NCBI GenBank assembly: GCA_014382365.1
Contig: JACNJW010000053.1
Location: 124,001 to 188,000, forward strand
DNA: 64,000 nucleotides
Direction: 5' to 3'
Source: SAR324 cluster bacterium
Lineage (GTDB): Bacteria; SAR324; NAC60-12
The position numbers and the translations under genes are program-made. The notes beneath the pieces are model-generated. The model was not told the origin of the DNA. It made no database searches and was given only the letters and a program-made list of their open reading frames with translations. Below are positions 1 to 64,000 of the stretch, one piece after another. Positions within the stretch are counted from its first letter, which is position 1. The number at the start of each line of letters is the position of its first letter.

Positions 1-139
1 ATAAATGCTTAAGGGCAAGGGCTAGGTACAAGATTGAAAATCACCCCTGGATTCCGTGTCTACGCTCAGCTTCGCCCTGAATTAAACAGCTTTAGGACTT
101 TTCAAGAGACCCTCATTATTCGGCTTTTAGAAAATGATT

Positions 140-1474
140 TCATTTTTGCTGCAAACGTTTTGCTTCACGGTGGTGATCGAGCTTTAATTGCTTTAAATCA
201 AGTCCAGGAATTTGTCCGTCCTCCACAATCCATTTTCCGGCCACCATCACACTATCTGCTTGATGTGCACCACAAATCACAAGGGCAGCCAGAGGATCTC
301 CGTATCCCGAAAATCGCAATTCGTCCAGCTTGAACAAGGCCAAATCAGCCTGCATTCCTACCGCGATTCGCCCCAGTTCAGCTCGCCCTAAAACATTTGC
401 TCCACCTGAAGTGGCCCAGCGTAGGGCATCTATGTGTGTAACTTGTGAACCGCTTTGTAACCGCTGAAGCAAAAAAGCCTGCCGGACTTCCTGCATTAAA
501 TTTGAAGAATCATTTGAAGCAGAACCGTCGACGCCAAGTCCAACCTCAACTCCGGCCTTTTCCAAATCCGGAACACGGCAGATTCCGGACGAAAGCACCA
601 TATTTGAAGAGGGACAATGTGAGATTCCGGTTTTTGCTGCAGCAAGTTTTTGAATTTCTTCATCGGTAAAATGAATACCGTGTGCCAGCCAAGTTTGATT
701 ATCTAACCAGCCAACTTGCTCCAAGTAATCCAAAGGACGGCTGCCGATTGTTTCCAGACAGAAGCTGTTTTCATCCTCAGTTTCAGCCAGATGGGTGTGC
801 AGCAGAACTTGATGTGTTTTTGCCAGCTTTGCACTTTCACGCATTACAGTTTCCGAAACTGAAAAGGGTGAACAGGGAGCGAGTGCGATTTGTGTCATTG
901 CCCCTTCCTCAGAGTTGTGATACTGCTGAATCAGACGTTCACTGTCTGCCAAAATTTCATCACATGTCTGCACAACCGAATCCGGAGGCAAGCCTCCGTC
1001 TTTTTCTGAGCAGTCCATGGATCCGCGACAGAGCACGACTCTAATTCCCAAATTTTTGGCTTCATCAATCTGAAAATCTATAGCATTTTCCAGTCCTGAG
1101 GGAAAGACGTAATGATGATCTGAAGCAGTGGTACAGCCGGAAAGCAATAATTCTGCTAGCGCAAGACGTGTTCCAACCCTCAGAGCTTCAGGTGTCAATC
1201 CGGCCCAAAGCGGATAAAGCGTTTTGAGCCACGGGAATAATTCTTTGTTCAGTGCCTGAGGATAAACTCGGGTGAGGGTTTGGTAAAAATGATGATGCAG
1301 ATTGATCAATCCCGGCAGAACGACATGTTGGCTGGCATCAACAACAGAATCATATTCGGCAGAAGGTTGTCTCCCGGATGGGACTAGTTCTATGATGCAG
1401 TTTCCTTCCACCAGAATCCCACCTCCGGCATTCTCCGCCAGAATGCTGAGTGGATTTTTGAGCCAAATTTTCAT
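140..1474 (-). CDS. Amidohydrolase, probable 8-oxoguanine deaminase
   Basis: A 444-residue metal-dependent hydrolase of the SsnA/AtzA/TrzA amidohydrolase superfamily. The metal-binding motif LHHHFYQTLTR sits at about residues 59-69, where amidohydrolases carry HxH. HTHLAE, LAHGIHF, HCPSSN and GVDGSASND follow in order and supply the remaining metal ligands and the catalytic Asp. The HHHFYQTLTR block followed by ALNKELFPWLKTLYP is typical of 8-oxoguanine deaminases, which convert 8-oxoguanine to urate in purine salvage. This points away from a chlorohydrolase, although another amino-heterocycle substrate remains possible. The ATG start gives the expected N-terminal beta-sandwich. The gene diverges from cobT, with 228 bp between the two starts. 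Confidence 0.8.
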   Translation of the reverse strand: MKIWLKNPLSILAENAGGGILVEGNCIIELVPSGRQPSAEYDSVVDASQHVVLPGLINLHHHFYQTLTRVYPQALNKELFPWLKTLYPLWAGLTPEALRVGTRLALAELLLSGCTTASDHHYVFPSGLENAIDFQIDEAKNLGIRVVLCRGSMDCSEKDGGLPPDSVVQTCDEILADSERLIQQYHNSEEGAMTQIALAPCSPFSVSETVMRESAKLAKTHQVLLHTHLAETEDENSFCLETIGSRPLDYLEQVGWLDNQTWLAHGIHFTDEEIQKLAAAKTGISHCPSSNMVLSSGICRVPDLEKAGVEVGLGVDGSASNDSSNLMQEVRQAFLLQRLQSGSQVTHIDALRWATSGGANVLGRAELGRIAVGMQADLALFKLDELRFSGYGDPLAALVICGAHQADSVMVAGKWIVEDGQIPGLDLKQLKLDHHREAKRLQQK

Positions 1475-1702
1475 AACATTGCTAATATTTACTGCAACTG
1501 AGTTTTTGTTTGTTCTAGAGTTTATTAGTCAATTGAGCTTAGATATTATGGCTGAAGTTTCAAGCTTTACGCGTTTAAATTAAGTATAATTGCTGCTGAA
1601 TTTTGCAGGCGAAGTTATTGCCTTCAGAATGAGATTGATTGATTAAACAATAAATATATACTGAATGCTGCTAATCAAGAGGCCATTCATCATTAATATT
1701 AA

Positions 1703-2767
1703 ATGGAAAAAAATATCACTATGTCATCCTTTTCAATTACATCTATATCTTCTGCATTGAGCAACGATCTGCAGCAAAAAATTGACACAAAAACAAAACC
1801 TCCAGGTTCGCTGGGCAGGCTGGAAACACTGGCTTTACAAATCGGCAGAATTCAAAACACGCTGACTCCTGAACTGAAAAGTCCGACGATCCTGGTTTTT
1901 GCTGGCGACCACGGAATTACTGAAGAAGGCGTGAGTCCATTCCCTCAGGAAGTAACAGCACAAATGGTGCACAATTTTCTTAGCGGAGGTGCAGCCATCA
2001 ACGCATTTTGCAAGCAAAACAAACTTCGACTTCACGTGGTGGACGCAGGTGTTAAAGGAGATTTTCCGGAACATCCGGACTTGACTGCGGCAAAAATTGG
2101 ACGAGGCACAAAAAACTTTGCTCAAATTCCGGCAATGAGTCAAACGGAATGTGATCAAGCTTTGAAAAAAGGTGCTGAACTGAGCAGAACGCTTCCAGAT
2201 ACAGAATGCAATGTGATCGGTTTTGGCGAAATGGGAATCGGAAATACTTCCTCTGCCGCGGCGTTGATGCAGCGTTATACGGGGTTGCCCCTTGAAGATT
2301 GTGTTGGCAAAGGTACCGGACTAGATGATTCCGGACTGGTACGTAAACGGGAAATTCTAAAACAAGCACTTGATCTGCATGAGAAAATTCAGGAACCACA
2401 GGAAGTATTGGCAACGTATGGAGGTTTTGAAATTGTGATGATGGTTGGCGCAATGCTGGAATCAGCGGTTTTGGGACGGATTTTGTTGGTTGACGGCTTT
2501 ATCGCAACTTCAGCTTTTCTTGCTGCTTCCAGAATTGTTCCGGAAATTCAGGAATATGCGGTTTTTACTCATCAGTCGGATGAGCTTGGACATCGTAGAA
2601 TGTTGGAGTACCTGCAGGCGGAGACGCTGCTTACTTTAGGCATGCGACTTGGCGAAGGTACGGGAGCGGCAGTCGCTTTTCCACTTCTGCAGTCGGCAGT
2701 CGCGTTTCTGAACGAAATGGCGTCCTTTGAATCCGCCGGTGTGAGTGATCGAACAGATGGTGAATAA
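1703..2767 (+). CDS. cobT: Nicotinate-nucleotide-dimethylbenzimidazole phosphoribosyltransferase
   Basis: CobT makes alpha-ribazole phosphate from nicotinate mononucleotide and dimethylbenzimidazole, the lower-ligand step of cobalamin synthesis. The 354-residue length matches the family. Diagnostic blocks run in order: [10 protein letters not shown] near the N-terminus, [46 protein letters not shown] and the C-terminal LGEGTGAA, which holds the catalytic glutamate. The gene heads a two-gene unit: cobS begins inside its last codons, which implies translational coupling. A second in-frame ATG lies six codons downstream of the chosen start. No cobU/cobP or cobC gene is adjacent, so the remaining loop-assembly steps must be encoded elsewhere. 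Confidence 0.95.
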
Positions 2768-3545
2768 TTTAAAGCAGGAAATCCGACGCATAGTTGGTGC
2801 TTTTATTTTTTACAGCAGAATTCCACTACCTTCGAGTTGGTATTCAGCAAAGACTTCTCATTGCTCGCGTTATTTTTCTCTTGTGGGTTGGTTTGCAGGA
2901 GGTGTAAGCGTTGCAGTATGGCTGTTGGCGCAACAGCTGTTTTCAGGTTCGATGGAGCCATTCCTGGAAAAAACTTTGTCAATTGCAATTTTGTTGGGAA
3001 TGATTTCTGCGGTTTTGCTAACCGGGGCACTGCACGAAGACGGATTTGCAGACACCTGTGACGGACTTGGTGGTGGATGGACTCCGGAAGAAAGACTCCG
3101 GATCATGAAAGACTCCCGGATTGGAACATACGGCGCACTTGGTTTAGTGTTTTTGGTATTGTTGAAATTATTTGCGCTGTTACAAATTGAGACTGAAATT
3201 TTGCCCTGGGTTTGGATTTCAGGAAATACATTGAGTCGCTTTGTTTCAATTTCACAGCTCCGTTTTTTAAGCTATGTACAAGATCCAGTCAAAAGCAAAT
3301 CCGGCACAATGACAGAGTTTTCCGGAGTTGATCTAATTGTAAATGGTGCATTCGGTTTGATGCCGTTGTTGTTTTTAGGTAATCAGGTCTTGGTGTCATT
3401 AGCGGCAGTCGCGCTTGTCTGGTGGGTTTTAATAGTGTATTTCAAAAGAAAACTTGGAGGAGTAACCGGTGACTGCCTGGGGGCAACTCAGCAGTTGTGT
3501 GAAGTTGTTTTTTATCTTGGCCTGGCAGCAAACCTTGGAGTTTGA
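2757..3545 (+). CDS. cobS: Adenosylcobinamide-GDP ribazoletransferase
   Basis: CobS is the membrane enzyme that joins GDP-cobinamide to alpha-ribazole(-phosphate), completing the nucleotide loop of cobalamin. About 262 residues are predicted, with several hydrophobic segments. The family signature is the acidic motif [15 protein letters not shown] (about residues 85-99) followed by [19 protein letters not shown] second conserved block, [13 protein letters not shown], sits near the C-terminus. I place the start at the ATG at 2757, which overlaps the cobT stop. A GTG twelve bases upstream is an alternative in the same frame. The overlap with cobT and the shared pathway make this a clear cobTS operon. 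Confidence 0.93.
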
Positions 3546-3592
3546 TTATAATTACGAGGTCTTCCTAATCCGTTCAATCAGTGTGGTGAGTT

Positions 3593-4291
3593 ATGTTTAC
3601 AATTCGAAAATCCGAAGAGCGCGGTCATGTTCAGTATTCCTGGCTGGACACACGTCATAGCTTTTCTTTCGGCAGTTACTACGATGCTGGCTTCATGGGA
3701 TTCCGCAATTTACGCGTAATCAATGAAGATAAGATCACCGCATCCCGCGGTTTTCCAACACACGGTCATCAAGATATGGAAATTATCACCTACATGATTT
3801 CCGGAGAACTTGAACATAAAGACAGTATGGGTAATCACGACGTGATTCGTCCCGGTGAAATCCAGCACATGAGTGCGGGTACCGGAATACAACACAGTGA
3901 ATATAACGCTTCTGATTTAAAGGAAGCTCATTTGCTGCAGATTTGGATAGAACCACTAAAAAACGGAATTAAGCCGAAGTACTCGCAGAAACTTGTACGT
4001 GATGTAATAGAGTCGGGAAAGTTGGTATTGATGGCTGCTCCAGAAGGGAAAGGGGGTACTTTGACAATGCACGCCGACGCCTTGCTTTACATGGGTATCT
4101 TGGAAGAAAAACAGAAAATTGAACACCAACTGGAGTCATATCAACATGCCTGGTTACAGATGGTGAGGGGAGAATTGTTGCTGGATAGCTGCGTGCTTCA
4201 GGCAGGAGACGGCCTGGCAATTAGTGAAGAAAACGCTTTGAAATTAAGTGCCATCAAGTCAAGTGAATTTCTATTATTTGAACTTTCTTAA
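3593..4291 (+). CDS. Pirin family protein
   Basis: A 232-residue bicupin protein. The N-terminal cupin contains the pirin signature: SFGSYYDAGFMGFRNLRVIN, then FPTHGHQDMEIITY, then HMSAGTGIQHSE. The two histidines of THGH, a later histidine and the glutamate are the usual metal ligands. Pirins of this length (YhhW type) can act as quercetinases or bind iron and modulate partner proteins, and the biological substrate cannot be told from sequence. The gene lies 47 bases after cobS and 21 bases before a nitroreductase on the same strand, so it may share transcription with either. The C-terminal cupin is more diverged, as is normal in the family. Confidence 0.88.
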   Translation: MFTIRKSEERGHVQYSWLDTRHSFSFGSYYDAGFMGFRNLRVINEDKITASRGFPTHGHQDMEIITYMISGELEHKDSMGNHDVIRPGEIQHMSAGTGIQHSEYNASDLKEAHLLQIWIEPLKNGIKPKYSQKLVRDVIESGKLVLMAAPEGKGGTLTMHADALLYMGILEEKQKIEHQLESYQHAWLQMVRGELLLDSCVLQAGDGLAISEENALKLSAIKSSEFLLFELS

Positions 4292-4312
4292 ACCTGTAAT
4301 TAAATTTAGCCA

Positions 4313-4909
4313 ATGGAAAAACCTGCAGACACAGACATTAAACTAACGGAATCCGTTTCACGTCGCTGGAGCCCCTGTACCTTTGCTGAAACTCCGGTAT
4401 CGAAAGAACATCTTCATCAACTTCTGGAAGCTGCCCGCTGGGCGTCTTCCTGCTATAACGCACAACCGTGGTCGTTTATCATTGGCACTCAGGACGATTC
4501 AGCAACTTTCAAAAAACTAAGTGATTGTCTAGAACCAGGAAACAGAGATTGGGCTGCCAAGGCCCCGGTTATGATGCTTGCCTTAGCGGAGCTGAATTTT
4601 GTGCACAATGGTAAACCAAACAAGCATGCACAACATGATCTTGGACTGGCTCTGGGCAACCTGTTGAATCAAGCAACAATGCTTGGTTTGCAGGCACATT
4701 TGATGGCTGGTTTTTCTATCGAGAAAGCCAGAGAGTATTTTGATTTGCCGGAAACACATGATCCGGTTACTATGCTGGTGCTAGGGCATCCAGGAGAACG
4801 GGAAGCAATACCGGAAGAATTACGTGAAAGAGAGCTTGCACCGCGTACCCGCAAAACTTTAGATCAAATTGCTTTTGCCGGATCACTATCAAAAGAATTC
4901 TTTAAGTAA
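4313..4909 (+). CDS. Nitroreductase family FMN-dependent oxidoreductase
   Basis: A 198-residue nitroreductase-fold protein. The FMN-binding N-terminal block is SVSRRWSPCTF, followed by LLEAARWASSCYNAQPWSF, where the Asn-Ala-Gln-Pro-Trp sequence is the most conserved family element. The phosphate-contacting region LGHPGE lies near the C-terminus. Enzymes of this family reduce nitro compounds, flavins, quinones or enones with NAD(P)H, and the physiological substrate is not predictable here. BluB, the nitroreductase-like enzyme that makes dimethylbenzimidazole, was considered because cobT is nearby, but I see no BluB-specific feature. The gene ends one base from the convergent antiporter gene and follows the pirin closely. 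Confidence 0.83.
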   Translation: MEKPADTDIKLTESVSRRWSPCTFAETPVSKEHLHQLLEAARWASSCYNAQPWSFIIGTQDDSATFKKLSDCLEPGNRDWAAKAPVMMLALAELNFVHNGKPNKHAQHDLGLALGNLLNQATMLGLQAHLMAGFSIEKAREYFDLPETHDPVTMLVLGHPGEREAIPEELRERELAPRTRKTLDQIAFAGSLSKEFFK

Positions 4910-4910
4910 T

Positions 4911-6047
4911 TTAAAAATTGAAAGCAAACATAATGATGAGTATATAAAACATGCCCATCATGCCAGCTTTTGCCTTTGTGAGTGTGTAATTGTTACTCCA
5001 GAAAAAATAAAGGGCTAAGATGGTTGCGCCGATCAGGCTCCAAATCAAACCCAATTGAGGTAAATCAATACTAGTTGCTTCCCCGCTTATGACTAGTGCC
5101 AGTAAAATTGGTATACTTAAACAAATACAGATATCAAATATATTACTGCCAAAAACGTTGGAAATCGCAGCATCATACTGGCCTTTTCTGGCACTTATTA
5201 CTGAGAGGGCTGTGTCCGGAACAGAGGTGCCGGCTGCAATCACGACAAAACCCATGATAACGGCATCTATACCCAGCATGTCACCAAGAGCAAGTGATGA
5301 TTCAACTAGCAGGTGAGATGCACCACCCATCACAATCATCATTGCAGCAATCCATAACCAGGCTATTTTTTCGGATGTGAGTTCCAACTCATCATCTTCA
5401 TCCTCAGTAGTTTCTATTTCAGTTACTTCGGTTTTTAAAGAATCAGAATCTTGTGATTTTGATTTTTTGAAATCCCGATGCAGTATGAAAACATAGATAA
5501 CATAAGTCAGTAAAAACAAGACAGCAACTCCTGCACTCCATTCATTTGGAAACTGCCAGAGCATTACTCCTAGCAACAATACCACAGCCAGATAATAAAC
5601 ATTGTCCCGCCAGACAACTTCTCGACTGATTACCATTGGACTGGAAGCCACCAATCCCGCTGCTGCAGGAATTACCAGCACATTGTAGAGCGCAGAACCA
5701 ACGATTGTGGAAATGCCTACCTCTGCTCGTCCGATCAGAATCACTGCAATAATGGCAACACAAAACTCCGGGAAAGAACTTGCAATAGCATCTATTACTG
5801 CAGCTTTGATTGATTGTGGTAATTCGTGTTTTTCCTGAATATAAGTTGCTGCCGGTGAAAAAAAATCACCTGCTCTCCAGATTATTATAGTGGAGATTGC
5901 AATTAATGAAGTCCACATTAAATAGCCGCTCCAAACAAAACCACTGAGAGATAAAAACCAGGAAATTAAATATATTGCTGTAAACATGATGACATGTCGA
6001 AACATGTCTTTTCCAAAGAAAAAAATGAACGGCGCAAATGGATTCAT
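4911..6047 (-). CDS. Sodium/calcium (CaCA family) exchanger
   Basis: A 378-residue polytopic membrane protein with the two inverted alpha-repeats of the Ca2+:cation antiporter family. Repeat 1 (about residues 83-125) contains IASSFPEFCVAIIAV and GSALYNVLVIPAAAG. Repeat 2 (about residues 265-305) contains VIAAGTSVPDTALSV and ISNVFGSNIFDICICL. The acidic residues inside these repeats bind the cation. A cytoplasmic acidic loop (about residues 200-225, rich in Glu and Asp) separates the halves. Such proteins extrude Ca2+ in exchange for Na+, H+ or K+. It is the last gene of a leftward group (membrane protein, moxR, plsY, exchanger), with 19 bases between it and plsY. Confidence 0.88.
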   Translation of the reverse strand: MNPFAPFIFFFGKDMFRHVIMFTAIYLISWFLSLSGFVWSGYLMWTSLIAISTIIIWRAGDFFSPAATYIQEKHELPQSIKAAVIDAIASSFPEFCVAIIAVILIGRAEVGISTIVGSALYNVLVIPAAAGLVASSPMVISREVVWRDNVYYLAVVLLLGVMLWQFPNEWSAGVAVLFLLTYVIYVFILHRDFKKSKSQDSDSLKTEVTEIETTEDEDDELELTSEKIAWLWIAAMMIVMGGASHLLVESSLALGDMLGIDAVIMGFVVIAAGTSVPDTALSVISARKGQYDAAISNVFGSNIFDICICLSIPILLALVISGEATSIDLPQLGLIWSLIGATILALYFFWSNNYTLTKAKAGMMGMFYILIIMFAFNF

Positions 6048-6066
6048 TGTTTAAACTTATGTAAGA

Positions 6067-6705
6067 TTATTGTTTGTTACTGGAACTAAGTTGTCCCTCC
6101 TGACCTTTCAGCAGGCGTTGAATATTTTCACGATGTTTGAAGATTAACAGCGATGATAACAAAAGAAACAAGAAAAACATAGGCCAAATAATTTTTCCCT
6201 GCAGTATCCAGGGGAATAATAAAAATAACCAGGGAAAGACAGCCAGCATGGTTATTCCTGCCAGACTGGAGATGCGCTTCCAGAAGAAGATTCCAGCCCA
6301 CAAAAGTGCCGCAAAGATCCCAATATTCAACTGTAATACAGCTAGTACTCCAAACAAAGTTGAAATTCCTTTTCCGCCTTTAAAACGCAGAAAAACGGAA
6401 AAAACATGTCCACAGACCGCTATTACACCTGCCAGGCTGTGTAAAACAAGTTGAGTTTCGGGAGTTGTTTCTGAAAGAGGAAAAAATATTTGTGCAGAAA
6501 GAACGGCAAGACTGCCTTTAGCAAAATCCAAAACAAAGGTCAATATTCCAGGCAATTTACCACCGACACGCATTACGTTAGTCATGCCAATGTTTCCGCT
6601 GCCCTCTTGACGGATGTCAATTTTTAGCCAGTAACGGCTGATTAATAATCCAAAGGGAATACTTCCCAGCAAAAATATAAGAATAAAAAAACCAATTTGG
6701 TACAT
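6067..6705 (-). CDS. plsY: Acyl-phosphate:glycerol-3-phosphate acyltransferase
   Basis: PlsY transfers an acyl group from acyl-phosphate to the sn-1 position of glycerol-3-phosphate, the first step of phospholipid synthesis, in the inner membrane. The 212 residues form the usual five-helix protein. The three cytoplasmic motifs are present: GSIPFG near the N-terminus, GSGNIGMTNVMR (about residues 36-47), and GHVFSVFLRFKGGKGIST. The last contains the glycine-rich acyl-phosphate site. The C-terminal tail is polar and glutamine-rich. It lies 32 bases downstream of the MoxR gene on the same strand. No plsX is nearby. Confidence 0.93.
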   Translation of the reverse strand: MYQIGFFILIFLLGSIPFGLLISRYWLKIDIRQEGSGNIGMTNVMRVGGKLPGILTFVLDFAKGSLAVLSAQIFFPLSETTPETQLVLHSLAGVIAVCGHVFSVFLRFKGGKGISTLFGVLAVLQLNIGIFAALLWAGIFFWKRISSLAGITMLAVFPWLFLLFPWILQGKIIWPMFFLFLLLSSLLIFKHRENIQRLLKGQEGQLSSSNKQ

Positions 6706-6737
6706 TTAATTTTATGATTCTTAGGATATAAAAGAGT

Positions 6738-7649
6738 TTACCAACTTGTTGACTTGCGGCTGGTTGCAGACTCAATTCCTTTTTCCTGAATTGCCTGTAA
6801 AAGCTCTCGATCGTCACGATGCTTAACCAGTGTTTGAGCACCCTTCAGTCTTTCAACAACTTTTGCATCGAGGACATCTGTCTGAACGAGGTATGAAATC
6901 CAATCTAAAATTTCACTGGTAGAAGGTTTCCGTGTCAAGTCAAGTTCACGCAGTTGATAGAAAATTTCAATTGCTGCTGCGACAATTTTTTCATTTGCTC
7001 CAGGATGATGCATACGAATAATTTCCCTCATCCTTTCTGGAGGAGGAAATTCAATATACATGTAAATGCAGCGTCGAATAAAAGGTGCTGGTAAGTCCTG
7101 CTCATGATTAGATGTGATTACAATGATCGGCATCTGTCCAGGCTCACATTCAATTGTCTGCTGTGTTTCCGGGACAACAATACGTCGTTCTGAGAGTAAA
7201 AACAAGAGGTTATTTGGTAGTTCACGAGGGGCTTTGTCAATTTCATCGAGGAGTAGTACAGAACCCGGTGTTGAGAAAGCCTGTGCCAGTGGACCCAAGT
7301 GGACATATTCTTCTAAATTATCTACTTTTCGTCCGCCGGTATCAATCTGCATCTCAATTCCGGCTTGTTTCATCTGTGCATTTGCAACTGCAGCTTGTGT
7401 ATCCATCAAACGCTGCACCTCGTCAAAGCGTGATACAAGTAAAGAGACTTTACTTTCCGAAGTTACCGGTACCTCAAAGATGGGATGATTGCCCTGTTTA
7501 GCAAATTCTTGTGCAAGTTTGGTTTTACCTGTACCCGGTTCACCTTCCAGCAAAAGTGGTTTTTCCAGCAGGCGGGCAATGTGAAAAGCCTCACTTAATT
7601 TGTCATCTAAAAGATAGGTTGGAGTTCCTTTGAAAAGTTTTGTGCTCAT
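6738..7649 (-). CDS. MoxR-type AAA+ ATPase
   Basis: A 303-residue AAA+ ATPase of the MoxR branch, the chaperone-like ATPases that usually work with a von Willebrand A-domain protein on maturation or stress functions. Walker A is GEPGTGKTKLAQ (about residues 36-47), Walker B is SVLLLDEIDKAP, and sensor 1 is IIVITSNHEQDLP, with the arginine pair IRRC just after. The C-terminal lid ends in a serine-rich tail. No VWA gene is adjacent. The upstream gene on this strand encodes a small membrane protein with an acidic linker, 43 bases away, which may be the functional partner. plsY follows. Confidence 0.87.
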   Translation of the reverse strand: MSTKLFKGTPTYLLDDKLSEAFHIARLLEKPLLLEGEPGTGKTKLAQEFAKQGNHPIFEVPVTSESKVSLLVSRFDEVQRLMDTQAAVANAQMKQAGIEMQIDTGGRKVDNLEEYVHLGPLAQAFSTPGSVLLLDEIDKAPRELPNNLLFLLSERRIVVPETQQTIECEPGQMPIIVITSNHEQDLPAPFIRRCIYMYIEFPPPERMREIIRMHHPGANEKIVAAAIEIFYQLRELDLTRKPSTSEILDWISYLVQTDVLDAKVVERLKGAQTLVKHRDDRELLQAIQEKGIESATSRKSTSW

Positions 7650-7692
7650 GTGTATTAAACTTAATAAGTTTTTGGTTATAATTTAATGAGAA

Positions 7693-8439
7693 TTAAGCAT
7701 GATTTATTTCGAATGCTTTTGCTTTCACCTGGTTAAAAATTTCATTTACTTCAAGTTCAGGTACGCTGTCCCACTCCATTATCTTGAGAAAGTGTTTGCG
7801 TAATTTCCCTCTTGACAATCCGCGTTTCTGCCAACCCTCATAGATCTCATCCTGAGATGACTTCAATGGTCGTCCATCAAGCTCTTTACGCAACAAAAAC
7901 TTAACAGCACTATCTGGGCTGGAAAGAATGAATGCTCTATGAGACTGGTCAGTGATTCGACCACTTCCGTAGACCACATCAGAATCATCTTCTTCAACTC
8001 CGCCGGAAAGTGCAGATTCTTCTTCTTCCATTTCAAAAGACTCTATATCCGGCTCCAACTCAATTTCTATTGGAGCCTCATCTTCAGCAGAGTCAGTTTC
8101 TGCAACCGTGGTTTCCTGAGCTACCGGTAATCCCGGTGCGCCGGATGCACCTGCAAACGATGTTGCGGCTAAGCGTTTTTGCAGCTGATCCGGACTTGGA
8201 ATCATAATTACCGCTAGCAGAAGCAGAAAAGCAAATCCGAAAGTAATACTGTAAACCAGCCCGTTAAAATACAGATCATGTCGGTTTTTATCAAGATAAT
8301 AAGTTGTGAGCTCCATGCCGCGGTAGGCAAGATAACTTGTATCCGAGATACCTGTATAGCAGATTACAATACCAGCTACTGAAGCAGCAAAGGCTCCAAA
8401 GATGGCAAAAACATATAAGTTAAGATAATTGATAGGCAT
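7693..8439 (-). CDS. Uncharacterised two-helix membrane protein with acidic linker
   Basis: I do not recognise this protein. About 248 residues are predicted from the ATG at 8439, which has an AAGG-type ribosome site just upstream. A TTG six codons earlier is an alternative. Residues 5-35 and 60-85 are strongly hydrophobic and probably cross the membrane. Residues 105-155 are extremely acidic (runs of Glu and Asp). The last 90 residues are soluble, with a basic stretch (RGKLRKHFLK) and the segment SSPDSAVKFLLRKELDGRP. It is the first gene of a leftward unit with a MoxR ATPase and plsY, so a role alongside the ATPase at the inner membrane is plausible but inferred. Confidence 0.6.
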   Translation of the reverse strand: MPINYLNLYVFAIFGAFAASVAGIVICYTGISDTSYLAYRGMELTTYYLDKNRHDLYFNGLVYSITFGFAFLLLLAVIMIPSPDQLQKRLAATSFAGASGAPGLPVAQETTVAETDSAEDEAPIEIELEPDIESFEMEEEESALSGGVEEDDSDVVYGSGRITDQSHRAFILSSPDSAVKFLLRKELDGRPLKSSQDEIYEGWQKRGLSRGKLRKHFLKIMEWDSVPELEVNEIFNQVKAKAFEINHA

Positions 8440-8583
8440 TCGAACCTTTTTGATCAAGTTGTTTGTATAGAATATCTCGTAGAAACTAACCTGAACTGTC
8501 CGGAAACAGAAATATCAGGCAGAAAACGTTATATTCCTCTTGATCAAGAATATCGGCAGAAATGCAGAAAACTTGATACTAAG

Positions 8584-9375
8584 TTACCAGACTGTTTTTA
8601 GAACTCCACCATCTACGGCAAGACTTGAACCTGTGATGTAACTGGCCGCATCGGAGAGTAAAAAGGCTCCTGTACGCCCAAATTCTTCAATATTACCGTA
8701 GCGGCCAAGTGGAATTTGGGCCTGGTTTGCAGTTTGGATCTGCTCAATCGTGATACCCTGTTTTTCAGAGTTGAGTGAATCCAGGCTTCTTACCCGGTCA
8801 GTATTGATGCGACCTGGCATAAGATTGTTGAGGCGGATATTGTCAGGAGCAAGCTGAGCAGAAAGACTTTTCACCAGACTTGTCACTCCTGAGCGCATGA
8901 CGTTGGAAAGAATTAAGACGTCAATCGGCTCTTTAACTGACATAGAAGTGACCGTCAGGATAGAACCTCCACCCCGTTCACGCATCGAAGGTAAAACTCC
9001 GCGGATCATCCGTACTGCACTGAAGAGATTCAATTCAAAAGCAGACTGCCAGTCAGCATCGGAAAAATCTTCAAATTTTCCTGCAGGAGGTCCTCCTGCA
9101 TTTACAACCAGTTTGTCCACTCCTCCAAATTTTTTGATAGTGTCTGCTGTCCATTGACGAATCGATTCAGCATTAGATGAGTCAAGTACTGAAGCCAAAA
9201 CTGGAACTTCTGTTTCCTTCCTGAGCACTTCTGCAGCAGCTTCAATATCCTTTTCAGTGCGACTGCCTATTGAAATAGTAGCTCCTTCCTGAGCCAGAGC
9301 TTGTGCGATTCCATAACCCAGTCCTTTGCTGGATGCTGCAACCATGGCGACTTTTCCTTTAAGTTTTAAATCCAT
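8584..9375 (-). CDS. SDR-family oxidoreductase with atypical catalytic residues
   Basis: A 263-residue Rossmann-fold protein. The nucleotide-binding motif is SSKGLGYGIAQALA (about residues 15-28), followed by the usual VNAGGPP block and the C-terminal YITGSSLAVDGG. At the place where classical short-chain dehydrogenases have YxxxK, this protein reads SNVMR, so the catalytic Tyr and Lys are replaced by Ser and Arg. The catalytic serine region (VTSMSVKEP) is retained. Related 3-oxoacyl-ACP-reductase-like proteins with an N/S-xxx-R site exist, and their activity is uncertain. An AGGAG ribosome site precedes the ATG. The gene appears to be monocistronic. An inverted repeat lies about 70-90 bases upstream. 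Confidence 0.83.
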   Translation of the reverse strand: MDLKLKGKVAMVAASSKGLGYGIAQALAQEGATISIGSRTEKDIEAAAEVLRKETEVPVLASVLDSSNAESIRQWTADTIKKFGGVDKLVVNAGGPPAGKFEDFSDADWQSAFELNLFSAVRMIRGVLPSMRERGGGSILTVTSMSVKEPIDVLILSNVMRSGVTSLVKSLSAQLAPDNIRLNNLMPGRINTDRVRSLDSLNSEKQGITIEQIQTANQAQIPLGRYGNIEEFGRTGAFLLSDAASYITGSSLAVDGGVLKTVW

Positions 9376-9445
9376 TGTTTCTCCTAGTATTTAAATGATT
9401 TCTGCGTTAACGAGTTTTCTCGGGACATTCAGAACGAATGTGAGT

Positions 9446-9466
9446 GTTCTGACACGATATCAGAAC
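9446..9466. promoter_or_regulatory. Inverted repeat upstream of SDR gene, possible operator
   Basis: GTTCTGA and TCAGAAC form a perfect 7-bp inverted repeat around a 7-base spacer. It sits 71-91 bases upstream of the SDR start codon, where a repressor site could overlap a promoter. It has no T-tract, so a terminator is less likely. The regulator is unknown. Confidence 0.3.
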
Positions 9467-9562
9467 CATTCCTTTGGTCGAGTTGGCAAGCTGGAGTCAA
9501 AATTATTAGCATATTACGAAAGTTGGTGACTCACGAGATACGATAATCAACAGCTAAAATGA

Positions 9563-11227
9563 TTAGTAAAATATCTTACCGCATACTTGTGCCGGAATTA
9601 GCAGCACAAAAAATAAAAACATAAATCCACCCCAAATCCATTCTGCGTTTTCACGAAAGAATGAGTAACGGGTTTGAAGGTCAATTGTGGTGCTTAAAGA
9701 GCCTTGTTCAAAAAGTCCCAGCTGCTGGCCCAAGTTTTTACCATCTGCACCAATGAAGACACTTTGTCCGTTGTTAGAAGCAAAGATTACAGGGACACGG
9801 TTTTCAAGTGCTCTCCAGCGTAGTACAGCGACCATGTTATCTGATGCAGTCGTTTTTCCAAACCAGGCCAAATTACTGAGGTTTGCAATCAAATCAGCAC
9901 CATTGCCGACCATAGCTCTGACGACTGTAGGTGAAAAAATATCGAAACAGATTGGTGCTGCAAGTTTTATTTTTTCAGACAGTGAAAAGACTGTATAATC
10001 AGTGCCGCGCTCAAATTCAGACATATTGGCAATATATTTATTGAGCCAGGAAGCAATTCCGGGAAACCAGTCTGAAAAAGGAATTGTTTCTCCAAAAGGA
10101 ATCAGAAAAATTTTGTTGTAGCGCCCCAGCACATCACCATTTGCACCAAGCAAAACTGAAACGCCATGAAACATGGGTTTGCCGTTTTTATATTTCCAGT
10201 CAACTGTAGCGAGCAGAATTGAAGTCTGATGTTTGCGGGCAAAGGCAACAACTTTCTCACGTGAGGCAGCCACTTTAAAAAATGGATCCGGATAGACAGA
10301 TTCCGGCCAAATCAATAATTTGGGAGTGTTTTTATCATTCGTAATATTTGCCAGTGCTTTTCGAGAATCGGCAAGCAGGATTTCTAGATTTTGTTCTCGT
10401 TTTGAGTGTGCCAACTCTGGATTAGAAGCAAGATTCTGTAGAGAAAAATTTGGCTGAATTAGTAGCACATTTAATTTAGTGCTTTTGGTAAACGAATCGA
10501 TCTTTTGTTGTTCTAAGTTATTTAAACGCCATGCTCCATAACTCAATCCAAGCATCCAAAAAAGCAGGTAAATTGCCAGTGCTCGAAACAGAATACGTGG
10601 TGTTCCATTGCTGTCGAATTTCAAACGCCACCAATAAATCAGTAAAAACGAAAATCCGCAACTGTAGAGCAGAAGCCCTGACGAACCAATCAAATCTGCA
10701 ACTTGTTCAATCAATGGAAATTGAGAAAAAGTCAAACCTCCGTAACTCCATTGTATCAGCTTGGGGTACCATGGATCCAGTGCCAGCACAAATGCCAATC
10801 TCAGAATTAAATCCCAACCGTTAAATTTTCTGATGAAAAGCAAGGGTAACCCAAAATAAATAAAAAGCTGCAATCCTACTTCCAGTCCATAACCTGTGGC
10901 AGTGATCAGTAGGGCCGCAGTCCAGGGCAAATGACCAAAGACGTGTATGCTGTTTGTAATCCAGTATCCACCAATTGAAGCAGCAAGACTGCCGGAAATC
11001 CAGCAGGCCGCAAAGAAAAAGACGAGACGTTTTTTTTGCGAAAAAGATTGCTCTTGCTGCAGCTTTTCCAGCAGCAGCAGCAAAGGGAAAAAGGCAACAA
11101 TGCCCAACCACTGGGTACCAAAACCAGGAGGATTCAGGCCAAGTAAAGTTCCGGAGATGAGAGATCCTGCCCAAAATAAGCTTCGAAAGCCGGATTTTGT
11201 GGTTTGGGTTGCAGTGGAATAGTTCAT
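9563..11227 (-). CDS. lnt: Apolipoprotein N-acyltransferase
   Basis: Lnt adds the third acyl chain to outer-membrane lipoproteins in the inner membrane. About 554 residues are predicted from the ATG at 11227, and an ATG 11 codons earlier is possible. The N-terminal half has at least six hydrophobic segments. The C-terminal half is a periplasmic carbon-nitrogen hydrolase domain. Its catalytic triad is visible: Glu in LLIWPESVYPDPFF, Lys in YNKIFLIPFGETIPF and Cys in AAPICFDIFSP. A final transmembrane helix closes the protein. The gene stands alone, 79-112 bases from the divergent 77-residue ORF. Length and motif order match the family. Confidence 0.93.
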   Translation of the reverse strand: MNYSTATQTTKSGFRSLFWAGSLISGTLLGLNPPGFGTQWLGIVAFFPLLLLLEKLQQEQSFSQKKRLVFFFAACWISGSLAASIGGYWITNSIHVFGHLPWTAALLITATGYGLEVGLQLFIYFGLPLLFIRKFNGWDLILRLAFVLALDPWYPKLIQWSYGGLTFSQFPLIEQVADLIGSSGLLLYSCGFSFLLIYWWRLKFDSNGTPRILFRALAIYLLFWMLGLSYGAWRLNNLEQQKIDSFTKSTKLNVLLIQPNFSLQNLASNPELAHSKREQNLEILLADSRKALANITNDKNTPKLLIWPESVYPDPFFKVAASREKVVAFARKHQTSILLATVDWKYKNGKPMFHGVSVLLGANGDVLGRYNKIFLIPFGETIPFSDWFPGIASWLNKYIANMSEFERGTDYTVFSLSEKIKLAAPICFDIFSPTVVRAMVGNGADLIANLSNLAWFGKTTASDNMVAVLRWRALENRVPVIFASNNGQSVFIGADGKNLGQQLGLFEQGSLSTTIDLQTRYSFFRENAEWIWGGFMFLFFVLLIPAQVCGKIFY

Positions 11228-11339
11228 GATTGTTTGCAGTAGACTTGCAACCTTGTACATTTAAGGTCTAAAATGGACTTGGAGCTTTTAGACAAACATT
11301 TTAGTTAAGTGTTTTTTGGTATTAAGTATTGTAAAATAG

Positions 11340-11573
11340 ATGATTAGTTTAACACCATATTCGCAGGAAAACCCAGTTGAAGTTTCAGAAGAAGATTATC
11401 TTGATTTGGTCCAAATGAAGGAAAATGGTTGGAGTCATTGTGATTCAAAGGAAGAGTGTCTTGCAAAACTGCATTATCTTCGCACAGGATTTTCTCAGGG
11501 AAAAATAGCAAAAGGTGATTTCAGTGAGCGTGAAAAAAAATTGGTGGTCGGCTACTGGAATAGAGGAAGCTGA
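11340..11573 (+). CDS. Small acidic protein of unknown function
   Basis: An ATG-initiated frame of 77 residues, between divergent lnt and the convergent ankyrin gene. I do not recognise it. The sequence is hydrophilic and charged, has no membrane segment or signal peptide, and contains two cysteines (HCDSKEEC). The pattern EEDYLDLVQMKENGW and the basic-acidic C-terminus (SEREKKLVVGYWNRGS) look like a real folded small protein rather than a chance frame. No clear ribosome site precedes the ATG, which lowers certainty. Confidence 0.5.
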   Translation: MISLTPYSQENPVEVSEEDYLDLVQMKENGWSHCDSKEECLAKLHYLRTGFSQGKIAKGDFSEREKKLVVGYWNRGS

Positions 11574-11614
11574 TAGTTTTGCAATTCAGGTGCTCTACTA
11601 GAGTTCAACAAAAA

Positions 11615-14600
11615 TTAGCGTAAGAGTTTCACAATCTCCACACTTCCCGATGCTTCTGCAAGTGATAAAGCACTTTCACCTGCAGGTGTCAACGTTTCGC
11701 GTGAAGCACCCAGTTCCAGCAGGTTTTTTACAAAATTAATTTTTCCTCGTTTTGCCGCAATCATCAGCGCAGTTTCTCCGTCGTTGTTGGTGGTGTCCAA
11801 TGTAATTCCACGAAACAGCAGATCATGCATCAATGCTGGGGCAGCAGTTTCTTTTATTTCGAAAAACGGTAGAGTTGATTCAGATTCTTTGTCGAGATCA
11901 CTCATTGCGATTAAGTGCCAGACTCCATTTCCTTTTGAATCAACCTGAACTCCGCTTTGACCTGCTTCCAGAAGCTTTATCACAACTGACAGGTGATTGT
12001 TTGTTGCAGCCAGTAACAAAGCAGAGCGCTCTGAAGTGTCCTTGAGCAGAGGGTCTGCACCTGATTCCAACAGGAGTTTAACCGTTAATTGATGTCCATT
12101 TAAGGCTGCAACCATTAGTGCTGTATGGTGAAACATCAGCTCAGTTGCATCTATTTTTGCGCCCGCATTCAGAAGAGTCTTCACAATTTCTTTATGGCCG
12201 TTTCTGGCTGCCTGAATTAATGCAGTTCCACCTTCACCATTGAGGTCGAAGGCGTTAGCCTGCAAGTTTGCACCTCGTGCAAGCAGAAGCTCAACAACGA
12301 GCAATTGTCCATTTTGAGCTGCCCTCAACAAAGCAGTTTTTTCTACTATATCTTCTGCATGTAGATCTGCTCCATTTTGTAACAACAAATGTACAATTCC
12401 ACGATAGCCCTTAGAAGCGGCAAGAATTAAAGCAGACTCTTGCCAGCGATTTTTACTCTCAACTTTTGCACCAAGATCGAGTAATAATTTAACAATATCC
12501 AAATATCCATGTACTGAAGCAGTTATCAGAGGTGTGTTTCCTAAAAAATCAGCAGTTTCTATTTCAGAAGACGGACTCTTGGTTTTTGTGTGTTGTAGCA
12601 GGAGCTTTACTATTTTTACTTCTCCAGTCAAAACTGCAGACATCAACGGTGTTTGCCCCTGTTCGTTTTGTAAAGCAGGAGTTGCTCCATGTTCCAATAA
12701 AATTCTTACTGTTTCCCAGTGCTTCCCCTGACTTGCCAGGCTTAAAGAAGTTTCATTCTGTGGGGAGATAAAATCAATTTCTGCTTTTTCTTCCAGTAGA
12801 AAGGCAACCATTTTGTTGTAACCACGCCTTGAAGCATAGAGTAAAGTTTGATTTATATCTGCACCCTGACTAATCAAGAGTCTTGCAGTTGAGAAATGAC
12901 CCTGTTTTACTGCATGTGCTAAAGCCGTTTTCCCATGCACATCTTTTAATTTTATATATGCTCCTTTGCTTAATAGGGTTCTTACAACATTTTCATGCCC
13001 CTTAGCTGCAGCCAAAAGGAGTGGTGTTGCTCCATCAGAACTCTGATGGTCAATTAAAGCTCCACTTCTTGCTATTAAACTAACAATATCTGAATTCCCT
13101 TTGAAAGCAGCCCAAGTCAACGCAGTCCAATCATCTTTGTCTTTTGCATTGAGATCGGCCCCATTTTTAAGGAGTATATTTACGGTTTCAAGATGTCCAG
13201 CTCCTGCTGCCAGCATAAGAGGAGTCCAGCTTGAAAAGGACTGAGCGCTGGCTTCATTGCCGTTAATTTTTGCACCACTTTGCAGTAGAAGTTCTACAAT
13301 TTTAAGATGGCCGTTATTTGCAGCCCACATCAAAGGTGTCCAACCTTGTGTATCCCGACTTTCTGTATCTGCTTTTAAATTGAGCAGTATTTTAACTACA
13401 TCAGGATAACCGCGTGAAACTGCATAAAAGAAATTCTCCTGGTTGTCAAATTCTTTTGTACTTAAAAATTGAACCATGGACAGACGTTGATGTTCTGCAG
13501 CATACATCCATGCAGTCCGACCGTAACGGTCACGAAAATCGAGTCGACTTTGCTCACGTATCAGCAGTTTAGCAATTTCTATATTTCCTGCCCCGGCTGC
13601 AGCCATGAGTGCAGTTTTTCCGGCAATATCTCTGGCATTTGTATTTGCTCCTCTCTTCAGCAGTAATTTGCTTAATTCCAAACTTCCTTGAGATGTAGTG
13701 GCCATCAGTGGAGTGTGCTTGTTTTGATCTGCTCCGTTGACAGGAATACCCTCCTGAATTAACAAATGTGCTGTTTTAAAATGTTTATTTCTCAGGGCCA
13801 GCAATAAAGCGTTTTGTCCTTGTTGATCAACATCACCAACGTCGGCTCCTGCCAACAATAAGTTTTTAACTGTTTTTTCTCTACCGTACATTGCAGCCAA
13901 CAGCAGGGGTGACCTTTGAAACTCACTTTCCAGCATGTTTGTTTTTGCACCGGAGTTCAAAAGCAATTCGGCAATTTTTTCATTGCCGGACCTGATAGCC
14001 CAGGTTAGTGCTGTAGATCCATTGAGTGATCTTAAATCAACTTGAGCACCACGATTGAGTAAATGCTGCACTATTTCGAAAAAACCCTGCTGTGATGCAT
14101 ACATGACGGAAGAAATACCCAAGTCATTCTGAAAATCAATTCTGGCTCCATGTTTCAACAAAATACTTAGTATTTCAAATTGCCCATTGTGTGCTGCAAC
14201 CATCAAAGCAGTCCATTTTTGATTTGTTGCTGCATTCGGATTTGCACCTTGCTGAAGTAAAAATTGTACTGTTTCAAGGTGCCCTCTTTTAGTAGCATGT
14301 ATCAGAGGTGTTTTACCTTGTGTATCAGTATCATTCAACCGGGCGCCTTTTTGTACGAGTAATTCCACAGTAATTTGGGCACCAATTCCAGAAGCAAACA
14401 TAAGTGGAGTAACACCATGAAATTCTTCGGTGCCACGGATATTGACACTTACACCTTGTGTTAACACCCGTTCCACAGCAGGTACACTGTTGAGAATAGC
14501 CAACATAAGTCTTGTCCAGCCACTGCTTACTTCTGTGCTTTTAATGAAATTTTCAAGGCGGTTATTTGTAATTGAATCTGTGCGATCTCCGGAGCGTTGT

Positions 14601-14776
14601 GCAAAAGCCGGGTCTGCAAAGGAAAATTTTAAAGGATCAAAAAATAAAATTGCTGCAGTTGTAAGTACAAGAGAAAAAAGCAGCACTGTCCGGAAGAAAA
14701 TAGCTCTGGAAAAAACAGAGATCATCAAAACCTGAATCAGCTGCATCAACAAAAATCGACAGACTTTTTTAAGCAT
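11615..14776 (-). CDS. Large ankyrin-repeat protein, probably exported
   Basis: About 1053 residues from the ATG at 14776, which overlaps the ftsW stop by eight bases. Residues 1-60 contain a long hydrophobic stretch (FFRTVLLFSLVLTTAAILFF) followed by an Ala-rich FADPAFAQ, suggesting a signal peptide or membrane anchor. From about residue 115 to the end I count roughly 28 consecutive 33-residue ankyrin repeats of the form TPLMxAAxxGHxxxVxxLLxxGAxxxx. A few are shortened (the segments starting ENFFYA and TLLYAS), and one is interrupted by a 20-residue insert near residue 970. Ankyrin arrays bind proteins, and the partner is unknown. Placement directly behind ftsW, with overlap, suggests co-expression with the cell-division machinery and possibly an envelope role. 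Confidence 0.85.
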   Translation of the reverse strand: MLKKVCRFLLMQLIQVLMISVFSRAIFFRTVLLFSLVLTTAAILFFDPLKFSFADPAFAQRSGDRTDSITNNRLENFIKSTEVSSGWTRLMLAILNSVPAVERVLTQGVSVNIRGTEEFHGVTPLMFASGIGAQITVELLVQKGARLNDTDTQGKTPLIHATKRGHLETVQFLLQQGANPNAATNQKWTALMVAAHNGQFEILSILLKHGARIDFQNDLGISSVMYASQQGFFEIVQHLLNRGAQVDLRSLNGSTALTWAIRSGNEKIAELLLNSGAKTNMLESEFQRSPLLLAAMYGREKTVKNLLLAGADVGDVDQQGQNALLLALRNKHFKTAHLLIQEGIPVNGADQNKHTPLMATTSQGSLELSKLLLKRGANTNARDIAGKTALMAAAGAGNIEIAKLLIREQSRLDFRDRYGRTAWMYAAEHQRLSMVQFLSTKEFDNQENFFYAVSRGYPDVVKILLNLKADTESRDTQGWTPLMWAANNGHLKIVELLLQSGAKINGNEASAQSFSSWTPLMLAAGAGHLETVNILLKNGADLNAKDKDDWTALTWAAFKGNSDIVSLIARSGALIDHQSSDGATPLLLAAAKGHENVVRTLLSKGAYIKLKDVHGKTALAHAVKQGHFSTARLLISQGADINQTLLYASRRGYNKMVAFLLEEKAEIDFISPQNETSLSLASQGKHWETVRILLEHGATPALQNEQGQTPLMSAVLTGEVKIVKLLLQHTKTKSPSSEIETADFLGNTPLITASVHGYLDIVKLLLDLGAKVESKNRWQESALILAASKGYRGIVHLLLQNGADLHAEDIVEKTALLRAAQNGQLLVVELLLARGANLQANAFDLNGEGGTALIQAARNGHKEIVKTLLNAGAKIDATELMFHHTALMVAALNGHQLTVKLLLESGADPLLKDTSERSALLLAATNNHLSVVIKLLEAGQSGVQVDSKGNGVWHLIAMSDLDKESESTLPFFEIKETAAPALMHDLLFRGITLDTTNNDGETALMIAAKRGKINFVKNLLELGASRETLTPAGESALSLAEASGSVEIVKLLR

Positions 14777-15917
14777 TGGAAGAAGATTCAGCAGAAGAGG
14801 AAGAGCCAATGTCCGAGTTTGTCTCAGTTGGACTTAGGGAAGCACTGATATTCAGCAGGAGTCCGGTTAAAAACATGGCAACCACGAGTGATGTCCCACC
14901 ATAACTGATAAAAGGAAGAGGCAGCCCTTTTGTCGGCAGCAGGCCAACTACAACGAACAAATTAAGGATAATCTGCAGACCGAGAATCGTGGTAGCTCCA
15001 AAAGCCAGATGTTTACCAAATGCATCCTGCGCATTCCACGCAATCCAGAAACCTCGCCAAATAAAAATAGCAAACAGAATTATTAAGACACAGACCCACA
15101 AAAAACCAAGTTCCTCTCCAATGATTGCAAAAATAAAATCTGTGTGTGCATCTGGCAGAAAGAGTCGTTTTTGTAAACTCTCACCGAGCCCCTTACCAAA
15201 CCATCCTCCGGTGCCAAGAGCAATGAAGGACTGAATTATCTGAAATCCAGAATTTTGCGGATCATCCCAGGGATTCAAAAAAGCCAGCATTCTACGCACA
15301 CGGTATGTGTGTGAGGCAATTAACAATCCACCGATGATTCCAACACCCAGCAGGCTGGTGGCGATATGTATAGGTCTCCCCCCTCCGACATACAGCATCA
15401 ATAAAACAGTAGTTGCAATCAAAACCACTGTACCAAAGTCCGGTTGAAGCAATACCAGAAATAGATAAATTCCGGTAACGATGAAGTTCGGTGTCAACCC
15501 GCGGAAGAAAGAAGCCAGCAATTCCTGTTTTCGCTCCAAATATGATGCAACATAAATAATCAAGACTACCTTCAACAATTCCGCCGGCTGCAGACTGAAT
15601 GAACCAAGCCGGATCCAGCGTCTTCCACCTTTAACTTCATGACCAATTTCAGGAATCAAAACCAGAATTAATAAAATCAACATTCCGAACATGAACCAGA
15701 TTGAATACTTCTGCCAGTTGTGATAGTCAACCAGCAGTGCAATACAGAGAGCCGCAAGACCCACCAGCATATGCATCAGGTGCCTGTATAAAAAATATTG
15801 CCCGTCATTGTACTGCAGGTCGGCATAAACTCCGCCTGTACTATAAATCATGACAGTACCCCAGGACAGCAAAAACAAGGTTGCTCCAATTAAAGGCAGG
15901 TCATAGCGTGTGTGCAT
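14769..15917 (-). CDS. ftsW: SEDS-family peptidoglycan polymerase, probable FtsW
   Basis: A 382-residue polytopic protein of the SEDS family, the lipid II-using glycan polymerases of division (FtsW) or elongation (RodA). Conserved elements include GGRRWIRLGSFSLQPAELLK, LQPDFGT, NPWDDPQNSGFQIIQS and FLPDAHTDFIFAIIGEELG. The PDAHTDF form and the GTGGWFGKGLGESLQKR block are closer to FtsW than to RodA (which usually reads PERHTDF). The tail is Ser- and Glu-rich and cytoplasmic. The gene is not in a mur/fts cluster. Its only partner on the strand is the overlapping ankyrin gene. Confidence 0.85.
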   Translation of the reverse strand: MHTRYDLPLIGATLFLLSWGTVMIYSTGGVYADLQYNDGQYFLYRHLMHMLVGLAALCIALLVDYHNWQKYSIWFMFGMLILLILVLIPEIGHEVKGGRRWIRLGSFSLQPAELLKVVLIIYVASYLERKQELLASFFRGLTPNFIVTGIYLFLVLLQPDFGTVVLIATTVLLMLYVGGGRPIHIATSLLGVGIIGGLLIASHTYRVRRMLAFLNPWDDPQNSGFQIIQSFIALGTGGWFGKGLGESLQKRLFLPDAHTDFIFAIIGEELGFLWVCVLIILFAIFIWRGFWIAWNAQDAFGKHLAFGATTILGLQIILNLFVVVGLLPTKGLPLPFISYGGTSLVVAMFLTGLLLNISASLSPTETNSDIGSSSSAESSSNA

Positions 15918-16037
15918 GGTCTTAGGGGAAAAAGAGAGTATTTATTAACAAAAAATAAGAATTATATCAGTTCCAGAAGCAGCTGGAAATAATTACCAGT
16001 CTGAATAACAAACAAACTTAAAAGCGAATCGAGCTTC

Positions 16038-17786
16038 TTAAGAAGATTCAAATGCACTTTTCATGATTTTTTGCCGTAAAATCTCAAGTTGTTGAGGGTT
16101 TTGTTCCCGTTCAGAAATAATTTCCAGTACAGCAGATTTGTTTGAGGACAGTGCTTGCTGATAATCTTTCTCAAAATCAGCAATTGAATCAGGTTTATAA
16201 TAATTGAGATTAAACATTGCAGAAACTGAACGAAAATCATAATTGTGCGGTGTGCCGAAAAATGGTTCGAAAATATCAGTTTGCTGAACAACAGGCAGGA
16301 ATGAAAAAATTCCTCCTCCATGATTATTAAGTAAAATAAGCAAAATCTGCTCCTGTGAATCAGCGAGTATTTTAAATGAATTTAAATCATGTAGTGCAGA
16401 CAAGTCACCAAGTAGTAAAGTCAGCGGTCTCTTCAATCCGGAACAATATCCGCAGGCAGTGGCAATCAGGCCGTCAATGCCACTGGCACCCCGATTGAGA
16501 GCAGTCGGAATATCTGCGCCTTTTCCGGAACCAACCATGTCCACTGCACGAACCGGGAGACTGTTTCCAATAAAAAAGCTATGAGTTTTTGGAACGGTTT
16601 CGGTCAGTTTTCGTACCAAACCAAACTCGTTAATTTCCTTGGATTCCAGGTTTTCATTAAAGTGCTGCTCCAGTAATTTTTCAACTTGCTCTGAAGCCAG
16701 CCTCCATTGTTCAGTATTTGACTGTATTAAAGGGTTTCTGGTTTTTTGCTTCAGATTAGCAGCAACTTGATCACAGAATTCAGTTATGTCCGCTTCTATA
16801 ATCCAGCGAAAGTTATGAGATTGATCAAGCCGTTCAGCATGATCTGCAATCCAGACCATCTGCTGTGCGGGTTTCTGAGCCCAGTATGAAAGCCAACGTT
16901 TTGAAGTTGGAGGAAAGCCGATGTGCCAAACTGCATGAGGTTCGATGTTTGTAACTGCAGGATCTTTGTGCAGTAGTTGATCGTAATAAGTAATCCGGTT
17001 TGGACAATTATTGCCCAAACGAAGTCCTGAAGTAACATCTGCAAAGACCGGCCAGCCCAATGCTTCTGCCAGCTTTCTAATTGAAGGGAGTGAACCGGCA
17101 GGAACTCTGCCAATGCTTAAAATTCCGGAACTAGGACAGTTCTTTAGCAAATTATTTATATCAGTGACCGGCAGTATTTTTCTGCATGCTGCAAAGCGGA
17201 TATAACTGTTTTTTTCCGGAAGCAGTTTTTTTTCATTTTTTTCGTTGTTTTCAGCATTTTCGAAAAATGGTTCTCGAAACGGTAAATTCAGCTGAACTGG
17301 ACCTGGCACTGGGCGGTTGGTTTTGGAAACTGCATGATCAATGACGGAAAGTAAAGAGTTCAGTGAAAATTCCGGACAAGGACTACCTGGATCAAAAAAC
17401 CAGCGTACGAATGATCCAAACAGGTTTGTTTGGTTTATGGCCTGATTGGCACCGGTATCCTGTAATTCGGCTGGGCGGTCGGCAGTCAGAACCAGCAACG
17501 GAATATGTTCGACTGAGGATTCTATGACAGCAGGCAGATAATTTGCGGCAGCAGTTCCGGAAGTGCATATCAAAACTGCCGGACGACCTGTAGCCCGGGC
17601 ATGACCAAGTGCATAATAAGCAGCAGCGCGTTCATCATAAAATACTACTGAATTTGCTCCGGGATTACGGGCAACTGCAGTTGTTAAAGGCGTGGAACGG
17701 GAACCGGGCGAAATACAAAAACATTCGGTCCCAAGCCGAACCAGTTCCTCAATAATCCACTCTCCCCATCGTTCATTCCAGTTCAC
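16038..17786 (-). CDS. menD: 2-succinyl-5-enolpyruvyl-6-hydroxy-3-cyclohexene-1-carboxylate synthase
   Basis: MenD is the thiamine-diphosphate enzyme that condenses isochorismate with 2-oxoglutarate in menaquinone synthesis. The 582 residues match the family. The N-terminal ThDP domain has ISPGSRSTPLTTA and YDERAAAYYALGHARATGRP, with the activating glutamate, then TSGTAAANYLPAVIESS and TADRPAELQDTGANQAINQ. The C-terminal Mg-ThDP site is GDLSALHDLNSF followed by LNNHGGGIFSFLP. The start is a GTG whose GTGA overlaps the menF stop by four bases, so translation is coupled to menF. The other men genes are not in the window. Confidence 0.94.
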   Translation of the reverse strand: MNWNERWGEWIIEELVRLGTECFCISPGSRSTPLTTAVARNPGANSVVFYDERAAAYYALGHARATGRPAVLICTSGTAAANYLPAVIESSVEHIPLLVLTADRPAELQDTGANQAINQTNLFGSFVRWFFDPGSPCPEFSLNSLLSVIDHAVSKTNRPVPGPVQLNLPFREPFFENAENNEKNEKKLLPEKNSYIRFAACRKILPVTDINNLLKNCPSSGILSIGRVPAGSLPSIRKLAEALGWPVFADVTSGLRLGNNCPNRITYYDQLLHKDPAVTNIEPHAVWHIGFPPTSKRWLSYWAQKPAQQMVWIADHAERLDQSHNFRWIIEADITEFCDQVAANLKQKTRNPLIQSNTEQWRLASEQVEKLLEQHFNENLESKEINEFGLVRKLTETVPKTHSFFIGNSLPVRAVDMVGSGKGADIPTALNRGASGIDGLIATACGYCSGLKRPLTLLLGDLSALHDLNSFKILADSQEQILLILLNNHGGGIFSFLPVVQQTDIFEPFFGTPHNYDFRSVSAMFNLNYYKPDSIADFEKDYQQALSSNKSAVLEIISEREQNPQQLEILRQKIMKSAFESS

Positions 17787-19165
17787 GATCTTCCCAACAA
17801 TGATTGCCAGCTTTGCAGTTTAACTTCAATTTCGCGCCATTCTTCTTCAGGAACAGAGCCTTCAACAATTCCTGCACCTGTATAAATTCGTAAGGTACGT
17901 CCGCTCAGTAAACCGGAACGGATTCCCACAGCATACTCTGCCTGTTTGCTGCTGATCCAGCCAACAGGTCCCGCATACCAGCCTCTGTCAAATGGTTCAA
18001 GTTTGCGGATCAGCGCCCGGGCTTCAGGATCAGGTGCACCGGAAACTGCAGGTGTTGGATGAAAAGTCGGCAGCAAATCTGAATCACTGATATCCGGTCG
18101 TAAGATCCCCTGAACCCTGCTTTGTAAATGCTGAACATGTTTTAGGCGCAGGCTCTCAAGATAAGACAAGCGTTCTGTCTTTTGACAAAATTGCTGCAGT
18201 AAACGCTCCATTCTTTCTAAAACCATCAAATGTTCACGTTGCTCCTTTTCACTGTCACGCAACTCTGCAGCCAATCTTTCATCATCTTCAAGTGTTTGGC
18301 CACGGGGGCGGGTGCTGGCAATAGCTTCACTCTCAATATTTTTCCCGGACCTGCGGTAAAGCAGTTCAGGAGTAATACCTAAGAAAGCCTGATGCGGGGC
18401 TAACTGAAAACAAAAATGAAAAGCTTGTGGAGCTTGACGTCTTAACTGGAGTAAAAGTTCTGTAGGATCATAATCACGGGCTAGACTGAAAACTGCTGCA
18501 CGTGCCAGAACCACTTTGTTTAGTTTTCCTGCTGAAATATGTTCAAGGCCTTGTTCGACCAGGCGACACCATTGGCGATATTCAGGTTGGTCATGTCGTG
18601 CCAGTCGAATCAAAGGGTTATCCGGAACACTGATGTCCTCAGTCCGCATTGATTCGAGAATTTCCTGAAGCTGCTGTAGCTTGCTATCAGTTTCTTCATC
18701 TATAAAAAGATGACAGGCAAGTGTGGTTTGCTCATCAACATGGCTTAGCTCAACCAGTGGCAGAGTAAAATGTGCCGTCCCCCAGGCGTCCCATTCTGGA
18801 GAAATGGTGGCCTCGGCGTCAAAGCGCATGCCACCAAAAAAACGAACTGAAGCTGATGAATCCCTCAGCAATTCTTTGACAATCAGCAGGATTTTTTCGT
18901 AACCGTCTTTGCCGTCTACAACTTCATGGGCAGCACCGATTCCGGCAAACTGTTCATTTTGAGTTCGATTTTCCCAATAGACTTTTTTACTGCAGTCCTG
19001 CAGTGTCAACCATTCCAAAGGCTGGGCTTTTTCTACTGCAACTTCCAGACGAATGATTTTAGATTTTTTTACTTTCGAGTTTTCATTTGAACTGGCCCAC
19101 TCTTTGACCAATATTAAAAGAGCATTTCGGGCTTCTTCAAGCGATTTAAATTTTTCTGGAATCAC
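17783..19165 (-). CDS. menF: Isochorismate synthase
   Basis: A chorismate-binding enzyme of 460 residues that converts chorismate to isochorismate, the entry to menaquinone. The C-terminal catalytic domain shows KLNKVVLARA, a run ending in SEAIASTRPRGQT, the Glu-rich DSEKEQREHLMVLERM, and TFHPTPAVSGAP with FDRGWYAGPVGW. The motif RIYTGAGIVEGSVPEEEW, close to the C-terminus, is the usual Mg/substrate loop. The N-terminal 190 residues are variable, as normal. It lies between ubiE and menD (four-base overlap with menD), which favours MenF over an enterobactin-type EntC. Confidence 0.92.
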   Translation of the reverse strand: MIPEKFKSLEEARNALLILVKEWASSNENSKVKKSKIIRLEVAVEKAQPLEWLTLQDCSKKVYWENRTQNEQFAGIGAAHEVVDGKDGYEKILLIVKELLRDSSASVRFFGGMRFDAEATISPEWDAWGTAHFTLPLVELSHVDEQTTLACHLFIDEETDSKLQQLQEILESMRTEDISVPDNPLIRLARHDQPEYRQWCRLVEQGLEHISAGKLNKVVLARAAVFSLARDYDPTELLLQLRRQAPQAFHFCFQLAPHQAFLGITPELLYRRSGKNIESEAIASTRPRGQTLEDDERLAAELRDSEKEQREHLMVLERMERLLQQFCQKTERLSYLESLRLKHVQHLQSRVQGILRPDISDSDLLPTFHPTPAVSGAPDPEARALIRKLEPFDRGWYAGPVGWISSKQAEYAVGIRSGLLSGRTLRIYTGAGIVEGSVPEEEWREIEVKLQSWQSLLGRS

Positions 19166-19180
19166 GGTTATAAAATATTT

Positions 19181-19909
19181 TTATGAATTGTTGCTTTTGT
19201 GAGCCACATGGACTGTAGATGCGCCAAAAACGAAATCATGAATTTCTGCCTGCATGAATCCGGTTTCCAGCAGCAAACGTTTAAGCATTTCCTGGTTTGG
19301 ATATTCAAGTGAAGAATGTGGTAAATATTTAAACATTTCCTGATCAGGCATCAGCCAATTTCCAATTAACGGTACGATACGGAAAAAATAAAAGTTATTC
19401 AGTTCTGCAATCAGCGGTAAACGAACCTTGCCGACATCAAGGCTGACCAGCACTCCGCCGGGTTTCAGAACTCGCAGTATTTCCTGCAGACATCCATCCA
19501 GATTCGGAACATTACGCAATCCATAGCCAATCGTAACTGCATCAAAACTTGCTTCTGAAAAAGGAATATCCATGGCATCTCCCTGCAGGTACTCAATTCC
19601 GGAATTGCTGCTGTTTTTGGACTCAGCTACATTCAGCATCTCCTGCGAAAAATCCAGACCAGTTACTTTGCAGGATGGATACTGGCGTATAATTTCCCGG
19701 GCAATGTCTCCGGTTCCACAGCATAAATCCAAACAACTATTATCTTGTCTCAGCCCAGTTTGCCGAACAACAAACCGTTTCCAGTAGCGGTGCATTCCCA
19801 AAGTAATAAGATCATTGAAGAGATCATATTTTTGAGCAATTTCGTCAAATTTTTTTTCAACGTAACTGGATTTCTCTTCAGTCTTAGGCAGTGTATAGGT
19901 CATTGACAT
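19181..19909 (-). CDS. ubiE: Demethylmenaquinone/ubiquinone C-methyltransferase
   Basis: UbiE/MenG methylates demethylmenaquinone with S-adenosylmethionine, the last menaquinone step. The 242-residue length is typical. Motifs: FDEIAQKYDLFNDLITLGMH near the N-terminus, LDLCCGTGDIA (SAM motif I, about residues 60-70), VTGLDFSQEMLNVA, GDAMDIPF, and VTIGYGLRNVPNLDGCLQE. The C-terminal FVFGASTVHVAHK is also conserved. It lies 15 bases after menF on the same strand, completing a menF-menD-ubiE neighbourhood. Two in-frame ATGs lie two codons apart at the start. Confidence 0.93.
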   Translation of the reverse strand: MSMTYTLPKTEEKSSYVEKKFDEIAQKYDLFNDLITLGMHRYWKRFVVRQTGLRQDNSCLDLCCGTGDIAREIIRQYPSCKVTGLDFSQEMLNVAESKNSSNSGIEYLQGDAMDIPFSEASFDAVTIGYGLRNVPNLDGCLQEILRVLKPGGVLVSLDVGKVRLPLIAELNNFYFFRIVPLIGNWLMPDQEMFKYLPHSSLEYPNQEMLKRLLLETGFMQAEIHDFVFGASTVHVAHKSNNS

Positions 19910-19920
19910 TTTGTTTAGAA

Positions 19921-21213
19921 TTAAGCAGCTTTTTCTGAGGTCAAGAGCGATAAATATTTATCTGCAAGTTCCTTTAGATCGAGACGGTAATAACTTCCCA
20001 GACAGCGAATTTTCCTAATTTCTTTTGCAATTTGTTCAACTGCTAAACCTAACTCTGCAGCACAGGCATTGACATCAGCAATCCGGTGTCCCATTTCAAA
20101 ATTTTTGTGATTTGCCATATAAAGCTGTCCATCCTCCTCGTCAACCTCATTCCACCATAAATCACAACTGAGAGGTGCAGAGACTTCAACCGGCAATTTT
20201 GGCACAGAAGGTATCACATAAGGATATCCATATCCTGCTAAAGTAAGTGTGCAGCCGAAATGTTTTTCCGGATGCCAATCCAGAACCGGCGTTTGATTTT
20301 GAACAACACTCAGCAAAACTTCAACTGGATTATTGAGCATTCTCAACAGCAGTGATGTAGCAGATACTCCCAGACGAATGTTGTATTCGATTGCATGCCA
20401 GGTGCCGTCTTTACGGATTGCAGTTACCTGAAGCGGACCGCAGTATCCGGTTTTTTCGAACCAGGGTTTGAGAGGATGAATCAGTTCACGTGCTAAGCCA
20501 TATTTATCTTCCGGATCCTGTTCAACTATACCTGCTAAAGGTGCACCGGCCAGGGGACCCATATCGCCGGTAAAAGCTCGTTTATATTCCTGGTTTGTGA
20601 CCAAACTGCTAATCTCTCCACCACTGATAAAAACAAAATGTCCAGCCTCTTCTGTACCAAGATACTCCTGCAGAAACAAACCTTCCGCATAATCCACGCG
20701 CTCAATCCAGCCTTTTGTGTCTTCCTCACTTTCACAAATAATTGCGTGAATTGGACTGAATGGTGAGCAAATCGGATTTTTCAAAACATATGGTCTTGGG
20801 TCACTTTCCGTCAGTTGCCGGGCCTCAATTCGATTTTGCACGTGGTGGAAAACCGGTACAGGTATGTCGTATTGACAGCATAACTCTGAAGCCTCCTGCC
20901 GGGATATTTCTATCTGCATTGCCTCTCCGACAGGACTGAAAATTGGCCAACCCTGTTTGACCAAATCTGTTGCCCATGGTTGTTCTGCCCAGGCTACTGC
21001 CTGCGGAATGATCAAGTCTGGTTTGAATTTTTCAATCAGCGGCAAAGGTGACGGATGATCTTCGGAATTCCAGGTTTGACCAACAATTTTGGGGCCGAAG
21101 TGGCCGTAAGGTCTTGTCAGGTAGCAAGCAGTTTCTGCTCCGCATTCTTGTAAAACGGTCTGCACTGCATGTGCAAACGCACCTACTCCCAAAACCATTA
21201 CACGAGAAGTCAT
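19921..21213 (-). CDS. PurD-like ATP-grasp ligase (divergent)
   Basis: A 430-residue ATP-grasp protein resembling phosphoribosylamine-glycine ligase. The N-terminal Rossmann part begins MVLGVGAFAHAVQTVL, where PurD has GxGGREHA. FSPVGEAMQIEISRQEA corresponds to the PurD GPTAEAAQLExSKAFA region. The ATP-grasp core includes EYLGTEEAGHFVFI, GDMGPLAGAPLAG and YCGPLQVTAIRKDGTWH. The otherwise near-invariant ARFGDPE block is replaced by YNIRLGVSAT, so the catalytic site differs from a standard PurD. It may act on a different amine or phosphate substrate. It lies 11 bases upstream of ubiE on the same strand, so it is the first gene of the men unit. Function is inferred by fold only. Confidence 0.65.
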   Translation of the reverse strand: MTSRVMVLGVGAFAHAVQTVLQECGAETACYLTRPYGHFGPKIVGQTWNSEDHPSPLPLIEKFKPDLIIPQAVAWAEQPWATDLVKQGWPIFSPVGEAMQIEISRQEASELCCQYDIPVPVFHHVQNRIEARQLTESDPRPYVLKNPICSPFSPIHAIICESEEDTKGWIERVDYAEGLFLQEYLGTEEAGHFVFISGGEISSLVTNQEYKRAFTGDMGPLAGAPLAGIVEQDPEDKYGLARELIHPLKPWFEKTGYCGPLQVTAIRKDGTWHAIEYNIRLGVSATSLLLRMLNNPVEVLLSVVQNQTPVLDWHPEKHFGCTLTLAGYGYPYVIPSVPKLPVEVSAPLSCDLWWNEVDEEDGQLYMANHKNFEMGHRIADVNACAAELGLAVEQIAKEIRKIRCLGSYYRLDLKELADKYLSLLTSEKAA

Positions 21214-21571
21214 GAAAATTTAATCTAGCAGAAAGTTCAGAATTGGCTCATCTTAAAGTGTTTGATCACAGCAAATACAAAAATTCTTTACCGTTTATTT
21301 TGATAAAATCAGCTTTTATTATGAAGACAAATTCTAGCATATAAAGTATTATTCTCCAAGCCGTCTCTTCTCCTAAACTGAATACTGCTACTGCTGGAAG
21401 TAGAGTAATTGACTTGAAGCCACTGTGTTGTTGGTTTAGCCTAAAGTTGCTTTTAGAAGCTTTGAATTAATATAAAATATATGCAGAATGAATTGATTGT
21501 CTGATATTTGATGCCAGAATATAAAAAGACATTAAAACTGAATATTAAGCAGTTGTTACTATTTTGCATTA
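21214..21571. other. Gene-free intergenic region
   Basis: A stretch of 358 bases (418 to the chosen start of the next gene) between two divergent genes. It is AT-rich. I see no RNA gene or clear terminator, only the candidate promoter listed above. Confidence 0.5.
21447..21476 (+). promoter_or_regulatory. Candidate promoter for the GT39-like gene
   Basis: TTGCTT and TATAAA lie 18 bases apart, about 155 bases upstream of the chosen glycosyltransferase start. This is a reasonable sigma70-type pair in an AT-rich stretch, so chance matches are possible. Confidence 0.3.
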
Positions 21572-21631
21572 TTGTACAAATCTACAAATAATTTTTTTCT
21601 GTTTGAGAATAACTATTATCTAACAATTAGA

Positions 21632-23818
21632 ATGACCAATAATAATACCATCGGGTGGCTTTCAGGAATAATGTTTATTGGAGTCATTTTTCGCTTATCG
21701 ATTTACAATTTGGAACCGTTGTTTATGGATACAGCTTACTATGCCTCACTGGGACGTTCTATAGCAGAAGGAGATTATCTGCTTCAGGTAAACCAGATGA
21801 GTGATAAGCCCCCTTTATTTTTTTACATACAGGCTCTATTTTTTAAGTTACTGGGAGTTTCTGAATCTGTTGCGGTTATTCCGAGTTTTATTGGTGGAAT
21901 GATGGGAATTGGGATAATGTATTTTTTAGGAAGAGATTTAAAAAACTCTGCTGCAGGCATTGTCGCAGCTTTCCTTTTTGCTATTTCTCCAGGAAGTGTG
22001 ATGCTTTCTGCGTTAGGACTTATTGATTCACTATTTATGGCGGTCACTTTATTGTCGTTTTGGACATTATTTCATCGTCGTTATTACTGGTCGGGGTTGT
22101 TGATTGGCATCGCCTTTGGCATGAAGCAAACTGTGCTAGCTTTTGGTCCTCTCTATCTACTTAGCCTGCTAATTATCGAGTTTCATCATCACTCAGGTAA
22201 AAATGCTTTTCGTATAATTACGAGATCAGTTCTTCAGATGATACCAGGCTTTTTTGCGTTCTTTTTCCCGATTCTTTACTGGGGAATCTTTATTACTAGT
22301 GAACGAATGGAATTATTCCAATACGTAACCGGATTCATTTCAGGTGAGCAGAACACTCAATTTGATGGTACAGTGGCAAGCCGTGTCTCTCTTTTACAAG
22401 CAGATTTAGGAGAAGTTACGGGCTTGAGTTGGCATTGGATTGTTGGGTTTTTGTTACTTTCAATGCTGATGTTGACTAGTTCAGTTATTCGGCAAAAACT
22501 TAAAAAAGGCGGTGTTTCTTTGCCGGACAAACTGAATGTATGTATGAACCTTTTTACTGCTTTTTTCTTTTATTTATTAATCTTTGTTGCCAGAAAATAT
22601 ACTGGAGTTCATTACGTTTTTCCGGTGTTTCCCTTTCTGATCTTGGCCAGCAGCATTACATTAGTGGAACTGGTCGGTAATGCTTTTGTGGGATGTAGAA
22701 AAAAAAATACTGAAAAATATTTGGTCATAATTCTGGGTGTGATTTTATTTTCAGGGGTACTTCCTAATGCTACTTTGAGAGTTCGACAAATTGGGGAAGG
22801 GTTGAAGAATGCACCTTTCCAGGGGAGTCGAGAGATGGTTAAATCAATAAAACCTTATTTGCTGAATGGAGAGAGCCTCCTTTTTACAGAAACACTTGGT
22901 TGGATGCTCCGTTATTATCTTTTTGGAGATAAATACAGGAATCTTCACTATGATTTCGGCAATCAAAATATGGAAAACATGAAGGTGCTACTTGCCAAAG
23001 AACCATATACAAATTATTATTTGTTGCTTTATCGCCTTCGCTTTGGCGATCTTTTGCCCATGAGAAAAATATTGGCACCAGAGTATAGAGTAGACGAAAT
23101 ATTTAAAAGCAATGGTGATAATTTCCGTTTTTATAAAATTGTCCCTGCTATATCTGAAATTTCCAAAAACAACCAACAGTTGCCAAAAGAATGGGGAAAA
23201 GAATGGGCAGACTGGTGGAATAAAATTCTAATCCGTAAGTGGCCGGACTCAAAGAACATTAAAATTACCAGTCAATGGAATGAAACAATACAACAATTTG
23301 AAGTTAAGTTGTTGGCAGAGCAAGTACCTTTTAAAGGTTTAGTAGTCAGCAGGATGGATGTCTTAATCAAATCTCCAACACCAAGTATAACACTTTCAAA
23401 ATTTTACAATTGGCCTGTTTTTCAAGAGCATGAAGGGATTTCAATGCAATTGTTTATAAATGAAAAAACTATGGAAAAATCCATTTTAGAACGATTTAAG
23501 CAGGTAAAAAAGATTCAATTTAGCACGGATCAATCCTCGACAAATATTCATACATTTGGTCAGGTAGAGGCAACATCACTTGAAATAAATACAGATGTCC
23601 ATTTGAAATTAGAACCGGAGCTTGTAAGAGTCGAGATACTGCGTTTTCTTCTCAATAACTGGGATTTGACATGGTTTACAAGTTTGTTTAACAACCACCT
23701 AATACCGCCATTAAAAGTTAATAACTATCCTTTATTAGAACTTCGGCTAATAAATGTTAAACAACAACAAGGGCTGATTATATTTGATTATGAAGCTTCT
23801 GGAAGAATGAGTAAATGA
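21632..23818 (+). CDS. GT-C fold glycosyltransferase, ArnT/GT39-like, with soluble C-terminal domain
   Basis: About 728 residues from the ATG at 21632. A TTG 20 codons upstream is an alternative. The N-terminal part (about residues 1-400) has around ten hydrophobic helices and the family signatures EPLFMDTAYYASLGRSI and MSDKPPLFFYIQALF. In the first, an acidic residue in the first periplasmic loop serves catalysis. Such enzymes transfer a sugar from an undecaprenyl-phosphate donor to a lipid or protein acceptor on the periplasmic side. The last roughly 300 residues are soluble, are not part of the minimal family, and contain no motif I recognise. The next gene, a GT2 that probably makes the lipid-linked donor, overlaps by four bases (ATGA). 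Confidence 0.8.
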   Translation: MTNNNTIGWLSGIMFIGVIFRLSIYNLEPLFMDTAYYASLGRSIAEGDYLLQVNQMSDKPPLFFYIQALFFKLLGVSESVAVIPSFIGGMMGIGIMYFLGRDLKNSAAGIVAAFLFAISPGSVMLSALGLIDSLFMAVTLLSFWTLFHRRYYWSGLLIGIAFGMKQTVLAFGPLYLLSLLIIEFHHHSGKNAFRIITRSVLQMIPGFFAFFFPILYWGIFITSERMELFQYVTGFISGEQNTQFDGTVASRVSLLQADLGEVTGLSWHWIVGFLLLSMLMLTSSVIRQKLKKGGVSLPDKLNVCMNLFTAFFFYLLIFVARKYTGVHYVFPVFPFLILASSITLVELVGNAFVGCRKKNTEKYLVIILGVILFSGVLPNATLRVRQIGEGLKNAPFQGSREMVKSIKPYLLNGESLLFTETLGWMLRYYLFGDKYRNLHYDFGNQNMENMKVLLAKEPYTNYYLLLYRLRFGDLLPMRKILAPEYRVDEIFKSNGDNFRFYKIVPAISEISKNNQQLPKEWGKEWADWWNKILIRKWPDSKNIKITSQWNETIQQFEVKLLAEQVPFKGLVVSRMDVLIKSPTPSITLSKFYNWPVFQEHEGISMQLFINEKTMEKSILERFKQVKKIQFSTDQSSTNIHTFGQVEATSLEINTDVHLKLEPELVRVEILRFLLNNWDLTWFTSLFNNHLIPPLKVNNYPLLELRLINVKQQQGLIIFDYEASGRMSK

Positions 23819-24591
23819 TAAAAAAACAGCAGTTTAATTTCAGTACTGGAATCGTTGTGCCATGCTACAATGAAGCTGAGAGACTGCAACTAACAGAATT
23901 TTCTGAATTTTTTAAAGTAAATGAGAACACGTATTTTTGCTTTGTTAATGATGGTAGTATTGATGAGACAAAAAATATTTTAGCTGATTTTGTGGACAAT
24001 AATGAAGAATATTGCCAGGTTGTCCACCTCCCCTACAACCAAGGAAAAGCAGAAGCTGTAAGACAGGGAATCACAACATTGCTTAAAAAACAAAAATTTA
24101 AGTTTGTGGGGTTTTGGGATGCGGATTTAGCAACTCCACTTTCAACGCTTCATGAATTTATAGAAATATTTCAAAGTAATAGTGAACTGGTAGTTGTTTG
24201 CGGTTCTAGAATTTTAAGGTTGGGAGCCTCCATAAGACGCTCAACATTTCGACACTACTTTGGCCGAGTCTTCGCAACGATTGCAAGCAATATTCTGAAA
24301 ATCCCCGTTTATGACACTCAGTGCGGGGCAAAAATTTTTCGTATAGAACATGCGGAATTGATTTTTTCAAAGATTTTTTTGTCAGCTTGGTTTTTTGATA
24401 TAGAATTGTTTGCAAGAACCATTGAATTAATGGGGCGCCAGAAAACAATTAGTTCAATTTATGAAGTCCCTTTGAGGCAGTGGCACGACAAAGGAGATTC
24501 AAAAGTCTCATGGGGAAGCATGATTCGAACACCCGTAGAATTACTTAAGATTTACTTTTATTACCGAAATCGCATAGCCGAGTCAAAGTAG
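23815..24591 (+). CDS. GT2 glycosyltransferase, polyprenyl-phosphate-sugar synthase-like
   Basis: A 258-residue GT-A fold enzyme of the dolichyl-phosphate beta-glucosyltransferase (Alg5-like) group. Motifs are VVPCYNEAERL, FVNDGSIDETKNIL, the metal site FWDADLATPLSTL (DAD) and the acceptor-side YDTQCGAKIFR, with RQWHDKGDSKVSW near the C-terminus. It has no transmembrane helices. It overlaps the stop of the GT39-like gene by four bases, so the two proteins are translated together. The pairing fits a system in which this enzyme loads a sugar onto undecaprenyl phosphate and the membrane partner uses it. The gene ends one base from the convergent trmB stop. Confidence 0.83.
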   Translation: MIKKQQFNFSTGIVVPCYNEAERLQLTEFSEFFKVNENTYFCFVNDGSIDETKNILADFVDNNEEYCQVVHLPYNQGKAEAVRQGITTLLKKQKFKFVGFWDADLATPLSTLHEFIEIFQSNSELVVVCGSRILRLGASIRRSTFRHYFGRVFATIASNILKIPVYDTQCGAKIFRIEHAELIFSKIFLSAWFFDIELFARTIELMGRQKTISSIYEVPLRQWHDKGDSKVSWGSMIRTPVELLKIYFYYRNRIAESK

Positions 24592-24592
24592 T

Positions 24593-25315
24593 TTATTTGT
24601 TCAGAGGCTTCGCAGACAGGTATCCAATTGGCGGGTTACCCTTCGACTTGAATAAGAGTTCAAACTCGGTCAGAATATTGTTTCCATTGAAGTCGCTTCG
24701 ATGCAGATCGGTGGTGTGCTCAACAATCTTGAAGTTGTCAAGCTCTTGCAAAATTCCGGTTACAGTTTCAAAATATTCGAGATGATCAGTTTTAAATCTT
24801 AACTCAGCACCCGAACAAAAGTATGGATGCATTCTGTTTAGAAAATCAGCACTGAGGATACGATTTTTGCGGCGTGATTTTTTGGACCACGGGTCAGGAA
24901 AATTGATGTGCAGGCAGTCGATACTGTTGAGGGGTAAATATTCATCGATAAATTCACCACGTTCCCGCATCAAAAGTATGTTGGAAATATTTTGCTGTTT
25001 AATTTTTTTTGCAGCAAATACCAGCCGTTTGTAACGAAGTTCAAGGCCCAAAAAGAGATCCTGCGGATTCTGTTTTGCTAACTCAATCAGGTAACGACCG
25101 GAGCCGCAGCCTATTTCTACATGAGATTTTACGGAGTGAGCATCACTGACAGCTCTTTTTTTAACTGACCAGAGTTGTTGAAAATTTTCCGGAGTTGGAT
25201 GTGGAAGCAGCAGTTCAGGATAATCATAAACGAGAGCCATGTACGGATTGTTTTTTACCAGTTGTGCAAAAATTTCCGGATTATCTTCACGGTGATTTCG
25301 TGGTCTAAAGCGCAT
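24593..25315 (-). CDS. trmB: tRNA (guanine-N7-)-methyltransferase
   Basis: TrmB methylates G46 in tRNA variable loops. I choose the ATG at 25315 (240 residues, MRFRPRNH). An open frame extends 51 codons further upstream but runs into the divergent recX coding region and lacks conserved sequence. Motifs: VEIGCGSGRYLIELAKQNP (SAM motif I), FLGLELRYKRLVFAAKKI, MRERGEFIDEYLP and INFPDPWSKKSRRKNRIL, with the NFPDPW element that marks the family. The C-terminal KTDHLEYFE is conserved. The start lies only 14 bases from the recX start on the opposite strand. Confidence 0.92.
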   Translation of the reverse strand: MRFRPRNHREDNPEIFAQLVKNNPYMALVYDYPELLLPHPTPENFQQLWSVKKRAVSDAHSVKSHVEIGCGSGRYLIELAKQNPQDLFLGLELRYKRLVFAAKKIKQQNISNILLMRERGEFIDEYLPLNSIDCLHINFPDPWSKKSRRKNRILSADFLNRMHPYFCSGAELRFKTDHLEYFETVTGILQELDNFKIVEHTTDLHRSDFNGNNILTEFELLFKSKGNPPIGYLSAKPLNK

Positions 25316-25329
25316 ATAGGTAGTGATTA

Positions 25330-26046
25330 GTGGAGTTATTCGAAAATCAAAATTATGTGAGTGTTGAAAATGTTCATTATGCCAATGATGGAACAGTGAC
25401 ACTTGATTTGAGTGACAAACGTGCACTAAAATTATCAGTAAATGTCTGGTCCGATTTAGGCCAGCCACGTGACCTGCCTCTCACAGATGAGCAGTTGGAA
25501 ATTCTGGAACGTGAAGCCTGTTACACTATGATCCGCAACAAAGTGCTGAGTTTTCTTGCGGTCCGTGAGCACTCAGCTACAGAATTGCGCAGAAAACTAA
25601 AGCAGCGTTTTTTTAAACTGAAAAACTGTGATTTTTCTGCCCTGTTGGAACGTTGTCTGCAGGAAATGCAGGAACGCGACTTTCAAAGTGATGAACGTTT
25701 TGCCAGACGTTTTGTTGAATCAAAACTGGCAAATAAACCTCTTGGACCTTTCAGGATTCTGCAGGATCTTCAAAACCGCGGAATTTCCAGTGAACTTGCA
25801 AAAACTGTTTTGAATGAGTTGAGTGATCAAGACCTTTGGTTGAAAAAAGCAAGTGAATGCCTGATTCGACTGCAGAAAAAAGGCAAAAAACAAGAAACCG
25901 CTGCTTTGAGCCAAAAATTGTTCCAACGTGGCTTCGCTTGGGAAACAATCGAACTAGCACTGGAAAATTATCAAACTCTAGATAAAGTTCCAGCAACCGG
26001 AGAACTTGACTCATGTCAGGGTACATTCTCAGCTAACAATAATTAA
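25330..26046 (+). CDS. recX: RecX regulatory protein
   Basis: RecX binds RecA filaments and inhibits their growth. The 238-residue protein has an N-terminal beta extension (residues 10-45, with a pattern like Firmicutes RecX), then tandem three-helix repeats. The first repeat is MIRNKVLSFLAVREHSATELRRKL, centred near residues 73-95. A second follows with FQSDERFARRFVESKLAN, and a third with DLWLKKASECLIRLQKK. The tail is polar. No recA is nearby. It starts a rightward run with an RNase D-like exonuclease and recJ, a DNA-repair group. Confidence 0.85.
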   Translation: MELFENQNYVSVENVHYANDGTVTLDLSDKRALKLSVNVWSDLGQPRDLPLTDEQLEILEREACYTMIRNKVLSFLAVREHSATELRRKLKQRFFKLKNCDFSALLERCLQEMQERDFQSDERFARRFVESKLANKPLGPFRILQDLQNRGISSELAKTVLNELSDQDLWLKKASECLIRLQKKGKKQETAALSQKLFQRGFAWETIELALENYQTLDKVPATGELDSCQGTFSANNN

Positions 26047-26061
26047 ACAACTATTGTCGCA

Positions 26062-26835
26062 ATGCATAGACAAGATTTGCAATCTAATTCCGAACATCTT
26101 GACGACGATTCTTCCGTTCATTCCAGTGATATTTCAGGAGCTGCAGAGCTTTCAGAAAAGGTGGCATGCTTTCCGGAGAGAGTGAGTAAAGAATATATTA
26201 AGACTCTTCCTCTGTTGGCTTTTGAAGGAAAAATTCAGCTGGTTACAAAAATGGAAGATTTAAGATCTGCAATTAAAACTTTACGCAGTTCGTCTGTTAT
26301 CGGCTTTGATACTGAAACAAGGCCCTCATTTAAAAAAGGAGAAAATTATTCAGTCTCACTTTTACAGTTATCGACTTCGAAAGAAGCATTTCTGTTCCGC
26401 TTAAACCATCTTGGTTTTCCTGAGGAATTAGTATCATTGCTGGCAGATCCAGCTGTTTTGAAAGTTGGAGTAGCTATTCTTGATGATATCAGAGCACTAC
26501 GTAAACTAAAGGAATTTGATGCAGCAGGCTTTGTAGAACTGTCGAATATTGGAAGTGAACTGGGAATTGTGACATGCGGTTTGAGAAATCTTGCAGCTAT
26601 TTTCTTTGGTGTCCGAATCTCAAAAAAGGCGCAGTTAACTAACTGGGAGCGTGCAGAATTTAACTCAACCCAAGCACTTTATGCCGCTACGGATGCCTGG
26701 ATTTGTTTAGAAATGTACCGATTTTTGGAAAACGAAAATTTACTGCCGGAAAAGATTGTTTGGAAAATGCCTGAACCCCAACCTCCAAAGTCAACACGCA
26801 GGTTCAGAAAAAAGAAACGGGAGCAGGAAAATTGA
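26062..26835 (+). CDS. RNase D-like 3'-5' exonuclease domain protein
   Basis: A 257-residue DEDDy-family exonuclease. The acidic catalytic residues are visible in order: VIGFDTETRP (Asp and Glu of motif I, about residues 83-92), VAILDDIRALRKL (motif II Asp) and YAATDAWICLEMY (motif III YxxxD). The protein has only the exonuclease domain, without the HRDC domains of RNase D, and resembles the stand-alone exonucleases found in plants and many bacteria. The N-terminal 55 residues are acidic and low-complexity, and the C-terminus is a basic tail (RRFRKKKREQEN). The stop overlaps the recJ start (TGATG), and recX lies upstream. RNA or DNA substrates are both possible. Confidence 0.83.
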   Translation: MHRQDLQSNSEHLDDDSSVHSSDISGAAELSEKVACFPERVSKEYIKTLPLLAFEGKIQLVTKMEDLRSAIKTLRSSSVIGFDTETRPSFKKGENYSVSLLQLSTSKEAFLFRLNHLGFPEELVSLLADPAVLKVGVAILDDIRALRKLKEFDAAGFVELSNIGSELGIVTCGLRNLAAIFFGVRISKKAQLTNWERAEFNSTQALYAATDAWICLEMYRFLENENLLPEKIVWKMPEPQPPKSTRRFRKKKREQEN

Positions 26836-28523
26836 TGTTGCCACAAAAACAATGGTATGACTCATCTACAGCAGATCCGGAGCAGGTAAAACAATTGTGC
26901 CGAGAATGGAACACGAATCAGGTTGTGGCGGAAATACTTTTGCGCAGAGGATACAAAACTCGTGAAGAAATTCAATCTTTTCTAATTCCGGAATTGAAAA
27001 ATCTCCGTGATCCTTATGAACTTCGGCAGATGCGGGAAGCGGTGAACCTGTTGCAGGAGACGATTGTTGGGAATCGGCGCATTGTGATTTTGGGTGATTA
27101 TGATGTAGACGGAATCACGGCAACTGCTTTGATGCTGGAGTTTTTAAACAAATGCGGGAAGCTGGATTTAGACTTTTTTATTCCGAACCGTATCAAGCAC
27201 GGTTATGGTTTGACGGAATCAAGTACAGATATTTTACTGGAAATGAAACCGGAACTGGTCATTACTGTGGACAACGGAATTACGGCTGCGCGGGAAGTTC
27301 AGCGACTAAATGACGCAGGAATAAAAACGATAATCACAGATCACCATTTGGCCGATGCGAGTTTGCTGCCTTCCGGAATCGTGGTCAATCCAAATCATCC
27401 GGAATGTAACTATCCGTTCAAGAAAATTTCCGGTTGCGGTGTGGCTCTCAAGTTGATCATGTCATTGCGTAAATCGCTGCGGGATTCCGGATGGTGGACT
27501 GCAAAAAGGCCGGAACCAAACTTGCGCGACATTCTTGATTTAGCTGCTTTAGGCACGGTGGCGGACGTCATGCCGCTGGTGGATGAAAATCGGATTTTGA
27601 CACATCACGGTCTGCTGGTGATGAATGAAAAACCACGGCTCGCAATTCAAGTTCTGCAAAAATTGAAAAATGTTAAAATCATCACTTCACGTACTCTTGG
27701 TTTTCAATTCGCGCCTTTGCTGAATGCAGCCGGACGTTTGGAAGATGCGGATATGGCCGTTAAATTTTTGCTCTCAAACGACCAGCAAGAAGCAGAAAAA
27801 ATGGCAAATAAACTTGATGCTACAAATATTCAAAGACGTGAAAAAGAAGGAGAAATGCTGGAAACAGCTCTTAGTCTCGCGGAAGAACAAAAGCAGAATC
27901 CGGCATTGATTTTGGTTTCTCCGGAATTTCACGAGGGCATCAACGGTATTGTCGCAACCCGTTTGGTGGAACGTTTTTATAAGCCTGTGCTGATACTCAG
28001 CGAACGCGAAGAAAAGTTGAAAGGTTCCGGACGCTCAATTCCGGAACTGCATTTGAAGGATGCACTTGCGGAATGTGCAGATTTACTGGAACGTTTCGGG
28101 GGACACGCCGCCGCCGCCGGTTGCAGATTGATTCCGGAAAATATAGACGCATTCCGGGAACGTTTTTTTGCTTTTTGCCAGAAAAATATTCCTGAATCAA
28201 TTGTACCAAAATTACACCTCGACGGCTACCTTGAGTTTCCAAAATTAACGAATATGTTTGTTGAACAATTGGACCGTCTTCAGCCTTTTGGTGAAGGAAA
28301 TCAGGAACCATTGTTTTCCATAGAAACGCCGGAATTACCTTTTACAAAGCTCAAGGAAAAACACGTAAAATGGCAAGTAAACGGAAATGTTGAAATTATA
28401 GGCTGGAATCGCGCAGAAACATTTACGGAAAAATCACCCTCTCAACTCGCCGTTAATTTGGGTTTTAACGAATTCCGCGGCAGACGTAAAATTCAACTCA
28501 CAATCCAGGATTCTCAGGGATGA
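26835..28523 (+). CDS. recJ: Single-stranded-DNA-specific exonuclease RecJ
   Basis: RecJ degrades single-stranded DNA 5' to 3' in recombination and mismatch repair. The 562-residue protein from the ATG at 26835 has the DHH phosphoesterase motifs in order: ILGDYDVDGITATAL, VITVDNGIT, IITDHHLAD, LAALGTVADVMPL and RLEDADMA. The DHHA1 region GGHAAAAG lies near residue 428, and an OB-type domain closes the protein. A TTG one codon earlier is an alternative start. It overlaps the stop of the exonuclease gene, and its own stop overlaps the ATG of the next gene, a glycosyltransferase. Confidence 0.95.
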   Translation: MLPQKQWYDSSTADPEQVKQLCREWNTNQVVAEILLRRGYKTREEIQSFLIPELKNLRDPYELRQMREAVNLLQETIVGNRRIVILGDYDVDGITATALMLEFLNKCGKLDLDFFIPNRIKHGYGLTESSTDILLEMKPELVITVDNGITAAREVQRLNDAGIKTIITDHHLADASLLPSGIVVNPNHPECNYPFKKISGCGVALKLIMSLRKSLRDSGWWTAKRPEPNLRDILDLAALGTVADVMPLVDENRILTHHGLLVMNEKPRLAIQVLQKLKNVKIITSRTLGFQFAPLLNAAGRLEDADMAVKFLLSNDQQEAEKMANKLDATNIQRREKEGEMLETALSLAEEQKQNPALILVSPEFHEGINGIVATRLVERFYKPVLILSEREEKLKGSGRSIPELHLKDALAECADLLERFGGHAAAAGCRLIPENIDAFRERFFAFCQKNIPESIVPKLHLDGYLEFPKLTNMFVEQLDRLQPFGEGNQEPLFSIETPELPFTKLKEKHVKWQVNGNVEIIGWNRAETFTEKSPSQLAVNLGFNEFRGRRKIQLTIQDSQG

Positions 28524-29473
28524 ATATTTCGATCATCATACCTTGTTACAATGAGGAAGAAGTACTCCATCTTACCTTGGAAAGACTGCTTGCTCTCAGT
28601 GTAGATCTGGTTTCAAATAAAGATAGTGATGAGCTTGAGTTTGTCATGGTTGATGATGGTTCACAGGATCGCACCGCTGAATTTTTGACCGAGGCCTCAA
28701 AAACGGATAAACGTATCAAGGTAGTAAGGTTTTCACGCAATTTTGGGCATCAAGCAGCTTTATTGGCGGGTTATGAGTTTGCGACAGGTGATGTGATTGT
28801 GTCTCTGGATGCTGATTTGCAGGATCCTCCGGAATTGATTAAGACAATGCTGGAAAAAATAAAGGAAGGTAATGATGTCGTTTATGCGGCTCGTCAATCA
28901 AGGGAAAATGATTCTTGGTTTAAGCATAAGACGGCAGTGTTCTTTTATTGGTTAATGAAAAAACTTGGTGCTGACATAATACCAAATCACGCAGATTTTC
29001 GTATGGTAACGCGACGTGCCCTCAATGCGTTTTTGCAATTCCATGAAAATAATTTATTCATCAGAGCTACATTCCCTATTGTTGGATTTCCTTCTTTTGT
29101 GGTCTATTATGATCGCCCGGATCGTGCCGCAGGAAAAACTAAATACCCTTTCTGGAAAATGTTTGAGTTTGCCGTAGATGGAATGACTTCTTTTAGTGTT
29201 GTGCCTTTAAGAATATGTTCAATGGTTGGGCTGTTAGTTTCTTTGTTGGCTCTACTAATGCTCTCCTGGAGTCTAATTGTTAAAATATTTGGAGGTGCTA
29301 TACCTGGTTGGACTTCCACAGTTGCTCCATTGTATTTGCTTGGTGGGGTTCAGTTGCTATTTTTGGGTATTATAGGAGAATATATCGGTAAAATATACAC
29401 TGAAGTCAAACATCGCCCTCGTTATATTGTTCAGGAAACGCTCAACTTTGTTGAGGAAGATGTCACTGATTGA
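28520..29473 (+). CDS. GT2 glycosyltransferase, GtrB/ArnC-like
   Basis: A 317-residue membrane-associated GT2 enzyme. The N-terminal catalytic domain has SIIIPCYNEEEVLHLTL, FVMVDDGSQDRT, VSLDADLQDPPELI (DxD-type metal site) and ADFRMVTRRALNAF. Two C-terminal transmembrane helices (about residues 228-255 and 268-295) follow, as in GtrB and ArnC, which transfer a sugar to undecaprenyl phosphate on the cytoplasmic face. The ATG overlaps the recJ stop by four bases, an unusual juxtaposition of DNA repair and surface glycan genes. The 3' end overlaps the next gene by 14 bases. It begins a glycan cluster reaching 34.5 kb. Confidence 0.85.
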   Translation: MNISIIIPCYNEEEVLHLTLERLLALSVDLVSNKDSDELEFVMVDDGSQDRTAEFLTEASKTDKRIKVVRFSRNFGHQAALLAGYEFATGDVIVSLDADLQDPPELIKTMLEKIKEGNDVVYAARQSRENDSWFKHKTAVFFYWLMKKLGADIIPNHADFRMVTRRALNAFLQFHENNLFIRATFPIVGFPSFVVYYDRPDRAAGKTKYPFWKMFEFAVDGMTSFSVVPLRICSMVGLLVSLLALLMLSWSLIVKIFGGAIPGWTSTVAPLYLLGGVQLLFLGIIGEYIGKIYTEVKHRPRYIVQETLNFVEEDVTD

Positions 29474-31025
29474 GAGTCCACTAAAAAGCTTCAAAAAATT
29501 GTCATGGAAAACCAGTATATTTTGGTTATCAATCTGCCTTCTTGTTTGGATGCTTGGAATTGGTGGACGGGATTTGTATGCCCTTCCGGGGTTGATTGGA
29601 TTGATTTTTTTATTTAGGGAATTAATTTTAAAGAATAAGTCTTTTGCGGAATTTTATTTTACGTCATCCAGCAGATTTCTTGTTTTGACATTATATTCCG
29701 CATTAGTTCTAATTATAATCACTACGACAGTTCTAAATCTCTATTCTTTCCACTGGAATATTTTCGATGTTGGCAGTTACAGCAGTGTAGTTTTTAATTT
29801 ATCACATGGATTGAATTACAATTCCTTCCTGCAAATCCCCGCCACTGCAGATCACTTTACTCCTTCTCTCGCTATTTTTACTCCGCTTTACCAGCTTGTA
29901 CCAAGCGTTCACTGGTTGACCCTGGCAAAAGCTCTCTCTTATTTATCTGTGCCATTGATTGTTTATTTTTGGCTGAAAGATAAAACTGAAAAAAATTTCC
30001 GCTTTACACTCAGTATTGGATTTGGTCTGTGGATGTTGTTGTTTTACAAACCAGCGGTCAGCAGCAGGTTGTTTGAGTTTTCCCCATCCTCTCTAGCACT
30101 ACCATTTATTATCTATAGTTTTATCTTAATGGAAAGGAAACGGTGGATATTATTTACTGTAACAATGCTCTTTCTGCTAGGTTTAAAAGAACACATGGGG
30201 ATTGTTTTGATCGGATTTGGCCTATTTGAAATTGCCAAAAAGAATTTCAAAACCGGTGTCATATTTTTTGGATTAGGACTTTTAATAGTCTATGCTATGA
30301 TTTTTCAATTTATGCCCTACTTTCGAGATTATCAAGTCTTTGGCAACACGCAAATCGCGCCATTTCAGGATATCTATGGGAAATCTCTGTACCTCTTGAA
30401 ACTCCTCTGGCCGTTGGGCTTTTTACCTTTGATTTTTTGGCGTTATGGAATTCTAGCTGCACCTGCAATAGGTGTTAATTTGATTTCCGGAAGACCAGGA
30501 ATGTATAGTAGTGAATTTCATTATGATGATGTCTCTTCAATTCTGCTTTTGATGTCTTGTACATTAATTCTGCTTGAAAAACGGCAATTCGTTTTTAAGT
30601 TGTTCCAGGAAAAATGGCTCAAAGGTGTTTTTATAATTTGGCTTTTCTGCATAATGTTATTGCTGCCACCCAGCCCTGCATGGAAACTAGCTGACGCAAT
30701 TCCTCAAGAAATACACTTGAGCTTGCGACAAGAAATTCGGACAATTGAACGGAAATGGCCGGAGCATTCTTTGGCTGTGCAGTCCACAATCGGACCTCAT
30801 TTTCAACGGAATGCAATCACAATAATAGGTCAACAGTCTTCCGGAGGATGTCTGTCTCCTCGTATCAATGGAGTACAAGCAGAACTCATATTGCTTTCAC
30901 CTGATATACCACATTACATGATCGATAATTTTGATATTTGTATACAATCTCTGGAAAATAATCCAAACTATATCCGTTTAAAAACTTTTCAAAATCTCAT
31001 CGTTTTTCAACGTACAATCAATTGA
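29460..31025 (+). CDS. DUF2079-type polytopic membrane protein (copy 1)
   Basis: About 521 residues from the ATG at 29460, which overlaps the GT2 gene by 14 bases. An upstream start at 29427 lies deeper in that gene. The protein has around ten hydrophobic helices in its first 430 residues and a soluble C-terminus of about 90 residues. Recognisable features are GGRDLYALPGLIG near the N-terminus, FHWNIFDVGSYSSVVFN (about residues 98-114), HFTPSLAIFTPLYQL and HYDDVSSILLLM, which also occur in the next gene. DUF2079 proteins are GT-C-like membrane proteins and probably transfer or handle lipid-linked sugars. No defined substrate is known to me. Confidence 0.75.
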   Translation: MSLIESPLKSFKKLSWKTSIFWLSICLLVWMLGIGGRDLYALPGLIGLIFLFRELILKNKSFAEFYFTSSSRFLVLTLYSALVLIIITTTVLNLYSFHWNIFDVGSYSSVVFNLSHGLNYNSFLQIPATADHFTPSLAIFTPLYQLVPSVHWLTLAKALSYLSVPLIVYFWLKDKTEKNFRFTLSIGFGLWMLLFYKPAVSSRLFEFSPSSLALPFIIYSFILMERKRWILFTVTMLFLLGLKEHMGIVLIGFGLFEIAKKNFKTGVIFFGLGLLIVYAMIFQFMPYFRDYQVFGNTQIAPFQDIYGKSLYLLKLLWPLGFLPLIFWRYGILAAPAIGVNLISGRPGMYSSEFHYDDVSSILLLMSCTLILLEKRQFVFKLFQEKWLKGVFIIWLFCIMLLLPPSPAWKLADAIPQEIHLSLRQEIRTIERKWPEHSLAVQSTIGPHFQRNAITIIGQQSSGGCLSPRINGVQAELILLSPDIPHYMIDNFDICIQSLENNPNYIRLKTFQNLIVFQRTIN

Positions 31026-31112
31026 TTCACCTTGGGTCAGAGGTAATCGAAATATCTACGATGAGTTAAAGAAGAAACTGAATGATGAAATGTTTTTAGC
31101 TATGAAAAGTTC

Positions 31113-32741
31113 ATGAAAAACAAATTTGGCAAGATACTTTTGTTGGGGAAAAAAGACAGTCATGGGTTAAGCTGGTTGATTATAGGCTTATTAGTTTGGT
31201 GGTCAGGGTTAGCAGGTCGTGATTTATATTTGGTCCCTGTTTTGGTGGGCATTCTGATAATGGCCTATAATATTCTCCGCAACAATAGTTTTAAAAATAT
31301 ATTTGCTAATAGCGAGACTATTATGTCCTGGGCTACTCGTAGAACACTCCTCTGGTTATTGTTTTTTCATGGGATTGTGCTGGCTGCGACAGCAGTTTTT
31401 AAGCTGTATTCTTTTCAGTGGAATATTTGGGATGTTGGAATATACAGCGATATTATATTTAATACATCAAAAGGAAAATTTTACTCTTCATATAATTTAA
31501 CCCACAACTGGGGAGATCATTTCACACCATCCATGTCTGTGCTGAGTATATTTTATTGGTTTTACCCAAGTTCAAACTGGATGACACTGAGTAAAGTCCT
31601 GGCATTAATTATATCTCCTCTAATGATCTGGAAAATATGTGACAACGTGTTTGCAGAAAAAAAGCATGTTTATTATGTTGGCTTAGCGCTATCTATGTTC
31701 TGGTTGTTTTTTTATGCTCCTATTGTAAACAGCTCTTATTTTGCTTTTCATCCTTCCTCATTGGCTGCTCCTGCAATTTTATATTCTTTTTTATGTCTAC
31801 AAAAAAAAGAGTGGTGGAAGATGATCTTGGTTTTTATATTTTTGATAGGTTTAAAGGAGCATTTAGCGAGTGTGTTGATTGGTTTTGGTTTATATATGAT
31901 TCTGAATACTCAGCAAAAAAAAGGCGGGTTTATTTTTGTAATTTTAGGAATATCTGCAATTGTAGTAATTATGTGGGTCATAATGCCTTTTTACAGGAAT
32001 TATGCTCCGGCTTGGACAACAGGTAATATTGAGAACATATCCTTATTTAATGATGTGCCTGGTAAGTCAATATATCTTGCCAAATTGTTAATACCCTTTG
32101 GCTTTTTGCCTATAATTTATTGGAAATACGGAATTATTGCAGGCCCAGCAATTGGCGTAAATTTATTAGCTACTGACAAAAATCTTTATTCTACCAGTTT
32201 TCATTATGATGACCTAACAGCTCCGCTTTTATTTATTTCAACTATTCTATGCTTAAATCGCATCATTGCCTCTGACTTTATAAATAAATATGGGAAGAAA
32301 CGATTATTTCATGGACTCGCAATACTTTGGCTAACGTTTGTATTTGCGCTATTACCGGCAAGTCCAATGCGCATTTTATGGAAATCAATTCCTTCAACAA
32401 CTGATAGGGAAATATTAAGTGAGTTACAGAAGATTGATAGCATGTCAGAAGGAAAGAGGATTGCTGTACAAAGTAATATTGGACCTTTATTTCAAAGAGA
32501 AAAACTTCAATGGTATCTTCAAAATGAGGGGCAACCTTGTGGGATGGTATCTCATATTTACTCTATTAGAAGTATTCCAGTCGAATATGTTGTCTTAGTT
32601 CCTCTGCTTGGGGCTTACGGAATTAGTGACATGAATCTTTGCATGAAGGATTTGTCAATGGATTCCCAGGCTCGTAAAGTTACTGGATTTGACCATCTTG
32701 TTGTTTATAAACGAATAAATGATATCAAGCCTACAAATTAA
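31113..32741 (+). CDS. DUF2079-type polytopic membrane protein (copy 2)
   Basis: A 542-residue tandem paralogue of the preceding gene, 87 bases downstream. Shared blocks: GLAGRDLYLVPVLVGIL, LYSFQWNIWDVGIYSDIIFN, WGDHFTPSMSVLSIFY, HPSSLAAPAILYSF and FHYDDLTAPLLF. The C-terminal soluble segment also parallels copy 1 (KRIAVQSNIGPLFQREK against LAVQSTIGPHFQRNA). The aspartate in DVG, after a short first loop, resembles the catalytic acidic residue of GT-C enzymes. The tandem arrangement suggests a duplication with divergence of acceptor or donor. It is likely transcribed with gtrB and the fused enzyme downstream. Confidence 0.75.
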   Translation: MKNKFGKILLLGKKDSHGLSWLIIGLLVWWSGLAGRDLYLVPVLVGILIMAYNILRNNSFKNIFANSETIMSWATRRTLLWLLFFHGIVLAATAVFKLYSFQWNIWDVGIYSDIIFNTSKGKFYSSYNLTHNWGDHFTPSMSVLSIFYWFYPSSNWMTLSKVLALIISPLMIWKICDNVFAEKKHVYYVGLALSMFWLFFYAPIVNSSYFAFHPSSLAAPAILYSFLCLQKKEWWKMILVFIFLIGLKEHLASVLIGFGLYMILNTQQKKGGFIFVILGISAIVVIMWVIMPFYRNYAPAWTTGNIENISLFNDVPGKSIYLAKLLIPFGFLPIIYWKYGIIAGPAIGVNLLATDKNLYSTSFHYDDLTAPLLFISTILCLNRIIASDFINKYGKKRLFHGLAILWLTFVFALLPASPMRILWKSIPSTTDREILSELQKIDSMSEGKRIAVQSNIGPLFQREKLQWYLQNEGQPCGMVSHIYSIRSIPVEYVVLVPLLGAYGISDMNLCMKDLSMDSQARKVTGFDHLVVYKRINDIKPTN

Positions 32742-32819
32742 CGAGTTTCATCTGAAATAAATGTACTTGTTAAGTTAATTCATATTTTGAGTCAAAACAA
32801 ATAGATAAAATCAAGACTG

Positions 32820-34484
32820 ATGGCGAAAAACAAAATTTTAGTATTTATAGCAACTTATAACGAAAATCTAAATATCTCAGATCTTTTTTACGATATAATT
32901 AAGATTTCTCCAGAATATGATGTTTTAATTATTGATGATAATTCGACTGATGGTACAAAAGAAAGCCTCGAAAAACTCACCGCAACACACACCTGCCTGA
33001 CTGTTATTCACAGGCCAAGGAAAATGGGAGTGGGGTCAGCCCATAGAGCCGCCATGATTTATGCTTTGAAAAATAAATATGAGGAACTGCTTACCATGGA
33101 TGCTGATTTTTCACACTCACCTGGCACAATCCCGCAAATGCTGGAAAAGTTAAAGAGCTCAGATTTTGTTATTGGCTCACGTTACATGAAGGGTGGAAAA
33201 AGTGATTATGAAGGTTATAGAAAATGGGTGAGTCTAATTGCGAATAAATTGGCCAGATTGACACTTGGAATAAAGATACACGAATGCACGACTTCATTTA
33301 GAGCGTTTCGTGTCAGTTTGTTTAACAGCTTGAATCTTAGTGCAATAAAATCAAATGGCTACTCGTTTTTCCTAGAGTGTGTTTATGAATTAAAGTGTGT
33401 TGATGCAGTAATGACGGAAGTTCCAATACACTTTAAGGATCGCTTTCACGGTAATTCAAAAATTCCAAAAACTGAGATATTCAGGAGTATGTACAAGCTC
33501 GCATATTTGTTCCGGTCAAGATTTTATAAAAAACAAACACAGTTAAGCAATCCTGCAGAAATAAAGAGTTCTTGTTACTTTTGCAACAGTCAGTGTCTTG
33601 TAGAAATTAATCATGAAAATACATTTAATGACATTGCAGGAGCGCAAGCCTATCAGTGCACCAGCCTGGAACATAAATCAAAACCTCAGGTTATAAATTG
33701 TCTTGTATGCGATTTAAGTTTTGTCCCGGAGTCAAGTTATCCAAAAAATATCGAAACAATATATGCTGATGTTCAAGATCCTACATATTTACTAAATAAA
33801 AAATCTCGCTATCGAACTTTTCAAAAATCTCTTACTCAAATTTCGTCGTTTTTGCCTGACAAAGGAAATCTTCTTGAGGTTGGTTCTTATTGTGGATATT
33901 TTTTAGATACATTCAAAAAAAAATATAACAACTGGAATTGTATCGGTGTTGAACCATCAAAATGGGCAGCTGAATATGCCAGGAGTCAACTGAATATAAG
34001 GACTAAAACAGGCACACTTGAAGACAATATCAAAGACTTGCCGTCAGATTATGATGCAGTTGTAGCGTGGGATGTACTAGAACATCTGAGTGATCCTTCA
34101 GCATTTCTAATCCAGATAAATTCAGTTATGAAGCAGAACGGCATTTTTTGTTTTTCCACACTTGATGTCGATAATTGGTTTCCAAAAATAATGGGTAAAC
34201 ACTGGCCCTGGTTAATGGAAATGCACTTGTTTTATTATAAAACAGATACAACGGAGCAGTTACTGAACAAAGCAGGATTTAAAATATTAGCATCGGAAAA
34301 ATATATACACTATGTATCTATTCATTATTTGGTGGGAAAAATAATTGCAATTTTACCTGTCTGGTTAGGAAAACCACTTAATGTTGCAAGAAGCGCCATG
34401 CCGCAGAAAATAATGATTCCGATTAGTTTCGGAGACATTAAATTGTATATTTGTGAAAAAAGAGCATGTGATAGAAAGAGATAA
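32820..34484 (+). CDS. GT2 glycosyltransferase fused to SAM-dependent methyltransferase
   Basis: A 554-residue two-domain enzyme. Residues 1-240 form a GT2 domain of the dolichyl-phosphate mannose synthase type: IATYNENLNISDLF, LIIDDNSTDGTKESLE, LTMDADFSHSPGTIPQML, FVIGSRYMKGGKSDYEG and DRFHGNSKIPKTEIFRSM. Residues 245-320 contain two pairs of cysteines (CYFCNSQC and CLVCDLSF) that may bind zinc. Residues 335-500 form a class I methyltransferase: LLEVGSYCGYFLDTF (motif I), CIGVEPSKWAAEYA and AVVAWDVLEHLSDP. The reaction order is inferred: sugar transfer to a polyprenyl phosphate and methylation of a related sugar. It ends the glycan cluster. Confidence 0.83.
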   Translation: MAKNKILVFIATYNENLNISDLFYDIIKISPEYDVLIIDDNSTDGTKESLEKLTATHTCLTVIHRPRKMGVGSAHRAAMIYALKNKYEELLTMDADFSHSPGTIPQMLEKLKSSDFVIGSRYMKGGKSDYEGYRKWVSLIANKLARLTLGIKIHECTTSFRAFRVSLFNSLNLSAIKSNGYSFFLECVYELKCVDAVMTEVPIHFKDRFHGNSKIPKTEIFRSMYKLAYLFRSRFYKKQTQLSNPAEIKSSCYFCNSQCLVEINHENTFNDIAGAQAYQCTSLEHKSKPQVINCLVCDLSFVPESSYPKNIETIYADVQDPTYLLNKKSRYRTFQKSLTQISSFLPDKGNLLEVGSYCGYFLDTFKKKYNNWNCIGVEPSKWAAEYARSQLNIRTKTGTLEDNIKDLPSDYDAVVAWDVLEHLSDPSAFLIQINSVMKQNGIFCFSTLDVDNWFPKIMGKHWPWLMEMHLFYYKTDTTEQLLNKAGFKILASEKYIHYVSIHYLVGKIIAILPVWLGKPLNVARSAMPQKIMIPISFGDIKLYICEKRACDRKR

Positions 34485-34664
34485 AAATCCTCAATCACAA
34501 GATTTAGGTAATACTATACAATTGAAAATAACAGAAATTTGATATATTTTCATTATTGGAATGCTTTTTGGAGAATGCATCAGTTTCTGTAATCAGTAGG
34601 ATCCTTATAGTTTTGATTTCTGCTGAATATCAAATTAAGACACAAATCTTGTTCAATAGTCACA

Positions 34665-36209
34665 ATGATTGCAAAAACATTTTCTGCTACAGTTTTAGGA
34701 ATCGATGCTCATCTAATTGAGGTTGAGGTTGATGTCTCTGTTGGTATGAGTGTTTTCAATATTGTGGGATTACCGGATGGTACGATCAAGGAAAGCCGGG
34801 ATCGGGTCCTTTCTGCAGTCAACAATTCAGGTTACAGTTTCCCCATTCGCAGGGTAGTGGTCAATCTTGCGCCCGCTCCTTTACGTAAAATCGGTTCCGG
34901 TTTTGATTTGCCGATTGCACTTGCTCTCCTGGGTACAATGGGTCTTTTCCCTCCGGAAAATTTGAGCCGTGCCATGGTGGTGGGAGAATTGTCACTCGAT
35001 GGTGAAATCCGGCCTGTGCGCGGCATTTTACCTGTTGCAGTTGCCACACGAGAGCATAAATTGGAGCAGTTGATTCTGCCAAAAGCAAATGAAGCTGAAG
35101 CTGCAGTTGTTGAAGGCATTCGAAGAATTCCGGTTTCCACGCTTTCTGAAGTAGTTCAGTACCTAAAAGGTGATTTGGAAATCACTCCTCTTGATTATGA
35201 GCCTGCAGAAATATTCACAGAGCAACAGTATTTTGAAGAAGATTTTCAGGATGTAAAAGGCCAGGAACACGTAAAACGCGCTCTTGAAGTGGCCGCTGCC
35301 GGTTCTCATAATCTACTGATGTTAGGTCCACCCGGTTCAGGTAAAACTATGCTCGCCCGCCGCATGAGCACAATCCTGCCGAGGCTAAGTTTTGACGAAG
35401 CGCTGGAATGCACAAAAATTCACAGCATCGCCGGAATGCTGCCATCCGGAATTGCTTTGATTGCACAAAGACCTTTCCGTTTTCCACATCATACCATTTC
35501 ACAAGCCGGTCTGGTGGGCGGAGGTGGAATTCCTGGGCCGGGCGAAATTTCACTGGCACATAACGGAGTGTTGTTTCTGGATGAATTTCCGGAATTCCCG
35601 CGGGCAACCCTGGAATTACTGCGCCAACCTCTGGAAGACGGCAAACTGACAATTTCCAGGGCGGCCATGTCATTAGAATTTCCTTGTGATTTTATGTTGC
35701 TGGCCTCAATGAATCCCTGTCCTTGTGGTTATCATGGAGCACCAACAGGTCAAGGTGAAAACCGTAGGGAATGTAATTGTCCGCCTCAGCAAATACAAAA
35801 ATACCGTGCTAAGATTTCCGGACCACTACTGGATCGCATTGACATACACCTCACCGTACCTGCAGTTGAATATGATAAACTGGCAGAAGCAAGGCAAGGT
35901 GAGTCTTCCACAAATATCCGTGAACGTGTAGTCCAATCCCGTCAAATTCAGGAAGCGCGATTTCAAAATTCCTCGACCCGAAATAACTCCGGAATGTCCC
36001 GCAAGGAGTTGGAAAGACACGCCCAGCTTAGTGACTCCTCCAGAGTAATTCTCCAGCAGGCAATGACCAAAATGGGCTTGAGCGCCAGAGCTTACGACCG
36101 AATTCTCAAGGTCGCCCGGACAATTGCCGATCTGGCAAAGGAGGCTAACATTGATACTCCTCATGTAGCAGAGGCCATTCAGTATCGAAATCTGGATCGA
36201 CCGGTTTAA
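34665..36209 (+). CDS. comM: ComM/YifB-type Mg-chelatase-like AAA+ ATPase
   Basis: A 514-residue ATPase with the N-terminal ChlI-type domain (MIAKTFSATVLGIDAHLIEV to KSRDRVLSAVNNSGY) and a central AAA+ domain. Walker A is GPPGSGKTMLARRM (about residues 224-237), Walker B is NGVLFLDEFPEF, and sensor LLASMNPCPCGYHG contains a Cys-rich insert. The C-terminal lid begins near RKELERHAQLSDSSR. In naturally transformable bacteria ComM is a hexameric helicase for branch migration of incoming DNA. YifB homologues are also common in non-competent species. It stands alone, about 180 bases after the glycan cluster. Other DNA-uptake candidates (secreted DNA ligase, PilD-like domain) lie 23-24 kb away. Confidence 0.9.
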   Translation: MIAKTFSATVLGIDAHLIEVEVDVSVGMSVFNIVGLPDGTIKESRDRVLSAVNNSGYSFPIRRVVVNLAPAPLRKIGSGFDLPIALALLGTMGLFPPENLSRAMVVGELSLDGEIRPVRGILPVAVATREHKLEQLILPKANEAEAAVVEGIRRIPVSTLSEVVQYLKGDLEITPLDYEPAEIFTEQQYFEEDFQDVKGQEHVKRALEVAAAGSHNLLMLGPPGSGKTMLARRMSTILPRLSFDEALECTKIHSIAGMLPSGIALIAQRPFRFPHHTISQAGLVGGGGIPGPGEISLAHNGVLFLDEFPEFPRATLELLRQPLEDGKLTISRAAMSLEFPCDFMLLASMNPCPCGYHGAPTGQGENRRECNCPPQQIQKYRAKISGPLLDRIDIHLTVPAVEYDKLAEARQGESSTNIRERVVQSRQIQEARFQNSSTRNNSGMSRKELERHAQLSDSSRVILQQAMTKMGLSARAYDRILKVARTIADLAKEANIDTPHVAEAIQYRNLDRPV

Positions 36210-36242
36210 TACCCAACAAATCAAATTAGCTGGTTAAAAAAC

Positions 36243-36269
36243 AAGCTGAAATCTTAATGATTTTAGCTT
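36243..36269. terminator. Imperfect palindrome between comM and chelatase gene
   Basis: AAGCTGAAATC and GATTTTAGCTT form an 11-bp stem (one G-T pair) around a five-base loop, 34 bases after the comM stop. A short A run precedes the stem on this strand, so it would read as a terminator chiefly on the minus strand. No strong T-tract follows on the plus strand. Confidence 0.35.
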
Positions 36270-36448
36270 GACCGTGAAATCGGAATTATTCGCGTCGCTC
36301 GAAATGACACTGTAGTAGGTTTGAATTACGATTTTACCAAATGAAGAGAGTTGCCAAAATCGGATTTGCAATTTTGTTGAAACGAACTTGAGTGTTTTTT
36401 TGCTTCTTGGCAAAATCAATTCATTTTAAAAAATATACAAAAAATATC

Positions 36449-38185
36449 ATGAATTATACTTTCCCTTTTACCGCAATCGTTGGTCTGGAATTGGCCAAAC
36501 GCTCCCTGCTTTACCATGCAATAGATCCCCGACTTGGAGGCTTACTGCTGATGGGACATCGAGGTTGCGCTAAGAGTACTTTGACGCGGGCCTTTCGTGA
36601 AATATTGCCAGCTCCGGATGATTCTGAAACAACACCGTTTGTAGAGGTGCCTCTGGGAACATCTGAAGACCGTCTGCTGGGTTCAATCGATGCGTCCAGT
36701 TTGCTTGAAAATGGAAAATGGTCTGCGCAGACAGGTTTAATTGAACAGGCAAACGGCGGAGTACTTTACATCGATGAAGTCAATTTGCTGCCGGATCACC
36801 TCGTTGATTCAATTTTAGACTCTGCGGCCAGTGGACAGCACCGCATTGAACGGGACGGTCTTTCCAAAACAGTAAATGCACGTTATATTTTGATTGGCTC
36901 AATGAATCCGGAAGAAGGTGATTTGCGTCCGCAGTTAACTGACAGATTCATGCACGGAATCATGGTACAAGACGATTTCAGTGTTGAGGAGCGCCGGGAA
37001 ATTGTCAGGCTGAGGATGGATTTTGATGATGATCCAAAACTGTTTTTGGCCAATCATGAAAAAAAATTGAATCAGTTACAGTCGCAAATTTTAGAAGTCA
37101 GACAAAAATTAAAAAATGTGGAAATTTCGGAAAACCTGCGAACTGAAGTTGCCCAAAAAGCAGCTGATCTAAAATTGGAAGGTGTGCGCGCAGAACTTGG
37201 TGTGCTTAGAACTGCACGCTGTGCATCCGCATGGCGCGGTGACACAACTATTTTAGCGGAAGATTTGGCAGAAGCATGGGTTATGTGTCTGGGACACCGA
37301 CAGGCCGATCAACCTCCTGAATCACAAAACTCAAAACCAGAAATTAAACTGCCAAAACCTGCTACGGATGAATTGAAATCAAAGCGTCTGCAAATGCCGA
37401 GAACATCAAGCTCTCCACTTGAAGCACGGGCAGATGAAATTTCATTAGAGGCCTCACAAAAAGAGACACATGAGGAGTTGGCTGCATGGTGGCAAAGTCC
37501 TGCGAAAAAACAATCTGCTGATAATTTTGTTTCCGGAATATCCAGAGCGGTTCCGGCCTATGTTTCTCAGGCACGACTCTGCTGGCAGTCTTCACTCAAA
37601 GCATCGCTGATGCAGGGCTGGTCTCCCGGAAAGGCATGGCAAATGCGTTTTAGTAAACCTGCAAGGCGCAACAATTTTTGGTTGTTTTTGGATGCCAGCC
37701 GTTCGACTGCAACATTTGGCAGTAGCACTTCTGCGCGTTTTTTGGACCAAACACGTAACATTATCCAGACACTTGGCGCCAAGACATTCGGTAGCCGCTT
37801 TCACGTTTTGGTACTTCAAAATGGTAAAATTAGTTGGTGGATTAAACGTGGAACGGCGCAGGCAGTACAAACAACTTTGGGGCGGTTGACTGAAGCGTCC
37901 GGTAAAAGCCACCTGACTCCTGCATTGAATCAATTACGAAATGCTATCCAGAAACAAGGTGTTTTAGCAGGTGACCGTGTTCTGCTTTGCTCTGACGGAA
38001 TGCTCAGTCCTGAGAGCGAAAAAACTGTACCTGAAAGTAAAAAACGTTTTCGGAAAAGCCTCTTGAGTCTTTCTCAAAGAATTTCGACGATTGCCTGGCT
38101 GCACCCTCAACTGCAGCGTGGTATGCGGCACTGGCTTCCGCAACTGGTGGATAATACTCCGGTCCGTTTGATTGCACTGGACTAA
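36449..38185 (+). CDS. Fused magnesium/cobalt chelatase ATPase and VWA subunit
   Basis: About 578 residues from the ATG at 36449, which has the conserved start FPFTAIVGLELAKRSL. The N-terminal AAA+ domain has Walker A GHRGCAKSTLTRAF, Walker B GGVLYIDEVNLLPDHL and the sensor LIGSMNPEEGDLRPQL. This matches BchI/ChlI subunits of porphyrin metal chelatases. The C-terminus is a BchD-type von Willebrand A domain with FLDASRSTA (MIDAS DxSxS) and CSDGMLS. A proline- and Ser-rich linker lies between. Together with the large subunit (not in the window) such fused ATPases insert Co2+ into hydrogenobyrinic acid diamide, or Mg2+ into protoporphyrin. The adjacent cobB, one base downstream, favours cobalt. 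The two genes are surely co-transcribed. Confidence 0.83.
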   Translation: MNYTFPFTAIVGLELAKRSLLYHAIDPRLGGLLLMGHRGCAKSTLTRAFREILPAPDDSETTPFVEVPLGTSEDRLLGSIDASSLLENGKWSAQTGLIEQANGGVLYIDEVNLLPDHLVDSILDSAASGQHRIERDGLSKTVNARYILIGSMNPEEGDLRPQLTDRFMHGIMVQDDFSVEERREIVRLRMDFDDDPKLFLANHEKKLNQLQSQILEVRQKLKNVEISENLRTEVAQKAADLKLEGVRAELGVLRTARCASAWRGDTTILAEDLAEAWVMCLGHRQADQPPESQNSKPEIKLPKPATDELKSKRLQMPRTSSSPLEARADEISLEASQKETHEELAAWWQSPAKKQSADNFVSGISRAVPAYVSQARLCWQSSLKASLMQGWSPGKAWQMRFSKPARRNNFWLFLDASRSTATFGSSTSARFLDQTRNIIQTLGAKTFGSRFHVLVLQNGKISWWIKRGTAQAVQTTLGRLTEASGKSHLTPALNQLRNAIQKQGVLAGDRVLLCSDGMLSPESEKTVPESKKRFRKSLLSLSQRISTIAWLHPQLQRGMRHWLPQLVDNTPVRLIALD

Positions 38186-38186
38186 A

Positions 38187-39557
38187 ATGCAAGCCCTGCC
38201 AAAAAATAATCACAAGGGTCTCATCGTTGCCGGAATGCACAGCAGCGGCGGAAAAACTGCGGTTACATGTCTGCTCCTGTCGGCGTTACAAAATCGAAAT
38301 ATCTCAGTACAGCCTTTCAAAGTTGGTCCGGATTATATTGATCCGGGATTCCATTTTCATTTTTCCAAAAAACGTTCTGTAAATCTCGACCCCTGGATTA
38401 TGGGACGCGAACATGTTGTTCAGACTGCGGAGCAATTCATTGAAAACGCTTTTGGAATTGCTGAGGGCGTGATGGGACTTTTTGATGGTTCGGATCCCAC
38501 AAACGATTCCGGAAGCACGATGGAAATCGCACGCTGGCTCCGTTGGCCGATTTTGCTGGTTGTACCCTGCCGTAACGCCGGACGCTCAGTCACGGCGGCA
38601 ATTCAGGGTTTTGTTGCGGAAGCCGGTGGTCCGCAATATTTTGCGGGAATTATCCTCAACCAAGTCAACAGTGAAAGCCATGCGGAATATCTGCGTAAAG
38701 CCTGTTCTGTTTTGGAAATTCCGGTTTTGGGTTCACTACCTGAAATTCCGGAACTACAGTGGCCGGAACGTCATTTGGGGCTGCAGCCGGGAGTAGAACA
38801 AAAACTTCCGGAAGCAGAACAGTTGGCCGAATTAGTGGAAAAATATTTTGATCTCGAACTGCTGGTCAATAATTTCCCCATGATTTCTGTCTCAGAAACC
38901 CCGGTAAAAAATCTGCAAAGCACAACAGCAAAATTCAGCAAACGAATTGCAGTGGCGCAGGACGAGGCATTTCATTTTTATTATGCTGCAAATTTGGAAT
39001 GGCTCCGGCAACAGGGTGTGCAGATAGTTTCGTTTTCGCCTCTGCACGATAGTCAGATTCCGGAAAATGTAGATGCGTTGATTTTAGGCGGAGGCTTTCC
39101 TGAAGTTTTTGCAGAGGAGATGTCAGCCAACAGCAGTATGTTGGCTGCTCTCAAAAATGCAGTCGAATCCGGAATGCCCTGCTATGCGGAATGCGGCGGT
39201 TTGATGTTGTTAACAAAGGGTTTGAAAAATCATGCTGGTAAATGTTATGCGTTGGCAGGAGTTATTCCAGGCACAGTTGAAATGACAAAAAGACTACAGC
39301 ATTTTGGTTACTGCAAAATAAATTTGCCGGAATCTGGAGAAGTGCGGGGACATGAATTTCATTACTCGCGCTGGTCAAGTGAAACTAAAACAGCTAATCT
39401 CTGGAATGTCACTCGACATTCAACCGGAGTTTCCCGTAGAGAAGGTTACCAGAGAGCCAACCTGCATGCCTCCTACGTGCATCTCTATTTCCCTCAGGCA
39501 GATGCTTTGATGCGGAAAATTCTACAGCTGAATCCTGATGAGGCACTACAATGCTGA
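38187..39557 (+). CDS. cobB: Cobyrinate/hydrogenobyrinate a,c-diamide synthase
   Basis: CobB/CbiA amidates the a and c side chains of (hydrogeno)byrinic acid using glutamine and ATP. The 456-residue protein has an N-terminal dethiobiotin-synthetase-like ATPase domain (GMHSSGGKTAVTCLLLSAL, a modified P-loop; KVGPDYIDPGFH; GVMGLFDGSDP). The C-terminal class I glutamine amidotransferase domain has LILGGGFPEVFAEEM and YAECGGLMLLTKGL, with the nucleophile Cys, and a conserved His near GHEFHYSRW. The start codon lies one base after the chelatase stop, which suggests translational coupling. The order chelatase-cobB in one unit supports the late-cobalt pathway. Confidence 0.93.
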   Translation: MQALPKNNHKGLIVAGMHSSGGKTAVTCLLLSALQNRNISVQPFKVGPDYIDPGFHFHFSKKRSVNLDPWIMGREHVVQTAEQFIENAFGIAEGVMGLFDGSDPTNDSGSTMEIARWLRWPILLVVPCRNAGRSVTAAIQGFVAEAGGPQYFAGIILNQVNSESHAEYLRKACSVLEIPVLGSLPEIPELQWPERHLGLQPGVEQKLPEAEQLAELVEKYFDLELLVNNFPMISVSETPVKNLQSTTAKFSKRIAVAQDEAFHFYYAANLEWLRQQGVQIVSFSPLHDSQIPENVDALILGGGFPEVFAEEMSANSSMLAALKNAVESGMPCYAECGGLMLLTKGLKNHAGKCYALAGVIPGTVEMTKRLQHFGYCKINLPESGEVRGHEFHYSRWSSETKTANLWNVTRHSTGVSRREGYQRANLHASYVHLYFPQADALMRKILQLNPDEALQC

Positions 39558-40450
39558 TTGCAGAACTGGCGGCTCTGGGAGCAGCGCTGTGTTGGGGGAT
39601 TAGCGGTTTAATCTCAATTCAGCCCATCCGAAAAATAGGAGCACTGCCCTTTAACAGAATTCGGATGTCTCTTGTGTTTTTGATGCTGGCCGGTGTTTCA
39701 TTACTGACTGGTGCATGGCGTGATTTTCCTTTGGATACAATGCAGACCCTGATGATTTCCGGACTGATTGGAATTTTTCTCGGTGACACAGCACTTTTTG
39801 GTTCTTTGCAGCGTTTGGGGCCGAGTCGAGCTGCAGTTGTTTTTGCACTTCATGCACCGATGACGGTGATTATGGGCTGGTTCCTTTTGGGTGAACATCT
39901 GGAATTGCTGACTTTAATCGGTTGCGGAATAGTCACAACAGGAGTCGTAATTGCTATTCTTGGTAGAAAAAATCAGGAAGAACCACAAAACATTGATTCA
40001 ACACAGGGACGGCTGCGCTATGGTATTCTGCTGGGGCTACTTGGGGCATTTGGACAGGCTGCAGGTGCGATTATCGCCAGACCGGTCATGGCGGAAGGAG
40101 TAGACCCTGTAACTGCATCTGCAGTCAGAGTAGGAATTGCAGCTCTCTGTCTGATTTTCACTGGCTTCATTCCTAATCCACTTTTTCGTGCAAAGACAGT
40201 TTTTACTTTAAAACTAATTGTTGTGATAATAATCAGTGGATTTTTAGCAATGGGAGTCGGTATGACCCTTCTCCTCTTTGGGCTGGCAATTGGAGATGCA
40301 GGAGTTGTAGCTACACTTTCTGCAACAACTCCGGTCATGATCCTTCCTTTGCTCTGGCTGACAACCGGACTTCGGCCACCATTAATAGCCTGGATCAGTG
40401 CAGTAGTAACTGTGCTGGGTATTGCTTTGATTACAATTGCCTGGAATTAA
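39551..40450 (+). CDS. EamA/DMT superfamily transporter
   Basis: A 299-residue protein with about ten hydrophobic helices and the duplicated EamA fold of the drug/metabolite transporter superfamily. The first half contains LAALGAALCWGISGLISI and GPSRAAVVFALHAPMTVIMGW. The second repeats the pattern as GLAIGDAGVVATLSATTPVMILPLLW. The substrate cannot be assigned. The ATG lies inside the cobB 3' end (seven-base overlap), so it is coupled to cobalamin genes and may move a corrinoid precursor or a metal complex, which is inference only. A weak hairpin and the cbtB promoter follow it. Confidence 0.8.
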   Translation: MLIAELAALGAALCWGISGLISIQPIRKIGALPFNRIRMSLVFLMLAGVSLLTGAWRDFPLDTMQTLMISGLIGIFLGDTALFGSLQRLGPSRAAVVFALHAPMTVIMGWFLLGEHLELLTLIGCGIVTTGVVIAILGRKNQEEPQNIDSTQGRLRYGILLGLLGAFGQAAGAIIARPVMAEGVDPVTASAVRVGIAALCLIFTGFIPNPLFRAKTVFTLKLIVVIIISGFLAMGVGMTLLLFGLAIGDAGVVATLSATTPVMILPLLWLTTGLRPPLIAWISAVVTVLGIALITIAWN

Positions 40451-40473
40451 GATAAGTAGGCAGTGTTTTTTAC

Positions 40474-40501
40474 TTGCCAAAAAAAAAGAGCTTGTTATAA
40501 T
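40474..40501 (+). promoter_or_regulatory. sigma70-type promoter upstream of cobalamin riboswitch
   Basis: TTGCCA at 40474 and TATAAT at 40496 with a 16-base spacer, immediately before the riboswitch P1 stem. The predicted transcription start near 40508 would place the riboswitch at the very 5' end of the cbtBA message. Confidence 0.6.
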
Positions 40502-40504
40502 CAC

Positions 40505-40705
40505 CTGAAACAAGGTAATTCGTGCAGCAGAACAATTGTTGTGATGTTGTCTGAATTTGAAGGGAATTCCGTGAAAATCGGAAACTATCCTCGTAACTGT
40601 AATTGGAAAAAATAATAACTGAAGCCACTGAAAACAGGTGCAATGTTTGTTTTTGGGAAGGCGTTATTATTCACTTCCATGAGTCAGGAGACCTGCCTTG
40701 TTATT
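40505..40705 (+). promoter_or_regulatory. Cobalamin riboswitch (aptamer)
   Basis: An adenosylcobalamin-sensing aptamer in the cbtBA leader. The B12 box AGTCAGGAGACCTGCC (about 40682-40697) matches the consensus exactly. P1 is closed by AACAAGG (40509-40515) with CCTTGTT (40696-40702). The 5' block AAGGGAATTCCGTGAAAAT, CGGAAACTATCCTCGTAACTG and GAAGCCACTG further upstream are the other conserved elements. Cobalamin binding should repress the downstream cobalt transporter. Confidence 0.9.
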
Positions 40706-40736
40706 CCAGACAGACTGTTCGGGGCAAATAGTTTTC

Positions 40737-40760
40737 GGAATCAACAGCTTGCTGTGATCC
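40737..40760 (+). promoter_or_regulatory. Hairpin in riboswitch expression platform
   Basis: GGAATCAACAGC pairs with GCTGTGATCC across a two-base loop, with single bulges. It lies between the aptamer and the cbtB start, followed by a short T-rich ATTTTCT. It may be an attenuator or mask the ribosome site. Confidence 0.4.
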
Positions 40761-40821
40761 CATATTTTCTGCTTGTTGACGAAGTTTGTTTCAAACACTA
40801 ATCCTTAATAAAAGAGTTATT

Positions 40822-41031
40822 ATGACTACTAATCCAAAAATTACCGGAACTGCCGGTTCTCTTGACACGAGTGATGTCGGAGTATCTTCACAACGAATGG
40901 CTTTGGCTCTGCTGATGGTATTAGCCGGAGCAGCACTACTATTCACGGTTGGATTTGCCCAGGGTTCAGGAGAATTGTTCCACAATGCGGCACATGACAC
41001 CAGACATGCTTTCACTTTCCCCTGTCACTAA
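40822..41031 (+). CDS. cbtB: Cobalt transporter subunit CbtB
   Basis: A 69-residue membrane protein with one transmembrane helix (MALALLMVLAGAALLFTVG) and the family C-terminus FHNAAHDTRHAFTFPCH. The histidines there bind cobalt. It is the small subunit of the CbtAB cobalt uptake system, which pairs one small helical subunit with a polytopic CbtA. The start is the ATG at 40822. A TTG 12 codons earlier lies in the leader and is unlikely. It lies directly downstream of the cobalamin riboswitch, so it is repressed when B12 is abundant. Confidence 0.88.
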   Translation: MTTNPKITGTAGSLDTSDVGVSSQRMALALLMVLAGAALLFTVGFAQGSGELFHNAAHDTRHAFTFPCH

Positions 41032-41049
41032 TCCAAACTGAGAAATATA

Positions 41050-41883
41050 ATGATTTCAAAAGCTATAACCACCGTCATCTTGGCGGGTTTTGTGGCAGGG
41101 ATACTTGTCACTGGTGCGCAAATGCTGCGGGTTACTCCGCTTATTCTGCAGGCAGAAAAATATGAAGTTAGTGCGGAAGCTGTGCCGCATACTCATCAGC
41201 ACTCCGGAATAACTCATGCACATGAATTGAATGGTGTTGCACCTGAGGTTCATTCTGTAGTGACTGCTGCACATGGCTCCGAAACTGCTGCACATGCACA
41301 TGATCAGAATATTGCTCATTCCCATGCTGCTGAAAACTGGGCACCGGCAGATGGAGTAGAGCGTACTTTTTATACTGCAGTTTCAAATATCGTGACCGGA
41401 ATTGCTTTTAGTTTGATGCTGGTTGCAGTTTATCTGCTGCGCGGAAAACCTGTCAGCATGAACTCCGGACTCCTTTGGGGAGCAGCGGGGTTTTTAGTTT
41501 TCTCCGGATCTCCGGCTTTGGGGTTGCCTCCGGAACTTCCCGGAATGACTGCGGCGGCGCTGGAATCGCGTCAAGCATGGTGGATTGGAACTGTAATCGC
41601 AACAGCAATTGGAATTGGCCTCTTCACGGAAAGCAAAACCATTTTACCAAAAATTGCTGCAGCATTGTTACTGGCGGCTCCACATTTAATTGGAGCACCG
41701 CATCCGCTCCTTTTTGAAAGCAACGTACCAGCTGAGCTTTCTGCACAATTTGCAATTGCCTCGCTGTTAACCTCCGCTTTTTTCTGGATGGTGCTTGGTG
41801 CCTCAACCGGATATTTGTATAAGAAGTTGGTTCTGGAATCCTCTGGAGTCTTTCTCAAAACATCTTCCTTAAATCCACAGTAA
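41050..41883 (+). CDS. cbtA: Cobalt transporter subunit CbtA
   Basis: A 277-residue polytopic protein with about six hydrophobic segments, 18 bases downstream of cbtB and under the same riboswitch. After the first helix (TTVILAGFVAGILVTGAQML) comes an unusually histidine-rich extracytoplasmic loop (about residues 45-100, with HTHQHSG, THAHELNG, HAHDQN and HSHAAEN) that probably gathers cobalt ions. Helices with GAPHPLLFESNVPAELS and GFLVFSGSPALGLPPELPG are family-conserved. It makes the permease with CbtB. A repeat-rich spacer of nearly 700 bases follows it. Confidence 0.88.
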   Translation: MISKAITTVILAGFVAGILVTGAQMLRVTPLILQAEKYEVSAEAVPHTHQHSGITHAHELNGVAPEVHSVVTAAHGSETAAHAHDQNIAHSHAAENWAPADGVERTFYTAVSNIVTGIAFSLMLVAVYLLRGKPVSMNSGLLWGAAGFLVFSGSPALGLPPELPGMTAAALESRQAWWIGTVIATAIGIGLFTESKTILPKIAAALLLAAPHLIGAPHPLLFESNVPAELSAQFAIASLLTSAFFWMVLGASTGYLYKKLVLESSGVFLKTSSLNPQ

Positions 41884-41925
41884 ATCATCAAGAACTGTAG
41901 TTTCATCAATCTCATAATTTCCTCT

Positions 41926-42357
41926 TTGTCATCCCGGACTTGATCCGGGATCCAGGTTTTATTTCATGCTGAATAGAAGAAATGAAGTAGTTCCCCATGG
42001 ATTCCCACTTCCGCAGGAATGACAAGTTTTAACATGTCTGGATAATCGCACTGCTGGATTCCCGTTTTCACGGGAATGACAAAACTCTTAAACAAATTAT
42101 TTGTCATCTCGAACGAAGAGAGAGATCTTAATAATATCAGTGCTTAAAAAAATAGATTTATCGCTTCACTCGAAATGACAAGAATTTAACATGTTTAGTT
42201 GAGTACACTCTGGGTTTCCATTTTCCTTCTCGTTCCTTCTCGTTACGAGGCTCTGCCTCGTAATGCATCCTGTGAGGCTCTGCCTCAATAATGCTTTACT
42301 GATTGTGTAAGGCGAGCAATGCTGACTTCATTCCGCGGCAGAGCCACGGAACGAGTT
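41926..42357. repeat. Long direct repeat, copy A (left of FN3 lipoprotein gene)
   Basis: About 430 bases that recur, in the same orientation, right of the lipoprotein gene. Positions 42071-42190 are identical over 120 bases to 44841-44960, and flanks match with scattered changes. The unit is a mosaic of dispersed palindromes (inverted GGATTCCCG.CGGGAATGAC and TTACGAGGCTCTGCC types). Its exact edges are blurred by drift. The remaining intergenic bases from cbtA (41884) to 42578 hold no gene. Confidence 0.85.
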
Positions 42358-42363
42358 TGACCA

Positions 42364-42413
42364 CCTTCGACTCCGCTCAGGCTGCGGAGATGTTCCCTGA
42401 GCGGAGTCGAAGG
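42364..42413. repeat. 18-bp perfect inverted repeat
   Basis: CCTTCGACTCCGCTCAGG (42364-42381) and its exact complement (42396-42413) surround a 14-base loop. This is a dispersed palindrome of a type seen in many environmental genomes, downstream of the direct repeat. Confidence 0.75.
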
Positions 42414-42578
42414 GAAGGAAAGAGTTTAAGCACCACACTACTCGATCATTTCATTCCGCGGCAGAGCTACGGAACGAGTTAAGTTCATTAATGAAAAATA
42501 ACCATACCAGTTTTAAATGCAGTCATACGTAGGGTAGGAAGATTATTCGCCCCTACTTTCATCATGATAACATCCGAG

Positions 42579-44345
42579 CTACTCTATCCTACGGATTCTT
42601 GCATTATTGCTCTCCGACACATAAAGATAAGTGCCGTCAGTTGTGATTCCAATGGGGTATTTAAATCTCGCGGAAGTACCAGTATCGTGATCTAGGTATG
42701 TGTTACAACCACTACAATCGTCTCCCGCTATAGTTGTCACAGCTCCCGTAGAAATCACAACTTTAAAAATCGAAAAACTAGTCCTGCCAGCCAAATAGAG
42801 ATTTGTTCCATCCATAGTGATACCCGCGAGTTCATCAAATTTTACGCTGTTCCCTGCAGAATCAGTAAAGGATCCTGGATAACCCGAACCTCCACCGGTT
42901 GGTCCTGCTAGGGTAGTCACCGCTCCTGTGGAAATTACAATTTTACGGACTCTATACAGTTCGGCCACGTATAGGTTCGTCCCATCCATTGTAATTCCTC
43001 TAGGCTGATAAAAGGAAGCGTTTGTTCCTGTCAGATCGTCCCCTCCGGAAGTAGTAGACCCTGCTACCGTGGAGACTTCTCCCGAGGAAATAATAATTTT
43101 TCGGATCATGTGGTTGAGTTGGTCTGCCACATAAAGGTTAGTGCCGTCTGTCGTTAGCCCGTATGGACTATTAAATCTTGCAGTTGAACCTGTACCGTCT
43201 GTACTGTCTGAGCTGCCGGAACTGTTTGTTGAACCAGCAAGTGTTGTTACGGCTCCGCTCGAAAGCACCATCTGGCGTATAGTGTGATTCTTATAATCCG
43301 ACCAATAGAGATTTATTCCATCTGTAGTTATTCCCATAGGGTAATATGTTAGGGCTGAAGTTCCAGTACCGTCACATTCAATATTACTGTAACATATAGA
43401 TCCTGTTCCTGCGATTGTCGTAACTTCCCCACTGGAGATTACGATCTGTCGGATTATGTTGTTATCATTATCCGCAATGTACAAATTAGTTCCATCCGTT
43501 GTGATACCATGCGGATACTTAAATGTAGCTAAAGTAGCATCTGTGTTATCTGCACTACCAGTACTGCCTGATCCGGCGAAAGTTGTAACCTTCGTACTGA
43601 GTGTCAACGGACCACTTTGGATCGCTCCTCCCATCAGAGGATTGACGGGCGAAGCACTGACTTCAGCAGAAAGCGTACCTGTACTGGAGGCATCAACAGC
43701 GGCCACTTTATAATAGTAGGCCGTGCCGTTGGTGAGGCTGGAATGTGTGTAGTTATCAGTTGAGATACTGGTTATGGAAGAACTGGAAGAAGTGATTCCA
43801 CTCGACGTTCCCCAATAAAGCGCGTAGCTTGACGCTCCAGTTACATTATCCCAGTCCAAAGTGTTCAGACTGACTCCGGCTGTGGCAGTTATGTTGGCAG
43901 GAACTGAGAGAACAGGTGATGCACTGACCTCGGATGAAAGTGTTCCGGTTCCTGCAGAATCAATCGCAGCGACTTTGTAGTAATATGTGCTGCCGTTACT
44001 CAAACTTGTATGTGTGTAGTTGTCTGTTGAGATACTGGTGATTGAAGAACTGGAAGATGTGACTCCACTTGATGTAGACCAGAAAAGTGTATAACTCGAC
44101 GCACCGCTAACTGCGTCCCAAACCAGGGTCGCAGTTCCGGTAGTGGCTGTGGCAGTCAAATTTGCGGGTGCGGATAGAGTACTGTCATTGGTTCCTCCGT
44201 TTGAAGTACTTGATTCATCACTTGAAGTATCAGATGCATCCGAAACCTCACTCACCTGACCACAACTTCCGAGAAAAAAAGTTATGGCAAATAAAATTGT
44301 AACTGCAACTAAAGCATTACGGATTTTTGTTATCTTGCTGGACAT
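42579..44345 (-). CDS. Lipoprotein with two FN3 domains and NHL-type beta-propeller repeats
   Basis: About 588 residues from the ATG at 44345, preceded by a clear AAGGAG ribosome site. The signal peptide ends in a lipobox FFLGSCGQV, so the mature protein is lipid-anchored. A Ser/Thr-rich linker is followed by two nearly identical fibronectin type III domains (about residues 62-150 and 151-240), each with ITSISTDNYTHTSL or a near variant. Six propeller repeats of the form GITTDGTNLYVAD...IRKIxISSGxVTTxAG fill residues 250-588. Such proteins are usually secreted or surface adhesins or ligand binders, and the ligand is unknown. The gene has no operon neighbours and sits between direct repeats. 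Confidence 0.85.
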   Translation of the reverse strand: MSSKITKIRNALVAVTILFAITFFLGSCGQVSEVSDASDTSSDESSTSNGGTNDSTLSAPANLTATATTGTATLVWDAVSGASSYTLFWSTSSGVTSSSSSITSISTDNYTHTSLSNGSTYYYKVAAIDSAGTGTLSSEVSASPVLSVPANITATAGVSLNTLDWDNVTGASSYALYWGTSSGITSSSSSITSISTDNYTHSSLTNGTAYYYKVAAVDASSTGTLSAEVSASPVNPLMGGAIQSGPLTLSTKVTTFAGSGSTGSADNTDATLATFKYPHGITTDGTNLYIADNDNNIIRQIVISSGEVTTIAGTGSICYSNIECDGTGTSALTYYPMGITTDGINLYWSDYKNHTIRQMVLSSGAVTTLAGSTNSSGSSDSTDGTGSTARFNSPYGLTTDGTNLYVADQLNHMIRKIIISSGEVSTVAGSTTSGGDDLTGTNASFYQPRGITMDGTNLYVAELYRVRKIVISTGAVTTLAGPTGGGSGYPGSFTDSAGNSVKFDELAGITMDGTNLYLAGRTSFSIFKVVISTGAVTTIAGDDCSGCNTYLDHDTGTSARFKYPIGITTDGTYLYVSESNNARIRRIE

Positions 44346-44696
44346 AAGCTCTCTCCTTCTCAAGTGTTAATGATTTGAGACCTATAGTGGTAAATTGAGT
44401 TTGCAGATCTGCAGCAGAGGAGTCAAATAGTTAAACGGTTGAATTGGCTGTAAGCGCCTGTATGCTACTTAAATTATTAACAATAAAAGATGTAAATAAT
44501 GCTAATTTAAATTTTTTGAGGGGAAAATTTAGGATTTTCAACAAAAGAAGGCAGGAGGGATGTTTTTATTTTCAATACCTGATGAACTTGTAAAAGTCCC
44601 ATAGTCGTGTCATTTCGAGCAAAGCGAGAAATCTAATTTATGTTACTACTCTAACATTATAAAGATTTCTCCCTGTGATACAAATGGCACACTTGC
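44346..44696. other. Intergenic spacer upstream of lipoprotein gene with dispersed repeat
   Basis: About 350 bases without a gene. At 44610-44635 it contains a sequence (GTCATTTCGAGCAAAGCGAG and following bases) that recurs exactly in reverse complement at 53119-53144. The promoter of the lipoprotein gene should lie here, but I see no strong match. Confidence 0.5.
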
Positions 44697-45116
44697 TTGT
44701 CATCACTTACTTGATCCGGGATCCTGTTTTGTTTGATGTTGAAGATAAGAATTGGAATGGTTCCCCTGGATTCCCGCTTTCGCGGGAATGACAACTTTTT
44801 AACATGTCTGGAAAAACCCACTCCTGGATTCCCGCGTTCGCGGGAATGACAAAACTCTTAAACAAATTATTTGTCATCTCGAACGAAGAGAGAGATCTTA
44901 ATAATATCAGTGCTTAAAAAAATAGATTTATCGCTTCACTCGAAATGACAAGAATTTAACTTGTCTGATTGAACACACTCCTTGTTACAGCTACCTTCTC
45001 GTTACGAGGCTCTGCCTCGTAACGTTGCCTGTGAAGTTCTACCTCAATAATGCTTTACTGATTGTGCAAGGCGAGCAATGCTGACTTCATTCCGCGGCAG
45101 AGCCACGGAATGAGTT
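44697..45116. repeat. Long direct repeat, copy B (right of FN3 lipoprotein gene)
   Basis: About 420 bases matching copy A in the same orientation, with the 120-base identical core at 44841-44960. It contains inverted repeats at 44769-44792 (CCCGCTTTCGCGGG), 44827-44851 and 45002-45022 (TTACGAGGC.GCCTCGTAA). The two copies are about 2.77 kb apart, measured start to start. Another 150 bases to the next gene hold a degenerate palindrome. Confidence 0.85.
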
Positions 45117-45269
45117 AACAACTTTTTATGGATTTATAATTTAAGATTTCTCCCTGTGGTCGAAATGACAAGTTGTGTTTCAGTGTTTCACCTGGATTCC
45201 CGCTCCCCAATTTGGTCGAGGACAAGCTTCGCAGGAATGATAACTTTTTACGGAAGCAACCTACATGTT

Positions 45270-46949
45270 TCATTGAAAATCATTAATGAGATTTTCCGTT
45301 CTTTCTTTCAGTTCATTGCGTTTTTTAAATTCCGCTGGGCATGACTCCAGCACAAAATTAGCGGTTTTGACAACTGATCGCCAACGGGGATTTTTTGGTA
45401 GAGTAGTTAAGTCAAGATATTGATCAAAACCCCGCATACGCCAGGTTCCAGTGCGTTGATCCAGATTTGCGTTCCAAAGTTGTGATTGTTGTACAAGTTC
45501 CAGTTTCGACTTGCCGGAACTTTCCTCCCAGCAGAGGAGGCTCAACTGATGTAACTCGACTAACGCTTGACGCATACCCTGCTGATCCGGATTTTGTTTT
45601 CTCATCCAGCGCTGGGTATCTTTCATATATTCAGAAAACCGGGCCAGTAGTTCCTGACTCTGGGTGGTGTTGATGCTTAGTTCTTTTTCCAGTAATTGAG
45701 CACGTTGTTGACTACTTAAAACCTGATCCAGAGCAATATCTTTTTCTATATGTGACAGATGCATACGCTGCACAAGCGCCAGCAAAATCAAAATGAACTC
45801 CAACAATGAAGAAAACTGCAGAAGTTCAATAGTGCCAGGAAGGTAGGTTGGTATAATATCCAGCATTGACAGAAACAAGATCGTTATTCCAAGAAAGGGA
45901 AACAACCTTGCCAACAGGAACAGCAGTGCTGGACGATAGCCTCTTAAAATGTATTCGACACTGCCAAAGAGCAATAGCAAAGTGCAAATAATAGACAGAA
46001 CCAGTGTCAGAGGAATCAGTGGTTTGAAAAAAGGAAACAGAATCTGGATTGCAAACAGCACCGCAGCAATTTTATTCCAGTTCATCAGACGGTGCAGAAT
46101 CGGAGTGAAACGCTTTGTTCCCAAAAATGATTGGGTGATTTGCAATGCAAAATAAACTGTCGCACATGCTGTTAAACTTGGACTGATGCTGTGCAACCAG
46201 GGACTTTTTGGCCAAAGCAGCATAAAAGCAAACCCATTCAAAGAAAAATAAAAGAAGCCCCTTGCCAGCAAAAACAAAGCATAGTCCAGATGAGTCCTGT
46301 CTCTCATCATTATAAAAATAAACAAATTGAAAATCAGCATTATTCCCAAGGCTCCATAATAAAAACCCAAGCTGTATAGATCGAGTTTTGTCTTATTGGA
46401 AAATTCTTCTTTATTCCACAAAATCAGCGGCAGGAACAATCTGTTATCTGTGGAGACACGCAGATAGACATTCGTCTTTGAGTTAGGTCTCAGTTCCAGC
46501 GGTAGCACGAAATTACGGTTTTGTAGCGGTCGTTCCTTAAAAGGGAAGCGGTGTCCGCTGGAAATGCTCTCAATTTCCCAATTCTCATGCAGCACAAAAA
46601 GATCAATACTTTCCATAAATGAAAACGGTATTTCCAGCAGTCGTACTTGAGTTTTGGCAGAGGGATTATTAAGCTGGAAACGTGCCCACCAGGCAGATTT
46701 ACTTAAACCTAAATTTGGAATTTCAACTTTGCTTGCTACAAATTTTCGGCTCATTTCCGCCGACATCACATCCTCAATACTCCATTGTTTGCTTGGATCT
46801 TCCAACAACTCCAGATGCAGACCCAAAGGCATTTCACCTCTACCTTCATTGAGAATAAGCGGTGAATCTGCCAGCAGCACACTTCTCCAGCCGACAAGCA
46901 GGAAAACCGCTGTGCACCTAAATAGCTTTTGGATTATTCTTTTTTTCAT
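45270..46949 (-). CDS. 7TM-DISM signalling protein without kinase domain
   Basis: A 559-residue receptor-like protein. After a signal peptide, residues 35-185 form a DISMED2-type beta-sandwich ligand domain (SKSAWWARFQLNNPS and YLRVSTDNRLFLPL). Residues 190-400 contain seven predicted transmembrane helices of the 7TMR-DISM family (GFYYGALGIMLIFNLFIFIMM at the first). The last 150 residues begin with a coiled coil and end in a motif-rich block (GKSKLELVQQSQLWNANLDQ, LDLTTLPKNPRWRSVV) that I cannot place. It is not a histidine kinase, GGDEF or phosphatase, so the output is unknown. The gene is monocistronic, next to the repeat region. Confidence 0.75.
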   Translation of the reverse strand: MKKRIIQKLFRCTAVFLLVGWRSVLLADSPLILNEGRGEMPLGLHLELLEDPSKQWSIEDVMSAEMSRKFVASKVEIPNLGLSKSAWWARFQLNNPSAKTQVRLLEIPFSFMESIDLFVLHENWEIESISSGHRFPFKERPLQNRNFVLPLELRPNSKTNVYLRVSTDNRLFLPLILWNKEEFSNKTKLDLYSLGFYYGALGIMLIFNLFIFIMMRDRTHLDYALFLLARGFFYFSLNGFAFMLLWPKSPWLHSISPSLTACATVYFALQITQSFLGTKRFTPILHRLMNWNKIAAVLFAIQILFPFFKPLIPLTLVLSIICTLLLLFGSVEYILRGYRPALLFLLARLFPFLGITILFLSMLDIIPTYLPGTIELLQFSSLLEFILILLALVQRMHLSHIEKDIALDQVLSSQQRAQLLEKELSINTTQSQELLARFSEYMKDTQRWMRKQNPDQQGMRQALVELHQLSLLCWEESSGKSKLELVQQSQLWNANLDQRTGTWRMRGFDQYLDLTTLPKNPRWRSVVKTANFVLESCPAEFKKRNELKERTENLINDFQ

Positions 46950-47163
46950 TTACAGGATGCTGATTTAGGTGCGGGGTGCTTTTTCTCTTTTTTTATGGAA
47001 CTATCAACTGAGCTATGATTATACTCGACTAACAAGTCCAAAATCAAATAAACAGTTAATTTATACGATAAACGGTTCAAGCTCATTTTTGACTGTGTTC
47101 TAAGGATTCTCTGTGTTAAAATTCCATTTTACAGATAAATGAACCTCATTCCATAAGTCCCAC

Positions 47164-48162
47164 ATGATTCGCAGCAATTTTCTGGAAGCAGTTGGTAACA
47201 CTCCATTGATAAAACTACGCAAAGCTTCAGAACTGACTGGTTGTAATATTTTAGGAAAAGCAGAATTTATGAATCCGGGCGGTTCCATCAAAGACCGTGC
47301 AGCAAAGGCGATTGTGCTTGACGCAGAAAAACGCGGGTTGTTAAAACCCGGCGGAGTAATTGTTGAAGGTACTGCCGGAAACACAGGAATCGGCCTGGCG
47401 CTGGTTGGAAATTCTTTGGGATACCGTACCGTAATTGTTATTCCTGAAACGCAAAGTCAGGAAAAAAAAGATATGCTGCGGCTTTGTGGTGCAGATCTGC
47501 GTGAAGTTCCGGCGGTTCCCTATCGCGATGAAAACAATTACGTTAAATTTTCCGGACGTCTTGCTGAAGAACTGGCAAAAACTGAAACAAACGGCGCTAT
47601 CTGGGCCAATCAGTTTGATAATGTTGCCAACCGTCAAGGTCATTATGAAAACACCGGTCCGGAAATATTTGAGCAGACAGACGGAAAAGTTGATGCTTTC
47701 ATTTGTGCAGTTGGCACGGGTGGAACGCTGGCCGGAGCAGGAATGGCACTCAAAGAACGTAATCCGGAGATCATCATTGGACTTGCAGATCCAGAAGGTG
47801 CGGCACTGCATTCATTTTACACAACAGGAGAGTTGTCCAGCTGGGGGGAATCAATTACAGAAGGTATTGGACAGGGACGCATCACTGCCAACCTGGAAGG
47901 TGCACCTGTTGAGCTCTCGTTTCAGATTCCTGACAAAGAAGCTCTGCCGATTTGCTTTGATCTTTTAAAAGATGAGGGCCTTTGTCTTGGAGGTTCCTCG
48001 GCAATAAATGTAGCGGGTGCAATTCGGCTGGCAAAAGAACTTGGTCCTGGAAAAACGATTGTCACCATTCTGGGAGATTCAGGAATCCGCTACCAATCCA
48101 AGCTTTTCAATCCAAAGTTTTTGCGTGAAAAGGACTTACCGGTTCCTGAATGGATGGAGTAA
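47164..48162 (+). CDS. cysK: Cysteine synthase A (O-acetylserine sulfhydrylase)
   Basis: A 332-residue fold-type II PLP enzyme that makes cysteine from O-acetylserine and sulfide. Diagnostic parts: VGNTPLIKLRKAS, MNPGGSIKDRAAKAI (PLP lysine at about residue 43), VEGTAGNTGIGLALVG (substrate loop), GGTLAGAG (phosphate cradle) and the C-terminal TILGDSGIRYQSKLF. Beta-cystathionine synthase lacks this short form, and no cystathionine module is present. It lies 14 bases upstream of cobQ, an odd pairing of sulfur assimilation with B12 genes, and heads a three-gene run cysK-cobQ-cobO. Confidence 0.93.
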   Translation: MIRSNFLEAVGNTPLIKLRKASELTGCNILGKAEFMNPGGSIKDRAAKAIVLDAEKRGLLKPGGVIVEGTAGNTGIGLALVGNSLGYRTVIVIPETQSQEKKDMLRLCGADLREVPAVPYRDENNYVKFSGRLAEELAKTETNGAIWANQFDNVANRQGHYENTGPEIFEQTDGKVDAFICAVGTGGTLAGAGMALKERNPEIIIGLADPEGAALHSFYTTGELSSWGESITEGIGQGRITANLEGAPVELSFQIPDKEALPICFDLLKDEGLCLGGSSAINVAGAIRLAKELGPGKTIVTILGDSGIRYQSKLFNPKFLREKDLPVPEWME

Positions 48163-48175
48163 CTGAGCAGCAAAA

Positions 48176-49681
48176 ATGTCCAACATTTTAATGTTCCAGG
48201 GTACTGGTTCCGGAGTTGGCAAAAGTGTTTTAGCCGCAGGGTTTTGCCGTTTGCTGAAAAATCGAGGTTTCCGGGTTTTGCCCTTTAAAGCACAAAATAT
48301 GGCACTCAACTCCGGAGTTACAGCAGCTGGTTTGGAAATGGGGCGGGCTCAGATTGTTCAGGCAGAAGCCTGCGGCGTGGAGCCGGATGTGCGTATGAAT
48401 CCGATTTTGCTCAAACCGCAGGGTTCCAGCGTTTCTCAATTGATTCGCTTGGGGAAGGTTGTGCAAACCTGTTCTGCACGGGAATACTATACGCTGGCGG
48501 AGGAAAACTTTTGGATTGCAAAACTAGCTTTTGATGCCTTGAAATCCGAAGCAGACTGGATTGTGATGGAAGGCGCAGGCAGTCCCGCTGAAATTAATCT
48601 GCAAGCAACGGATATTGTCAATATGCGGATGGCGGAATATGCCGGCGCGAAAGTCATCTTGATTGGTGATATTGACCGCGGCGGTGTGTTTGCCTGGCTC
48701 AAAGGAACATACGACCTGATTCAGTCTCAGCATCGTCCTTTGCTGCAGGGTATGCTGATTAACAAATTTCGCGGTGACGTTTCTTTGCTGCAGCCGGGAA
48801 TTGAGCAGTTTAAGCAGATTGTTCCGGTTCCGGTTTTGGGTGTGATTCCGTGGCGTGAAATGCAACTCGAGGATGAGGACTCGCAGAATCTGCAATCGCG
48901 AATAGTTTCGGAGGCAAAACTCGATTTGGTAATAATTCGTCTGCCGCACATTTCCAACTTCAGCGATTTTGATCCACTTAAACAACTCGACGGAGTTTCT
49001 GTGCGCTTTGTCAAAAGCACTTCGGAACTGGGAAGTCCGGATCTCGTAATTCTTCCGGGCAGCAAAAACACTGTCTCCGATTTGCGTTTTCTGCATCAAA
49101 GCGGATTTGCGGAAGTGATAAAAAAAATGCAGGGAAAAACTTGGATTTTGGGAATCTGCGGTGGTTTTCAAATGCTGGGTAATAAAGTTGAAGATCCGCT
49201 GAATATGGAGTCCTCTGGAGCTTCCGGAAAGTCAACTGCGTCTGGAAATACCGGTCCTGCAAAAAACGAATCAGGACTTGGGCTGCTGCCGATGACTACC
49301 GTTCTGGAAGGAGATAAAAAACTTGTACGCCGCAGATATCAGGGAAAAAACTGGCTGGCAGGAATAGACTGGACTGGTTATGAAATTCATCTGGGACGGA
49401 CAGAAATTTACTCAGATCCGCAAGAATCGTTTGTTGCAGAGGAAGTTACTGCAGAAAATGCTGCTGCGCTCGGTGTTTTTGACCGCAAACAAAAAATAAT
49501 CGGTACCTACATTCACGGCTGGCTGGAAAGTCCCCAAGTGATTAAAAAACTTTTTGCTTTGTTTTCTGCAGAAACTTTTGAGATTCCATTCTCTTTTCAG
49601 GAAGCTAAAGAAAGGGAAATGAATGAGTTGGCAGAGTTTCTGGAAGTGCATTGTGAGGTCGAAAAAATTCTGCAGAATTAA
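48176..49681 (+). CDS. cobQ: Cobyric acid synthase
   Basis: CobQ amidates the b, d, e and g side chains of adenosylcobyrinic a,c-diamide. The 501-residue length fits. The N-terminal domain has GTGSGVGKSVLAAGFCRLL (P-loop), PFKAQNMALNSGVT, GSPAEINL and VILIGDIDRGGVFAW. The C-terminal glutamine amidotransferase domain contains VILPGSKNTVSDLRFLHQSG, the nucleophile ILGICGGFQMLG and the histidine in TYIHGWLESP. It lies 14 bases after cysK and 26 bases before cobO, all on the plus strand. Conserved residues of both domains are intact. Confidence 0.95.
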   Translation: MSNILMFQGTGSGVGKSVLAAGFCRLLKNRGFRVLPFKAQNMALNSGVTAAGLEMGRAQIVQAEACGVEPDVRMNPILLKPQGSSVSQLIRLGKVVQTCSAREYYTLAEENFWIAKLAFDALKSEADWIVMEGAGSPAEINLQATDIVNMRMAEYAGAKVILIGDIDRGGVFAWLKGTYDLIQSQHRPLLQGMLINKFRGDVSLLQPGIEQFKQIVPVPVLGVIPWREMQLEDEDSQNLQSRIVSEAKLDLVIIRLPHISNFSDFDPLKQLDGVSVRFVKSTSELGSPDLVILPGSKNTVSDLRFLHQSGFAEVIKKMQGKTWILGICGGFQMLGNKVEDPLNMESSGASGKSTASGNTGPAKNESGLGLLPMTTVLEGDKKLVRRRYQGKNWLAGIDWTGYEIHLGRTEIYSDPQESFVAEEVTAENAAALGVFDRKQKIIGTYIHGWLESPQVIKKLFALFSAETFEIPFSFQEAKEREMNELAEFLEVHCEVEKILQN

Positions 49682-49707
49682 AAAATTAACGTAAATAGAA
49701 AACAAAA

Positions 49708-50319
49708 ATGACTGACACAACTATGGATTTAGCTACTGAAAAAACTGTCAATGGAATCAACATTCCAAAACGCCCAAAAATTAAACAGGGTGCATTTCAA
49801 ATTTATACCGGCGAAGGCAAAGGTAAAAGTACTGCGTCACTGGGATTGATGCTGCGTGCACTTGGTTCCGGGATGCATGTCTACTATGTGCGGATGCTCA
49901 AACCACGCTGGAAAACCGGAGAGCTGAAACTCTGTCCGGAAAACTTTCATCCAAACTTAACTTTCCGCAATGTTCCGCATTACTGGGCACTTTGCGTAAG
50001 TAAAACAATTCCGGAAGATGTGGAGACAATGACAGAAAAAATGAAACCGGAAATGGAGGATCTGCACGAAAAAGTTAAATCTGGAAAATATGACCTGATC
50101 ATTGCCGATGAAATCAATTATTGTATTTACCGGGGTTTGCTTTCTGTCGAAAAAGCAATTCAGATTGTAGAAGATCGTCCCAAAAATGTGGAACTGGTTT
50201 TCACCGGTCGTCATGCACATCCGGAACTTGTCGAACGGGCAGATTTGGTGACTGAAATGAAAAAAATCAAACACCACTTTGATAAAGGAATTCGTGCCAG
50301 AATTGGAATTGAATTCTGA
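49708..50319 (+). CDS. cobO: Cob(I)yrinic acid a,c-diamide adenosyltransferase
   Basis: A 203-residue BtuR/CobO-family enzyme that attaches the adenosyl group of ATP to Co(I) corrinoids. Motifs: IYTGEGKGKSTASLGLMLRA (P-loop with the ATP site, about residues 32-51), a hydrophobic strand LIIADEINYCIYRGLL, and FTGRHAHPELVERADLVTEM near the C-terminus. The fold and length match CobO rather than PduO-type enzymes. It is the last gene of cysK-cobQ-cobO. About 245 bases of dispersed-repeat sequence follow before the MFS gene. Confidence 0.92.
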   Translation: MTDTTMDLATEKTVNGINIPKRPKIKQGAFQIYTGEGKGKSTASLGLMLRALGSGMHVYYVRMLKPRWKTGELKLCPENFHPNLTFRNVPHYWALCVSKTIPEDVETMTEKMKPEMEDLHEKVKSGKYDLIIADEINYCIYRGLLSVEKAIQIVEDRPKNVELVFTGRHAHPELVERADLVTEMKKIKHHFDKGIRARIGIEF

Positions 50320-50564
50320 TTGCTACCATTCGTCCTGCTTGAATACACTTTATTCATTGTGTATTTATAATTCAATTTGAGAGTTTCAAATTTTGTCGTG
50401 TCATTCTTAATGCAGGTGAGGAATTCTGTCTGAACAGAACAGTGGAAGATCTCTCTCTTCAATCGAGATGACAAGTTGTAGTCAATAATTTCAATGCAAC
50501 AGAGGAACTAATAACTCTTGAAAAATATAATTTTAACGACCTGTCACCATTCATAATTTAATAC

Positions 50565-51791
50565 ATGCTCTTTGCCCGCGTTTATTTACCCCTGGCTTTA
50601 GGATATTCCATCTCCTATTTTTTCCGTAATGCCAATGCGATTATTGAAGGTGATTTAGTCCGTGAACTTGGACTCGGTCCTGCTGACCTGGGACTCTTGA
50701 CCAGTGTTTATTTTATTTCCTTTGCGGCCTTTCAACTGCCTTTGGGAGTTTTGCTGGACCGTTATGGACCACGGCGCACAGAAGCAGTATTACTGTTATT
50801 TGCGGCACTGGGAGCAGGAATCTTTTCACAGTCAGACTCGCTTTCAGGATTGATTGTGGGAAGATTGCTGATTGGTCTGGGAGTTTCTGCCTGCTTGATG
50901 GCGGCTTTCAAAGCCTACGTTCTCTGGTTTTCAAATCAACGCCTGCCGCTGATCAACGGTTTGCAGATGGTTGCCGGAGGTTTGGGGGCACTTGGCGCTA
51001 CAACACCACTGCAGGAAGCACTCTCCTTTACGGATTGGCGTGGTATTTTTGCCGGTCTGGCTGTCATCACTTTATTTGCGGCTATTTTTGTCTGGCTGGT
51101 TTTACCTGAAAAGGAAGGTGCTATTGAGCAGCAGCCTGAATTGAAGGCACAATTCAAAGAAATCGGCATAGTAGTCAGCAGCCTTGTTTTCTGGAGAATT
51201 GCTCCTTTTGCGGCAATTTCAAGTGGAGCAAATATGGCGATTCATGGTCTCTGGATAAAACCGTGGTTGAGGGATGTTGCAGGTATCGACAGTGATTCAG
51301 CAGCTCAACTCTTGTTTGCAATGACCCTGGCTTTAATTGCAGGATTTTTGTCGCTTGGAATTATTGCAGAGAGGATGTCACGGCTTTTTGATATCCGTCC
51401 GATTCCAATTGGTGTTTTCTGCATGTTCATATTTTTATTTGCACAGGGAGCAATGGTTTTTGGCTGGAGCAGCAGTCCCTTAATTCTAGTTGTTCTGCTG
51501 GGATTTTTTGGTTCTTCAAGTATTTTGATCTATGCCGGTTATGCACAAATATTCCCAAAAAATCTTTCCGGACGTGTCAGCACTATTCTGAATTTATTGG
51601 TCTTTGTGAGTGCTTTTTTTATACAGTGGGGTATTGGTGCCATTATAGAAATGTGGCCCTCCAGCGGAAGCGGTTATGATCCGCAAAGTTATCAGGCGGC
51701 CATTGGTGTCTTGGTTTTGCTGCAAAGTGCAGGTTTGTTTTGGTATTTTCTTTCCAAAAAGTTAAAGCAAAACCAAGGGCTGAAAAACTAA
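50565..51791 (+). CDS. Major facilitator superfamily transporter
   Basis: A 408-residue protein with about twelve transmembrane segments. Loop 2-3 has the family signature GVLLDRYGPRRTEAVLLL (D-x-x-G-R-R type), and a repeat of the motif appears less clearly in the second half (GIIAERMSRLFDIRPI). The N-terminal helices contain LGYSISYFFRNANAIIEG. The protein belongs to the general metabolite/anion branch, and the substrate is not predictable. It lies three bases from the convergent csoR gene. Confidence 0.82.
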   Translation: MLFARVYLPLALGYSISYFFRNANAIIEGDLVRELGLGPADLGLLTSVYFISFAAFQLPLGVLLDRYGPRRTEAVLLLFAALGAGIFSQSDSLSGLIVGRLLIGLGVSACLMAAFKAYVLWFSNQRLPLINGLQMVAGGLGALGATTPLQEALSFTDWRGIFAGLAVITLFAAIFVWLVLPEKEGAIEQQPELKAQFKEIGIVVSSLVFWRIAPFAAISSGANMAIHGLWIKPWLRDVAGIDSDSAAQLLFAMTLALIAGFLSLGIIAERMSRLFDIRPIPIGVFCMFIFLFAQGAMVFGWSSSPLILVVLLGFFGSSSILIYAGYAQIFPKNLSGRVSTILNLLVFVSAFFIQWGIGAIIEMWPSSGSGYDPQSYQAAIGVLVLLQSAGLFWYFLSKKLKQNQGLKN

Positions 51792-51794
51792 TAC

Positions 51795-52064
51795 TTAATT
51801 CATTTTTTCAAAGAGTCGTGTAATTTCTTTGATTTTAACTGCAGCATCTTTTGAGTTTTTCGAATGGAGTGCATCATTAACACAATGCTGCAGGTGACTT
51901 TCTAAAATTCCGGATTCGATTTTTCGCATTGCACCAGTCACTGCTCTTATTTGTGAAAGAAGGTCCATACAGTAACGCCGTTCCTCGATCATGGCTTGTA
52001 TACCGCGTACCTGACCTTCAACTTTTTTCAGGCGGACAAGCTGTTTATCGTGATTTGGATGCAT
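51795..52064 (-). CDS. csoR: CsoR-family copper-responsive repressor
   Basis: An 89-residue all-helical DNA-binding protein of the CsoR/RcnR/FrmR family. The metal site is the CsoR pattern: Tyr31-Cys32, His57 and Cys61 (RRYCMDLL and ESHLQHCVNDAL), which binds Cu(I). The ATG at 52064 follows a strong AGGAGG ribosome site, and upstream in-frame starts lack conserved sequence. A matching operator lies 73-89 bases upstream. No copper ATPase or chaperone gene is in the window, so the target may be elsewhere or in the divergent glycosyltransferase. Autoregulation is likely. Confidence 0.85.
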   Translation of the reverse strand: MHPNHDKQLVRLKKVEGQVRGIQAMIEERRYCMDLLSQIRAVTGAMRKIESGILESHLQHCVNDALHSKNSKDAAVKIKEITRLFEKMN

Positions 52065-52136
52065 GGTGACTCCTCCTAATAGTGTGTTTAAAATGTGCGT
52101 TGCTGACAGGCTGGCTTGAAAAAAAACTACCACGTT

Positions 52137-52153
52137 ATACCTTATAGGGGTAT
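52137..52153. promoter_or_regulatory. CsoR-type operator
   Basis: ATACCTTATAGGGGTAT is an inverted repeat (ATACC and GGTAT arms) of the TACC-N-GGTA class that binds CsoR-like repressors. It lies between csoR (minus) and the glycosyltransferase gene (plus), overlapping the likely csoR minus-10 box. Confidence 0.65.
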
Positions 52154-52219
52154 TGAAAAATAAGCAAGCAAAATCCGGGATTCAGTTTGGATCCTTTGGC
52201 TATAATATCATGATTAATC

Positions 52220-53041
52220 ATGCCGCAAGTTACTGTCATACTACCCTGTTGGAATCGAGCTGCTTGGCTGGAAAAATCTATTGATTCAGTTTTAGCACAG
52301 ACTTTTAGTGATTATGAACTGATCGTAGTGGATGATGCTTCCACAGATTCAACTGCAGAAATCCTCGATCGTTATTCTGGAAAAATCAGCAGAATAGTTT
52401 TTGCAGAAAACAGAGGCGTCAGTGCAGCCCGTAATGCAGGAATCACAAAAAGCGACTGCGGGTGGGTAGCCTTCCTTGATTCAGATGATCTTTGGCATCC
52501 ACAGAAATTACAGAAACAAATTGAACAGACTAAAGCTCGTTCCGAATACCCACTGCATTTTACCGATGAAATTTGGATCAGGAATGGAATTCGCGTTAAT
52601 CCAAAAAAGAAACATCAAAAAAAAGAGGGTTGGATTTTTCAACCAAGTCTGGCACTGTGTTTGATGGCACCGTCAACTGTGCTTCTGCGTCGTGAACTGC
52701 TGGAAGTTCATGGTCTGTTTGATGAACAACTGCCGGTTTGTGAGGATTATGATCTCTGGCTTCGGCTCTGTGCACAGCATCCGGTTGCACTGCTGAATGA
52801 AAAACTGCTGACCCGTCACGGTGGTCATGCAGATCAACTGTCACGAAGTGAGTGGGGAATTGACCGCTACCGTGTTCAGTCCTTACAGAAAATATTGAAA
52901 ACTGAAAAGCTGCGTCCGGATGACCGCAGCGCAGCAATCCGGATGTTACATAAAAAATGTGAAATCCTGAGCCAGGGTTTCCGCAAACGCGGTAATTTAA
53001 AAGAGGTCGAAAAATATGAAAACATTATTGCTCAAAACTGA
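52220..53041 (+). CDS. GT2 glycosyltransferase (WcaA-like)
   Basis: A 273-residue soluble GT-A enzyme. Motifs: VTVILPCWNRAAWLEKSIDS, VVDDASTDSTAEIL, FLDSDDLWHPQKL (DxDD metal site) and LPVCEDYDLWLRLCAQHP, with Glu-Asp of the catalytic base position. Enzymes of this type add single sugars to lipopolysaccharide, capsule or exopolysaccharide. It is divergent from csoR and not in a glycan cluster. The start lies 67 bases beyond the CsoR operator. Acceptor and donor are unknown. Confidence 0.85.
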   Translation: MPQVTVILPCWNRAAWLEKSIDSVLAQTFSDYELIVVDDASTDSTAEILDRYSGKISRIVFAENRGVSAARNAGITKSDCGWVAFLDSDDLWHPQKLQKQIEQTKARSEYPLHFTDEIWIRNGIRVNPKKKHQKKEGWIFQPSLALCLMAPSTVLLRRELLEVHGLFDEQLPVCEDYDLWLRLCAQHPVALLNEKLLTRHGGHADQLSRSEWGIDRYRVQSLQKILKTEKLRPDDRSAAIRMLHKKCEILSQGFRKRGNLKEVEKYENIIAQN

Positions 53042-53118
53042 TGCAAATGTTTTGTCTTCAAAGCTTGTAATCCCAAACGGATCTGAGGGATCTATTTCTT
53101 TACTTTTTATCATAATTA

Positions 53119-53144
53119 AGATTTCTCGCTTTGCTCGAAATGAC
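53119..53144. repeat. Dispersed 26-base repeat
   Basis: The exact reverse complement of 44610-44635, with core TTCTCGCTTTGCTCGAA, lying between the GT2 and GNAT genes. Degenerate relatives occur near 36290, 42166 and 45140. Confidence 0.7.
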
Positions 53145-53205
53145 TAGGTGGGTACTTCATATTTTTGTGAAACTTTAATAATTTAATTTACTGAATGAGA
53201 ACAAC

Positions 53206-53700
53206 ATGACAGAAAACAAAATTGAATTTGAAATAAGGCAGGCCGAAGTTGAGGATGTGCCTGAAATATTAGCACTGATTAAAGCTCTTGCTGAATACGA
53301 ACATCTTTCTGATGAAGTGGTTGCAACCGAAGAGTTGCTGGAGATAACGCTCTTTGGCGTAAATTCTCCGGCAGAGGTGCAGATTGCATATGATAAAGAA
53401 CAGGTTCTCGGTTTTTCATTATATTTTCGCACCTTTTCCACTTTTCTGGGACGTCCGGGAATTTATCTTGAAGATCTTTATGTGCGGGAGAGTGCCCGGG
53501 GCAAAGGTGTTGGAGAAGCTTTGTTGCAGGTAACAGCAAAGCGGACCCGTGAAATTGGCGGAGGTCGCTTAGAATGGTCTGTTCTTAGTTGGAATGAACC
53601 TGCAATAAAATTTTATCAGAAAATGGGTGCCGCACCTTTAGACGAGTGGACAATGTTTCGGGTGACGGGGAAAGAATTAAATGAACTGGCAGGCGAGTGA
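53206..53700 (+). CDS. GNAT-family N-acetyltransferase (diamine acetyltransferase-like)
   Basis: A 164-residue acetyltransferase of the GNAT superfamily. The N-terminal strand is IRQAEVEDVPEILALIKALA, followed by YEHLSDEVVATEELL. The acetyl-CoA-binding motif is YVRESARGKGVGEALLQV (Q/R-x-x-G-x-G/A type), preceded by YLEDLYV. The overall pattern resembles spermidine/spermine acetyltransferases, but the substrate needs testing. It stands alone, with a dispersed repeat in the 164-base gap before it. Confidence 0.83.
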   Translation: MTENKIEFEIRQAEVEDVPEILALIKALAEYEHLSDEVVATEELLEITLFGVNSPAEVQIAYDKEQVLGFSLYFRTFSTFLGRPGIYLEDLYVRESARGKGVGEALLQVTAKRTREIGGGRLEWSVLSWNEPAIKFYQKMGAAPLDEWTMFRVTGKELNELAGE

Positions 53701-53770
53701 TTCAGTTGCCGTATATTTTTTCAATATGCCAGGCAAAGTACATAAACTGAACACGTTAGCGTCTACTGTT

Positions 53771-54409
53771 TTAAGTTCGTTTTTTGCTTTTTCTGTAAGG
53801 ATTCTCTTTAACTGCTGCTACTATTTCTGCAGTTTCTTCTGGTTTTTCTTTTTCCGGCTTTTTTGTTTTTCTGTAGGGATTTTCCTTAACAGGTTTTTCT
53901 GTTTCTACAGTTACTGCTGTATCTTCCTCTTCGGCTATAGCAGAAGTCTTCTCAGGAATTATCTCAACAGCAGGCTCTTCTTTGACTGCAATTGCTTTTG
54001 TTTTTCTCTCTAGAGTGATTTGGTCATAAACTCTTTGCAAAACACTGTTTGTCAGACCATGTGATGTGTCATCTACAAAGTCTTTACAGAGTTCAACTGC
54101 TTCATTAATCACTACACTGTGAGAGAGTTCAGGATAGTGATAAAGTTCAAAAACCGCCAGCCGCAGGATATTACGTACTGTAATTGAAAGACGGCTGAGT
54201 TTCCAGTGTTCAAGGTTTAGGCGCAAATAGCGGTCAAGGTGCTTACGGTGCTGCAGTGTGCCTGCAGTCAGTTCACGTGCAAATGTTTTTATTTCAGGGC
54301 TTGTTTCAAGTTGATCTAGAAAACGATCGACATGTATCATGGCCTTACTTTTCAGCATTTCTGCCTGATATAGTGCCTGCAGTGTGTATGCTCGAGCTTG
54401 GTGGCGCAT
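53771..54409 (-). CDS. nusB: Transcription antitermination factor NusB with C-terminal extension
   Basis: Residues 1-135 form the all-helical NusB domain: RHQARAYTLQALYQAE, ILRLAVFELYHYPELSHSVVINEAVELCKDF and NSVLQRVYDQI. NusB pairs with S10 (NusE) at boxA to support rRNA transcription and antitermination. Residues 138-212 are an additional tail, rich in Glu, Lys and Pro, with a duplicated KENPYRK(T/S)KK motif (about residues 175-184 and 201-210). Typical NusB ends near residue 140-160, so this is an unusual extension. A perfect palindrome lies 40 bases upstream. Confidence 0.88.
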   Translation of the reverse strand: MRHQARAYTLQALYQAEMLKSKAMIHVDRFLDQLETSPEIKTFARELTAGTLQHRKHLDRYLRLNLEHWKLSRLSITVRNILRLAVFELYHYPELSHSVVINEAVELCKDFVDDTSHGLTNSVLQRVYDQITLERKTKAIAVKEEPAVEIIPEKTSAIAEEEDTAVTVETEKPVKENPYRKTKKPEKEKPEETAEIVAAVKENPYRKSKKRT

Positions 54410-54447
54410 TTTATAATATTTTATTATTAGTAGCTTCGTAAATAGTT

Positions 54448-54473
54448 GTCATTCCCGCTTTCGCGGGAATGAC
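54448..54473. repeat. Perfect 11-bp-arm palindrome between lpxC and nusB
   Basis: GTCATTCCCGC, a four-base loop, and GCGGGAATGAC make a strong hairpin in either strand. It is a member of the dispersed GGATTCCCG family seen around 42-45 kb. It could act as an mRNA processing or attenuation site between the two genes. The 190-base gap holds no gene. Confidence 0.75.
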
Positions 54474-54599
54474 AAACATTGGTGTTATCATGATTTTTTA
54501 CAGGACCATCATTATTAGTAGATGTAGTTTTCATATCGGAAATTCTCATTTTCGATTTAACAGTAGCGATAATTCTTACTGAGCTGCTTGCGAAAAATC

Positions 54600-55928
54600 T
54601 CAGGTTGTCAGTGCAACATGTAACTTTTGTACCAGTGCCTGATTATAACCGTGAGATGTCATGTTGGCCACAACTCTGCCACGCAGAGGATAACCCAGCA
54701 GAAAGAGATCTCCAATCAGGTCCAGTATTTTGTGGCGCACAAATTCATCCGGATAACGTAAGTCAGTATTGATCACTTTTCCGTCATGCATGATAATATG
54801 TGAATCGAGATAACCACTGCCGACAGTTCCGCTTTTTTGGGCCATGTCAATATTCTCGAAGGTGTTGAAAGATCTTGCCGGCGCAATATCAACATCAAAC
54901 GAGTCTTTTTCTGCATTGAAGGTTAGTTTCTGTTCTCCAATTGGTGCATCATAATCAACCCGCATTTTAACCTCAAAACCGTCAAACGGTTCCACATAAA
55001 GATGTTTTTCATCCAATTTTTTGCGTCCAACCTGAATTGGTTCCAAAACAACAGCATCTTTTGCAGCGACATCCTGATCCAGTATTCCTGCGTCATTAAT
55101 AAGTTTGCTGAAATCATTTGCAGAACCATCTATGTTTGGGATTTCTTCATCGACTTTAGCCAGGACGTTTGTGATGCCGGCCATATGCAGTGAGGCCATC
55201 AAATGCTCAACTGTACGTACCCGCCGACTTTCACGTGCCAACACAGTTGAGTTTGCACTGAATGATTGTTTTGCTACAGATTGTGAAAAATTTTCGATAT
55301 TAGTAATGTGTGCAGGTACTGAGGTATCATCCAAAGTTTGAAAGACGATTCCAGAATTTGCTTCAAGCGGACTTAAAATCACACCTGTATTTCTTCCGGT
55401 CAGCAGGCCTTTGCCGTTCAAAACAACATTACTTTTCAAGGTTCGTTGCGGACGGTTTGAGTCTTCCAATTTTAGTGCACCGGAAGGAATGATGGGATTA
55501 ATAATTTTTGCCACCTCCATCTGTGTATCAGAAGCAAGGTCCTTGATTTTTTCTGGAGGTTTGTTTGAAAGTACAACTGCAATTTTGTCCAGTAAAATTT
55601 CCAGCCGCAGCGGCTTTTCCATAAAGTCAACTGCACCAAGTTTTATTGCATTTACTGCAGCATCAATACCTGCATGTCCGCTCATCATGATTACCGGTAG
55701 TTCCGGATGAGTTTCTCTCAGTTGACTGAGAATCGCCATCCCGTCAGTTCCCGGCAGCCAGATATCCAGCAGTACCAGCGCAGGAATCTGCTGTTCCAGT
55801 TCTGCACAAAATTCTTCAGAATTTTGACAGGAAACCACCGGATATCCTTCATCTCCAAGTACCCTTTCCAGGGTTTCCCGAATTGCCGGTTCATCATCCA
55901 CAACGCAAATAATTTGTGAGTTGGTCAT
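54600..55928 (-). CDS. lpxC: Response-regulator receiver domain fused to LpxC deacetylase
   Basis: A 442-residue fusion. Residues 1-120 are a CheY-like receiver: Asp11-Asp12 acidic pocket, phospho-acceptor Asp55 (LVLLDIWLPG), Ser83 and Lys105, with NtrX-like GHAGIDAAVNAIKLGA. After a 35-residue linker, residues 160-442 are UDP-3-O-acyl-N-acetylglucosamine deacetylase, the committed step of lipid A synthesis. Zinc ligands and catalytic residues are intact: Glu241-His242 (RTVEHLMASL), His399 and Asp403 (FVRHKILDLIGDL), and His426 (TSHGYNQAL). No histidine kinase is adjacent. There is no internal stop or start near the junction, so the fusion is a single ORF. Confidence 0.9.
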   Translation of the reverse strand: MTNSQIICVVDDEPAIRETLERVLGDEGYPVVSCQNSEEFCAELEQQIPALVLLDIWLPGTDGMAILSQLRETHPELPVIMMSGHAGIDAAVNAIKLGAVDFMEKPLRLEILLDKIAVVLSNKPPEKIKDLASDTQMEVAKIINPIIPSGALKLEDSNRPQRTLKSNVVLNGKGLLTGRNTGVILSPLEANSGIVFQTLDDTSVPAHITNIENFSQSVAKQSFSANSTVLARESRRVRTVEHLMASLHMAGITNVLAKVDEEIPNIDGSANDFSKLINDAGILDQDVAAKDAVVLEPIQVGRKKLDEKHLYVEPFDGFEVKMRVDYDAPIGEQKLTFNAEKDSFDVDIAPARSFNTFENIDMAQKSGTVGSGYLDSHIIMHDGKVINTDLRYPDEFVRHKILDLIGDLFLLGYPLRGRVVANMTSHGYNQALVQKLHVALTT

Positions 55929-55967
55929 TTTTTGATTCCGTTGTTGGTTTAAGACTGTTTTTTTAAA

Positions 55968-56435
55968 TTAAAATTTATACTTCAAGCGCTGTCCGAGTTG
56001 AAGCTTGAGTTCAGCTGCACGTCCTGCATTTAACTCCAGTACAAAATTTGCCGGCACTGAAGGTTTCAGAATCGGCGGCTTTTCTCCAGGAGCCACAGGT
56101 TGAACGTTTTGGAGAATGTGAATTATTTTGTAATCGTCCAGCCAGATAATGTCCAGTGGAAACTGCATGTCCTTCATCCAAAAACTTTGCAGTTTTTTGT
56201 TCTCAAAAATAAACAACATCCCCCAGCCTTTTTTGAGGCCTTGCCGTTTTCCAAGTCCAAGACTTCGTTTTTCAACTGTGTCAGCAACTTCAACACTAAT
56301 CTCTTTGTCGGCAGCTGTGATGACAACTGCATGTGCATAATTCTCAGTCTCTGCAAATGCAGGGCTGGTGCCCAAGAAAAGAATGCAGCCGAAAATAGTA
56401 AAAATTATGTAACTAAAATGTCTGGGCCAAATCAT
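55968..56435 (-). CDS. DUF192 family secreted protein
   Basis: A 155-residue protein with an N-terminal signal peptide (IIFTIFGCILFLGTSPAFAE). The DUF192 domain has KRSLGLGKRQGLKKGWGMLFIF, SFWMKDMQFPLDIIWLDD and the C-terminal VLELNAGRAAELKLQLGQRL. Function is unknown in the family; members are often exported. It overlaps the def stop by four bases and is co-transcribed with it. Nothing in the sequence suggests an enzyme. Confidence 0.83.
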   Translation of the reverse strand: MIWPRHFSYIIFTIFGCILFLGTSPAFAETENYAHAVVITAADKEISVEVADTVEKRSLGLGKRQGLKKGWGMLFIFENKKLQSFWMKDMQFPLDIIWLDDYKIIHILQNVQPVAPGEKPPILKPSVPANFVLELNAGRAAELKLQLGQRLKYKF

Positions 56436-56950
56436 GCGTCATCATTTGCGAGCTTTTTAAGTCGTTTCTTTACCATTTTTTGCTTTAGCAAAGGTAAACG
56501 GTCTATGAACAGGATACCATTCAAATGATCAATCTCATGCTGCAGACAGATGGACATCATGTCATTTGCTTCAATAGTTTTTGCTGCACCGGAAAGGTCC
56601 TGATATGCAACAGTAATGTATTCGGCACGTTCCACCTCACCTCTAAAATCAACCACACTCAAACAGCCTTCTTCAGAGACGGTTCTTCCGGAACTGCTGA
56701 CAATTTCAGGATTAATGAAGACATGTGGTTCACGCAGGCTCTTGTCTTCCTCTCCGCTTTTCAAATCAACTACAATGATTTGTTTGAGGATGCCTGCTTG
56801 AATTGCTGCCAGACCAATGCCGCTGGAAACGTACATTGTTTCCAGCATGGATTGTGTGGTGTTTTCCAGTTCCTGATCAAAAGTTGTAACGGGTTCTGTC
56901 TTTTGCTGCAAAACTGGTGCAGGAAAAGTAAAAATTTCTAAAAGTGCCAT
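56432..56950 (-). CDS. def: Peptide deformylase
   Basis: Def removes formyl groups from nascent N-termini. The 172 residues contain the three family motifs: GIGLAAIQAG (motif I, about residues 43-52), EEGCLSV (motif II) and CLQHEIDHLNG (motif III, metal-binding His-Glu-x-x-His). The N-terminal segment is standard. No fmt is adjacent. The DUF192 gene overlaps its stop by four bases. The start is the ATG at 56950. Confidence 0.94.
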   Translation of the reverse strand: MALLEIFTFPAPVLQQKTEPVTTFDQELENTTQSMLETMYVSSGIGLAAIQAGILKQIIVVDLKSGEEDKSLREPHVFINPEIVSSSGRTVSEEGCLSVVDFRGEVERAEYITVAYQDLSGAAKTIEANDMMSICLQHEIDHLNGILFIDRLPLLKQKMVKKRLKKLANDDA

Positions 56951-57153
56951 TGCTGTTATAAACTGAAATCCTGTTGATAGTTTTCTGCTAGCTAAAATTC
57001 TAACTCATTTTAAACAAACTCATTCTCAAACACAAACTGTGAAGCATAAAAAATGACATAGGGTTTGCTTTGACTTGAGAAGCAAGTTCAGTCTGCGCTA
57101 AAATTTGTGACATTCAAAATCAAGTAATTAATGTCAATTATAGTGGATCACAG

Positions 57154-58101
57154 ATGAAAACAGGATTTTATACGAATCCAATTTACCTTGAACATGATAC
57201 AGGTTTGCATCCCGAAAATGCAGATCGACTGAGGGCAATTCAAGCTAAACTGGAGTCAGAAGGACTGCTGGAAAAACTCAAGTTGGAGTCTGGACGTCCG
57301 GCAACAACCGGAGAAATTGCAATGCTGCATACAGAAAAACTGATTTCTGCAGTTGAGGCTGCATCTGCAAGCGGAGCCGCTCAACTTCACACTCCGGATT
57401 GTATTATCTCAGCTCAAACTTATAAGGCAGCTTTGTTTGCAGTTGGTTCTGTGCTGGATGCTGCACTTGAAGTGGCGGAGCGCAGGTTGGATAATGCATT
57501 CTGTGCAGTCCGTCCACCTGGTCACCATGCAGAATATGATACTGCTATGGGATTTTGTTTTTTCAATAATATTGCTTTGGCAGCAGAATATTTAAGCAGA
57601 GAATTGGGATTTAAGCGGGTGCTGGTTTTTGATTTTGATGTACATCATGGAAATGGAACACAGCATTTTTTTGAGCAGCGTGATGATATCTACTTTGTGA
57701 GTCTGCATCAGGATCCCCGCAGCTGTTATCCGGGCACTGGTTTTGCTGATGAACGCGGAAGTGGTGCTGGTGCAGGATATACGCTGAATGTTCCTGTTTC
57801 TGCAGGAATGGAGGATGCGGAATATTTGCAGATATTTTATGCTCAGGTTTTGCCGAAGCTGGAGGAATATAAGCCTGATTTTATTCTGGTATCTGCCGGC
57901 TTTGATGCACACCGTGCTGATCCTCTGGCTGCATTAAATCTGACAGAACGAACTTTTAATGAATTGATTCGAGTCCTGAAAAAACTGGCTGCTTCTACTG
58001 CAGGAGGGAGGATCATGAGCTTGCTGGAAGGCGGTTATGACCTCAAGGCTCTCTCGACAAGTGTATATGAACATCTGCTTGTTTTAGAATCTGAAGACTG
58101 A
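57154..58101 (+). CDS. Histone deacetylase-family amidohydrolase
   Basis: A 315-residue class II HDAC/AcuC/APAH-type deacetylase. Active-site elements are visible: RPPGHHAEYDTAMGFCFFNN (paired catalytic histidines), FDFDVHHGNGTQHFF (zinc-binding Asp and His), SAGFDAHRADPLAAL (zinc-binding Asp) and the C-terminal LEGGYDLKALSTSV. In bacteria, members hydrolyse acetylpolyamines or acetylated proteins such as acetyl-CoA synthetase. The substrate is not predictable from the sequence. It is alone between def (divergent) and the flippase-like gene (convergent). Confidence 0.88.
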   Translation: MKTGFYTNPIYLEHDTGLHPENADRLRAIQAKLESEGLLEKLKLESGRPATTGEIAMLHTEKLISAVEAASASGAAQLHTPDCIISAQTYKAALFAVGSVLDAALEVAERRLDNAFCAVRPPGHHAEYDTAMGFCFFNNIALAAEYLSRELGFKRVLVFDFDVHHGNGTQHFFEQRDDIYFVSLHQDPRSCYPGTGFADERGSGAGAGYTLNVPVSAGMEDAEYLQIFYAQVLPKLEEYKPDFILVSAGFDAHRADPLAALNLTERTFNELIRVLKKLAASTAGGRIMSLLEGGYDLKALSTSVYEHLLVLESED

Positions 58102-58130
58102 ATGACTCTCAAGCTGAATAAATGCCAACC

Positions 58131-59120
58131 TCAATCCAGCATTTCCTGCTGATTTTTTGGGATTTTATATTTACTACTGTAAAGAAAATATGGAATTCCG
58201 CCCAGGAGGAAGACTCCGAGCTGAACAATAATGAATAAATTAAAAATGTCTGCACCTCCTGAGAATCCTGCAAGTTGGTAAAGTGATTCAAAAGCCGCAT
58301 GTCCAATTCCGATTCCACCGGGTGCAATAGGAATGGCAACGGTTATTAAACCAATCGGCATCAGGAAAAACTGGGTTGCCAGTTCCATCTCCTTAATGCC
58401 CATCAATTGTGTCACCTGAAAAAAAATCAGGGCAATCAAAGTGTGGATGCCGATTGCCAGCAGTAATGTTGAGATTAAAGTGATTTTTTGATGCTGAAAA
58501 ATTTTAAATGCAGAATAAACTTTGATACTGAATTTGCTGGCAGGCAGACGTTGAAAAAGTCGCAGAAAAGGGTCGTGTCCTTGCTTGAAGGGATAGAGTG
58601 CAATTAGATAAAATAAGACTGTTCCACCAAAAAGTGCAGTGATCATCCAGGCCAGAGAGTGCAGTTGTTCCTGTGCCAGGATTAGTTCAAGATTAAAAAG
58701 CAGTGCAAAAAAAGCCATCACGATTAATCCAAATAAGCCGACAAACCTGTCAATCAGCAAGGTCATAAAGGCCCTCGTGCGTCCTTCTTCCTCTTGTGCC
58801 TTGATTACGTAATAACCTTTGACGACATCTCCAGTCACTGCACCCGGCAAAGTTGTATTGAAAAAATTGCCAATCCAGGTCAAGACAAAAGCCTGTTTAG
58901 GTTCAAGTGGAACACCAATCGCTTTTAATAACAACCACCAGCGGAATGTTGCCATTGGTACAACAGCAAAAATCAATACTCCAACCATCAAGCCAAGTAT
59001 TTCAGGAGCCTCCTGGAAGAGCATCAGTTTCTCAAAATTGAGTCTTCCACTGCGGATAAGATAAATCAAAATGGTTCCAACAATTCCCATTTTGAGCAGA
59101 ATCAGCAGTAGTTTTTTCAT
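58131..59120 (-). CDS. UPF0104/AglD-like flippase-type membrane protein
   Basis: A 329-residue polytopic protein from the ATG at 59120. The open frame extends 51 codons upstream into the next gene's start region but without conserved sequence. Typical lysylphosphatidylglycerol-synthase-transmembrane features are WIGNFFNTTLPGAVTGDVVKGYY, DRFVGLFGL and AIPIAPGGIGIGHAAFESLY. About eight helices are predicted. It has no soluble synthase domain, so a lipid-flippase or scaffold role is more likely. Its start lies eight bases after the stop of the stand-alone prepilin peptidase N-domain gene. Confidence 0.78.
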   Translation of the reverse strand: MKKLLLILLKMGIVGTILIYLIRSGRLNFEKLMLFQEAPEILGLMVGVLIFAVVPMATFRWWLLLKAIGVPLEPKQAFVLTWIGNFFNTTLPGAVTGDVVKGYYVIKAQEEEGRTRAFMTLLIDRFVGLFGLIVMAFFALLFNLELILAQEQLHSLAWMITALFGGTVLFYLIALYPFKQGHDPFLRLFQRLPASKFSIKVYSAFKIFQHQKITLISTLLLAIGIHTLIALIFFQVTQLMGIKEMELATQFFLMPIGLITVAIPIAPGGIGIGHAAFESLYQLAGFSGGADIFNLFIIVQLGVFLLGGIPYFLYSSKYKIPKNQQEMLD

Positions 59121-59128
59121 TAAAAAAT

Positions 59129-59647
59129 TTAAGAAAAATAAATGATAAAATTCAGGGTTAGCAAAACAGCAGCTGCAAAAAGCAGTGATTTTTGCAATTG
59201 TCGACAAGGCCAACAGTATCCCAGAATCCACAAAAATGAAAAGTTTATACTGAAAAGAAAAGCAGTAATCCAACCAGTAAAAAACCAGCCCAGCCCGGCA
59301 TACCAGAGGCCGTGAAGGAATTCTGTCCAGAATAATCTTGAATCCAGTTTAGTGCTGCAGTTTCTGCAGCAGGCTCTGTTCAGCAGGAATGAAAACAGGG
59401 GGATGTTTTCGAACCAGTGGATTTGAGATCCACAGGAAAAACAAAAAGAACGTGCCGGACTGAAGATACTTAGTGTCCTGTTGAGGAGGTGTTCTTTCAG
59501 TAAAGGTGCTGCCTGATTATCATTCAGCAGGCACTGTCGTTTTTCATCATCTGCAAACTGCAGCGGCAGACGATCAAGGCAGACATTTACGAAACTGCCG
59601 ATTGTCACACCAAATATGATCCATATTACTGTTTCAAACAACTGCAC
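59129..59647 (-). CDS. Stand-alone prepilin peptidase N-terminal (methyltransferase) domain
   Basis: A 172-residue protein resembling only the N-terminal part of PilD/GspO (A24) enzymes. GVTIGSFVNVCLDRLP is the conserved first helix and loop. CFSCGSQIHWFENIPLFSFL and CCRNCSTKLDSRLFWTEF supply the two CxxC zinc-binding pairs of the cytoplasmic domain that methylates processed pilins. The aspartic protease part with GxGD is absent, and hydrophobic sequence ends the protein at residue 172. It is a truncated-looking but intact frame, so it may be a specialised methyltransferase or a relic. Confidence 0.65.
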   Translation of the reverse strand: MQLFETVIWIIFGVTIGSFVNVCLDRLPLQFADDEKRQCLLNDNQAAPLLKEHLLNRTLSIFSPARSFCFSCGSQIHWFENIPLFSFLLNRACCRNCSTKLDSRLFWTEFLHGLWYAGLGWFFTGWITAFLFSINFSFLWILGYCWPCRQLQKSLLFAAAVLLTLNFIIYFS

Positions 59648-59688
59648 TCATGCTCCATCAGGTTCAATTACCTGAATTGTTAAATTCA

Positions 59689-60564
59689 TTAAAACTGCTG
59701 ATGAACACGTAAAAAACTCGCAAATCGCGGCAGGCCATTCTTTGACCTTCCTGTATATTTATAGGTAATGACAGTACCAACCGCAGGCGGATTTTTTCGT
59801 TCCTGATTACTGAAACCGGTACCAATCCGGAACTTGCGTCCATTTTCATCGGCAACCAGCAATGAACCCATCATGCCACTGAATTTTCCTTTACCCGGCA
59901 GGATTTCGATTACAGTTGCTTCTGCATCCTGCCATGGTTTTAGTTTGAGCAGATCATCACTTCTACCACTGTGATAAAGCGAATCTGCACGGTGCAGCAT
60001 TAAACCTTCACCGCCTTTTTGTACAATCTCATCCAGCATCTTCAGCAGTGCATCCTCTGAGTTGAGGCGAATTTGCGGAATTGCCTGCAGCCAGGGGATC
60101 TTTGCAGACTGGGTCAGTTCCACCATTTTATGCACTCTTGTTGTGAAAGTACCAGGAGATTCAGGAAGCTCAAATAACATATACCGGACCTGTCTCCACT
60201 CGCTCTCAACAGGATTTTTTTTACGCACAATTCCGGAGAGCAGGTCAAACGTATTGCGTCCCAGCCAGAGTTCTCCATCCATTGACTGCTTTGGAAAATT
60301 TTTACTGAACCACTCAGGTACGTGAATCAGTTTTCCGCTGCGGAAATTAAGGGTTTTACCATTCCAGATTGCCCGCACACCATCCAGTTTTTCACTGATC
60401 CACCATTGTGAAATATCTTCCTGCTGATAAACTCTGGCCAGTAATGGATCAAGTGTGCCTGCTTTTTGCTCCACTGCATCTGCAGCAGGCGGGATTGTGC
60501 TGAGAAAAAACGTAAGAAAAACAAGGCTGGAAAATATTTTTTGGATGAATGTTTGATTCAACAT
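59689..60564 (-). CDS. Secreted ATP-dependent DNA ligase, LigE-type
   Basis: A 291-residue protein with an N-terminal signal peptide (FFLSTIPPAADA). The nucleotidyltransferase motif I is SEKLDGVRAI with the nucleophilic lysine at about residue 59. RSGKLIHVP (motif Ia-like), MDGELWLGR (motif III), EGLMLHRADS (motif IV) and LKLKPWQDAEA (motif V) follow, and a C-terminal OB domain ends the protein. Such minimal ligases seal nicks with ATP and, in several Gram-negative bacteria, are exported to the periplasm or beyond. The gene neighbours the PilD-like domain. Role in DNA uptake or extracellular DNA is inferred only. Confidence 0.85.
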   Translation of the reverse strand: MLNQTFIQKIFSSLVFLTFFLSTIPPAADAVEQKAGTLDPLLARVYQQEDISQWWISEKLDGVRAIWNGKTLNFRSGKLIHVPEWFSKNFPKQSMDGELWLGRNTFDLLSGIVRKKNPVESEWRQVRYMLFELPESPGTFTTRVHKMVELTQSAKIPWLQAIPQIRLNSEDALLKMLDEIVQKGGEGLMLHRADSLYHSGRSDDLLKLKPWQDAEATVIEILPGKGKFSGMMGSLLVADENGRKFRIGTGFSNQERKNPPAVGTVITYKYTGRSKNGLPRFASFLRVHQQF

Positions 60565-60648
60565 TGCAGATTACGGAAAGGGTTTACTTTAGTTAAAAGG
60601 CCTCCTCGTTTCCAGTTTAAATAATATCAGTGCAGCAGTTTAAAGATA

Positions 60649-61440
60649 CTATCCGGCTTTTTCGACATCTGGCAGCAGAAATCGATCCAGCAATTCATTT
60701 GCCAACCGGATATAACCGGTTGCACCTGCAGAATTTAAATGTCGTTGAATTACATCTATTCCTAAAGAACTTGCTTCAAGAATATGTGGACAATTTGGGA
60801 TAATTGTTTTAAAAACAGAATCTCCAAGTGCCTGGTAAATTTGTTTGCAAACTTGCTGATGGGACAGAATGGTCTCATCATACATTGTCAGTAAAATTCC
60901 TGCAAGACGCAGTTTTGGCTCAATTGTTCTTTGCAACTCCTTGAAAGCCTGTAGAAAACGTTTAAGAGATTTTATGGCCAGAGCTTCGCATTCCAGAGGC
61001 ACAACTATGTAGTCTGCAGCAAGCATGGCGTTGATACTGAGGGAACTTGTAGAAGCAGGTGCATCAACGATAATGAAGTCATAACTACTGACTGCATTTT
61101 GTTCCAGCCACTGTGCAAGATGATAATAGTCAACTGCAATTTTATTGACTGTCTGCTCTACCAGCAGATCCTGGATATTTGAAAGCAGCAGGTCAAGGTT
61201 CTGATGTTTGCCGGTTTGCACAATTTCCGAAAGCTTTACTTCCGGTGTACAAAAAACCTCTCTGACACCCAAACTGTCCTGTTTATCAATACCAAGTGAG
61301 TGATGAACCGAACCCTGCGGATCTAGGTCAACCAGGAGGGTTTTATAACCTCCAAGTGCAAATGCAGTTGCTAAATGAACAGCTGAGGTAGTTTTTCCTA
61401 CTCCGCCTTTCTGACTGGCGAATGTAATCACTTTTGCCAT
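60649..61440 (-). CDS. ParA/MinD-family chromosome-partition ATPase
   Basis: A 263-residue deviant-Walker ATPase. The signature KGGVGKTTSAVHLATAFAL begins near residue 11, DLDPQGSVHHSLGID and the Asp of FIIVDAPASTS follow, and the switch region is VVPLECEALAIKSLKRFL. Length and features match ParA/Soj proteins that position plasmids, chromosomes or protein complexes. No parB gene is adjacent, and the gene is monocistronic, so it may place another cargo. Ligase and DUF302 genes flank it. Confidence 0.8.
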   Translation of the reverse strand: MAKVITFASQKGGVGKTTSAVHLATAFALGGYKTLLVDLDPQGSVHHSLGIDKQDSLGVREVFCTPEVKLSEIVQTGKHQNLDLLLSNIQDLLVEQTVNKIAVDYYHLAQWLEQNAVSSYDFIIVDAPASTSSLSINAMLAADYIVVPLECEALAIKSLKRFLQAFKELQRTIEPKLRLAGILLTMYDETILSHQQVCKQIYQALGDSVFKTIIPNCPHILEASSLGIDVIQRHLNSAGATGYIRLANELLDRFLLPDVEKAG

Positions 61441-61570
61441 CGTTGAAGCCGTTCACCTTAAAAAATATTTGTTTTTGCTCTTAATTAAAAAGTCATGCAC
61501 TTTGCCAGGGCGAGTGTATCACAGGCTAGATCAAAAGAAAACTTTTCTTGTTCGCAGCTGCGGTTTATGC

Positions 61571-61972
61571 TCAAAGGGCATTAAGTGCAGTTTGTAACTT
61601 TTCCTGAACACTTTTTGCAAAATCATCTAAATCTGTTCTTCCGGTTGCCTGCACCATCATTTCCGGATCGACGATACTGACAACAGTTTCTCCATTCTCA
61701 GGATTTTCATAAACAATGATGTTACAGGGCAGCAGCAGTCCAATATCTATTTCCTCAGAGAGTGCACCAAAGGCCAGGGCAGGATTACAGGCACCAAGTA
61801 TCACGTATTTTGTAAAATCCTGATCAATTTTCTTTTTTAATGTTGCTTTGACATCGATTTCAGTCAGGATACCAAAGCCTTGATCTTTGAGTGTTGAAGT
61901 TATTTTTTCAACTGCTTCTTCATAGCTGAAAGGTACAATGCGTTTCATTCCGTATTTTGATTCTGTTGTCAT
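61571..61972 (-). CDS. DUF302 family protein
   Basis: A 133-residue small protein. The family core reads GFGILTEIDVKATLKKKI, followed by VILGACNPALAFGALS and IGLLLPCNIIVYE, with a conserved cysteine in GACNP. Function is unknown; fold members are often found near redox or stress genes. It is monocistronic and followed by 130 bases before parA. The start is an ATG with no strong ribosome site. Confidence 0.82.
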   Translation of the reverse strand: MTTESKYGMKRIVPFSYEEAVEKITSTLKDQGFGILTEIDVKATLKKKIDQDFTKYVILGACNPALAFGALSEEIDIGLLLPCNIIVYENPENGETVVSIVDPEMMVQATGRTDLDDFAKSVQEKLQTALNAL

Positions 61973-62332
61973 TTTTTCTCTTTATATTTTTTTGCTTTGA
62001 ATTAAATTATTACATTCGGAGAAATCTTCCTCATTGGAAAGCATAGCTTCGACTTCTTCGATCAGCTGATTTTCAATGATTAATATCTCCTGTTAATTGA
62101 CAAACAATTCTATCAGAGAATTTTGTATTTTGGTAGTTTAGAGTCTCTTATGATAAACACCAGCCTACAACCAGAAAGGAAACAAATCCTGCCAATCTGT
62201 ACCAATCTACTTCCCCCCTTTTCCATTTAAATTTTCATACACCTTGAGTGATAGTCCCTGATGGTTCTTGAGTCGTTGCCATGATTGTTTTGCATTTCCC
62301 CACTTACTCTATCATTAGAGTTGTAATACTGT
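61973..62332. other. Intergenic region with possible transposon relic
   Basis: 360 bases without an intact gene. At 62253-62280 the DNA resembles 63825-63853 (CCCTGATGGTTCTTGAGT against CCCTGACGATTCTTGAGT), and on the minus strand both read LKNxQGL. This looks like a fragment of a shared coding sequence. Confidence 0.4.
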
Positions 62333-62650
62333 TCAGGCATGAACAACGGAGGAACTGGTCTTGTGTGTTTGGACTTCTTTATCAATTTTATCACCAAAGC
62401 TATTAATGGCAATTTTCATGCTGTAATGCGACTGTAAATTAAGCCAAAATTCGGGCTCAATGCCAAAATATTTGCCCAATCGTAAGGCAGTGTCCGCAGT
62501 GATGTCCCTCTTACCGTGAATGATTTGACTGATCCGGTTTGACGGTACTTTCAAGTCTCTAGCAAATTGGCTCTGAGTAATCCCCATCGGCTTTAAAAAT
62601 TCTTCCAATAACACTTCACCAGGCGTGATGGGTTCTAATTTTTTCAACAT
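62333..62650 (-). CDS. higA: HigA-type antitoxin (XRE family)
   Basis: A 105-residue antitoxin. The N-terminal KLEPITPGEVLLEEFLKPMG and the HTH SQFARDLKVPSNRISQIIHG mark HigA/VapI family addiction-module antitoxins, followed by LRLGKYFGIEPEFWLNLQ. The ATG at 62650 lies four bases after the higB stop, the toxin-first order of higBA operons. An in-frame extension upstream to 62803 runs through higB coding sequence and has no conserved residues. HigA binds and neutralises the toxin and represses the promoter, consistent with the palindrome upstream of higB. Confidence 0.9.
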   Translation of the reverse strand: MLKKLEPITPGEVLLEEFLKPMGITQSQFARDLKVPSNRISQIIHGKRDITADTALRLGKYFGIEPEFWLNLQSHYSMKIAINSFGDKIDKEVQTHKTSSSVVHA

Positions 62651-62654
62651 ATTT

Positions 62655-62939
62655 TCATCCTTTGTGATAATCAACGATTTCGACATCTCCGGCACCTCCA
62701 TCATGCCAACTAAAACAAATGCGCCAACGGTTATTAATCCGAATACTGAATTGACCCAGACGGTCTCCTGATAATGCTTCAAGTCGATTCCCTGGAGGAA
62801 CACGTAAACTGACTATAGAAACAGCCGCATTCAGTACCTCCAGCTTTATTCTTGCGTTTCTGGAAATGCTTCTGAATCTTTTAACATCTAGATCGTGAAA
62901 CAACTTTTCAGTATTTTTGCATTTGAAATTATGAATCAT
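62655..62939 (-). CDS. higB: HigB-type toxin (RelE superfamily ribonuclease)
   Basis: A 94-residue RelE/HigB-type mRNA interferase. The sequence aligns throughout with host-inhibition-of-growth toxins: FKCKNTEKLFHD, RVPPGNRLEALSGDRLGQF, SIRINNRWRICFSW and DVEIVDYHK. Such toxins cleave mRNA at the ribosome. It is the first gene of the operon. A palindromic operator and promoter lie immediately upstream, with the minus-10 box so close that the transcript may begin at the start codon. Confidence 0.9.
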   Translation of the reverse strand: MIHNFKCKNTEKLFHDLDVKRFRSISRNARIKLEVLNAAVSIVSLRVPPGNRLEALSGDRLGQFSIRINNRWRICFSWHDGGAGDVEIVDYHKG

Positions 62940-62945
62940 ACTTTC

Positions 62946-62974
62946 ATGATATGACGAGTGTCGTCATTCGTCAA
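62946..62974 (-). promoter_or_regulatory. higBA promoter with overlapping operator
   Basis: On the minus strand TTGACG (62974-62969) and TATCAT (62951-62946) are separated by 17 bases. A perfect palindrome ATGACGA, three bases, TCGTCAT (62951-62967) fills the spacer, and a further TGACGA half-site overlaps the minus-35. The pattern fits HigA autorepression. Minus-10 lies only six bases before the start codon. Confidence 0.7.
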
Positions 62975-63006
62975 TGGATATTTTAAAAGTAAAAGGGGAC
63001 AAAAAG

Positions 63007-63758
63007 AAAAAGGGGACAGGTTATATTATTCGAGGTCTTCCCTGAGGTTTTATATTCCAAGACTGACCTGTTTCATTCTCCAAACGTTTGATAAAATCAT
63101 AGTTTCCCAAAGGCATACCCGTTTTGAAATGACGTCGGATGATTTCGATTTCGGAGGTGTGCTCTTGTAAATACAACTTCCAATCCTTTGGAGACCCGAA
63201 CCACTCACCCGATGAAGCAATAGGGTCTTGCTGTACCAGTCCCATATGAAATCTTGCACTCGACCAATGATACTCTTCAGCAGCGGAACACAACCCAGCA
63301 CGAATGGGATTCCTTTCCACATAGCGTGCGGCTACACTGAGGTGTGGCTGATCCATTGCACAAGAGAAAAATCTCTCTTGAAACAAATGACCGCTAGTCT
63401 TTAGTCGTTTGTTGATCATGCGGGAATAACGCCGATGAGCAATTCCAATCCCTTTTGCCAGGCTCGTCTCATGATGTGGAATAACAATCAGATGGACGTG
63501 ATTCGTCATCAAACAATAGTTTAACACTTCGAACCCAGCATTTTCAATTGCTTCCGCAATTAGGGACAAATATAGGATACGATCTTCGTTGCTAAAAAAG
63601 AGATCCATTCCACGGACTCCTCGGTGAGTTATGTGATGAGGAATCATCGGAATCACAAGACGGGATTTTCGTGGCATTTGCTAAGACTCAGTTTAAATTA
63701 CTGCATACTCCCTAGATTTATGTAAATAATTAACCAATAATTAACCTGTCCCCTTTTA
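63007..63758. mobile_element. RAYT transposon-like unit with terminal inverted repeats
   Basis: The transposase gene is bordered by AAAAAGGGGACAGGTTATA at 63007-63025 (which overlaps its 3' end) and the inverted TTAACCTGTCCCCTTTTAC at 63740-63758. A third, partial copy (AAAAGGGGAC) lies at 62991. These are REP-like ends of the type mobilised by REP-associated tyrosine transposases. Confidence 0.7.
63021..63677 (-). CDS. REP-associated tyrosine transposase (RAYT, IS200-like Y1)
   Basis: A 218-residue Y1 HUH endonuclease. The N-terminus (MPRKSRLVIPMIPHHITHRG) and NYCLMTNHVHLIVIPH carry the paired metal-binding histidines (residues 60 and 62). The catalytic tyrosine is in HRRYSRMINKR (about residue 84), and YVERNPIRAGL and EYHWSSARFHMG follow as in RAYT proteins. 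Such transposases nick REP sequences. The gene is flanked by REP-like terminal repeats on both sides, and its stop codon falls within one. The DNA-binding C-terminus is longer than in IS200. Confidence 0.88.
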   Translation of the reverse strand: MPRKSRLVIPMIPHHITHRGVRGMDLFFSNEDRILYLSLIAEAIENAGFEVLNYCLMTNHVHLIVIPHHETSLAKGIGIAHRRYSRMINKRLKTSGHLFQERFFSCAMDQPHLSVAARYVERNPIRAGLCSAAEEYHWSSARFHMGLVQQDPIASSGEWFGSPKDWKLYLQEHTSEIEIIRRHFKTGMPLGNYDFIKRLENETGQSWNIKPQGRPRII

Positions 63759-63784
63759 CCCTTTTACGCACACAGCGGACATAA

Positions 63785-63990
63785 TATAAAAGGGGACAGG
63801 TTATGTTATTATGTTATTAAATTATAGCCCCTGACGATTCTTGAGTTGATTCAAAAGACCTGTCTGGGAAAAGGAAGGCCAAAGCTGAGTATCACTGCAG
63901 TCAGCACACTCAGACAAGTTTAGGGCTTCATCAGTTGCAAATCAATTCGAAACAAATCTTTTGTAAATAATTAACCTGTCCCCTTTTATA
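63785..63990. mobile_element. 206-bp non-autonomous element with 19-bp inverted termini
   Basis: TATAAAAGGGGACAGGTTA (63785-63803) is the exact complement of TAACCTGTCCCCTTTTATA (63972-63990). The ends are identical to those of the neighbouring RAYT unit. The interior has no ORF and includes a short coding relic at 63825-63853, so it resembles a deleted derivative. Positions 63678-63738 hold the upstream region of the RAYT gene with no other feature. Confidence 0.7.
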
Positions 63991-64000
63991 TCAAGAATTT

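Follow-up and report, generated by a model that had tools for sequence, protein, structure and literature searches.

As judged from its sequence, a gene of the SAR324 cluster encodes a response regulator that carries as its output LpxC, which catalyses the committed step of lipid A synthesis. Proteins of this kind are present in many bacteria and constitute the sole LpxC of one SAR324 family. LpxC commits the cell to lipid A, the LPS anchor of the outer membrane; it sets the amount of LPS in the cell and is an antibiotic target. The gene is located in the window, i.e. the whole stretch of 64,000 nucleotides analysed here from contig JACNJW010000053.1. A preliminary description of this DNA had proposed a reading frame joining a complete receiver to LpxC. 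The frame occupies exactly positions 54600-55928, and both domains are recognized by Pfam, and LpxC also by NCBIfam, above the cut-offs. The features of the gene are as follows.

54600..55928, minus strand: receiver-LpxC fusion gene, 442 aa, ATG to TGA; Pfam, NCBIfam and solved-structure matches.
55581..55910, minus strand: receiver domain, residues 7-116; PF00072; D11, D12, D55, S83, F102 and K105, residues kept across the family.
55764..55766, minus strand: codon of the phosphoacceptor Asp55, read from the sequence.
55449..55580, minus strand: linker, residues 117-160; poorly conserved, pLDDT < 50 at residues 122-144.
54621..55448, minus strand: LpxC deacetylase domain, residues 161-436; PF03331, TIGR00325 and Foldseek; E241, H242, H399, K400, D403, H426, L176 and S353.

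The Pfam Response_reg model (PF00072) matches residues 7-116 (1.1e-28, 100.1 bits against a cut-off of 30.2) and the LpxC model (PF03331) residues 161-436 (8.3e-72, 242 bits against 27). The NCBIfam lpxC equivalog TIGR00325 scores 201.5 bits on the protein, above its cut-off of 187.25. Sequence matches in the PDB are LpxC on residues 160-436 and NtrX/NtrC-type receivers on residues 7-113. The best Foldseek matches of the LpxC domain are LpxC structures (7k99/7cid, TM (target) 0.80-0.84), P. aeruginosa LpxC among them. Both domains are folded in an AlphaFold (AF2) model built from 28 homologues and lacking an inter-domain error map (mean pLDDT 77, pTM 0.66). Linker residues 122-144, with pLDDT below 50, are probably disordered in the protein. 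No defined packing of the receiver against LpxC is seen in this model, given its pTM and the low linker pLDDT, and the coupling of the two domains is thus a proposal. An internal start yielding free LpxC was considered and dropped: M137 is the sole methionine suited to it and is not conserved among homologues.

The closest group to the window receiver is that of the NtrX/NtrC-type sigma-54 response regulators, and relatives of the fusion keep the receiver-AAA+-(HTH) order of these regulators before LpxC. The window protein differs from them in that its output is an enzyme, and the Pfam scan found neither an AAA+ nor a Fis-type HTH domain in it. Since the DNA-binding domain is absent throughout its clade, transcription is not the output, in agreement with the earlier suggestion of a regulation acting without transcription. 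The LpxC-FabZ fusion (PRK13188) described for Chlorobium tepidum (PMC516016) resembles the window protein in that a second domain is joined to LpxC. However, its partner is C-terminal and metabolic (FabZ), whereas that of the window protein is N-terminal and regulatory. A FabZ-type fusion was ruled out: by Pfam bounds the protein ends at the LpxC domain with almost no residues after it, no C-terminal FabZ domain is detected by Pfam or NCBIfam, and the match to PRK13188 (169.7 bits) is far below the cut-off of 465.

The preliminary description had raised the possibility that the receiver is an assembly artefact. An artefact of assembly or of frame fusion is rejected by full-length homologues with 55-90% identity in independently assembled MAGs, a single-cell genome and an isolate. 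In a scan covering 84,980 species genomes, these homologues were found in SAR324 cluster MAGs, in the single-amplified genome AG-439-L22, in Desulfofustis glycolicus DSM 9705 (a RefSeq isolate) and in Desulfobulbaceae, Nitrospirae and Oligoflexus MAGs. All 27 LpxC-bearing genomes of the window's SAR324 family have long LpxC frames (442-512 aa); the receiver was confirmed directly in fetched loci and other members of the family were judged by frame length. LpxC is short (about 290-400 aa) in 10/10 genomes of the sister SAR324 family and in 11/11 of the rest of the class. One genome of the window's family (G027) carries two fused LpxC genes (L055, L056) in similar gene surroundings. The second copy is rich in ambiguous bases, and mixed strains may explain it better than a duplication.

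A wider profile search, which answers the call for a domain-architecture search made with the preliminary description, covered 383 genomes, mostly from different bacterial families (about 268). Scores of 361-661 bits marked the fused type of LpxC, and ordinary LpxC scored 276 bits or less. Beyond SAR324, fused LpxC turned up in 21 genomes belonging to 16 of the families sampled. The fusion is thus a widespread family and not a local oddity, and some of its members carry AAA+/HTH parts in between. Two small phyla have fused LpxC as a rule. One (that of G059) has receiver-LpxC proteins of about 430-500 aa, and the other (that of G056) mostly has receiver-AAA+-LpxC proteins of 670-800 aa, with or without a Fis-type HTH. 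Either form, receiver-LpxC or receiver-AAA+(HTH)-LpxC, occurs in additional families, and a whole or partial AAA+/HTH part lies between the domains in relatives L142, L174 and L190. L190 (514 aa) consists of receiver, HTH and LpxC without AAA+, and L186 (466 aa) has just a short linker between receiver and LpxC; these architectures indicate that the AAA+/HTH part is undergoing loss within one phylum. Four apparently receiverless members of the two phyla (L146, L152, L195, L197) were set aside, all of them being truncated by contig ends. The AAA+ domain of L142, L173-L201 and L236-L246 is of the sigma-54 type, often without Walker motifs. No GAFTGA motif was seen in the 11 AAA+ forms scanned by motif. 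The receiver-AAA+-LpxC loci possibly encode an NtrX-like regulator in which the DNA-binding output and LpxC both perhaps still act.

A tree of 113 LpxC domains, 73 of them fused, was constructed. All 73 fused domains form a single group (SH-aLRT 99), which splits into clade I (the SAR324 family, Desulfobulbales/Nitrospirae and Oligoflexus; SH-aLRT 100) and all others (89). In the receiver tree, which has few columns and hence moderate weight, the fused receivers again come together (91), as do those of the window's clade I (97). The window receiver is 38-62% identical to other fused receivers and about 35% or less to other receivers of its own genome, those encoded near HisKA kinases. The AAA+/HTH-bearing forms point to descent from an NtrC/NtrX-type regulator, and the whole pattern fits one ancient fusion of such a regulator followed by domain loss and transfer. 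Within clade I of the LpxC tree, SAR324, Desulfobulbales and Nitrospirae sequences are interleaved, which fits horizontal transfer. Moreover, the ordinary LpxC of other SAR324 families is placed elsewhere in the tree, and the window's family therefore probably acquired the fusion and lost the LpxC it had before. Together with five genomes that have both kinds of LpxC, the ordinary LpxC of other SAR324 families suggests horizontal transfer with replacement.

The fusion resembles ordinary LpxC (PF03331, TIGR00325) over the whole catalytic domain. In the window protein the zinc ligands are H242, H399 and D403, the general base is E241, H426 is the equivalent of His265 and K400 that of Lys239. By E. 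coli numbering, the positions equivalent to Glu78, His79, His238, Lys239, Asp242 and His265 do not vary in any row aligned there. Every residue named in the preliminary description (D55, K105, E241, H242, H399, D403, H426) was correctly placed on alignment. Its wording "catalytically intact" is accurate for the general base, the zinc ligands and the His265 equivalent, but not for two further positions, His19 being replaced by Leu176 and Thr191 by Ser353. Apart from these replacements, the fusion differs from ordinary LpxC by its added N-terminal receiver and by its place in a separate group with other receiver-fused LpxC. The His19 position is Leu, Met or Ile in 62/62 clade I rows (Leu in 60) and His in 115/117 rows outside the clade; the Thr191 position is Ser in 60 of the 62 and Thr in all 117 others, row counts here including duplicates because the same gene was fetched by two routes. 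Both residues are widely conserved, yet they were not taken as a criterion of LpxC membership. The leaky envA1 allele of E. coli is a His19 change. Since both residues are replaced, clade I enzymes may work more slowly or be tuned differently. In the receiver-LpxC proteins L233 and L234, from two closely related single-contig genomes (G402, G266), the His19 position holds Gln (GLQSG), apparently another independent loss of His19.

The same two substitutions, nearly fixed in the clade and absent from nearly all other rows, could mark the window's clade as a paralogue acting on another substrate, and not as the LpxC of lipid A. The occurrence of an ordinary LpxC alongside the fusion in 5/12 other genomes (D. 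glycolicus, one Nitrospirae, one Desulfobulbaceae and two Oligoflexus-type) would agree with this, and outside SAR324 the fused form may for that reason be accessory. However, the fusion gene is the only PF03331 match in the window's genome, where LpxA (288 bits), LpxD (282) and LpxB (287) all score above the NCBI equivalog cut-offs. Nor was any LpxC but the fused form found elsewhere in the family, 25/29 genomes of which have LpxB, and the invariant zinc ligands and Glu78 and His265 equivalents further argue against a change of substrate. We regard a paralogue as quite unlikely. With a single LpxC beside LpxA, LpxD and LpxB, the window's genome very probably relies on the fusion, a predicted deacetylase, as its lipid A pathway enzyme. 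Phosphorylation, if it has an effect, would thus hit the committed step, as the preliminary description had supposed. The Pfam model of the LpxD N-terminal domain (PF04613) has no match over its cut-off in any of the 29 family genomes, whereas the equivalog finds LpxD in the one tested (L292, G000:C18). A first reading that the family has no LpxD was dropped, since in the window's genome TIGR01853 detects LpxD at full length; the two results suggest that the LpxD of this family has a divergent N-terminal domain.

The receiver of the window protein has the acidic pair D11 and D12, the phosphoacceptor D55, S83 and K105. Across the fused receivers, position 55 is Asp in 135/135 rows (duplicates again included), the second acidic residue, D12, is likewise invariant, D11 is nearly so, position 83 holds Ser or Thr without exception and position 105 is Lys in 134/135. 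Among sequences from the window's genus, dN/dS comes to about 0.064 (receiver), 0.082 (linker) and 0.033 (LpxC), rough values given that synonymous sites are near saturation. By this rough measure (median about 0.06) the receiver appears to be under purifying selection, and its rate of evolution is about double that of LpxC. These data bear on the idea that the receiver is left over from an NtrX-type regulator, a passive relic attached to a constitutive LpxC. The graded loss of AAA+/HTH parts in related forms is what domain erosion would look like, and no kinase gene is adjacent. However, a relic would have lost its phospho-site somewhere; instead, across several phyla and with small genomes included, every row keeps the phosphoacceptor Asp and the second acidic residue, and all rows but one keep the switch Lys. 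The low receiver dN/dS points the same way. A relic is therefore very improbable.

We favour, as somewhat probable, a response regulator with an LpxC output in which phosphorylation of Asp55 by a sensor kinase changes deacetylase activity post-translationally. A kinase reading envelope or LPS status would phosphorylate Asp55. The resulting change in the receiver, by dimerisation or through an interaction with LpxC across the linker, would raise or lower deacetylase activity, and lipid A flux would be set after translation. Alternatively, the receiver might govern the amount or the place of LpxC and not its rate, through recognition by a protease or adaptor or through membrane recruitment, in the manner of RssB- or CpdR-type receivers. 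The flexible-looking linker and the absence of predicted packing would suit such a docking module, and proteolysis is the rule for the LpxC level in E. coli (PMC12444477). An E. coli-type C-terminal degron is unlikely because the fusion has almost no tail past the LpxC domain, so that another handle for proteolysis would be needed, as this alternative supposes. However, no protease or adaptor partner was found: the matches checked in a PF18073 (LapB) search of the window's genome were RadA-like, the search being confounded by RadA zinc ribbons. We consider control of amount or place possible but doubtful.

For the favoured phospho-switch on activity, a kinase was sought. No kinase gene lies consistently beside the fusion across the lineages compared. 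The window's genome has 14 HisKA matches. One belongs to a 760-aa HAMP-PAS-HisKA-HATPase kinase (L354:3339-5618, G000:C35) without an adjacent receiver gene; several further kinases of this genome likewise lack one. The H-box of the 760-aa kinase, REVARRIAHEIKNPLTPIQLSAERIQRKY, is presumably of the NtrY type, and no NCBIfam model above cut-off names the protein. Its gene lies in the order ccmC-ccmE-[kinase]-UPF0047-pyrG-lptC/lptA-like-FKBP, which two further genomes from its genus (L362, L363) share. Because its neighbours are LPS-export genes, we would guess from context that this kinase is the best candidate partner of the fusion.

The preliminary description stated that LpxC is normally controlled by proteolysis. 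This holds for E. coli and its relatives; in Rhodobacter, Caulobacter and Desulfovibrio, two-component systems are known to control lpxC transcription. Loss of NtrYX in Rhodobacter sphaeroides raises lpxC mRNA 8.8-fold and LPS about twofold, indirectly (PMC7240162). The single target of the Desulfovibrio vulgaris response regulator DVU2934 is lpxC, and the lpxC gene of Syntrophobacter fumaroxidans immediately precedes an operon orthologous to that of DVU2934 (PMC3333781). NtrYX (Rhodobacter, Caulobacter) and DVU2934 thus bear on the same committed step as the fusion, but they act via transcription, whereas the window receiver is part of the enzyme. The modes of control given in recent reviews are LapB/FtsH/YejM, Lon and Ght, and transcriptional NtrYX and ChvGI; no receiver-LpxC fusion came up when their text was searched by term (PMC12444477, PMC13333357). 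No report of the fusion was found in the full-text literature searched, largely non-subscription papers, and the architecture may be present, uncommented, in sequence databases. Nor did we find a paper listing LpxC as a response-regulator output domain.

Response regulators with enzyme outputs include CheB methylesterase and the GGDEF, EAL and HD-GYP proteins. The fusion is like them in having receiver and enzyme in one chain, but its output is a house-keeping biosynthetic enzyme. Cells with the fusion probably use a phosphate switch to control outer-membrane synthesis directly. If so, a built-in receiver would add to proteolysis (E. coli) and transcription a third mode of control, one both direct and fast. 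The series receiver-AAA+-HTH-LpxC, receiver-HTH-LpxC and receiver-LpxC provides an unusually clear record of the passage from a transcription factor to an enzyme regulator. Moreover, phosphorylation control of LpxC can here be reduced to a question about one purified protein.

Finally, the surroundings of the gene were described. The neighbouring genes are listed below.

55968..56435, minus strand: DUF192 gene, immediately upstream (Pfam); same strand, possible operon.
56432..56950, minus strand: peptide deformylase gene (Pfam, NCBIfam); 4 bp overlap with the DUF192 gene, possible operon.
53771..54409, minus strand: nusB gene, downstream (Pfam, NCBIfam).

In several other genera of the family, a gene from the nusB cluster also comes after lpxC. 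Between lpxC and nusB, at 54449-54472, lies a perfect or near-perfect palindrome, TCATTCCCGCTTTCGCGGGAATGA. Two further copies are present in the window, at 44768-44791 and 44826-44849, where none would be expected by chance. The palindrome looks like a dispersed intergenic hairpin repeat, and the copy at 54449-54472 may end transcription downstream of lpxC.
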